A stretch of 33,270 nt of DNA. Source: Phycisphaerales bacterium (lineage in GTDB: Bacteria > Planctomycetota > Phycisphaerae > Phycisphaerales > UBA5793). The notes under the pieces are model-generated. The model ran no database searches and had not been told where the DNA came from. It was given only the letters and a program-made list of their open reading frames with translations. Shown here one piece after another: positions 1-33,270 of the stretch; positions within the stretch are counted from its first letter, which is position 1; every line of letters starts with the position of its first letter. The stretch spans positions 1 through 33,270 of the forward strand of contig JADZAS010000022.1 in the NCBI GenBank assembly GCA_020852515.1, given 5' to 3'. The translations under genes were made by a program, and so were the position numbers.

Positions 1-8
1 ACGAAGGT

Positions 9-67
9 CCAAATCCGAATGACGAAACGCCGAAAACGTGGTTATTTCATTCGTCATTCAGATTGGG
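9..67. repeat. Imperfect inverted repeat (hairpin) downstream of the transglutaminase-like gene
   Basis: Arms at 9-26 and 50-67 match at 16 of 18 positions as reverse complements; the core is AATGACGAA against TTCGTCATT. The loop is about 23 nt. It lies just past the 3' end of the minus-strand gene ending at 121, so it could terminate that transcript or protect its 3' end. No clear T tract follows, so intrinsic termination is not established. A further TTCGGTCATT at 71-80 suggests decayed extra units. Confidence 0.5.
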
Positions 68-120
68 TCATTCGGTCATTGAATCGTGCAACCACGGAAA
101 CAGCACATGCGGTTGCCCTG

Positions 121-1524
121 TCATCGTGCCGCCATGACCATGCGGGCTTCGGCGCGGACGGTGTCGCGGGGGCCGAGGGCGAAGCAGTTGACGGGGACCT
201 GGGCATCGGTTTTGTCGCCGTCGCCGTCGAGATCGAGGTTCATGTTGGCTTCGTCGAATTTCCCCGGCATCCACATGGCGTAACCGAAGACCATCTGGTT
301 CTCGAACTGTTCGAGGCTGTTGTACGTCCGTCCGTAGCTGGGGTCGTAAAGCGTGCCGTCGATGTTCAGCAGCATGTGATAGTGGAACTCGCGTGGGGGA
401 GTTGTGCCGCCCTGTCCGGGGAGATTGCCGGTGGGCTTCAATTCGGTGTAGGCCCAGTGATACTGGCCGTGATCGCCGATGGGATTGCGTGCGATGTTGA
501 GGAAGGGCAACGGGCTGGCGCGGCCTGGACCGTCGGCGTCGCGTTGCCACGCGCCCAGCAGCAGCCGATTCGTCCGACAATCGGACGTGCTGGGGGGCAG
601 GATGCGCACCGGCTCCACACCGCCAGCCACGCCATGGATCGCCAGCATGTCCCGCAGCAGGTTCACCCAGGCGTCGCACTGGCCGTCGCCGGCAGCCAGC
701 AGGTCGGCTGTGCTGACGGCTTCGGTCGACCAGTTTCCGTAGTAGCACAGCTTCCGGCCATCGAGCCGGCTGACCTGCAGCGAAGCAAACCGAGGCCAGA
801 GACCCATGAGCAGGCCCCGGCGATCCACGGCATTGGTCCCCGCACGACAGGTCAGGTCCACCAGCGTGTCGACCAGCACCGCCGACGGCTCCGGCTCGTT
901 CATCAGGATGTACACGGGAATGGTCGTCGTGGTCAGCGAGGACCACGTTTTGCCCTGGTCCACGCTGATCCACCATTGCAGGGTCAGGGGATCGTACATG
1001 CCGGCACGGTTTTGCACGGGCCTGGCGGCGGTCAGGCCGCGAGCGACCCAGAAGCTGCCCGTTCGCCGCGGCACGACGGGGCCAAGAAAGCCCAGTCGCG
1101 CCGACCAGCCGAGCACCTGCACGTTGTCGCTGATCGCTGGATCTTTGGGGATCAGGCAAAGTTCCGCCTGAAGACGATCACCTCGCTTCACCACCACGGG
1201 CGATGCGGGACGATGGCCGATCCAGGTCGGAGAAGGGTACGACTGGCCCTGCGCGTGACAGAGCGTCAGTTCGCGGCCCGAGGCTCGTTGCACCTGCACG
1301 CTGGCGACTTCCCATTTCGCCGCCGGGGCCGTCGATGTCACCAGATCAGGCGGCGTGGGCTGTTGAACGCCGGCGGCTGGAGCGGAAACGGATGCGAGCC
1401 TCGGACGTTGCGAGACATCCCGGCGACCCATCACCGCCCGCAGCAAGGTCGGCGATCCCAGGCCCACCAGCACGAACAAAAGCGCGCACCGCCACCCCCA
1501 TCTTGTCCCCCTGAATGTGTTCAT
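121..1524 (-). CDS. Exported transglutaminase-like protein (Cys-His-Asp)
   Basis: Protein of 467 aa. Residues 12-30 form a hydrophobic signal or anchor segment after a basic start (MNTFRGTRWGWR). A low-complexity Ala/Pro linker follows to about residue 70. The C-terminal half carries what looks like a transglutaminase-like papain-fold triad: Cys283 in GDGQCDAWVNLL, His381 or His383 in FHYHMLLNIDG, and Asp394 in LYDPSYG. In this superfamily members act as peptidases, amidases or crosslinkers; the substrate cannot be told here. A DLDGDGDKTD stretch near residue 435 resembles a calcium-binding loop. The start is ATG with AAAGG about 9 nt upstream. It is transcribed alone, and the next gene upstream is the decayed transposase on the other strand. 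The triad is read by eye; the family assignment is inference. Confidence 0.7.
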   Translation of the reverse strand: MNTFRGTRWGWRCALLFVLVGLGSPTLLRAVMGRRDVSQRPRLASVSAPAAGVQQPTPPDLVTSTAPAAKWEVASVQVQRASGRELTLCHAQGQSYPSPTWIGHRPASPVVVKRGDRLQAELCLIPKDPAISDNVQVLGWSARLGFLGPVVPRRTGSFWVARGLTAARPVQNRAGMYDPLTLQWWISVDQGKTWSSLTTTTIPVYILMNEPEPSAVLVDTLVDLTCRAGTNAVDRRGLLMGLWPRFASLQVSRLDGRKLCYYGNWSTEAVSTADLLAAGDGQCDAWVNLLRDMLAIHGVAGGVEPVRILPPSTSDCRTNRLLLGAWQRDADGPGRASPLPFLNIARNPIGDHGQYHWAYTELKPTGNLPGQGGTTPPREFHYHMLLNIDGTLYDPSYGRTYNSLEQFENQMVFGYAMWMPGKFDEANMNLDLDGDGDKTDAQVPVNCFALGPRDTVRAEARMVMAAR

Positions 1525-1833
1525 GGCCTGACCTTTGCGGTTCGTATACCCCGCCGCAGCCCCGCAGCCGCAGCCATTGGATTCAACGCGGAAACGAACC
1601 GTTTGATTGCATGGACTCCCGGAACACAGTGCAGTTGAAAAGGCGGGTGATCTCCGCCCGCACCTGTAAATACACTTTACGTATCCGATGATGCGTCGTC
1701 AATGGATTCGTGCGTGGGTCCATGAAGAGCCATCTGCGTTGTGGCCGGTTCCCAGTCTCGGCGGGGTCACTCGGCGGGGTCGTGCATCGGTGGTCGGGGG
1801 GTCACGGGCACGAATAGGGCCGTCGATGGGGCG
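1525..1833. other. Intergenic region between the transglutaminase-like gene and the IS remnant
   Basis: No gene is seen. It should contain the minus-strand promoter for the gene starting at 1524. The short inverted repeat GTAAATACACTTTAC near 1666-1680 could be an operator. A GGCGG/CCGCC hairpin lies near 1641-1660. No left-end copy of the IS terminal sequence found at 2961-2980 is visible here. Confidence 0.4.
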
Positions 1834-2935
1834 ATGCGGGCGTTGTTGGGCGTCCAGCATTTCGCCAACTTGCCCGACCCGCGCGTGAATCGAACCAATA
1901 GAACACGACCTGACCGACATCCTCACCATCGCCATCTGTGGCTTCATCTGCGGCGCCGACGGCTGAACAGATGTCGAGGAGTTCGGGCGGGACAAGGAGC
2001 CATGGCTTCGCACGTTCCTGAAACTGCCCAACGGCATTCCTTCGCATGACACGTTCGGACGGGTGTTCGCCATGCCCGACGCCGCCGCGTTCGCCGAGTG
2101 CTTCAGCCAGTGGGTGCAAACCTTGTGCGAAGACCTGGCGGGCGACGTGGTCAACATCGACGGCAAGACGCTGCGTCGCTCCCTGGATAAGGCCAGTCTC
2201 AAGTCGGCGCTGCATCTGGTCAGCGACTGGGCGGGTGACGCTTGTCTGTCGCTGGGTCAGGTGGCGGTCGAGGACAAGAGCAATGAGATCACGGCGATTC
2301 CCAAACTGCTGAAAATTCTCGATATTTCCGGGGCAACCGTGACCATTGACGCCATGGGTTGCCAGAAGGCCATTGCTCAACAGATCGTGGAGCAGGGCGG
2401 CGATTACGTGCTGTCGGTCAAGGAGAACCAGTTGAATCTGTTCGAGGAAGTGCGTCGCACGATGCACGAGATCGCTGATCATCCCGGTCCCGGCTTGAAG
2501 TTCGACCATCACCAGACCACCGACGGCGATCATGGCCGGGTGGAGGTTCGCAAGGTCTGGTGCACCGAGGGCATCAGCGAAGTGACGGCGCGTCTGGATG
2601 ACTGGCCGGGTCTGCGTCAGTTCGTCATGGTGGAGCGCCGCCGGACCACCAGCCAGGGCACCAGCGTGGAACGGGCCTACTACATCGCCAGCCACGAGCA
2701 TGTGAGCGCCAAGTGGATGGGTCATGCGATCCGCAGCCACTGGGCGATCGAGAACAAGCTGCACTGGTCGTTGGACGTGGCGTTCGACGAGGACCACCGC
2801 CGTGTCCGCACCGGCCACGCCGCCGCCAACATGGCGCTGTTGCGCAAGATCGTCTTGAACCTGCTGAAGAATGAGAGAACCTGCAAACGGGGCCTGGCCG
2901 TCAAACGTCTCAAAGCGGGCTGGAGCGAATCTTAA
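1834..2935 (+). pseudogene. Decayed ISAs1-family transposase
   Basis: The reading resembles ISAs1/H-repeat transposases. The N-terminal part from ATG 1834 (LLGVQHFANLPDPRVNRTNR) is in one frame. The continuation, HDLTDILTIAICGFICGADG, is in the next frame, so a 1-nt frameshift lies at about 1898-1906. An in-frame TGA at 1964-1966 sits where family members usually have Trp (GADGW). From about 1967 to TAA 2933-2935 the frame is open and carries the core: NIDGKTLRRS, VTIDAMGCQ, YVLSVKENQ and IRSHWAIENKLHWSLDVAF, the last supplying the catalytic Glu region. The intact part alone (GTG 2063 to 2935, 290 aa) lacks the N-terminal DNA-binding portion. The element is probably inactive unless recoding occurs; a sequencing error at either lesion cannot be excluded. 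Confidence 0.85.
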
Positions 2936-2960
2936 TCCGCTGCGGGTGCTGCAAGGATGG

Positions 2961-2980
2961 ATTTAGATGCAATTGCCCTG
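2961..2980 (+). mobile_element. Putative right end of the ISAs1-type element
   Basis: ATTTAGATGCAATTGCCCTG lies 25 nt after the transposase stop. Its reverse complement starts CAGGGC, as expected for a terminal inverted repeat of ISAs1-type elements. No matching left end was found upstream of 1834, which agrees with a truncated or decayed insertion. The boundary is inferred from position and general resemblance. Confidence 0.4.
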
Positions 2981-3013
2981 CGGTGGGGGAAGAGGCGAGA
3001 AGGGAAGTAGCGC

Positions 3014-3132
3014 GGGGGACCCCGCCGAAGCGGTGAGTACACCGCATCGACGGGCTTTGTCCGCATGGAGCGCCGTGACTTGTCGCGTGTGCCGAAAACA
3101 ATCGCGGCGGCAGGGGGGAACCTGTCGCCGCG
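3014..3132 (-). repeat. Two-hairpin repeat, copy A (downstream of cytochrome c)
   Basis: Read on minus, the first hairpin pairs 3121-3132 with 3103-3114 (CGCGGCGACAGG with CCTGCCGCCGCG, one wobble) and is followed by ATTGTTTT, so it looks like an intrinsic terminator 28 nt after the cytochrome c stop. About 50 nt on, a second hairpin pairs 3021-3028 with 3047-3054 (one mismatch), with an inner GCGG/CCGC stem. Both hairpins and their order recur at 3769-3904 after the 16S gene. Confidence 0.75.
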
Positions 3133-3159
3133 AGAGGGAAATCTGGTTGTTGGAGAAGC

Positions 3160-3552
3160 TTACTTTTGCTCTTCGAGGTAGGCGATCACATTCTTCACGT
3201 CTTCCACTTTCTTGATGCCGGCGAAGGCCATTTTGCCGCCGGGGACGGTGCCTTTGGGATCCTGAAGATATTTCATGAGGTTTTCCTGCGACCACGTGAG
3301 GCCGGACTCGATCATGGGGTTGGAGTACTTGTAGCCCTCGATCGAGGCCGCTTTTCGGCCGACCACACCGAAGAGGCTGGGACCGACCTTGTTTTTGCCC
3401 TGTTCCACGGCGTGGCACGCCATGCACTGCCTGAACGTACTTTTACCCGCGGCCGCATCGCCGGCAGGGGCTTCGGAGGCCGCCATGGCCATGCCCATCG
3501 CCAAGGAACCCGCCATCAGGAACACGCCACCCCACATCATTTCTCTCTTCAT
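3160..3552 (-). CDS. Class I c-type cytochrome, exported
   Basis: Protein of 130 aa. A signal peptide of about 25 residues (MKREMMWGGVFLMAGSLAMG, cleavage near AMAA) would send it to the periplasm. The haem c site is CMACH (Cys43, Cys46, His47). The likely distal axial ligand is Met108 in GGKMAF. GPSLFGVVGRKA and GYKYSNPM are typical of the soluble cytochrome c2/mitochondrial-type class, which shuttles electrons between a bc1-like complex and an oxidase or other acceptor. A reading frame 11 codons longer exists, but the start at 3552 gives a normal signal peptide and has AAAGG about 12 nt upstream. A promoter candidate is at 3716-3744 and the transcript probably ends in the hairpin at 3103-3132. 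The partner is not in the window. Confidence 0.9.
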   Translation of the reverse strand: MKREMMWGGVFLMAGSLAMGMAMAASEAPAGDAAAGKSTFRQCMACHAVEQGKNKVGPSLFGVVGRKAASIEGYKYSNPMIESGLTWSQENLMKYLQDPKGTVPGGKMAFAGIKKVEDVKNVIAYLEEQK

Positions 3553-3715
3553 CGGTCGCCCAACCTTTCTGTTGAACCAGACCACGAAGCTGGATTTCGA
3601 AGGACGTCACGGCTGGTGCGGAAGTGGGAGGATGGCGGGAAGCGGGAGAAACGTCCGTGATGCCGGGGAAATCCCTGTGCCGGGCCGAAGACGATCTTCA
3701 GTCCAATGGGGGACA

Positions 3716-3744
3716 AGTGTAAAAATATTAAGTGGTATTTACAA
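3716..3744 (-). promoter_or_regulatory. Candidate promoter for the cytochrome c gene
   Basis: On minus, TTGTAA (3744-3739), a 17-nt AT-rich spacer and TACACT (3721-3716) give 4/6 matches at both boxes. It is the most AT-rich stretch between the 16S repeat and the cytochrome start, about 165 nt upstream of the ATG. Confidence 0.4.
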
Positions 3745-3768
3745 CAAGGCGGGAGCTGTCGAACATCC

Positions 3769-3904
3769 GTCGGACCCCGCCGAAGCGGCGAGTACACCGC
3801 ATCGGCGGGCTTTGCCCACCTGTCGTCGCGTCGTGTAGCGACGTGTCGAGTCTATGTGTCGAGCCTATAAAACAACCGCGGCGGCAGGGAGACCTGTCGC
3901 CGCG
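3769..3904 (-). repeat. Two-hairpin repeat, copy B (downstream of 16S rRNA)
   Basis: On minus this follows the 16S 3' end by about 160 nt. Hairpin 1 pairs 3893-3904 with 3877-3888 (CGCGGCGACAGG with CCTGCCGCCGCG) and runs into GTTGTTTTATAGG, a terminator-like T-rich tail. Hairpin 2 pairs 3776-3783 with 3802-3809 (CCCGCCGA/TCGGCGGG, perfect 8 bp) with an inner GCGG/CCGC stem around GTACA. The sequence between the hairpins differs from copy A while both stems are conserved, which suggests that the structures are what is maintained. Confidence 0.75.
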
Positions 3905-4025
3905 TGGATTGATTCGGTTTGGTATGGCCGATCGTTGACAAGGGAACAGTTGGAAGGGCGCTTAGCCGAACGTTGCCGGACGGCCGCCTCTCGTGAGAGA
4001 GACGAGGTTGTGATGACGATTTCAC

Positions 4026-4043
4026 CAACCGGATCGCTCCGGG
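4026..4043 (-). other. Possible 3' half of the 16S processing stem
   Basis: The 16S trailer sequence can pair with the leader at 5593-5613: CAAC, GATCG and CCGG blocks line up with small internal loops. Such leader-trailer stems are cut by RNase III to release pre-16S rRNA. The pairing was found by eye and was not folded. Confidence 0.4.
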
Positions 4044-4062
4044 AGGGTGTCTACGGATCCCG

Positions 4063-5577
<1,515 letters not shown>

Positions 5578-5592
5578 ATTATCGTTGCACGA

Positions 5593-5613
5593 CCGGGACG
5601 AACCCGATCGTTG
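5593..5613 (-). other. Possible 5' half of the 16S processing stem
   Basis: This leader segment, about 20 nt upstream of the mature 16S 5' end, is complementary in three blocks to 4026-4043. See that entry for the pairing. Confidence 0.4.
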
Positions 5614-5883
5614 ACGCATCGATGAGTAGTTTGCCTGTACACCCCCGCCAGCCGAATCGGCCGGCGCGGGTGGGTCATTCGATCCGAAGATCGATTCCGT
5701 TGCGGCTAGACAACGGACAAATGGAAACCATCCATTCGCTGGAATTGAATTCAGCGTCACAAGGATGCTTCCAGGCCGGGGCTGTGACCCCCCGACCGAT
5801 GGATTTCGCCCTCCGCCAGCCCTGTGAAAGGCTGACCTCGGGCCGCACCCTCGCGGCGTTTGTACATTTACCCAACTGTTCAC

Positions 5884-5896
5884 TTTTCAAAGAGCG
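5884..5896 (-). promoter_or_regulatory. boxA antitermination site of the rRNA leader
   Basis: On minus CGCTCTTTGAAAA closely matches the bacterial boxA (TGYTCTTTRAAAA type). It lies about 90 nt downstream of the predicted start and 310 nt before 16S. BoxA recruits NusB/NusE and, with NusA, protects rRNA transcription from early termination; nusA is encoded in this same window. Confidence 0.75.
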
Positions 5897-5992
5897 GGTC
5901 AGTCGCAGTCCTACGATGGTCGGCCGGGGCCGGTTCGATGACTGGATGACAAATCAGCCGATGAACGTCGCCGTTCAACGACACGCAAGGGG

Positions 5993-6020
5993 ATGATAGA
6001 CTGCACCCCGAGAGGGTCAA
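5993..6020 (-). promoter_or_regulatory. rRNA promoter
   Basis: On minus, TTGACC (6020-6015), a 16-nt spacer, then TATCAT (5998-5993): 5/6 matches at each box. An A-rich run (CAATCAAAAATG, 6034-6045) sits upstream where an UP element would be. The predicted start is near 5986, giving a leader of about 410 nt with boxA. No other strong pair was seen upstream. Confidence 0.75.
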
Positions 6021-6186
6021 GGCAGCGAAGATCATTTTTGATTGCCGCCGCGCCCGATTCCGCTCCAGGCTGCCGCAAACGGCTGTTTTTGAAGATCTTG
6101 CGCCGTCGGGGCCCCTTGGGACATGCCAGGACTGCGGGAAGCACCTGACGCGCCGCCGGCCATGTGGAAAGTGGTCCCGAGGCCAT

Positions 6187-6223
6187 GGATGGCGGTGGAT
6201 GGCGGTGGATGGCGGTGGATGGC
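6187..6223 (+). repeat. 10-bp tandem repeat (GGATGGCGGT, about 3.7 units)
   Basis: Three perfect units at 6187-6216 followed by a partial one. It lies in non-coding sequence upstream of the rRNA promoter, and copy number is likely to vary. Between 6021 and 6427 nothing else was recognised. Confidence 0.85.
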
Positions 6224-6427
6224 GAAATGGCGTCAAACTCGAGGGGGTTCGCGAGGCCGCAAGGGGGTTTGGGTGGTTGGCAGAGTCTTTCACGAGGCTG
6301 CCGGTGATTTCGGGAAGGGGTTGTGGCCTCCGGGGGCCGCCGGCGCCGAAGCAGTGCTGTGCGGGGGCCCTTTGACAACCGGGGGCTGCTTCTGGTACAT
6401 TGAGCGGGTGAGGCACTTCGAGCGATT

Positions 6428-6680
6428 CGCCAACTCGGGCTGGACCCGCTCTGCCCCTCGCCGGCAAGGCGCGGCGGCCGGCACGCTGGAGGAAGCGGCG
6501 GACCGCATCGTGAGTGAGGCGGACGGCGGCGGCGATGGGTTTGCAGCACATGTTTCGGCCGCGCGGCCGGCCGAGGAAGGGGCAGCGGCATGAGCAGACC
6601 TAATAAACGTACCTGTCCCGTTTTCTTGCCCCGTTTTCTTGCCCCTTGCCCGTTTTCTTGCCTGTCCCGTTTTCTTGCCC
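6428..6680 (+). repeat. Dispersed repeat copy R1 with reiterated terminal motif
   Basis: From CGCCAACTCGGGCTGGAC to the terminal AACGTACCTGTCCCG this is about 85-90% alike to the reverse complement of 13038-13227, judged by eye. The end motif CCCGTTTTCTTGCC is repeated about four times between 6616 and 6680. Related copies lie at 8385-8520 (opposite strand), 11326-11472 (same strand) and 13038-13227 (opposite). It may be the end of a decayed transposase gene (one frame in copy R4 reads RRRGRPREAVTA) or a non-coding mobile repeat. It carries no intact gene. Confidence 0.75.
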
Positions 6681-6848
6681 GCAGATGAGGGCGGATTGCC
6701 TGAGCGGGTGAAACGGGGGATGCGGCATAATTCTGGAACGGCCCGGGTCCTGGCGACGTGTCGGCGTGATCTCGGCCAATCAGCCTGACTCGGTCGACAG
6801 GGGGCACCATCCCGAGCGGTGGACCCGACAAGTAGACGGAGGGATGAA

Positions 6849-8354
6849 ATGTCAGCTCGATATCAGGTGTATCCGATCGGCGTTCTGTGCATTCTCGCTG
6901 CGGCGTCGTGGGCGACATCCGTCCACGCCCAATGCGATTTGATTTTTGAGCGGCAACTCGTTTCGTCCGACGGGAGGGAAGGCGACCTGTTCGGCACGGC
7001 GATCGCCATCAGCGGAGATCGCGCTGTTGTGGGGGCCAGTTACGCGGAGGATCCCGCGGAGAACGCAGGCGCGGCGTACCTCTTCAACTACGTGACGGGG
7101 GAAGAACTCGCCAAGTTCATCGCCGGCGACGGGACGGCCGGGGATGAGTTTGGCGAGACGGTGGCGTTCAGCGGGAGCCGAATCGTGATCGGCGCGCGCA
7201 AGGATGACGCCAATCGAGGTTCGGTGTTCGTCTTTGATGCAGATTCATACGAGTTGCTCTTTGAACTCGCCGCGGAAGATCGCGACCTTGGTGATTCGTT
7301 TGGCGCTTCCGTCGCGCTGATCGGATCCACGGCGATCATCGGCGCTACCGGCGATGATGAACGAGCCAACGGCGCCGGAGCGGTCTACCTTTTTAATACG
7401 AATACAGGTCGGCAGATTCGCAAGATCCTGGCGTCGGATGGAGCGGAGGCCAATCGATTCGGAGAGGTGGTGGCGACGGATGGTCGCCACGTCGTGGTGG
7501 GCGCGCCCGGGGCAAACATCTATGCAGCACGATCCGGCGCCGCATACGTATTCGACGCTCTGACGGGCGTCGAGGTATGCAAACTGATTCCGGATGTTGG
7601 AGCGGAACGGGATGAGTTCGGCGCATCCGTTGCTATTCGAGGCGGACTGGCGGTGGTGGGCGCTCCATATCGAGCCGAGGGCGCTCAGCAATGCGGCGCC
7701 GTTTTCGTATTTGATGCTTCGACCGGCGAGCAACTGCTCAAACTCGTGCCGGCGGACGTCACCTCGGGCAAGTACTTTGGGCGCTCCGTCGCCGTCGACG
7801 GGAACCGGATTCTGGTTGGCGCATCGGGCGACTCCCATCTCGGATTCCGAGCCGGCGCGGTGTACCTCTTTGATGCTTCGACCGGGGTAGAACTGAGGAA
7901 AGTTGTCGCGCCTGATGGGGGCGCGATTCGCCAGCTCGGCTGGGCCATCGCGGTGGCGGGATCAACCGCGATCGTCGGATCACCGGGTAACGGCCCCGTC
8001 GAGAACCCTGGTGCTGCGTACGTCTTTTCGATCGAGTGTGGACTGACACTCGCATCGCTTGGATCTTGCCCGGGATCGATGCTCTTCAAATTCACTCGCG
8101 CAACGCCGGGCGCAACAGTGGCGCTTCTCGCCGCGCTGCGGGAGGGCGAATTCGCAATACCGAATGGGAACCCGTGCGCCGGAACACGGCTTGGCCTCGA
8201 AGGGCGCATTCGAGTCGCCACCACAAAGCAGGCCGGATTAGACGGCTCCGCGGCTGTTCCGGCGTATGTGACGCAGCAGGCCTGCGGCCAAATACACTTG
8301 CAGGCGATCGATCTGGCTGACTGCGAAACCTCGAACGTGATTCTTCTTGACTAG
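6849..8354 (+). CDS. Exported FG-GAP beta-propeller protein
   Basis: Protein of 501 aa. A signal peptide (VLCILAAASWATSVHAQC) ends near residue 28, so the protein is secreted. About seven repeats of roughly 50-60 aa follow, each of the form 'FG.(S/A)VA..G...(V/I)GA......GA(V/A)Y(L/V)F...TG', as in integrin-alpha-like FG-GAP propellers, to about residue 395. The last 105 residues form a separate domain with several Cys (SCPGSMLFKF, IPNGNPCAGTRLGLEGRIR, QQACGQIHLQ, ADCETSNV) that is shared with the protein starting at 32289. ATG 6849 is chosen over a longer frame because GGAGGG precedes it by 5-6 nt and the signal peptide begins there. It stands alone between inverted copies R1 and R2 of the dispersed repeat. 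The ligand is unknown. Confidence 0.85.
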   Translation: MSARYQVYPIGVLCILAAASWATSVHAQCDLIFERQLVSSDGREGDLFGTAIAISGDRAVVGASYAEDPAENAGAAYLFNYVTGEELAKFIAGDGTAGDEFGETVAFSGSRIVIGARKDDANRGSVFVFDADSYELLFELAAEDRDLGDSFGASVALIGSTAIIGATGDDERANGAGAVYLFNTNTGRQIRKILASDGAEANRFGEVVATDGRHVVVGAPGANIYAARSGAAYVFDALTGVEVCKLIPDVGAERDEFGASVAIRGGLAVVGAPYRAEGAQQCGAVFVFDASTGEQLLKLVPADVTSGKYFGRSVAVDGNRILVGASGDSHLGFRAGAVYLFDASTGVELRKVVAPDGGAIRQLGWAIAVAGSTAIVGSPGNGPVENPGAAYVFSIECGLTLASLGSCPGSMLFKFTRATPGATVALLAALREGEFAIPNGNPCAGTRLGLEGRIRVATTKQAGLDGSAAVPAYVTQQACGQIHLQAIDLADCETSNVILLD

Positions 8355-8384
8355 CGCCGCCATGCAGCTTCGCATCAGCGGTGA

Positions 8385-8520
8385 GGCAAGAAAACGGGGC
8401 AGGTACGCTTATGGGTGCGATTCATGCCGTTACCGCCTTTCGCGGGCGGCCCCGTGGGCGAATTTGGTGCACCGGGCCGGGCGCTGCCGCGGTCCGCTTC
8501 ATCCACCCTGCACTCGACGC
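8385..8520 (-). repeat. Dispersed repeat copy R2
   Basis: On minus it ends with AACGGCATGAATCGCACC and AAGCGTACCTGCCCCG then TTTTCTTGCC, the same end as R1 but in the opposite orientation. The inner part is more diverged. It lies 30 nt past the stop of the FG-GAP gene, so R1 and R2 point their terminal motifs at that gene from both sides. Confidence 0.7.
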
Positions 8521-8694
8521 CGCGATTGAGGACGTACGCAGGCGTAGCCGCCGGGCGCAGGTCGAGCAGGGCGAGGCATGAGAAGTTCCAGGCGCGTCGC
8601 GGGCCGCGACGACCGAGGTCGCTCTGATCTCCAGAAAACACGTACCGGTCCGACCTTTCCCGTTTGTGCTTGTCGTTTGTTTGCTCGTGTATTT

Positions 8695-8735
8695 GCTCCC
8701 GTTTGTTTGCTTGTCCCGTTTTCTTGCCGCTTTCC
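8695..8735 (+). repeat. Dispersed repeat terminal fragment R3
   Basis: GCTTGTCCCGTTTTCTTGCC and flanking degenerate units match only the terminal motif of R1. It follows a stretch of related T-rich degenerate sequence from about 8640. Confidence 0.5.
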
Positions 8736-9375
8736 TGCCCGGGTCGATGAAAGTGCCGGCACGATCGTGTGGGGATGTCGAATCTGCTTTCCATGGCTTA
8801 TCCGTTGGAAAGACGACGGTTTGGTAGTCACATCCCCGCCGAGACATGGCATTTAGAGAGATACTGCTTGCATTCCTCATTCCGCAGCGTACACTTGTGG
8901 TAGATCGCGGAGAGGAGCCTGTAACAGGCAAGCGTTCCGCGTCGGAAGATAAAGCAAAGGGCAGTTCGCTTCCCCGCTCCGGAACCCCGGAACTTGAGCG
9001 AAAAGCCAGTTGATGAATAAGCCGATCTAGTTTTGCACTTTATGTGCGGAGCTTGGTCGGCTTGTCGTTTTTGGTTCACGCAGCAAAGACATGCTACTAC
9101 CTGGGCGCAAATCGGAAGGAACCTTGTGCGAACATCCGAACAGACCACATCCGCAGACAAGCAAGCACCCGACAACGGACGCCAAGAGCCAACCCGTGAT
9201 GCTCCACCGCGCGTCGTCGTGAACGGCGAGGCTCTCAACCTCACGCTTGATACGGAACTGAGGCCGGTAGAGAACACGGCTTTCAAAGCAAGCCGCTGAC
9301 TGAGTGACCGGGGGCATATCCGACTCTGAGTCGGAAAGACGATGCACGACTGACATACCTCTGAAGGAGAGCCAC
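8736..9375. other. Gene-free stretch before the stress-type trio
   Basis: No gene is convincing in these 640 nt. Reading frames exist on both strands but have no recognisable domain, atypical composition and no good start context. A minus-strand frame near 9027-9318 has a hydrophobic segment with several Cys (LLASVVGCLLVCGCGLFGC), yet lacks a clear ribosome-binding site. The base composition is visibly lower in GC than that of the flanking genes. Confidence 0.4.
9319..9335. promoter_or_regulatory. Perfect palindrome upstream of the DUF892 gene
   Basis: TCCGACTCTGAGTCGGA: 8-bp arms around one central base, 40 nt before the ATG at 9376. It suits a dimeric repressor operator or a short mRNA hairpin. 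No factor can be assigned. Confidence 0.4.
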
Positions 9376-9867
9376 ATGAAGATCAATACACTTGCCGATC
9401 TCTACCTGGAACAGATTCGCGACATGCACAGTTGCGAGCGCCAGATCATCACAGCCCTGCCGAAGATGGCTAAGGCCGCCAATCACCCGAAGCTGAAGAA
9501 GGCGTTCGAGGAGCACCTTGAGGAAACAAAAGTGCATCTGGAGCGGCTTGACAGCATTCTGAGCGATCTGGAGAAGCCCGCCGGGCGTCAGGTGTGCGCG
9601 GCGGCGGCGGGCCTGATGGAGGAAGCTGACGGAGTGATGAAGAACGAGGGCGATGAAGAGGCTCGCGATGCCGGCCTCATCTGTGCAGCTCAGAAAGTCG
9701 AGCACTACGAAATTGCCTCCTACGGCTGCCTGCGGACGTATGCGACCAAGCTCGACCGCGAGCAGGACGCCAAGCTCCTGGAGAAGACGCTGAAAGAGGA
9801 AAAGCACTCAGATGTGGAACTCACCAAGCTTGCCATGAGCGCTGTCAATGACGCCGCAATGGTGTGA
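9376..9867 (+). CDS. Ferritin-like YciE/YciF family protein (DUF892)
   Basis: Protein of 163 aa, the usual length for the family. It begins with the hallmark LADLYLEQIRDMHSCERQI and continues as a four-helix bundle with carboxylate/His positions that could bind two metals (E at the start of helix 1, HLEETKVHLERL, KVEHYEIASYG, EEKHSDVELTKLA). YciE/YciF-like proteins are linked to osmotic, oxidative and biofilm stress; their reaction is not settled. The start is ATG 9376 with AAGGAG 7 nt upstream. It is first in a loose same-strand series with a BON-domain lipoprotein and a YflT-like protein (gaps of 97 and 120 nt), suggesting a shared stress role. Confidence 0.9.
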   Translation: MKINTLADLYLEQIRDMHSCERQIITALPKMAKAANHPKLKKAFEEHLEETKVHLERLDSILSDLEKPAGRQVCAAAAGLMEEADGVMKNEGDEEARDAGLICAAQKVEHYEIASYGCLRTYATKLDREQDAKLLEKTLKEEKHSDVELTKLAMSAVNDAAMV

Positions 9868-9964
9868 TGGAGATCGTCTCGCTCTGCGTGCACCTAATCC
9901 CGCTGATTCGTTCACCAACCCCTCTGATCGCGACACCTTCATTGCGACGGAACGGAGATTCGTC

Positions 9965-10399
9965 ATGTACCACACTACGACTTGTATTGCGTTGATCGCT
10001 GCCGGCTGTGTCTTCAGTCTGGCCGGCTGTGACTCGAGGGATGAGTCCCCCGCGGCGAGCACTTCACAACCTGCGCCGGCCCGAGGCACACCGACCACTC
10101 CAGCCGACCACATGGACGGGACGAGGGACGATGTCGGGGAAGACGGCAAGACGCCGATGGATCAATCCCAGGCCAGTGAGCATATCAAGCAGACGGCTGA
10201 TATTCGGCAGGCCGTTATCGCAGATGACACGCTGTCCGTTGGTGCGAAGAACTGCAAGATCATTACCGACGAGTCAGGCACAGTCTGGCTTCGAGGAGTC
10301 GTAGATTCCCAAGCCGAAAAGGATCTGATCGAACGACTCGCCGTACAGATTGCCGGCTCGAACAACGTGATGAACGAATTGGAAGTCCGTCCCAACTGA
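9965..10399 (+). CDS. BON-domain lipoprotein
   Basis: Protein of 144 aa. The N terminus is a lipoprotein signal ending in the lipobox LAGC (Cys22), so it should be lipid-anchored. A Ser/Pro/Thr-rich linker (about 25-70) leads to one BON domain: IRQAVIADDTLSVGAKNCKI, GTVWLRGVVDSQAEKDLIERL, and VMNELEVRPN with the expected gxVxLxGxV core. BON proteins (OsmY, YgaU) bind membranes and counter osmotic or envelope stress. ATG 9965 has CGGAG 8 nt upstream; an in-frame extension to 9848 lacks signal features. Confidence 0.9.
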   Translation: MYHTTTCIALIAAGCVFSLAGCDSRDESPAASTSQPAPARGTPTTPADHMDGTRDDVGEDGKTPMDQSQASEHIKQTADIRQAVIADDTLSVGAKNCKIITDESGTVWLRGVVDSQAEKDLIERLAVQIAGSNNVMNELEVRPN

Positions 10400-10519
10400 T
10401 TCTCGCGTTCGTGAATGGCATGGTTCAGACCCGCTGACGGTTTCATACCCGATCAGTGTTCACCCCACACGTTCCTGCAACGCCTGTTGCATAGAACACA
10501 CTTAGGATGGAGCATATCA

Positions 10520-11212
10520 ATGAGTAAGTCTGTATTCTGTGTTGCACCGTCTGAGACAGTTGCCAATGCAATCGTTTCCCGCTTGAAAGCCGGGCCGTTT
10601 GCGGACAACGACATCTCAGTTCTGTTCCCCGACAAATCCACAACTCGTGATTTTGCGCACGAGATGAACACGAAGGCCCCCGAGGGCGCGCTCACCGGTG
10701 CGGGAGCGGGAGGCGTCATCGGCGGCACGATCGGTCTTCTGGCCGGCATCGGTCTGCTGGCGATTCCCGGGCTGGGCCCGTTTATCGCCGCGGGCCCCAT
10801 CATGGCGTCGCTCAGCGGTATCGCGGCCGGCGCAGCGATTGGTGGCATCACGGGGGCCCTGATCGGCATGGGCATTCCAGAGATCGAAGCCAAGCGCTAT
10901 GAAGATAAAGTGAAAGATGGAAACATCCTCATCGCCGTGCATGCTGAGGACTCAGAGCAAGTAGATTTGGCCAAAGAGATCTTCGAGAGCGAGCACGCGA
11001 CGGACATTACCACTGGTTCGATGGGCGATGCTCCGGAAGCTGAAGACACGGAGGCGTCATCGCCGGATGCACGTCGCAATCGAGAGGCAGCGGCGAGGGT
11101 CGGGCCTGCGCAGCGTGTTGACAGGGCTCGTGACTACTCGGACGCCGAGAAGTCAGCCACGCGGACCACAGCAGGGCGTGATCCGGTTCGAGTTCACCGC
11201 AATTCGATCTAA
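10520..11212 (+). CDS. YflT-like stress protein with glycine-zipper membrane segment
   Basis: Protein of 230 aa. Residues 1-60 (SVFCVAPSETVANAIVSRLK, ADNDISVLFPD) fit the general stress protein 17M/YflT-type fold that opens many such proteins. Residues 58-120 are a glycine/alanine-rich hydrophobic stretch (GAGAGGVIGGTIGLLAGIG, then AAGAAIGGITGALIGMGIP) that can insert in membranes. A second alpha/beta segment follows (GNILIAVHAEDSEQVDLAKE), then a charged, probably disordered tail. ATG 10520 has GGAG 7 nt upstream. It is third in the trio with the DUF892 and BON genes and is followed by a perfect hairpin at 11250-11274. Confidence 0.8.
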   Translation: MSKSVFCVAPSETVANAIVSRLKAGPFADNDISVLFPDKSTTRDFAHEMNTKAPEGALTGAGAGGVIGGTIGLLAGIGLLAIPGLGPFIAAGPIMASLSGIAAGAAIGGITGALIGMGIPEIEAKRYEDKVKDGNILIAVHAEDSEQVDLAKEIFESEHATDITTGSMGDAPEAEDTEASSPDARRNREAAARVGPAQRVDRARDYSDAEKSATRTTAGRDPVRVHRNSI

Positions 11213-11249
11213 GGCGTGATTTGATTAGCCGGAAACCCAGGCCACGGTC

Positions 11250-11274
11250 GGCACGCCGGTCAATCCGGCGTGCC
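11250..11274 (+). terminator. Perfect 10-bp hairpin after the stress trio
   Basis: GGCACGCCGG and CCGGCGTGCC pair fully around a 5-nt loop (TCAAT), 38 nt past the stop at 11212. No T tract follows, so it may be a factor-dependent terminator or a 3'-end stabiliser. Confidence 0.5.
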
Positions 11275-11325
11275 AGCCGGGGCCTGCCTCGGATGGAGAG
11301 CAGGCGCTGCCATTCGTCGTGGGTC

Positions 11326-11472
11326 AAGCGGACGGTGGCGGCGCTGGGTCTGGAGGACACGTTTCGGCGGCGCGGCCGACCGCGAGAGGCGGTGACGGCA
11401 GGAGGCGCTTCGGCAAATGCACCTGTCCCGCTTTCTTATCCGATAAACGTACTTGACCTGTTTTCTTCTCCA
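11326..11472 (+). repeat. Dispersed repeat copy R4
   Basis: The segment GCGGACGGTGGCGGCGCTGG, the CACGTTTCGG block and the GCGGTGACGGCA block match R5 and R1. One frame reads RRRGRPREAVTA. The end is degenerate and doubled (CACCTGTCCCGCTTTCTTAT, then GTACTTGACCTGTTTTCTTC). Its end overlaps the 3' end of the minus-strand gene that stops at 11436. Confidence 0.65.
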
Positions 11473-12134
11473 ATTTGCCTATCCGCCTGCCTCTTTATCT
11501 CTCCCCCGCACTCCGGGCATACGGGCGTATATAGATTTCGAACGTCGTAGCCGCAGGTCGGGCAGACCTTCATAAATACGCGCGCAACCCGCCGAATATC
11601 CTTTGGCAACTGAAAGATACAATATAGCACGATGCTATAGAATACAGTATTCGCAAGTAATCCAATGGCGATTGGATGTCCCGGTAGGTGCCCAATTGGG
11701 CAGTATGCACCAGACTCTGCGACCCTTCGCATCCACTCGACCCCCCAATCTCCGTGCCGAAACTCTTGTGGGCGGCCTCTCTCGGTGTCCCAGAGCGGCG
11801 ACCGAGTCGTGCGCGAACCGTACATCGAGCGCCACGGCCAGCCGCTTGAGAACTTGATTTGGCTCCAATCAGCAATATCGGATTCTGATTCTACAAACAT
11901 AGGCCGCACAGCCACAGATACTGTAACTCCGACAGCGTCTCGCGTGTACTGATGCGTCGGTTTGTCTGGAAGACGTGCAATGCGAATAGAGTCTGGCCAC
12001 TTCCCTCCCGCTCGTTCCTCGAGCCGACCTGTCCTCGCATCAAAAGTCAGTGCGCATGTCCACGATGCGCAGATCGACAAGGCGCACCCCGATGCGGCAA
12101 GAATAATCCCCTTTAGAGCCCACCTCAGCGTCAC
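11436..12134 (-). CDS. Membrane protein with C-terminal zinc ribbon
   Basis: Protein of 232 aa. There is a hydrophobic segment at residues 8-29, an extracytoplasmic region of about 125 aa with no recognised fold, a second membrane segment near 156-175 (ANTVFYSIVLYCIF), then a cytoplasmic zinc ribbon CPTCGYDVRNLYTPVCPECG with Cys191, 194, 206 and 209. The 'CP.CGYD(L/V)R.L....CPECG' tail is a familiar signature of many Phycisphaerae membrane proteins of unknown role. The start is GTG 12134, overlapping the stop of the upstream gene (GTGA), so the two are probably translationally coupled. The stop lies inside repeat R4, so the last residues may be recent. Confidence 0.75.
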   Translation of the reverse strand: MTLRWALKGIILAASGCALSICASWTCALTFDARTGRLEERAGGKWPDSIRIARLPDKPTHQYTRDAVGVTVSVAVRPMFVESESDIADWSQIKFSSGWPWRSMYGSRTTRSPLWDTERGRPQEFRHGDWGVEWMRRVAESGAYCPIGHLPGHPIAIGLLANTVFYSIVLYCIFQLPKDIRRVARVFMKVCPTCGYDVRNLYTPVCPECGGEIKRQADRQIGEENRSSTFIG

Positions 12135-12982
12135 TTCCTAAGCTCCTGGGTCTCATCCCCATCGACGGCTGTGAATACAGTGCTTGGCGCCGCCATCAGC
12201 ATTTGCGATTCGCTCGAGTCTGGTCTTGCCACTCGTCGATGTATGGCGACCAATTCCCTCCAACCATCGTCCACGTGAATATGACAGTCCCTGATGGCCG
12301 CATTACCCTTAGATCGCACGAGGCGCTCTAGGTTTGACAGCGGACTCTCGTCGGCCTCAATGACCGTCTGATCCTCATGCGCGGGAGAATGAATATCCTT
12401 GACCGTTCGGAATCTCACACAGTAGAATTGCCCCTGCTCAAGCGGTGCATCAAGATACACAACAGCAGAGTATATCATAATGTAGTCGCCGCCTGACGTA
12501 GCGAGATAGCCATTATAATCTACCACACCGGGGTGGATCTGCATCGCCTTCTCGAGAGCTGAGTATACCGCGATTTCCTTGCCGTCGGGGCCAAGAATCT
12601 GAATGAGTTCCGACATCGATCCGTCGAAGATGCCCTGCAGCGATTCGCACACCGCTAACAACGACTCTCGTGAGCCGCGGATATAGATGTCAACCAGGCA
12701 CTTTTTGTTCATTGGGGACGGCAGGTCTGCCGGAGCGCGTAAGCCGATCGGCACAATGAGGAGCTGTATGGCATCAGGCATTTGCATTCCGAGCGGAATG
12801 CCCACCATCGAATGCGCTTCTCTCAAGTACTGCCAATAAGACTCAGCGTCGGCACGAGATTGGATGTGGGTGCGTTCCGAAGGAGGTCTTCCTCTTTCGA
12901 TTGCGGCGGCCGAGGCACCGAGAACAGCGACGGTAGTCCCAAGGAGAATCGCCAAGGCCGCCATGGTCGAATGCCCTTTCAT
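12131..12982 (-). CDS. Exported protein of unknown function
   Basis: Protein of 283 aa. Residues 1-27 form a signal peptide (MKGHSTMAALAILLGTTVAV, cleavage near ASAAA). The rest is a soluble domain without a motif I recognise; SYWQYLREAHSMVGIPLGMQ and FRTVKDIHS are among the more ordered stretches. A frame 16 codons longer exists, but ATG 12982 has AGGAGG 6 nt upstream and starts the signal peptide. It overlaps the zinc-ribbon membrane gene by 4 nt, and the pair is bracketed by repeats R4 and R5. A joint envelope function is inferred from coupling only. Confidence 0.75.
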   Translation of the reverse strand: MKGHSTMAALAILLGTTVAVLGASAAAIERGRPPSERTHIQSRADAESYWQYLREAHSMVGIPLGMQMPDAIQLLIVPIGLRAPADLPSPMNKKCLVDIYIRGSRESLLAVCESLQGIFDGSMSELIQILGPDGKEIAVYSALEKAMQIHPGVVDYNGYLATSGGDYIMIYSAVVYLDAPLEQGQFYCVRFRTVKDIHSPAHEDQTVIEADESPLSNLERLVRSKGNAAIRDCHIHVDDGWRELVAIHRRVARPDSSESQMLMAAPSTVFTAVDGDETQELRK

Positions 12983-13037
12983 TGAGCGCCTCCTGTGATT
13001 CGAGGATTTGAGCTGTAGTATGTCATTCATTGCTGGA

Positions 13038-13227
13038 AATAAAACGGGACAGGTACGTTTTATCGGGTCTGCTCATGCCGTTACCGCCTTCCGCGGCCGA
13101 AACGTGTGCTCCAGACCCAGCGCCGCCGCCGTCCGCCTCACCCATGATTCGGTCCGCCGCTTCCTCGAGCGTGCCGTCGGCCGCGCCTTCCCGGCGAGGG
13201 GCAGAGCAGGTCCAGCCCGAGTTGGCG
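13038..13227 (-). repeat. Dispersed repeat copy R5
   Basis: Reverse complement of an R1-like unit, from the terminal AAAACGGGACAGGTACG at 13041 to CCCGAGTTGGCG at 13227. It lacks a short GC-rich insert that R1 has before the GGAAGG block. It sits 56 nt upstream of the exported-protein gene and faces R4 across the gene pair. Confidence 0.75.
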
Positions 13228-13373
13228 TCTCTCTGGCGCAGGATCACGCTGTCAATGTAATTGAAAGTGCCGCTGCCGTCAAGGCCCGCCTGGTGGGGAA
13301 CGAAGAGTTCCTTGATTGTCATCGTCAGCGCGATAGACAGCCAGCAGCCGCCAGCGCTCGTCGTGGACGAAGC

Positions 13374-13425
13374 AAACGGGGAAGAAGGCGGGACAGGTAT
13401 ACCTGGTCCGTTTGTGTACTCGTGT
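13374..13425 (-). repeat. Dispersed repeat terminal fragment R6
   Basis: AAACGGGGAAGAAGGCGGGA followed by CAGGTATACCTGGTCCG matches only the terminal motif, in the same orientation as R5. The TATACC core is part of a short palindrome (CAGGTATACCTG). Confidence 0.5.
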
Positions 13426-13508
13426 TCTTGGCTGGATGGGCTTGATTGGGACGTCAGAAGGCGGCATGGACGCTTCTCCGGGCCACGCCACCTCGTCGCG
13501 GAGAGGCG

Positions 13509-15485
13509 ATGGACGACGCGTTCATCCTCGGGCTGCTAAGATGCTCAGGTGCGGCGCCGACCGCAGCAATCCGCCTGGGTCGTCGTCTGGCTCACGATAG
13601 TCCCCTTGCAGGAGAGCACGAGACCTTGGAACTTCCTCGTCGGCCTCGTGGTGATGAACTTCTCGAACCCGGCGCGATGACGGCCCTCCGTCATCGTCTC
13701 AGACGCCATGCCCCGCTGCATGATCTGGCGACCGTCGTCGCCTGTGCGTTCGACCATCGCACGCGGATGCTCCCGTTCATCTTTGCCGACACGCGCATGG
13801 CGCCGGCGGGCATTCGTGCGATCGGCTCGGCCCTGGCGGACGTCGGCTTCGAGAAGACGCGGCTTGTGCTCCAGCAGTGGAATCGCCGATTCCGGCCCTC
13901 GCAGATGCGCCTGGACGGTCGCATCCCCGACCTGTTCATGGTTTCGAGCATGGGAATGCACGAGGCGGCCTGCAAGGAACTGGTCCGCGATGCGAGGAGG
14001 ATTGATCCCGCCCATCGCCCGCTGATCGTCGTCGGTGGATCGCACGCGGTGTACGAGCCGTTCAAAGTCTTCAGCGCCGACCCGGATGATCCCTCCGGGC
14101 CTGATGTGGCGGTAACGGGCGAGGAGTTTGTGCTGCTCAGCCTGCTCGAGGCAGTGCTGTCGGTTCGCGCCAGAGGCGAAGCAATGCGCTTGGCGTTTGC
14201 CCGGGCCCGCGACAAAGGACTGCTCGACGAGATCCCCGGTCTTGTCTACCCGCTGGGCGCACGTGATGGCGTCGCCGAAAAGTTGATTGATACGGGTACG
14301 CAGAGGCTCCTTGGCGATCTGGACGAGTTGCCGCATCCGGTTCTGGGCTACCGGCTCCTCGAGGCGCCGAGTCGGGCGTCGAATCTTGCGCCTCGGGCGA
14401 TGCCTGCGGATCGCGTGCGTAAGCATTCGCCGATCAGTTCGCTCGTGATGACGTTCGGCTGCAAGTTCTCCTGTCCGTACTGTCCGATCCCCGCGTACAA
14501 CCAGAGGCAGTATCGAACCAAGAGCCCGGAACGGATTGCCGATGAGATGGCCCGACTCAACGGCGAATATGGACTTCGGTACTTTTTCGGCACCGATGAC
14601 AACTTCTTCAACGACCATGATCGCGCCCTGAAGATCGCCGAGACCCTGGCCCGCACCGAGGTGGATGGATCGCGGCTTGGTTCGAAAGTCCGTTGGGGTA
14701 CTGAGGCCACGGTTCACGACACACTCAAGATGAAGGAGCACCTGCCACTGATGCGCGAGGCGGGATGCCGCGGGCTGTGGATCGGGGTCGAAGATCTGAC
14801 TGCAACCTTCGTCAGGAAGGGTCAAAGCGTCGACAAGACCACCGAGGCGTTCCTATCCCTGCGCGAGGTGGGCATCTGTCCGATGCCGATGATGATGCAC
14901 CACGACTCGCAACCGCTGTACACGCGCAAGGGCGACTACGGCCTGCTCAACCAGGTCCGCCTGTTGCGAAGGGCGGGCGCCGTGTCGCTTCAGGTGCTGA
15001 TGCTCGTGCCCTCGCCGGGCAGCAAGTTGTACCACGAGACCTACACCTCTGGACAGGTGTTCGATCGGGTTGGCGGGCGGCGCGTTGATCCGTACATGCA
15101 CGACGGCAACTACGTCATTGCTTCGCATCACCAGCACCCGTGGAAGAAGCAACTCAACATCCTCGCGAGTTACTCGTATTTCTACAACCCGTGGTGGCTG
15201 ATCGTGGCGCTCTTGAGAAAGACCAGCGTCGGCGATAAACCCGCGAGCGCCCAGGTCTTCGGCATGCTCGGCAACATCCAGAACATCCGCCGCACACTGG
15301 GCTGGGCGTTTCGGTTGATGTTCATGAAGATTCGCCGGCATACACAACCGCCGCGCAGCACGATTCCGATGCAGAGCGTCGAAGGGACGCAATCGATCCA
15401 CACGCGCCCGATCGTCGTGGTCACGATTGATCCTGCGGCGAGCTTGTCGAAACAGACCGACCGCCTGAGTCGATCCCGCTCGTAG
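13509..15485 (+). CDS. B12-binding-type radical SAM protein
   Basis: Protein of 658 aa. The N-terminal half contains a Rossmann-like region compatible with a cobalamin-binding domain (PDLFMVSSMGMHEAACKELV, RPLIVVGGSHAVYEPF, DVAVTGEEF). The radical SAM cluster motif is CKFSCPYC (Cys318, 322, 325), ligating the [4Fe-4S] cluster that cleaves S-adenosylmethionine. Downstream, FFGTDDNFFNDH, RWGTEATVH and LWIGVEDLT follow the usual order of the TIM barrel. The C-terminal 150 residues are basic and may contact membrane or substrate. ATG 13509 is preceded by GGAGAGG; a 21-residue extension in frame looks untranslated. It stands alone. The family includes methyltransferases and enzymes of lipid or cofactor synthesis; substrate unknown. 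Confidence 0.85.
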   Translation: MDDAFILGLLRCSGAAPTAAIRLGRRLAHDSPLAGEHETLELPRRPRGDELLEPGAMTALRHRLRRHAPLHDLATVVACAFDHRTRMLPFIFADTRMAPAGIRAIGSALADVGFEKTRLVLQQWNRRFRPSQMRLDGRIPDLFMVSSMGMHEAACKELVRDARRIDPAHRPLIVVGGSHAVYEPFKVFSADPDDPSGPDVAVTGEEFVLLSLLEAVLSVRARGEAMRLAFARARDKGLLDEIPGLVYPLGARDGVAEKLIDTGTQRLLGDLDELPHPVLGYRLLEAPSRASNLAPRAMPADRVRKHSPISSLVMTFGCKFSCPYCPIPAYNQRQYRTKSPERIADEMARLNGEYGLRYFFGTDDNFFNDHDRALKIAETLARTEVDGSRLGSKVRWGTEATVHDTLKMKEHLPLMREAGCRGLWIGVEDLTATFVRKGQSVDKTTEAFLSLREVGICPMPMMMHHDSQPLYTRKGDYGLLNQVRLLRRAGAVSLQVLMLVPSPGSKLYHETYTSGQVFDRVGGRRVDPYMHDGNYVIASHHQHPWKKQLNILASYSYFYNPWWLIVALLRKTSVGDKPASAQVFGMLGNIQNIRRTLGWAFRLMFMKIRRHTQPPRSTIPMQSVEGTQSIHTRPIVVVTIDPAASLSKQTDRLSRSRS

Positions 15486-15525
15486 TCCGCATGCCGGGTA
15501 CGCCGGCGCGGGTCGTCGCACGTTC

Positions 15526-15557
15526 GTGGATTCCTGCCTGCGCAGGAATGACGGGGG
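15526..15557 (+). repeat. REP-like palindrome
   Basis: The stem ATTCCTGC/GCAGGAAT (8 bp, loop CTGC) within GTGGATTCCTGCCTGCGC...AATGACGGGGG is the widespread REP-type element whose translations read 'VIPAQAGIH' or 'DSCLRRNDG', both visible here. It sits between two convergent genes, the typical place for such repeats. Confidence 0.75.
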
Positions 15558-15633
15558 ATGTCGTTGCACGTTTGCACTCAGCATGCTTCACGCAGAGCCG
15601 GTGAAGCATGGCACCCCTGGGGCACCCCGTCGG

Positions 15634-16239
15634 TCAGTCGTTGTGTCTCTGGCGGAGGCGGGGGCTCAATCGGAGAAGGAGCTGGATGCGTTCGAACTCG
15701 TCGAGCCAGTCCTGAAGGGTGGCGAGGAGCTGGTCGGTGGGGATGGGCGCGCCGGGCAGCGGGCAAGCGGGGCCAAGCTGGGAGTCGGCCAGGGCGCGGT
15801 AGCGCGTGAGGGTCCGGTCGCCGTAGAGGGAGACGAACTCATCGTCTTCAGCGAGGAAGAGGACGGTGGGCACGCGGGCGCCCTGGTTGATGTGCACGAG
15901 GCCGGCGAGGTCTTTGTGCTGATCGCGGTCGAGCCAGACGAGGCTGATGCGCTCGGATGCTTCGGCGATGCGCTGGAGGAGGGGGCCCTGCTGGACGCAG
16001 TCGCCGCACCAGATGCCGGAGATGCAGATGACGTGCATGTCTCGCTTGAAATCGGCAAGGAGTTTGCGCTGGGAATCGGTGAGGGTGATCTGGTTGTAGA
16101 TGCCCTTCCAGGCTTCCTGCTGGGAGAGTTTGCCGGTGGCGAGGTAATCGTCCCACGAGAGGCCGGCCTCGAACTTAGCGGCGAGGAAGTTGCGGTTGAG
16201 TGCGGGGGCGAATGCAGAGGCGGAGGCGACGGTGGTCAT
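15634..16239 (-). CDS. Thioredoxin-like protein
   Basis: Protein of 201 aa. After an N-terminal region of about 65 aa (FAPALNRNFLAAKFEAGLSW) comes a thioredoxin fold with the redox motif WCGDC in ICISGIWCGDCVQQGPLLQR, and the cis-proline loop GARVPTVLFL. No signal peptide is evident, so it is probably cytoplasmic. The form resembles the bacillithiol/'thioredoxin family protein' group seen in many planctomycetes and Bacteroidetes, with a CGDC rather than CGPC active site. The start is ATG 16239 with AGGA about 8 nt upstream. It converges with the radical SAM gene and has no partner on its strand. Confidence 0.85.
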   Translation of the reverse strand: MTTVASASAFAPALNRNFLAAKFEAGLSWDDYLATGKLSQQEAWKGIYNQITLTDSQRKLLADFKRDMHVICISGIWCGDCVQQGPLLQRIAEASERISLVWLDRDQHKDLAGLVHINQGARVPTVLFLAEDDEFVSLYGDRTLTRYRALADSQLGPACPLPGAPIPTDQLLATLQDWLDEFERIQLLLRLSPRLRQRHND

Positions 16240-16695
16240 GGCTGGTCCTGCGGATGCTGGAGTCGTTTGCCGTGTATGGCGTAAAGGAGGATGGTACGCG
16301 CGGAAGGATCAGGGGTGGTGGTCGGGGAATGGCCGGAGTTGGGGGCGGCGACGAGAGAGGGAAAGGAGAGAGGAGACACTTGAGATTTCAGATTTGGAGT
16401 AGGGCGGCGGGTTCGAGTGGAGACGGACCGAGAGACTCTGCGAGATTTTTCGGCGGTTTTGGGGCCGTAGGGGGCGATGAGGCCGGATTCACGGGGAACT
16501 CATTCGGGCGTCACGGGGGTGCCGTAAAGATTGTGTTGTCAATGGCGGGCGCGGGAGCGTCGGTTTCGCTGAGCTTGCTCCGCCACATCGCGGCCTTCCC
16601 ACAGGGCAAGGCCACGTAAAGCAAGCCGAGGTCCTGAAGTACCGGACTCTTGAATCTGATCGCTTCCGCGACCCGCCTGAAGACACTCAACCGCC
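16240..16695. other. Gene-free stretch between the thioredoxin-like and small secreted genes
   Basis: About 455 nt without a convincing gene. It holds the divergent upstream regions of both neighbours and a strongly purine-rich run at about 16290-16390. No tandem repeat, clear promoter or hairpin with a T tract was seen. Confidence 0.4.
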
Positions 16696-16696
16696 A

Positions 16697-16705
16697 AAAG
16701 GAGGT
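16697..16705 (+). promoter_or_regulatory. Near-perfect ribosome-binding site
   Basis: AAAAGGAGG, 5 nt before ATG 16711, pairs fully with the 16S 3' end found at 4064-4073 (CCTCCTTTC). It fixes the start of the small secreted protein. Confidence 0.8.
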
Positions 16706-16710
16706 TAACA

Positions 16711-17055
16711 ATGAAGATCATGTTTATCACCACTACTGCGTTGGCCCTCGCGACGACTCCTGCGATCGCAGGCGTGTGCCCGGAAGCGTTCATGAGTTCG
16801 CTTCAGCGGGTGATGGTTGAACCAGCCATGGACGAGGCTGAAGGAATGATCATGACGGTGGCGGCCGACTGGAGCAATTTCACGCTCAAGGCGGCGGACG
16901 ACCAGGTCGTGACGATCCAGATCGACAAGGAGACGGTCTTCACGCTGGACGGCAAGGAGGTCAGCCGCGACCTGGCGCTGGCTTCGGGCCGGAACGCGAA
17001 GGTGACGCATGATGAGAAGACGGCGTCGCGCGTGGAAGTGACGACGCAGAAGTAA
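16711..17055 (+). CDS. Small secreted protein of unknown function
   Basis: Protein of 114 aa. A signal peptide (MKIMFITTTALALATTPAIA) precedes a mature part of about 94 aa. Residues 46-114 (MIMTVAADWSNFTLKAADDQ, VTIQIDKETVFTLDGKEV, ALASGRNAKVTHDEKTASR) look like one small beta-barrel of the kind found in DUF5666/OB-like secreted proteins; that match is tentative. The very strong ribosome-binding site and the terminator at 17120-17157 suggest an abundantly made single-gene transcript. Confidence 0.8.
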   Translation: MKIMFITTTALALATTPAIAGVCPEAFMSSLQRVMVEPAMDEAEGMIMTVAADWSNFTLKAADDQVVTIQIDKETVFTLDGKEVSRDLALASGRNAKVTHDEKTASRVEVTTQK

Positions 17056-17119
17056 GACCCCCTGCTCTGAAGCGTGGATCACGCACTGAAGTATGTGATC
17101 CGTTGCTCTGGGACCCTGG

Positions 17120-17157
17120 GCGCGGCCGGCGAGCGATCGTCGGCCGCGCATTTTTTT
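17120..17157 (+). terminator. Strong intrinsic terminator
   Basis: GCGCGGCCG (17120-17128) pairs with CGGCCGCGC (17141-17149) around a 12-nt loop, followed by A and seven T. It lies 65 nt after the stop of the small secreted protein. On minus there is no T run after the stem, so it does not serve polX. Confidence 0.9.
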
Positions 17158-17200
17158 GGGACGCGCGTTGACGTGCGAGGGACGGGAGGCGGAGGGGCGA

Positions 17201-18967
17201 TCAGCGCTTGCCCTTGAGCCAGGCGTGGAGCTTTTTGGCGGGCCAGGTGTTGATGCACTGGGCGGCGGTGAGCCAGCCGCGCCGGCCGGTGAGCACGCCG
17301 TAGATGAGATAGTCGAAGTGCTGGGTTCGGTGGGCGTCGGTGTCGATGGCGATGAGGCAGCCGGCCTGCACGGCGGCGCGGACGTGGATGTCGCGCAGGT
17401 CGAGGCGCTTCCAGTTGGCGTTGATTTCGAGCGCGACGTTGTGCTGCTTTGCGGCGGCGATGATCTCGTTCATGTCGGGCTCGAGGCCCTCGCGCGCGCC
17501 GACCATGCGGCCGGTGGGGTGGCCGAGGATGTGCACGTATGGATTCTCGATCGCCTTGAGGAGGCGCTTCGTGGCGGTCTTTGAATCCTGGCGGAGCGAA
17601 ACGTGGGGCGAGGCGACGACGACATCGAGGCTCGCCAGCACTTCATCGTCATAATCGAGCCGGCCGTCGGGAAGGATGTCCACCTCGGTGCCGCAGAGGA
17701 CGGCGATGTCTTTGCGCTTCCTGGCGCAGGCGCAGATTGATTTGACATGCGCGCGGAGGCGTGTGACGTCGAGGCCATTGGCGATGACGCTGCTCACGGA
17801 GTGGTCGGTGATGGCGAGGGTGTGGTAGCCGCGCTGCTGGGCGCAGTCGATGAGTTCATCGATGGTGAGCTTGCCGTCGCTGGCGGTGGTGTGGGCGTGG
17901 AGTTCGGCCTTGATGTCAGACAGTTCGATGAGGTCGGGGATTTCGGCATCGAGTTCGCCGCGGTCCTCGCGGATCTCAGGCGGGATGTATGGCAGGCCGA
18001 GCGCCTTGTAGACGTCGGCTTCTTTCGCGGCGGCGACGGGCGCTTCGCCTGAGTCCTGCGGGCGCTCGGTGAGTCCTTTGTAGAGGCCGTATTCGTTGAG
18101 GCGGTGTTTCTTTTTGATGGCGCGTTCGCGCAGGCGGACGTTGTGCTCTTTGGAGCCGGTGAAGTAGAGCCAGGCGGCGCCGAAGTTGGCTTCGGGAACG
18201 AGCCGCAGGTCGGCCTGGATGACGAGGCCGCGCACGTCGAGTCGGACGGAGCACTTCGTGTCGCCGCGCGAGAGGACCTGGGTGACGTCTTCATGGGTGC
18301 AGAAGGCTTCGCGCATCGGCTCGGCGTCTTTGCAGGCGGCGAGGATGTCAATATCGCCGATGGTTTCCTTGCCGCGGCGCAGACTGCCGGCGAATTCGAC
18401 GCGCTGGGCGCCTTTGACCTTGCGAAGCGATTCGACGAGTTCGATAGCGACGGGGCGGACGATGCCCAGGGGCGCGCGCTGGCCGCCCTGCTCCTTGAAC
18501 TGCAGCGCCTTGCGGATGTTCTCGATGGTCTTCTCACCCATGCGGGGCAGGGTGCGGAGTTCGGGCGAGTCGAGTTTGCCCTTGAGATCTTCGATGGAAG
18601 TGATGCCGAGTTTCTCCCACATGGCCTTGACGGTCTTGGGGCCAAGGCCGGGGATATCGAGCACGCCGAAGAGGCCGTCGGGCACCTGGTTGAGCAGCGC
18701 GGTGTGCTCGGCGATCTCGCCGGTCTCGAGGAACTCGACGATCTTTTCGGCCGAGCCTTTGCCGATGCCGGGGATCTCGCAGAGGCGCTTGAGGCCTATC
18801 TGGGGGTCCGCATCGACGAAGGATTCGACGTCTTGGGGCAGTTCGGCGAGCAGGCGCGCGACGCGGGCATCGGAGTTGACGCGGAAGGGATTGGCGCCGG
18901 TGAGTTCGAGTGCGGCGGCCATCTGCTCGAAGATTTGGGCGAGGCGGGAGTTGGTGTTGGTGGCCAT
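17201..18967 (-). CDS. polX: DNA polymerase/3'-5' exonuclease PolX
   Basis: Protein of 588 aa, the normal length for bacterial PolX, which fills short gaps in base-excision repair. In order: an 8-kDa-like HhH domain (IPGIGKGSAEKI, 65-76), a second HhH (IPGLGPKTVKAMW, 105-117), the polymerase palm with GSLRRGKETIGDIDIL (194-209) holding Asp205 and Asp207, and Asp253 in QADLRLV as the third metal ligand. A C-terminal PHP exonuclease has ELHAHTTASDG (His357, His359), TDHS (387-390), GTEVD (426-430), ASPHVS, GHPTGR and DTDAH (542-546). All expected metal ligands are present, so both activities should be intact. It starts at ATG 18967, divergent from terC with 97 nt between them. Confidence 0.95.
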   Translation of the reverse strand: MATNTNSRLAQIFEQMAAALELTGANPFRVNSDARVARLLAELPQDVESFVDADPQIGLKRLCEIPGIGKGSAEKIVEFLETGEIAEHTALLNQVPDGLFGVLDIPGLGPKTVKAMWEKLGITSIEDLKGKLDSPELRTLPRMGEKTIENIRKALQFKEQGGQRAPLGIVRPVAIELVESLRKVKGAQRVEFAGSLRRGKETIGDIDILAACKDAEPMREAFCTHEDVTQVLSRGDTKCSVRLDVRGLVIQADLRLVPEANFGAAWLYFTGSKEHNVRLRERAIKKKHRLNEYGLYKGLTERPQDSGEAPVAAAKEADVYKALGLPYIPPEIREDRGELDAEIPDLIELSDIKAELHAHTTASDGKLTIDELIDCAQQRGYHTLAITDHSVSSVIANGLDVTRLRAHVKSICACARKRKDIAVLCGTEVDILPDGRLDYDDEVLASLDVVVASPHVSLRQDSKTATKRLLKAIENPYVHILGHPTGRMVGAREGLEPDMNEIIAAAKQHNVALEINANWKRLDLRDIHVRAAVQAGCLIAIDTDAHRTQHFDYLIYGVLTGRRGWLTAAQCINTWPAKKLHAWLKGKR

Positions 18968-19064
18968 CGGGATAAGGGTATCGGCGCCAGCCAGTGCGGC
19001 GAGAGGCTGGTACAGTCATGCTGACTTCGAAGCGGCTGACAGGCTTCAGAGAGGACCTCACGTG

Positions 19065-19829
19065 ATGATGTTTCTGGCGCATCTGGGCGGCGGCGACGCG
19101 ATGCAGACGGACACGATGGCGGGCGCCGCGCTGGCGCTGGTTACCCTCACGGCGATGGAGATCGTGCTGGGGATTGACAACATCGTGTTCATCTCGATCA
19201 TCGTCGAGAGGCTCGAAGAGTCCAAGCAGGCGCTGGCCCGGCGGGTGGGGCTGCTGCTGGCGATGGGCATGCGCATCGGGCTGCTGCTGAGCATCAAGTG
19301 GATCATGGGGCTGGAGGCGGCGCTGTTCACCGTATTCGGCAACGAGTTCTCCGGGCGCGATCTCATTCTCGTCGGGGGCGGACTGTTTCTCGTCGGCAAG
19401 GCGACCTTTGAGATTCACGAGCGCATCGAAGGCGAAGGGCATGAACGCAGCGCGCATCGCAAAGCCGCGGCGTCATTTGCGCGCGTCATCGTGCAGATTC
19501 TCCTGCTCGATCTCGTGTTTTCGCTCGACTCGGTGATCACGGCCGTGGGCATGGCGGAGGAACTGTGGGTCATGATCGTGGCGGTCGTCGTGGCCATCGG
19601 CGTGATGCTGGCATTCGCGGGCTACATAGCGGGCTTCATCAAGCGGCATCCGACGCTGAAGATGCTGGCGCTGGCGTTCCTCATTCTCATCGGCGTCATG
19701 CTGCTGTTCGAGGGGCTCGGCGGGCACATGAACAAGGGATACATTTACTTTGCGATGGCGTTTTCGCTGGGCGTCGAGGCGCTCAACCTCTGGGCGGCCA
19801 AGCGGCGCAGGGCGGCAGCCGCGGCGTGA
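19065..19829 (+). CDS. TerC-family integral membrane protein
   Basis: Protein of 254 aa with about seven membrane segments. The two family signatures are present: MEIVLGIDNIVFISI with acidic residue in membrane helix, and LDLVFSLDSVITAVGMAE. TerC-type proteins (YkoY/YceF/Alx) export or handle manganese and other metals, some supporting metalation of secreted proteins. GTG 19062, ATG 19065 and ATG 19068 are all possible starts; 19065 is chosen for spacing to GAGAGGA at 19050-19055. A long in-frame upstream extension opposes polX and is not coding. Only 19 nt separate it from the methyltransferase gene, so they are likely cotranscribed. Confidence 0.9.
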   Translation: MMFLAHLGGGDAMQTDTMAGAALALVTLTAMEIVLGIDNIVFISIIVERLEESKQALARRVGLLLAMGMRIGLLLSIKWIMGLEAALFTVFGNEFSGRDLILVGGGLFLVGKATFEIHERIEGEGHERSAHRKAAASFARVIVQILLLDLVFSLDSVITAVGMAEELWVMIVAVVVAIGVMLAFAGYIAGFIKRHPTLKMLALAFLILIGVMLLFEGLGGHMNKGYIYFAMAFSLGVEALNLWAAKRRRAAAAA

Positions 19830-19848
19830 CTCTGGAAGGAGTGGCGTG

Positions 19849-20583
19849 ATGGATCGAGCCAACTTGACGATGCGCGGAATATGGCTGGCCCTCGCGCTGG
19901 CGCTGGCGGGCGCGGCGGCGCCGGTCGCGCAGAATCCGCCGCCGCCGACTGAGCAGGAGCAGAGCGTCAAGCCGGGCATTAATGACCGGTGGAAGAGCGA
20001 TGACATCGCGCCGCTCGTGGAGACGCTCGACGACGAGGGCCGCGAGATCTTTTCGCAGCGAGAGAAGATCGCAGCGCTCGTCGGGCCGCGCAAAGGCAGC
20101 GTTGTGGCGGACATCGGCGCCGGCAGCGGGTTCATGGCGGAACTGTTCGCCGGGCTCGTCGGCGAGGCGGGCAAGGTCTACGCCGTGGACATCAACGCCG
20201 GCCTGATGGAGCGCCTGGCCAAAGACGCAGCCGACAAGGGCATCAACAACATCGAGACAGTCGTGTGCGGCGAACGGAGCGTCGATCTGCCTGCCAACTC
20301 AGTCGATCTCATGTTCATCTGCGACACCTACCACCACTTCGAATATCCGGTCAGCACGATGCGCTCGATCTACGAGGCGCTGCGGCCCGGCGGGCAACTG
20401 GTGGTCGTGGACTTCTACCGGATCGAGGGCGAGTCGTCGGAGTGGATCCTCGGACACGTCCGCGCGGGTGAAGAGGTGTTCACGCAGGAGATCGTGGATG
20501 CGGGTTTTGAACTGGTGAACCAGCACTATCCGCCCTACCTGCCGCAGAACTACGTGCTGCGGTTCCGCAAGGTGGAGCGGTAG
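19849..20583 (+). CDS. Class I SAM methyltransferase with signal-like N terminus
   Basis: Protein of 244 aa. Residues 9-27 are strongly hydrophobic (GIWLALALALAGAAAPVAQ), like a signal peptide or membrane anchor. The Rossmann domain has motif I VVADIGAGSGFMAELF (86-101), acidic Asp114 in VYAVDIN, and later VDLMFICDTYHHFEYP and GGQLVVVDFYRIEG. Acidobacteria and planctomycetes have a group of such exported-looking methyltransferases; since SAM is cytoplasmic, anchoring at the membrane seems more likely than free secretion. ATG 19849 has AAGGAG 7 nt upstream. It sits in a likely operon with terC and the YihY-type gene. Substrate unknown. Confidence 0.85.
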   Translation: MDRANLTMRGIWLALALALAGAAAPVAQNPPPPTEQEQSVKPGINDRWKSDDIAPLVETLDDEGREIFSQREKIAALVGPRKGSVVADIGAGSGFMAELFAGLVGEAGKVYAVDINAGLMERLAKDAADKGINNIETVVCGERSVDLPANSVDLMFICDTYHHFEYPVSTMRSIYEALRPGGQLVVVDFYRIEGESSEWILGHVRAGEEVFTQEIVDAGFELVNQHYPPYLPQNYVLRFRKVER

Positions 20584-20649
20584 GCGTCCGGCCGCGGCAG
20601 GATTCCTCCCCCACCGCGCGTGGAAAACGGCCGATAGACTTGCGCATCC

Positions 20650-22041
20650 ATGGCCCGGCGCAAATGGTACATGCCGAAGTGGTTCAGGCGGCTGCTGCAG
20701 ACGCCCACCGCCGAGTTGAACCGCTGGCAGTACGCGCTGCGCTTCATGGCCGAACTCGCCCGCCACGGCCTGAAGCAACTCCACGAGGACCGGGCGGGGC
20801 AGATGGCCGCGGCCTTGGCGTTCCGCACCATCTTCGCGCTCGTGCCGATCAGCGCCATCGGCCTGCTCATCTTCCGCGTACTCGGCGGGCTCGATCGATT
20901 CCAGTCGTTCGTGCGCGACGTGCTGGCGGCCACGCCGCTGGACACGGTCACCGTGCCGACGCAGGTCATCACGGACGGCAACCCGGAAAAAGTCGCCATG
21001 CCGCTCGTCGACTGGCTGGCCGATCTCATTCGGGACATCAATGACAACGTGAACTTCGAGTCGATCGGCATCATCGGCCTGCTCATTCTCATCTGGGCGG
21101 CGATCGGGATGATGACGACCATCGAGCGCTCGTTCAACACCATCACGCGCGCCTCGGAGAACCGGCCGCTGTCGCGCCGCGTGCCGCTGTACGGCTTCAC
21201 GATCATGATCGGGCCGGGGCTGCTGTACCTGAGTTTCTTCCTCGACCGGCGCTTTGACGAAATCGTCACCCGCGCCGCGGACAGCCTCGGCCCGTGGGCA
21301 ACGTCGAGTCTGTCAGCCGTGGGCGTGATCACTTCGCTGACGACGACGTGGCTGTTCATCCTGCTGCTCTATGTCGCGGTGCCCAACACGAAGGTGAAGA
21401 TCTCGGCGGCGGCGATCGGCTCGCTCGTCACCGCCATCTCCTGGTCGATCGGCGCCCGGGCCCTGGGCGCGTACATCTCGACGATCTTTGGCACGAGTTC
21501 GACCTACTCGGTGCTCTACGGCACGCTGGGGTTGATCCCGGTGTTCCTGTTCTGGGTCTACGCGATGTGGATCATCGTGCTCTTTGGCCTGGAACTGACC
21601 TCGGCGCTGCAGGCGGTGGGCGTCCGGATGGTTCGCTCGATTCCCGACCGGCCGTGCATTGCGCCGGTGATGGACCCGGCGCTGGTGCTGCCGATGCTGC
21701 GCGTGGTTGTTGAGCGCTTCGAGCGGGGCGAGGCGACGGATGTGCGGCACATCATGGAACAGGCGAGCATCAACGAGCCGGCGATCGAACTCGTGCTCTC
21801 CCGACTCGTCGAGCAGGGCGTATTGCACCGCATCGAGCCCAACGAGCGGCCGACGTTTGCACTGGCCAGGCCGGCGGATCGCATCACGCTGACCGAGGTC
21901 GTCGAAGCGGCGCAAAACCTGCTGGGGACGCAAGATGCGATCGGCGAAGACTGGGAACTGGTTTCGCGTCTGAGGCAGGCTCAACTCCGCGCGGTGCGCG
22001 ATCAGACGCTGGCGGATCTGCGTAGAAACGGCAAGCCCTAG
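20650..22041 (+). CDS. YihY/BrkB-family membrane protein with winged-helix tail
   Basis: Protein of 463 aa. Residues 45-330 form the YihY/BrkB domain with about six membrane helices: HEDRAGQMAAALAFRTIFAL and TYSVLYGTLGLIPVFLFWVY are typical. The family was once called ribonuclease BN, but that assignment is obsolete and its role is unknown (possibly transport or envelope). Residues about 350-440 look like a winged-helix domain (HIMEQASINEPAIELVLSRL, LVEQGVLHRI, ITLTEVVEAAQNLLG), as in longer family members. Its start follows the methyltransferase stop by 66 nt and lacks a clear ribosome-binding site, so a later start is possible. Confidence 0.85.
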   Translation: MARRKWYMPKWFRRLLQTPTAELNRWQYALRFMAELARHGLKQLHEDRAGQMAAALAFRTIFALVPISAIGLLIFRVLGGLDRFQSFVRDVLAATPLDTVTVPTQVITDGNPEKVAMPLVDWLADLIRDINDNVNFESIGIIGLLILIWAAIGMMTTIERSFNTITRASENRPLSRRVPLYGFTIMIGPGLLYLSFFLDRRFDEIVTRAADSLGPWATSSLSAVGVITSLTTTWLFILLLYVAVPNTKVKISAAAIGSLVTAISWSIGARALGAYISTIFGTSSTYSVLYGTLGLIPVFLFWVYAMWIIVLFGLELTSALQAVGVRMVRSIPDRPCIAPVMDPALVLPMLRVVVERFERGEATDVRHIMEQASINEPAIELVLSRLVEQGVLHRIEPNERPTFALARPADRITLTEVVEAAQNLLGTQDAIGEDWELVSRLRQAQLRAVRDQTLADLRRNGKP

Positions 22042-22069
22042 GCCGCTGCAACGGTCCAGTTTGCTTATT

Positions 22070-22097
22070 TTGACCCGGGGCGGGGCTGGACTATCCT
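22070..22097 (+). promoter_or_regulatory. Promoter of the nusA-infB leader
   Basis: TTGACC (22070-22075), a 16-nt spacer and TATCCT (22092-22097) copy the layout of the rRNA promoter at 5993-6020. The expected start is near 22104. It lies 29 nt after the YihY-type gene stops, so the nusA operon has its own strong promoter. Confidence 0.7.
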
Positions 22098-22103
22098 TGG
22101 GGT

Positions 22104-22352
22104 GGTCTGAAGTGGCCAGTTTTTCGGCTTGCTGGCGTAGGAGTACGCAGAATGCACCTTTGGGAAGAACCCAGTGCGTGGTAGGCAGCGCGTCAACTCG
22201 GACGCCTCCCGCACGCCCGGATTCCGGGCTTTTGAAGGGCGCGTCATGACCTGAGGCATCGCCACAGGTTGGGTTGACCGGCTGTGATGGGCTCTTGAGC
22301 CCGGCAGCCGCACGACAGGCCACAGGCGCTGCGGATGCGCCGGTGGTTTTTT
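22104..22352 (+). ncRNA. Candidate structured leader RNA or attenuator upstream of nusA
   Basis: A transcript of about 250 nt would run from the promoter to the intrinsic terminator. Inside are a hairpin with perfect GGGCTC/GAGCCC core (22279-22310), GCCCGG/CCGGGC near 22214-22227, and GCAC..TGGG/CCCA..GTGC near 22153-22174. GTGGCC at 22112-22117 can pair with GGCCAC at 22318-22323, which includes the 5' strand of the terminator stem, so pairing and termination would exclude each other. It does not match tRNA, tmRNA, RNase P, SRP RNA or a riboswitch class I can recognise. It could be an attenuator or a separate small RNA. Confidence 0.5.
22320..22352 (+). terminator. Intrinsic terminator within the nusA leader
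   Basis: CCAC plus GGCGC (22320-22329) pairs with GCGCC plus GTGG (22337-22346), with one internal mismatch and a 7-nt loop, followed by six T. It lies about 90 nt before the nusA start, so read-through or a second promoter is needed for nusA. Confidence 0.8.
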
Positions 22353-22376
22353 GTTTGACGGAATTCAGGGTGGTGG

Positions 22377-22393
22377 AACCGGCTGAGCCGGTT
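22377..22393 (+). promoter_or_regulatory. Tight hairpin before nusA
   Basis: AACCGGC-TGA-GCCGGTT: 7 perfect pairs with a 3-nt loop, 46 nt before the nusA ATG. It has no T tract. It may guide mRNA processing or bind a regulator; its function is not known. Confidence 0.5.
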
Positions 22394-22439
22394 GCAGAGA
22401 CAACTGAATACACAACTCGGCGAAAGGACTATCAGCATC

Positions 22440-23870
<1,431 letters not shown>

Positions 23871-23939
23871 GGAGAGCCGCACGGCGGCGGTGTCTCCGCC
23901 CGGCGCGAGTCGGGCTCGAATTGAACTGAGGAGCAGCCT

Positions 23940-26756
23940 TTGGCTAAGAAGATTCATCAGATCGCGAAAGAACTCGGCATCAAGAGCAAAGACCTCGTGG
24001 AGCGCTGCGAGGCCGAGGGTATCCCCAACATCACCAACCACATGTCCACGGTGTCGGCGGGGCTTGAGCAGACGATCCACTCGTGGTACGCGGGCGGCAG
24101 CGATGAAGACGAGGTGGTGGAAACGGCCGAAGACGCCGGCGCCCTGACGGCCGTTGCGGCGCGTACCGCCAAGAAGGCGGCCAAGAAAGTGCGCGCCACG
24201 GCGCGCAAAAAGCTGGCCAGCCAGCCCGTCGAAGAGACCGCGGATGAATCGGCCGCGATGGCCCGCGCGCTCGAAGAGACGCGCAAGATCGCCAAGAAGG
24301 GGTCGGCGGAGACGTCGGAGGAAGTGATCCGCCGCGTGGAGGCGCAGACCGCTTCGACCGAGCCGAGCCACGCTCCCGCCCCGATGGCGCCGAGCGAAGA
24401 AATGCCCGCCGAGCAACGCGAGGCGCCGATGGAAGCGCCGGGTTCGCTGGCGGCAGCGGCGAGCGCTGCGGTGCCGAGCGCGCCGGCACAGGCCGAGGCG
24501 GGAGCCGATCGCCGTCGCGGCGTGGCGGTGCCCAACGTGCCCAAGCGGCCCCAGCAGGTCACGCCGGCTGGTCCGATGCTGGGCGAAGTGCAGTCGCCTG
24601 CGAAGCTCTCGGGGCCGAAGGTGGTGCGCATCGAAGAGGCGGAGGTCGTGGACCGACCCCGCCGCCGCACGCTGGGCGAAGGCCCGGGCGGCCGCGGGCC
24701 GATGGCGCCGGCTGGTCCGATGGACGGGCCGCCCACAGGCGACGTGTCGCGGCGAAACACGCGGCGCAAGAACCGCAGCGGCCGCGAGGGCCGCAGCGCC
24801 AGCGCCGACGGGCCTTCGGGCGATCGTCCCGCTCGCAGCCGCAACTGGGGCCAGCAGGACCTGCTCGAACGCGAAGAGCGCCTGCGGGGAGCGCACGGCT
24901 ACATCAAGACCGTCCGCCGCGATGCGAGCAAGTCCGACCACGGCGGCGAGAAGGCCAAGACAGCCGCGCAGGTCGGCGGTCTGGTCAAGATCCACGAGCC
25001 GTTTTCCATCAAGGACCTCAGCGCGGCGACCGGCGTGCAGGTGAACCAGATCATCCGCGCCATGATGAAAAAGGGCATCATGCAGGCGAATCCCAACGCC
25101 GGCATGCCCACGGACCTCGCCGTCGAACTCATGATGGAGCACAACATTGAACTCGACGTGGAGGAGAAGCGCTCCGCCGTCGATGTCGTCACGCAGGAAT
25201 TCGAACAGCGCGAGACGGTCGATCTTCAGCCCCGCGCTCCGGTCGTGGCGATTCTCGGGCACGTCGATCACGGCAAGACGTCGCTGCTGGACGCGATCCG
25301 GCAGACGAACGTGGCCGCGGGCGAGGCCGGCGGCATCACGCAGCACACCTCGGCGTTCCGCATCAGCGTGCGCGCCGGTGACGACGACAAGACGGTTGTC
25401 TTCCTCGACACGCCCGGCCACGAGGCGTTTACCGCCATGCGGGCCCGGGGCGCGCAGATCACCGATATCGTCGTGCTCGTCGTGGCGGCCGATGACGGCC
25501 TGATGCCGCAGACGATCGAATCGATCAACCACGCCAAGGCGGCCGAAGTGCCCATCGTCGTGGCGCTCAACAAGATCGACAAGTCCGAGGCGACGGATTC
25601 CAACATCCAGCGCATCTACGGCCAGCTGGCCGAGTACGAACTCTCGCCCGTCGAATGGGGCGGCAAGACGGAAGTCATCAAGACCTCGGCCACCAAGAAG
25701 ATCGGCATCCAGGACCTGCTCGACACGCTCGATTTCCAGGCCCAGCTGATGGAGCTGAAGGCCGACGCGGCGGGTCCGGCGCGCGGCACGGTCATCGAAG
25801 CCCGCATGGTCGAAGGCCGCGGCGCCGTGGCCAACGTGCTCATCCAGGACGGTCGCATCAAGGTCGGCGACTTCATCGTCATCGGCCGGGCCTACGGCCG
25901 GGTGCGCGACATGACCGACGATCGCGGCAAGCGCCTCAAGGAGGCCGGGCCCTCCACGCCGCTGGAGATCTCGGGCATCAACCAGGTGCCCGACGCCGGC
26001 GACCGCTGCTACGTCGTCTCGAGCCTGCGCAAGGCGGAAGAGGCCGCCGAGCAGCGCGTGGCGCAGGAGCGCGAGCGCGCCCTGGCGGCGCCAAAGGTGA
26101 CGCTCGACAACATCTTTACGCAGATGAAGGGCGCCGAGCGCAAGGACCTCAACCTCGTCGTCAAGGCCGACGTGCAGGGCAGCGTGGAAACGCTGCGGCG
26201 TTCGCTCGAAGACATCTCCACCGACGAACTGCAGATCCGCGTATTGCACGCGGCGGTCGGCGGGATCACCGAATCCGACGTGCTGCTGGCCGAAGCCTCG
26301 GGCGCCATCGTGCTGGGCTTCCACGTCATCGCTTCCAGCCGGGCCCGCGAACTGGCGGAGAACAAAGACGTCGAGCTGCGCACCTATCAGGTCATCTACG
26401 AACTGCTCGACGACGTGCGCAAGGCCGCCAGCGGCCTGCTCGCGCCGGAGATCAGGGAAGAGGTGCTCGGCCACGCGACGGTGCGCGAAGTGTTCAAGAT
26501 CACCAAGGTCGGCATGGTGGCGGGTTGCTACGTCACGGACGGCACGATCGAGCGCAACGCCAAAGTCCGCGTGACGCGCGATGGCATCGTCGTCGAGAAC
26601 AACCGCGTGCTCGAACAGCTCAAGCGGTTCAAGGACGACGCCAGAGAGGTGCGCAGCGGACAGGAGTGCGGCATGAAGATCGAAGGCTACGACGACATCA
26701 AGCCCGGCGACGTGCTCGAGTGTTACCGCATGATCGAAGTCAGCCGCAAGATCTGA
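23940..26756 (+). CDS. infB: Translation initiation factor IF-2
   Basis: Protein of 938 aa. IF-2 N-domain modules occur at residues 3-50 ([20 protein letters not shown]) and about 350-405 ([20 protein letters not shown]), joined by a disordered Ala/Pro/Arg-rich stretch. The GTPase follows: GHVDHGKT (440-447), [14 protein letters not shown] (490-494), NKID (544-547) and TSATKK. C-terminal domains bind fMet-tRNA ([34 protein letters not shown]). The start is TTG 23940 with GAGGAG 6 nt upstream, which gives the conserved N terminus; no ATG fits. It lies 69 nt after nusA, with no ylxR between. A 1,079-codon open frame on the other strand is a by-product of GC-rich codon usage. Confidence 0.97.
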
Positions 26757-26772
26757 TCCGGAGCGAAAGCAA

Positions 26773-27177
26773 GTGAGTCATCGGCGCGAACAACTCGCTT
26801 CCGTCATGCACCGCGCGGTGCAGGAAGTGTTCACGCGCGGGCTCAACGACCCGCGCATCCGCGGGATGCTCACGGTCACGCAGGTGGACGTCTCGCCGGA
26901 CACGCGCGACGCGGTCGTGCACGTCTCGGTGCTGCCCGCTGAATACCAGGCGGCGACGATGCAGGGCCTGCGGGCCGCGACGATGCGCCTCCAGCATCTC
27001 GTCAACGAGCAGATGGATGTCCGCCGGCCGCCGCACATCCGCTTTCAACTCGACGAGCGCATCAAGAAGCAGGCGGAGTTGCTCAGCGCGATCCGTCAGG
27101 CCGTCGGCGAGGAGGCCGACGAAGCAAATGAGCCGCAGGACGCGCCCGGCCGTGTCGCCCGCGACGACGATTCGTAG
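26773..27177 (+). CDS. rbfA: Ribosome-binding factor A
   Basis: Protein of 134 aa. It matches RbfA, a KH-fold protein needed for late 30S assembly at 16S helix 1: REQLASVMHRAVQEVFTRGL, DPRIRGMLTVTQVDVSPDTR, and VRRPPHIRFQLDERIKKQAE. The start is GTG 26773 with GGAG about 11 nt upstream, 16 nt after infB. The C-terminal 20 residues are acidic and variable. Together with nusA and infB it makes a compact transcription-translation operon. Confidence 0.95.
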   Translation: MSHRREQLASVMHRAVQEVFTRGLNDPRIRGMLTVTQVDVSPDTRDAVVHVSVLPAEYQAATMQGLRAATMRLQHLVNEQMDVRRPPHIRFQLDERIKKQAELLSAIRQAVGEEADEANEPQDAPGRVARDDDS

Positions 27178-27232
27178 CCGCCCAGGCACAAGCGGAGCCG
27201 ACGCCGCGAGGCGGAGGCGCGAGGGAGAGGCG

Positions 27233-27865
27233 TTGACGAGCGCAGCGGTGCATGCCGGTCGACTCACGCGATTGCTCCGGGATACGGCCCGGGACGATTC
27301 GCCGCCCGCCTGCCCCGCCGCCACGCCGGCCGAACATCTCGTCTGGGGCTTTCTGGCGTGGGAGTGTTCGCACAGGCGGTCGGCCAAGGCGTTCGAGCGC
27401 CTGCGCAGCCGCGTGGTCGATCTCAACGAACTGCGCGTCTGCCTGACGGATGAGATCCAGGCGCTCATCGGCGACCGCTATCCGCGTTCGCGCAAGCGGG
27501 CCAGCCGCATTCGCCGGGCGCTGCACGACCTGCACCGGCGCGAGTTGAGCGTTTCGATCGACCACCTGCTCGACGCCCCGGCTTCCGATGCCAGCGCTTA
27601 TCTCATGGGCCTTGACGGCATGCTGCCCTACGCCGCGAGTTTCGCGTGCCTGCACGGCCTGAGCCACCCGGTGATTCCCATCGACGACCGGCTGCACGCG
27701 GCGCTGATCGAAGAAGGCATCGCCGACACCGCCGCCTCGCCCGATGAGATCAGCGAAGCCATCGTGGAGCGCATCGAGCCCGAACAATGCGCCGCCGTGC
27801 ATCTGCGGCTCTGGTCGTGGGTGGATGATCGCGATCGCGAAGCAGGACTGGATGCGGAGGAGTAG
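27233..27865 (+). CDS. Endonuclease III-like HhH protein, probably not a classical glycosylase
   Basis: About 210 aa. It resembles the endonuclease III-like family common in planctomycetes: WGFLAWECSHRRSAKAFERL, VDLNELRVCLTDEIQALIG, YLMGLDGMLPYAASFACLHG at the hairpin, and HPVIPIDDRLHAALIEEGI, where Asp aligns with the EndoIII catalytic Asp. The EndoIII lysine loop (LPGVGRKTA) is replaced by LDGMLPYAA, and no four-Cys FeS cluster is present. It may therefore bind DNA without lyase activity. The start is uncertain: TTG 27233 after GAGGGAGAGG is preferred, with GTG 27248 and ATG 27128 in frame; the last would overlap rbfA by 50 nt. Confidence 0.65.
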   Translation: MTSAAVHAGRLTRLLRDTARDDSPPACPAATPAEHLVWGFLAWECSHRRSAKAFERLRSRVVDLNELRVCLTDEIQALIGDRYPRSRKRASRIRRALHDLHRRELSVSIDHLLDAPASDASAYLMGLDGMLPYAASFACLHGLSHPVIPIDDRLHAALIEEGIADTAASPDEISEAIVERIEPEQCAAVHLRLWSWVDDRDREAGLDAEE

Positions 27866-27961
27866 AAGCGGGCGCGGCTGGTCCTCTGCTTCGGCCGCGT
27901 CGGGGCCTCGATGCCTCCTCCCCCGCTTGCCGCGACGCCGGCGGCTTAGAATGGGGCGGCC

Positions 27962-30046
27962 ATGGCTCGTGGGTCGCAACCTTTTCATACCGGCGGCGGT
28001 TGGCGCGTTTCGCCGCTGCATTTCACCCTCCTCGCAGCCTCGCTGCTCGCGCTGGGCATCGCCATCTGGCTGACGCGCGGGCGCGGCGGGGAGATGAGCC
28101 GCTTTGCCGGGGCCATCTTCGTCATGGCCTTCGACTCGATCCCGGTATCGGGCTGGCTCATTGCCGCGTGGGGCTTCGGCTCGCTGGTGCGCAAGGGCCT
28201 GCGGCTGGATGCGGCTGAACTCGGCCCGATCGATCTCGGCCTGGGCGTGCCGGCGCTGCTCTGGCTCGATCACGCGCTCGGCGCCGCCGGCCTGCTGCAG
28301 CTCGGCGGCAGCGCCGGCGGATGGCTGCTGCTGTGCGTGGGCTGGCTGGCGGCGATGCTCAGTCTGCGCGAGCGGCTCGCAGCGCAAAGCCTGTCGCTGC
28401 GCATCGGCGGCGTGTCGTCGCTGGCGCTCATCGCCGCCGTGCCGGCGCTGACGGTGATGTTCATCGCCGCCACCAGCGCGCCCGGCTGGCTCTGGGCGAC
28501 GGAAGCGGGCGGCTACGACGTGCTCGAATATCACCTTCAGATGCCGCGGGAGTGGCTGACGCTGGGCTCCATCACGCCGCAGCTGCACAATGCCTATTCG
28601 TTCGCGCCGTCGTACGTCGAAGCGGCGTACTACCACCTCGCGGTGCTGCTCGATCCGCTGGCGCAGCGGCCGGGCAACGGCGCGCTCGAAGCGGCGACGG
28701 CCTGCCAGATGCTGCACGCGGCCCTGATGATCTGGGCGGCGCGGGAGGTGACGCTGCTCGCCGGCCGGCATGTTTCGCACTGGATGGCCCTGGCGGCGGG
28801 CGCGATGACGCTGAGCGTGCCGTGGGTCGTGGTCACGGGCTCGATGGCCTACAACGAAGCCCCGCTGATTGGCCTGCTCGCGCTGTGCTGGCGACTGAGC
28901 AGCGCCGAGCCGCGCGCCTGGCGAAGTCTCGTACTCATCGGGTTTCTTGCGGGGATCGCATGCGGCGCGAAACTCACGGCGGCGGGCCTGGTCGTCGCCC
29001 CCATCGGCATGCTGCTGCTTATCCACACGCCGACGGCGCGGTGGTGGCGGGCGGCGCTGGGCTGCGCTGCGGGCGGGCTGATCGCCCTGGGGCCCTACGC
29101 CCTGCGCAACTGGGCGGCGCTGGACGGCGGCAACCCGCTCTTTCCATTCGCCACGGGGCTGCTGGGAACCGCCCACTGGACCGCCGAGCAGGCGCAGCGC
29201 TGGAACGACGCACATGGACCACACGGCACAGGGGCGGAGCGCCTGGTTGCGCTGTGGCAGATGGCTTTCGTGCACGCGCAGTGGGCGTGGTTGTGGTTCG
29301 CGGCGGCCCCCGCCTGTGCGCTGGCGTGGCTCGGGCAGAGCAATCGCACCGCGCGGCGCGATGCGCTGATCGTGCTCGCAGTCCAGCTGATTTTCTGGCT
29401 GACGCTGACGCATCTACAGAGCCGGTTTCTCCTGCCGTGTGTGGTGCCGCTGGTCGTGCTGATCGTGCTGGGGCTCGAAGCGCTCGTGCCGCGCTTCCTC
29501 GCGACGGCATGCAGCGTGAGCATCATCGTGCCCGCGGCGATGGGCGCGTGGACGATGATGATCTTCAACGGGCAGGGGCGCGGCATGCCGGCGACGTTCA
29601 TCGACGGCGAAGTCTTTCGCACCGGCGTGAGCCAGCCGCCGCTCGACCGCCGGCTCGAGTCCGACCTGATCGCGGCCAACAGCGATATTTATCTCAACCT
29701 GCGAACGCGGCCGGATCAGGGCCTCTACCTGCTGGGCGACGCGACACCGTTTTACATTCTGCGGCCGGTGGTGTGGCACACGACGTGGGACACCTCGCCG
29801 CTGGGCGAGATCATCCGCGCGCACGGCGATGATGAGCAGGCGTGGGCGGCGGCACTGATCGAGCGAGGCATCTCGCTCGTGCTCGTGAACTACGCCGAAC
29901 TCGATCGGCTCGGCCGGCGCGATGAGTGGTATGATCCGATCTTCAGGGAGGTGGATGTGCTGGGATTCTTCGAACGGCATGGACGCGCCTTGGCGGCGTG
30001 GCCCGGCGGGCGCGTGCTGTATGAATTGAACGCGGCGGGTCAGTGA
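27962..30046 (+). CDS. Multispanning membrane protein, GT-C/PMT-like
   Basis: Protein of 694 aa with about 12 hydrophobic segments up to residue 550 and a soluble C-terminal domain of about 140 aa. The first extracytoplasmic loop has GGYDVLEYHLQMPREWL (Asp186, Tyr190-His191), matching the 'D...YH' pattern of GT-C glycosyltransferases such as ArnT and PMT, where Asp is catalytic. The tail (LIERGISLVLVNYAELDRL) resembles the C-terminal part of planctomycete members. It would transfer sugars from a lipid carrier at the membrane; acceptor unknown. ATG 27962 lies 96 nt after the HhH gene with a weak ribosome-binding site. rdgB follows by 3 nt. Confidence 0.75.
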   Translation: MARGSQPFHTGGGWRVSPLHFTLLAASLLALGIAIWLTRGRGGEMSRFAGAIFVMAFDSIPVSGWLIAAWGFGSLVRKGLRLDAAELGPIDLGLGVPALLWLDHALGAAGLLQLGGSAGGWLLLCVGWLAAMLSLRERLAAQSLSLRIGGVSSLALIAAVPALTVMFIAATSAPGWLWATEAGGYDVLEYHLQMPREWLTLGSITPQLHNAYSFAPSYVEAAYYHLAVLLDPLAQRPGNGALEAATACQMLHAALMIWAAREVTLLAGRHVSHWMALAAGAMTLSVPWVVVTGSMAYNEAPLIGLLALCWRLSSAEPRAWRSLVLIGFLAGIACGAKLTAAGLVVAPIGMLLLIHTPTARWWRAALGCAAGGLIALGPYALRNWAALDGGNPLFPFATGLLGTAHWTAEQAQRWNDAHGPHGTGAERLVALWQMAFVHAQWAWLWFAAAPACALAWLGQSNRTARRDALIVLAVQLIFWLTLTHLQSRFLLPCVVPLVVLIVLGLEALVPRFLATACSVSIIVPAAMGAWTMMIFNGQGRGMPATFIDGEVFRTGVSQPPLDRRLESDLIAANSDIYLNLRTRPDQGLYLLGDATPFYILRPVVWHTTWDTSPLGEIIRAHGDDEQAWAAALIERGISLVLVNYAELDRLGRRDEWYDPIFREVDVLGFFERHGRALAAWPGGRVLYELNAAGQ

Positions 30047-30049
30047 ACG

Positions 30050-30670
30050 ATGGCGATGGCAGTTGAACAGCCGCTGCTCGTGGCGACGTCGAACCCGCAC
30101 AAACTCGAGGAGATCCGCGCGGTGCTCGGGCCGCTGGGCATCCGGACGATCGGGCTGGACGAGGCCGGCGTGAACGTGCCCGAGCCCGTGGAGGACGGCG
30201 CGACCTTTGAAGCCAACGCGCGGCTCAAGGCAATCTACTACGCGCAGGCAGCGCAGCGGACGTGCCTGGCCGATGACAGCGGCCTCGAAGTTGACGCCCT
30301 CGGCGGCGCGCCGGGCGTGTACAGCGCGCGCTACGCCGGCACAGGCGACACGCGGGCCCAGCGCGACGCGGCCAACAACGCCAGACTTCTCGCGGAGTTG
30401 AAGGATGTGCCACCCGAATGTCGCACGGCGCGGTTCGTGTGCGCCATGTGCCTGGCGGACGCCGATGGGCAGGTGCTGACCGAGACGCGAGGCGAGTTCG
30501 CGGGCGTGATCATCGACGAGCCGCGCGGCCACAACGGGTTCGGCTACGACCCGCTGCTGTGGCTGGCGGATGTGGGCAAGACGAGCGCGGAGCTGCCGCC
30601 GGCCGAAAAGAACGCGCGCTCACACCGAGGCGCGGCGAGCCGGGCGATGGCCGCGTGGTTGTGTGGGTGA
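30050..30670 (+). CDS. rdgB: XTP/dITP diphosphatase (RdgB/HAM1)
   Basis: Protein of 206 aa, full length. Family motifs appear in order: LLVATSNPHKLEEIRAVL (phosphate and base site), FEANARLKAIYYAQ, CLADDSGLEVDALGGAPGVY with catalytic acids, GHNGFGYDPLLW, and ARSHRGAASRAM. The enzyme hydrolyses ITP/XTP and their deoxy forms to monophosphates, keeping the nucleotide pool clean. The start is ATG 30050, 3 nt after the GT-C gene; a second in-frame ATG at 30056 is possible. A large inverted repeat follows at 30699. Confidence 0.95.
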   Translation: MAMAVEQPLLVATSNPHKLEEIRAVLGPLGIRTIGLDEAGVNVPEPVEDGATFEANARLKAIYYAQAAQRTCLADDSGLEVDALGGAPGVYSARYAGTGDTRAQRDAANNARLLAELKDVPPECRTARFVCAMCLADADGQVLTETRGEFAGVIIDEPRGHNGFGYDPLLWLADVGKTSAELPPAEKNARSHRGAASRAMAAWLCG

Positions 30671-30698
30671 TGGCGTGATGGGGTGATGGAGTGATGCA

Positions 30699-30820
30699 CG
30701 TAGGTCGGGACCGCTGCTCTGAGCGCGGCCCGGCAGTTGGAGGTGTGCTGAGAGCAGAACCGGTGCGGCGCGCTGGGCGTCCAACCGCCGGGCCTGCGCA
30801 GAGCCTTGTCCCGACCTACG
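30699..30820. repeat. 122-bp inverted-repeat element (REP/BIME- or MITE-like)
   Basis: Arms of about 42 nt (30699-30741 and 30780-30820) are imperfect reverse complements; the outer CGTAGGTCGGGAC blocks pair perfectly. GTAGGTCGGG-type palindromes are typical of REP elements mobilised by Y1-type (RAYT) transposases, none of which is in this window. The folded transcript would be a long hairpin after rdgB. Confidence 0.7.
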
Positions 30821-30832
30821 CGCGCTGGGGCG

Positions 30833-30874
30833 AAAAAAAGTCCGCTCGCACCGGTGGGATGGCGTGAGCGGACT
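30833..30874 (-). terminator. Minus-strand intrinsic terminator
   Basis: On minus AGTCCGCTC (30874-30866) pairs with GAGCGGACT (30847-30839), extended by two more pairs, then seven T (30839-30833). The nearest minus-strand gene, mraZ, stops 480 nt earlier, so it ends either a long mraZ 3' UTR or a separate short transcript. Confidence 0.85.
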
Positions 30875-31080
30875 CGAAAGGTGCGGCCGGGCGCGAGGTC
30901 ACGTCGCGCGGGCCGATGGTCTGTATCGTGCCGCCGCATCCTTGTCAGCGGTCACGATGCCGCCGATCGCTTGGTCGATCGGCGGTGGCTGGTCATCGAG
31001 CCGGCGATGGAGGAGCCGCCGCGACGGATCCGGCCCACGGCGCCCACGCGCCTGCATAAGCCAAGATCAATAGCGGTCGA
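30875..31080 (-). ncRNA. Possible short unassigned transcript upstream of the terminator
   Basis: On minus TCGACC (31080-31075), a 16-nt spacer and TATGCA (31058-31053) give a weak promoter of the same layout as the rRNA and nusA promoters. A transcript from about 31046 would be some 210 nt and hold a perfect 9-bp hairpin (CGCCGATCG/CGATCGGCG, 30961-30984) plus the terminator at 30833. No known RNA family is recognised and no convincing protein is encoded. The rest of 30875-31353 looks empty. Confidence 0.35.
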
Positions 31081-31353
31081 GCGAAAATCAGCCGTGACCT
31101 GCGGGCGATCGTTAATCAGCCGATCCCTGGCCGAGCGCCGGCAGGCACACCGAATTCCGCCGAGGCGACGTACGAATCCGTTCGCCTCCATCCACCCTCG
31201 CCGCTGGTCTCCTTCTGATTCCAGCGGCGTGATGATCCAGTCCCGACTTGTCAAAACGTCGCCGACCTCTGTTCAAGGCAGGCGGCGTGATCATCGACCA
31301 TGCTCCGACGGGCGATCCCTCCCGCGCCCGTCGCACGATCGATGCGAGTTGCG

Positions 31354-31845
31354 TCATCCTCCCCCACTCGCGTTGCCGGCGCCGCGGCCCTCGCTCGGCC
31401 GGCCGCGACGGACAAAGCGGCTGAAGATCTCCTCCTGCTTGGCGAGACGGTCTTCCAGTTCAGCGTTCCACTGCTTGAGGTCGCGAATCTGAAGATGGTC
31501 TCGCACGCCGATGAGCACGACATCCTTTCCCAGGCCGGCCCGCTGCATCATGCGATCGGGCAGGCGCACGCGCCCGGCGGAGTCCAGTTCCAGCCGGCTC
31601 GAAAGCGGAAAGAGCAGTTGATCGAACTCCTGGACCGCTTCGTCGGTGACCAGGCCTTCTTCGATCATTGCGGCGAGACGTTCGAAGCCTTTTTCCGGAT
31701 AGAGCCGCAAGGCTCGGTTGGCTCCGATCGTGAGGTAGAACGCTTCGCCATCTTCTGCTTTCTTCATTCGAGAGCGGATCTCGGAAGGGATGGCCAGGCG
31801 TCCCTTCGCGTCGATCGTGTGTTCGAATTCGCCTGTGAACAGCAC
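31354..31845 (-). CDS. mraZ: Transcriptional regulator MraZ
   Basis: Protein of 163 aa with two AbrB/SpoVT-like halves: LFTGEFEHTIDAKGRLAIPS (1-50) and LELDSAGRVRLPDRMMQRAG (about 85-110), each with the D(A/S)xGRxxxP core. MraZ rings bind direct repeats upstream of the division and cell-wall (dcw) cluster and usually repress it. The start is GTG 31845 with GAGG 8 nt upstream; an upstream ATG is out of frame. The tail (RRGRPSEGRGAGNASGGG) is longer and more basic than usual. Unusually, rsmH (mraW) and other dcw genes do not follow. Three GTGTNG repeats lie 70-95 nt upstream. Confidence 0.95.
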   Translation of the reverse strand: MLFTGEFEHTIDAKGRLAIPSEIRSRMKKAEDGEAFYLTIGANRALRLYPEKGFERLAAMIEEGLVTDEAVQEFDQLLFPLSSRLELDSAGRVRLPDRMMQRAGLGKDVVLIGVRDHLQIRDLKQWNAELEDRLAKQEEIFSRFVRRGRPSEGRGAGNASGGG

Positions 31846-31914
31846 GATCCGATCCTCATGCCGACTGCGTTTTCCTGCCGCTCGCGGGCCAAGGCGACAG
31901 GGTGCGATAGGTTA

Positions 31915-31940
31915 CCACACTTCGCTACACAATGCAACAC
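31915..31940 (-). promoter_or_regulatory. Candidate MraZ boxes
   Basis: On minus GTGTTG (31940-31935), GTGTAG (31930-31925) and GTGTGG (31920-31915) recur at exactly 10-bp intervals. In other bacteria MraZ binds three or four short G-rich direct repeats (for example TGGGN or GTGGN) with 10-bp period near its own promoter. Position and spacing fit; the base sequence differs from the E. coli box. Confidence 0.6.
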
Positions 31941-32274
31941 TTCTCGACTTTTTCGAGCGCAAATTGGTCGAAAAGTTCCCGGCCCGCCCCACGCCCATCC
32001 GGCGACTCCATCGGCCAGTTTTGCGCACTTCGGCTCAAGCAGTTGTTTCTGCGAGGTTTACGAGAACGGGGACGCCCGTTCGCTGCCGCTCGCCCCTGCC
32101 GACTCGTGTGGAAGAACGGTGGAAAACGAAGCGACCATGCGCGCGCCGGCTGGGTCCGAGAAAAGATTGTGGACTTTCGTCGAGGCTCAGTGCTGGTCGA
32201 TCGCCGCTGGCGGCGCGACTTGCGGTATGATGCACGACGTGGCCGAATCGTGCCCTGCAATCACACCAGTCTGG
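31941..32274. other. Divergent upstream region between mraZ and the last gene
   Basis: No gene is seen. It must hold the promoter for the gene at 32289; a TATGAT box at 32225-32230 lacks a good -35 partner. Nothing else distinct was noticed. Confidence 0.35.
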
Positions 32275-32288
32275 AAGGAGAGATCACC

Positions 32289-33270
32289 ATGAGGAGAGGA
32301 ATCACTGCGATCATCATGGCGGGCGCCATCGGCGCTTCGATGGGCATCGCGCTGGGCGGGAATGACATCATCGCCGTAAGTTGGCCGGGCGACGTGTACA
32401 CCATCGACTCGAGCACCGGCGCCGGCTCGCTGCTCAACGGCAGCCGCACGTTCACGAGCCTGAACGCGAGCGCCAAGAGCCCCTCGGGAGAGATTTACAC
32501 GACTTCGAACAACACGCTTGTGCGTGTGGATGAAACGACGGGGGCCATGACCAGCGTCGCCACGATGAACATCAGCTCGATTCGCGGCATGGACTTCGCG
32601 CCTGACGGCACGCTGTACGCCTACAACGACGAAGGATTCGGCACGCCCGATGTGTTCTACTCGATCGATCCGAGCAGCGGCGCGACCACGCGCCTCGGCC
32701 TGGCCAACGACACCGGCATTCAGGGATTCGCGATTGACAGCCAGGGCAACGCCTACGCCTGGGACATCTTCAACGGCCTCGCGACGGTCAATCTCGCCAA
32801 CGGCGCGACTTCGGATCTGAGCGGCGCCGGCAACACTGACATCCAGGCCATCGCGTTCGATCTCAACGATCAACTCTTCGGCTGCCGCGAGGCTCTCTAC
32901 TCCATTTCAACCGTCGACGGTTCGTTCACGACCGTCGGCTCGGGCGGCTACACGGACGTGCGCGGCTTCGAGTTCATCGGCACCGCGGGCGGATACCGGC
33001 TCAACGTCGGCGGCCAGTGCCCGGGCACGGTCACGGTTTCCTGGAGCGGCGCCAACGCGGGCCGGCAACAGGGACTCGTCTTCGGCGCCCAGCAGGGCAG
33101 CACGATCATCCCCGGCGGCGTCTGCCAGGGAACGATGCTCGGTATCCAGGGCAGCGTGCGCCTCATTAACAACTTCGGCACCGGCAACGGCAGCGGCATG
33201 GTCTCGGGCAGCGCCGGCACCGGCGCCTGTGGCGGCTGGCTGCAACTGGTCGAAGTGCCCGGCTGCGCGG
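32289..33270 (+). CDS. Exported beta-propeller-like protein, 3' end beyond the window
   Basis: The frame is open from ATG 32289 to the window end (327 codons, no stop). AAGGAG lies 8 nt upstream. A signal peptide (MRRGITAIIMAGAIGASMGI) is followed by repeats like YTIDSSTGAGSLL, LVRVDETTGAMTSV, YSIDPSSGATTRL and ATVNLANGATSDL, a propeller of 'YxID..tG....' blades such as occur in exported planctomycete proteins. From about 32990 a C-terminal domain begins: GGQCPGTVTVSWSGANAGRQ, IIPGGVCQGTMLGIQGSVRL, GTGACGGWLQLVEVPGC. It has the same Cys spacing pattern as the tail of the FG-GAP protein at 6849. The ligand is unknown. The window cuts it in or near this domain. Confidence 0.8.
   Translation, partial: MRRGITAIIMAGAIGASMGIALGGNDIIAVSWPGDVYTIDSSTGAGSLLNGSRTFTSLNASAKSPSGEIYTTSNNTLVRVDETTGAMTSVATMNISSIRGMDFAPDGTLYAYNDEGFGTPDVFYSIDPSSGATTRLGLANDTGIQGFAIDSQGNAYAWDIFNGLATVNLANGATSDLSGAGNTDIQAIAFDLNDQLFGCREALYSISTVDGSFTTVGSGGYTDVRGFEFIGTAGGYRLNVGGQCPGTVTVSWSGANAGRQQGLVFGAQQGSTIIPGGVCQGTMLGIQGSVRLINNFGTGNGSGMVSGSAGTGACGGWLQLVEVPGCA

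Follow-up and report, generated by a model that had tools for sequence, protein, structure and literature searches.

REP elements of the GTAG and CGTC super-families are short imperfect palindromes that lie between genes, partly occur as inverted pairs and favour gene 3' ends; one genome may hold many of them while its near relatives hold few or none. The sections of PMC3733652 that describe them also mention REP-like families devoid of a terminal motif. Class 3 TnpA_Y1 transposases, known in Planctomycetes, carry a Y-x4-Q motif and an HUH motif of the form NHVH and are flanked by unusual, possibly multicopy hairpins with a CnGA foot, according to the corresponding part of PMC6006769. Intrinsic (Rho-independent) terminators lie just 3' of a gene and are built of a GC-rich hairpin with a T-rich tail behind it. 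The locus reported here combines a hairpin of this last kind with a member of a REP-like family bearing an unpaired CAAAG tag, of which we recognised no description in the open papers searched.

The window, that is, the whole 33,270-nt stretch analysed, is a complete contig (C22) of an assembly of 4.72 Mb in 39 contigs. Two elements on its minus strand, copy A (3014-3132) and copy B (3769-3904), have the same arrangement in the same orientation: first hairpin 1, followed by a TTGTTTT tail, then a spacer, and finally hairpin 2 (Table 1). Our preferred reading, to which we assign a probability of about 0.68, is that an ordinary terminator with a REP-like passenger was duplicated locally, so that the pair now lies behind both the 16S gene and a probably acquired cytochrome c gene. 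Copy homology, structure, covariation, copy numbers, gene-end bias and the occurrence of a hairpin-flanked transposase with a matching empty site were all computed here.

Table 1. Coordinates of the two copies and of the neighbouring genes in the window.
Feature	Position	Strand	Remarks
Copy A hairpin 1	3103..3132	-	intrinsic-terminator-like, after cytochrome c gene; fold -21.8 kcal/mol with one more pair
Copy A tail of hairpin 1	3095..3101	-	TTGTTTT, T-rich
Copy A hairpin 2	3017..3062	-	REP-like hairpin; CAAAG tag 3055-3059; model R3 62.2 bits
Copy B hairpin 1	3877..3904	-	intrinsic-terminator-like, 161 nt past 16S; fold -19.7 kcal/mol
Copy B tail of hairpin 1	3869..3875	-	TTGTTTT, T-rich
Copy B hairpin 2	3772..3817	-	REP-like hairpin; CAAAG tag 3810-3814; model R3 63.9 bits
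Class I cytochrome c gene, bracketed by both copies	3160..3585	-	Pfam PF00034
16S rRNA gene, upstream of copy B	4066..5577	-	RF00177, 1507.9 bits
AACTGTT box in 16S trailer	3945..3951	-	common to relatives; complementary to a stretch of the 16S leader

The original prediction had described two shared hairpins 3' of two different genes, with almost intact stems, a T tail on hairpin 1 and a differing spacer, and each of these points agrees with the coordinates, the genes and the comparison of the copies. Between hairpin 1 and the gene before it there are 27 nt in copy A, counted from the cytochrome c stop codon, and 161 nt in copy B, counted from the 16S gene. All 11 pairs of hairpin 1 are identical between the copies, while 3 of the 18 pairs of hairpin 2 differ; each of these three involves a G-U on the minus strand, so that pairing is kept, and would be an A-C on the plus strand. 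The spacers (32 and 51 nt) are weakly alike, with 124 of 2000 shuffles scoring as high. Folded on the minus strand, each copy beats all of 200 shuffles (z -4.0 and -4.7). The copies are direct and 755 bp apart. In a BLAST search of the own genome, a 146-nt copy B query recovered copy A at E 2.6e-18 and no third match below E 0.17, and a search of the same genome with the hairpin 2 pattern, allowing up to 3 mismatches, returned copies A and B and nothing further. The proposal of a duplicated terminator cassette is thus borne out in that there are two copies, both local. Elsewhere in the window, positions 1900-2980 hold a disrupted gene for a DDE transposase (PF01609 matches 2063-2935, and stops interrupt the longer frame), which we take to be ISAs1, with a possible terminal repeat beside it at 2961-2980, and a short tandem repeat of GGATGGCGGT units occupies 6187-6224.

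Hairpin 1 is very probably an ordinary intrinsic terminator of the minus strand, this being the best reading of its position, stability (-19.7 and -21.8 kcal/mol) and tail. It has the stable GC-rich hairpin and the T-rich tail just 3' of a gene that intrinsic terminators have, and differs from them by an A-C mismatch inside the minus-strand stem, where the plus strand would have G-U, and by a G that interrupts the tail; a consensus terminator scan did not list it. The 16S trailers of a same-genus relative (G001) and of a second 16S gene on contig C5 of the own assembly carry T-tailed hairpins at 177 and 166 nt, 3' of the common AACTGTT box and unrelated to hairpin 1, and it is their place that copy B occupies. 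For the same-family genome G005, visual inspection of the trailer shows a possible hairpin at about this position, and our scripted rule gave no T-tailed candidate at the corresponding position. Transcription of the 16S and cytochrome c genes would end at their respective copies of hairpin 1. Weak matches to hairpin 1 near Y1 transposase genes of the own genome were judged to be chance, as the sequence reads as coding DNA.

The C5 gene is itself a separate observation: full length (C5:189943-191426, L042:4944-6427), it is 84% identical to the 16S of the window, and the sequence downstream of it is similar to that behind the 16S gene of G001, a gene 98% identical to the window's. It represents either contamination or a very divergent second 16S.

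Hairpin 2, on the other hand, does not qualify as an intrinsic terminator. The scripted rule found no T-tailed candidate on either strand of either copy, and the lack of a T tail together with the lack of a clear orientation after genes (see below) makes it unlike a terminator. It is a member of a dispersed REP-like family, CAAAG-CCCGCNGATGC...GCTTCNGCGGGG. A covariance model (R1) built from the two window copies and run on 400 genomes of the order gave matches at E <= 0.01 in 13 of them, the own genome counted and some matches weak. The best foreign match (E 4.5e-15) was in Phycisphaeraceae bacterium SJ132 (G165), a MAG, and Planctomycetota bacterium Dive100_bin3.48 (G072) also matched strongly. 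With all candidates scored, R1 returned 59 matches in G165, 24 in G072 and 4 in G129, figures that include reverse-strand readings of the same copy; about 46 copies were collected from SJ132 and 28 from Dive100_bin3.48. A regular expression applied to the collected loci gave 98 readings, from which 12 (reverse readings of one copy, or weak) were removed. The remaining 86 copies belong to G165 (47), G072 (28), G129 (4), the own genome (2), G123 (2) and G069, G108 and G159 (1 each).

The distribution of the family is as uneven as that of REPs. At the thresholds used, four genomes of the same genus and one of the same family gave no copy, save for a weak match (E 0.007) in G004. A search of the genome collection with the family pattern found 20 stretches, 19 of them in SJ132, and with the exact window pattern none; the 146-nt element had no match in the plasmid collection, nor the family pattern in viral contigs. 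Class-wide, model R3 matched 2 of 397 genomes, again counting the own one, and absences there are weak evidence because 16 candidates per genome were scored. A separate match in G023 was judged to be chance since it sits in apparent coding DNA. The pairing of hairpin 1 with hairpin 2 was seen nowhere in the own genome and the collected loci but in the two window copies, and no relative of hairpin 1 was found among the family loci examined. The mobile terminator cassette of the original prediction is, in the form stated, not supported by these counts: the pair is found here alone, its dispersed and probably mobile part is hairpin 2, which has neither T tail nor clear orientation, and a mobile terminator family in the own genome is ruled out by a total of two copies.

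The CAAAG hairpin is short and imperfectly palindromic. Its CAAAG tag is unpaired, its basal stem has 8 bp, a T-T mismatch is conserved, and the apical stem covaries freely. At 40-48 nt and 14-18 pairs the hairpin falls within the 20-65 nt expected of an imperfect REP palindrome. The T-T mismatch is retained in 81 of the 86 copies and the exact tag in 68, the other 18 showing scattered variants; a GTAG or CGTC foot tag occurs in none. Covariation across copies, proposed as a check in the original prediction, turned out to be strong. In an alignment of 79 copies (71 distinct rows), which leaves out four L058 and two L047 copies of a shorter-loop subfamily and a probable spurious match inside a gene (L092:729-770), standard pairs fill 97.8% of the cells vs 83.4% when shuffled, both sides have changed in 135 cells (36.4 on average in shuffles), and covariation scores 0.409 (0.125 in shuffles). 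None of 500 shuffles reached any of these three values, which are not to be taken as probabilities because the aligned rows are related. The number of pairs with a both-sided change is unremarkable (7 vs 5.7, reached in 53 of 500 shuffles).

Gene context was assigned with a simple ORF caller based on codon usage. The copies are multiple and mostly intergenic, with 3 of 47 in G165 (one probably spurious) and 0 of 28 in G072 inside called ORFs; the window's genome has 2 copies. Part of them form inverted pairs, as on contigs C204, C342, C77 and C109 of G165. By orientation, the G165 copies are convergent in 13 cases, codirectional with the gene in 13, against it in 9, divergent in 5, at an edge in 4 and inside a gene in 3; in G072 the corresponding figures are 9 convergent, 6 with the gene, 5 against it, 4 divergent and 4 at an edge. 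Gaps that hold a copy in G165 are convergent in 12 cases, codirectional in 20 and divergent in 4 (n=36), compared with 0, 19 and 11 among gaps of at least 60 bp without a copy in the same loci (n=30), a small control that relies on a crude ORF finder and in which a 40-bp insertion itself lengthens gaps. For codirectional copies the upstream 3' end is the nearer one in 18 of 22 cases in G165 (p 0.004) and in 7 of 10 in G072. There is no clear strand preference, with 13 G165 copies lying with the gene and 9 against it. The family copies therefore favour gene ends in the way that REPs do, unlike directional terminators. The anticipated clustering at gene ends was thus found (18/22; convergent 12/36 vs 0/30), and the preference for the terminating strand was not (13 vs 9).

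Two further repeats were observed in the collected loci. Ten of the 47 G165 copies are enclosed by a second dispersed repeat, GCAGATGAACGCAGATAA, present as an inverted pair (for instance in L094, L101 and L104), and the short repeat GCGACAAGTCGCGGCGCT[AT]CG occurs at 23 places in 15 collected loci of REP-rich genomes (L138, L159, L163 and 12 others).

Set beside the GTAG and CGTC elements in the relevant sections of PMC3733652, the CAAAG family is alike in its palindrome, intergenic sites, inverted pairs, 3'-end bias and uneven copy numbers, and differs in its tag, its conserved T-T mismatch and its freely covarying apical stem.

A candidate for the enzyme behind the family comes from the Y1 transposases, whose domains are present in all eight genomes searched. 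In G072 (contig C153, L167) and G069 (contig C43, L160), inverted pairs of a related hairpin stand on either side of a Y1 gene, the hairpin in G072 having the form CAAAGCCCGGTCATG...CTTGGCCGGGGTC; the G072 unit also has direct hairpin copies, 674 bp apart. These hairpins make up a related subfamily (about 32 bits with R3) and not the window type; next to the G165 Y1 gene and the examined Y1 genes of the own genome, no hairpin of the window type was found. In the same genus, G108 (L200) has the matching intergenic site without the Y1 unit, that is, an empty site, so the unit is subject to presence and absence within a genus; the gene after this site is presumably recO. Both translated proteins read MHVH and YILRHQ and score below the curated cut-offs of the NCBIfam IS200 and REP transposase models. 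At their foot, the flanking hairpins read CAAA in L167 and related letters in L160. With respect to class 3 as characterised in part of PMC6006769, the G072 and G069 units are alike in YILRHQ (Y-x4-Q) and in their hairpin flanks, and differ in having a 5' tag CAAA rather than CnGA and MHVH rather than NHVH. Since a related hairpin borders the Y1 unit, the CAAAG family is probably mobilised in trans by such a Y1 (HUH) enzyme.

The cytochrome c gene bracketed by the two copies encodes a protein that resembles class I cytochromes c of known structure. It is absent from the five relatives G001-G005 (four of the same genus, one of the same family), and G001 has neither the gene nor the cassettes after its 16S. 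The cytochrome c protein is 59-65% identical, across two thirds of its length, to proteins on the best 12 listed plasmid records, all from Azospirillum. Judging from these similarities, the gene was likely gained by horizontal transfer, and its donor probably belonged to the Alphaproteobacteria. Within the order, relatives at 35-36% identity occur in two of 400 genomes, both of family f2, and six weaker matches were also obtained; an origin in the REP-rich family f6 was considered and is unsupported, these f2 proteins being the best relatives in the order. No clean empty site for the cytochrome c and cassette region was found in relatives. The suggestion that recombination placed the cytochrome gene between two copies is accordingly compatible with the absence of the gene from five relatives and its alphaproteobacterial likeness, but no clean empty site backs it.

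As to termination, transposition in trans, the origin of the cytochrome c and the order of events, we infer the following scheme. The CAAAG family has dispersed to intergenic sites elsewhere in the order, probably through a Y1 enzyme acting in trans, and one copy would have come to lie just beyond a terminator in the window's genome. This unit of terminator and REP would then have been duplicated locally, to stand now after both the 16S and the cytochrome c genes. Each hairpin 1 would stop transcription of its gene, while hairpin 2 would be mainly a passenger, and possibly an extra barrier at the 3' end upon read-through.

Other explanations were weighed against this local duplication. Hairpins 1 and 2 could form one functional tandem module for termination or 3'-end protection, copied since both genes need it. 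The order and orientation shared by the copies, the hairpins kept in spite of differing spacers, and the three hairpin 2 changes that all preserve pairing on the transcribed strand would fit such a module, as would the excess of G-T (57) over A-C (16) when the 86 copies are read in the CAAAG orientation. However, much of that excess is one U-G pair common to the G072 group (G165 alone gives 18 to 8, p 0.08), hairpin 2 lacks a T tail whichever strand is read, G165 copies lie with or against the upstream gene about equally, and hairpin 1 is missing beside hairpin 2 in the other loci examined, which leaves the module an unlikely explanation. Independent insertions of one mobile terminator-REP element would agree with the preference of family copies for gene ends, but the paired element is found twice in total, within 755 bp, and the collected loci examined hold no relative of hairpin 1; we regard this as highly improbable.

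The two copies might also mark the ends of a unit bounded by REPs, which had the cytochrome c gene as its cargo and was moved by a Y1 transposase in trans. Direct copies do bracket a probably foreign gene, and the G072 Y1 unit has direct hairpin copies too (674 bp apart, here 755 bp). Yet simple transposition leaves the duplication of the terminator along with the REP unexplained, the inverted hairpin pairs seen at Y1 unit ends are absent here, no empty site was found, and the examined Y1 loci of the own genome have no window-type hairpin beside them, so that we give this reading little credence. A more elaborate version, in which the CAAAG-REP family, with a Y1 HUH transposase acting in trans, picked up a cytochrome c gene from Alphaproteobacteria and brought it to a site behind the 16S gene, the unit's own terminators making the insertion transcriptionally safe, appears to us a long shot as well.

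Local duplication of a terminator with its REP-like passenger thus remains our preferred account, and it illustrates how a terminator duplicated locally can pass for a mobile one. With the CAAAG hairpins, a planctomycete order that has been little studied gains a REP-like family that covaries strongly and has a tag of its own. Furthermore, the hairpin-flanked Y1 transposase and the empty site in the same genus make the mobility of such units testable.

Follow-up and report, generated by a model that had tools for sequence, protein, structure and literature searches.

Among the closest described relatives of the repeat analysed here is the REPtron, which comprises RAYT (TnpA_REP) transposases, REPs, and BIMEs or REPINs (PMC6006769, PMC3116915, PMC2817692). 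As in the REPtron, the repeat features one full HuH/Y1 transposase of its subfamily, inverted repeated ends and many dispersed intergenic non-autonomous copies, however, its ends lack the GTAG/GTGG foot and form weak hairpins. In the non-autonomous form, the transposase gene has also retained its two ends, whereas a REPIN consists of two REPs close together. Two RAYT subclasses have been reported in which no REP-like sequences were found (PMC6006769). Neisserial intergenic mosaic elements, which feature the 20-bp dRS3 repeat, ATTCCC-N8-GGGAAT, occur in association with cell-surface protein genes (PMC3898611). These mosaics share with the present system a short palindromic repeat, arrays in the gaps beside variable surface-type genes, a prophage link and a proposed role in recombination, but their sequence is unrelated, and the repeat here is linked both with a transposase gene and with a single family of zinc-ribbon membrane proteins. 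MITE-like internally deleted IS also have terminal inverted repeats, a lost transposase core and one deletion junction in many copies; the parent here is a Y1 (HuH) and not a DDE transposase, and no target duplication is definable. Chromosomal integron cassette arrays are similar in that single genes are split by a repeat that recurs, for the most part in one direction, however, the separators here are RAYT remnants instead of attC and the genes come from one family.

The window, which is the whole stretch of DNA that was analysed (33,270 nucleotides), is the entire contig C22 of a 39-contig, 4.72-Mb genome (G000) that is 96.7% complete and whose closest named relatives are MAGs of Phycisphaerales/Planctomycetota. 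The safest description of its repeat is a decayed, still repeated RAYT family, and copies of this family with an internal deletion punctuate arrays of variable genes. It is quite likely that the repeat represents a family of RAYT elements together with non-autonomous remnants that accumulated beside hypervariable genes, where they may also aid the gain, loss and swapping of those genes. A RAYT lineage without canonical REPs gains clear inverted ends and a transposon-like anatomy, related transposases have an equal layout across several genomes, and the elements are tied to a very large, fast-diverging gene family, members of which are carried by prophages too. If it is true that the elements help to move genes, this would be a gene-capture route that is not described for RAYTs in the cited literature.

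The full element and its remnants in the window

The 20-bp end motif ACCTGTCCCGTTTTCTTGCC was searched with up to 3 mismatches, with 100 dinucleotide shuffles as the control for the window and the reversed pattern as the control for the genome. The window has 9 matches compared to a mean of 0.00 in the shuffles. The repeat copies seen in the sequence-only reading are confirmed, with the orientations given there. Genome-wide there are 54 matches (30 forward and 24 reverse) and 0 for the reversed pattern; a solo match at C26:66420, with 3 mismatches, was left out as probable chance. The core of the family's end in this genome is AAACG-N9-CGTTT, the end is ~20–28 bp long, and its hairpin potential is present but weak (z −3.4, −2.5 kcal/mol). 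In many places the motif recurs in tandem at a ~17-bp period (L062:1335-1371, L060:3859-3895, L061:4162-4198), and both members of each re-iterated pair have an identical local variant. The outer border of the element is blurred by these 17-bp re-iterations, and a target site duplication or a target is not definable.

The full copy consists of a Y1_Tnp gene (C15:103428-104108) that encodes 227 amino acids and is located between inverted copies of the end motif. The protein matches PF01797 (Y1_Tnp) over the cut-off, and its catalytic HuH (HWH) motif and tyrosine are intact. The match to NF047646 (REP-associated tyrosine transposase) has an E-value of 2.3e-19 and 69.7 bits, compared to a curated cut-off of 80 bits. 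No solved structure of a transposase relative was found by sequence. Inspection of both element ends revealed no GT[AG]G tetranucleotide at the foot of the hairpin, and the element is therefore classed as RAYT-type and not as a canonical REP system. The stop codon of the transposase gene overlaps an ATG (ATGA), the start of a short frame that crosses the right end (L062:2098-2140), and in several arrays this frame runs in frame into the downstream gene. A conserved N-terminal extension of the gene, read from within the element (MSRPDKRTCPVFLP), was considered and rejected, as inspection found ~5 of 12 genes in frame, which is not convincingly above chance.

The copies R1 (+), R2 (−), R4 (+) and R5 (−) all align to the 3′ end of this one element, covering the last ~40 codons of the transposase gene and the right end, and R2 additionally aligns to the 5′ part. 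The copies are therefore remnants of a RAYT-type element, and the earlier suggestion of a decayed transposon family is borne out by the alignment to the full copy on C15. R1 features an upstream part (6428-6500, +) that is outside the known RAYT element and matches R5 (13155-13227) as well as the sister genome G004. The R1 body (6500-6631, +) contains a decayed transposase 3′ end and the right end and corresponds to element positions 684-816 with 89% identity, and its right end motif (6603-6680, +) is re-iterated four-fold. R2 consists of a 3′ end remnant (8385-8506, −; element 694-815, 74%), with the right end motif at 8385-8404, and a 5′ part remnant (8516-8609, −; element 65-157, 80%); judged by this alignment, R2 is an internally deleted copy that kept its 5′ part and 3′ end. 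A motif match at 8709-8728 (+) is an end fragment that is probably the left end of the R2 element. R4 is a 3′ end remnant (11316-11474, +) that aligns to element 691-812 with 78% identity over 11316-11437, and it has a right end motif at 11421-11440 (+) and a second, degenerate motif at 11443-11474 (+). R5 is also a 3′ end remnant (13035-13155, −; element 684-815, 80%) with its right end motif at 13035-13054. It is joined by a companion stretch (13155-13370, −) that is partly common to R1 and is dispersed in G001, G003 and G004, and a further end motif fragment matches at 13379-13398 (−). R1 and R5 share a longer common stretch (arms 6396-6563 and 13092-13259, 168 nt, 85%) and form a second derivative with the extra stretch at 13155-13370, which is present in G004 too. 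The positions and strands reported earlier stand, and the two end fragments reported with them are located at 8709-8728 and 13379-13398. R2 is now extended to 8728 and the common stretch of R5 to 13259, and there are small corrections in that the sequence next to R5 runs to 13370 and R4 gains its degenerate motif.

R1 and R2 flank a gene for an FG-GAP_2 repeat exported-type protein (6819-8354, +; Pfam E-value 1.7e-89). R4 and R5 flank a TM-GWP-TM-zinc-ribbon gene (11436-12134, −), which is a member of the array gene family, and a gene for an exported orphan protein (12131-13030, −), whose start codon is 5 bp from the end of R5 and which has no relative among 30 related genomes. The motif does point inward around 6819-8354 and around 11436-13030, as was first noticed. 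Each full element has outward-facing ends, so the inward-facing motif around genes is a by-product of the element anatomy and the pairing itself is therefore not special. On balance, the R1/R2 pair is better regarded as a coincidence, in which two independent decayed insertions flank an ordinary gene. The FG-GAP gene is outside the array gene family, and R1 and R2 are unlike in structure and age (89% vs 74%), although the distances of 139 bp from the R1 right end to the gene start and of 31 bp from R2 to the stop codon are array-like. This coincidence is compatible with the RAYT explanation, including a possible part in gene gain, loss and swapping, for the remaining copies. Further along the window, 15511-15620 is a short repeat that has several tandem copies on contig C32 of G004.

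Internally deleted copies and arrays of membrane/zinc-ribbon genes

At least 8 copies of ~300 bp in the genome are without the middle of the transposase gene and keep both ends. The deletion removes 492 bases after base 198 in 7 of the 8 copies and 515 bases after base 175 in the other one. The 8 array copies are 86–95% identical in DNA, with a mean of 90%. In the proposed mechanism, the autonomous form would be a HuH/Y1 transposase gene between two inverted, weakly hairpin-forming ends. One internal deletion would have cut out the catalytic middle and produced an element of ~300 bp that still had its two ends. This short form then spread, presumably through mobilisation in trans by the full-length transposase.

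The arrays are located at the ends of contigs C2, C15, C19, C21 and C37, which are assembly break points, and almost every interval in them is occupied by one gene or two genes from the same membrane/zinc-ribbon family. The proteins feature a membrane helix, a variable part, a GWP motif, a second membrane helix and a C-terminal CxxCGY...CxECG zinc ribbon. The predicted structure fits this layout, with a pLDDT >90 in the helices, near 90 in the ribbon and poor between them, and the family has no Pfam match over the cut-off. The window gene at 11436-12134 belongs to the family with an E-value of 1.7e-46, being itself among the 14 rows of the profile. As bounds only, the family has at least 70 and at most 263 candidates in G000; at least 63 members are found in 4 of the 5 genomes of the genus and 25 in the fifth. 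The array genes are mutually 17–37% identical in protein, ~23% overall, compared to ~90% for the element DNA, and the arrays are therefore not simple duplications. Tandem duplication of gene and element together was rejected on the same comparison, unless the elements were homogenised.

Element or motif clusters border a family gene in 7 of 14 cases in G000 and in 13 of 38 cases over G000, G001 and G004. Assuming that 3.5, 6 or 13% of gaps border a family gene, the binomial tail is 2e-7, 6e-6 and 9e-4 for G000 and 3e-10, 1e-7 and 7e-4 for the three genomes, respectively; these cluster counts are small, hand-made and approximate, and the clusters are partly dependent, since arrays break off where contigs do and may be connected. 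The association with exported accessory genes that was first suggested for the window holds genome-wide and in two sister genomes. A chance pairing, which the sequence-only reading had allowed for, is ruled out for the family association, whereas the pairing of R1 and R2 around the FG-GAP gene may be coincidental. In a hand-read table, 14 of the 17 right ends point towards the start of a gene, at a median distance of 36 bp. Within this genus, copies of the element would have piled up beside the hypervariable membrane/zinc-ribbon genes, with the right end usually tens of bases upstream of the start, and the R1/R2 and R4/R5 groups of the window would be decayed members of the same arrangement. 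The repeated copies could then serve as homology patches, and possibly as transposase substrates, so that the segments between them may be gained, lost or swapped.

There is a chance slightly short of even that the elements have no part in gene movement and collect in the short intergenic gaps of fast-changing, non-essential islands because insertions there are harmless. This explanation and the one in which the elements aid gene gain and loss differ solely in the last step, which we infer. Many family members, including tandem groups, are without any element, and such element-free islands, together with element homology that is recent beside genes that are old and diverged, fit harmless accumulation. 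However, some arrays have elements in nearly every gap and others have none, the orientation is mostly the same, and one cassette, C21c, has element ends on both sides. The fate of one array gene in G003 and G004, where it is element-free, is in favour of harmless accumulation and is described below.

Presence and absence in related genomes and the prophage link

The C2 array is located beside an MTAP-type phosphorylase gene, where both the elements and the array genes are missing in four sister genomes. At the loci on the C21 side, two of three relatives lack both genes and elements, and G004 has both. The empty-site junction is not definable at the C2 and C21 arrays, where the flanks are too variable between genomes. 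For the window, the G001 allele lacks 6040-15634. In G001, 4001-6040 adjoins the gene at 15634-16207, so 9.6 kb differ, and the breaks at 6040 and 15634 are away from any motif. The stretch at 4001-6040 is 94% identical in G001 and 83% identical in contig C5 of the same genome as the window. A clean empty site or excision at the motif was looked for and not found in G001, the sole absent allele examined.

For the array gene at L060:6452-7159, relatives occur in G004 (90%) and in G003 (78%), both away from any element, and the similarity to the G003 relative is confined to the span from start to stop codon. The G004 relative belongs to a tandem group of six genes that is flanked by a HARE-HTH gene and a ParB-methyltransferase gene. 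These two flanking genes delimit a module, and each genome of the genus has numerous copies of it. The variable cargo slot of the module holds zero to six membrane/zinc-ribbon genes, and copies are located at L133:1-7001 (G004:C58) and on contigs C1, C3, C24, C30, C35 and C36 of G000. One copy shares its contig with genes for a terminase and a head protease, and the modules are therefore most likely prophages. The zinc-ribbon family, whose profile is too diverged for a search of IMG/VR, was found in none of 80 viral loci that carry the flanking methyltransferase. The C21c cassette, which contains L060:6452-7159, matches the G004 cargo slot nearly whole, to 3–5 bp from the element ends. This match and the relatives in G003 and G004 indicate that the membrane/zinc-ribbon genes do move and that prophages carry them.

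By analogy with the neisserial mosaic repeats (PMC3898611), it is plausible that the elements contribute to gene exchange, either through homologous recombination or through the transposase. It is unlikely that the elements act as a cassette platform, in which the RAYT or homologous recombination on ends facing a gene from both sides mobilises that gene and single-gene capture makes the arrays grow. The presence of genes and elements coincides at the examined loci, C21c corresponds almost end to end to a piece of prophage cargo, and the array genes are mutually diverged (17–37% identity), as such capture would have it, however, neither transposition nor an excised circle nor a clean empty site nor a donor-recipient pair with elements on both sides was seen, and an array gene moved also without an element. 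The cassette-moving element suggested earlier is not supported here, given the off-motif breaks in G001, the array gene that is element-free elsewhere and the inward motif that is a by-product. More doubtful still is that RAYT elements form a trading platform that, by means of inward-facing transposase ends flanking single genes, shuttles membrane/zinc-ribbon genes between prophage slots and chromosomal arrays, which would be gene capture built on a HuH transposase and not on an integrase.

Related transposases in other genomes

Among the homologous transposases from other genomes that could be scored, ~20 of 23 have a flanking inverted repeat above all 100 shuffles, and the typical form of this repeat is AAA(A)GGGGAC...CTTTT. 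The folding of the motif varies among these relatives; several fold no better than shuffles and others form a strong palindrome. Outside the genus, remnants beside the gene family were not seen in G008, G010, G025 and G034. G008, an order-level relative from another family, has its own internally deleted RAYT copy, in which amino acids 1-39 are beside amino acids 157-223 (L200:3184-3469, G008:C109). This copy is apparently independent, and the deletion form therefore probably arose more than once.
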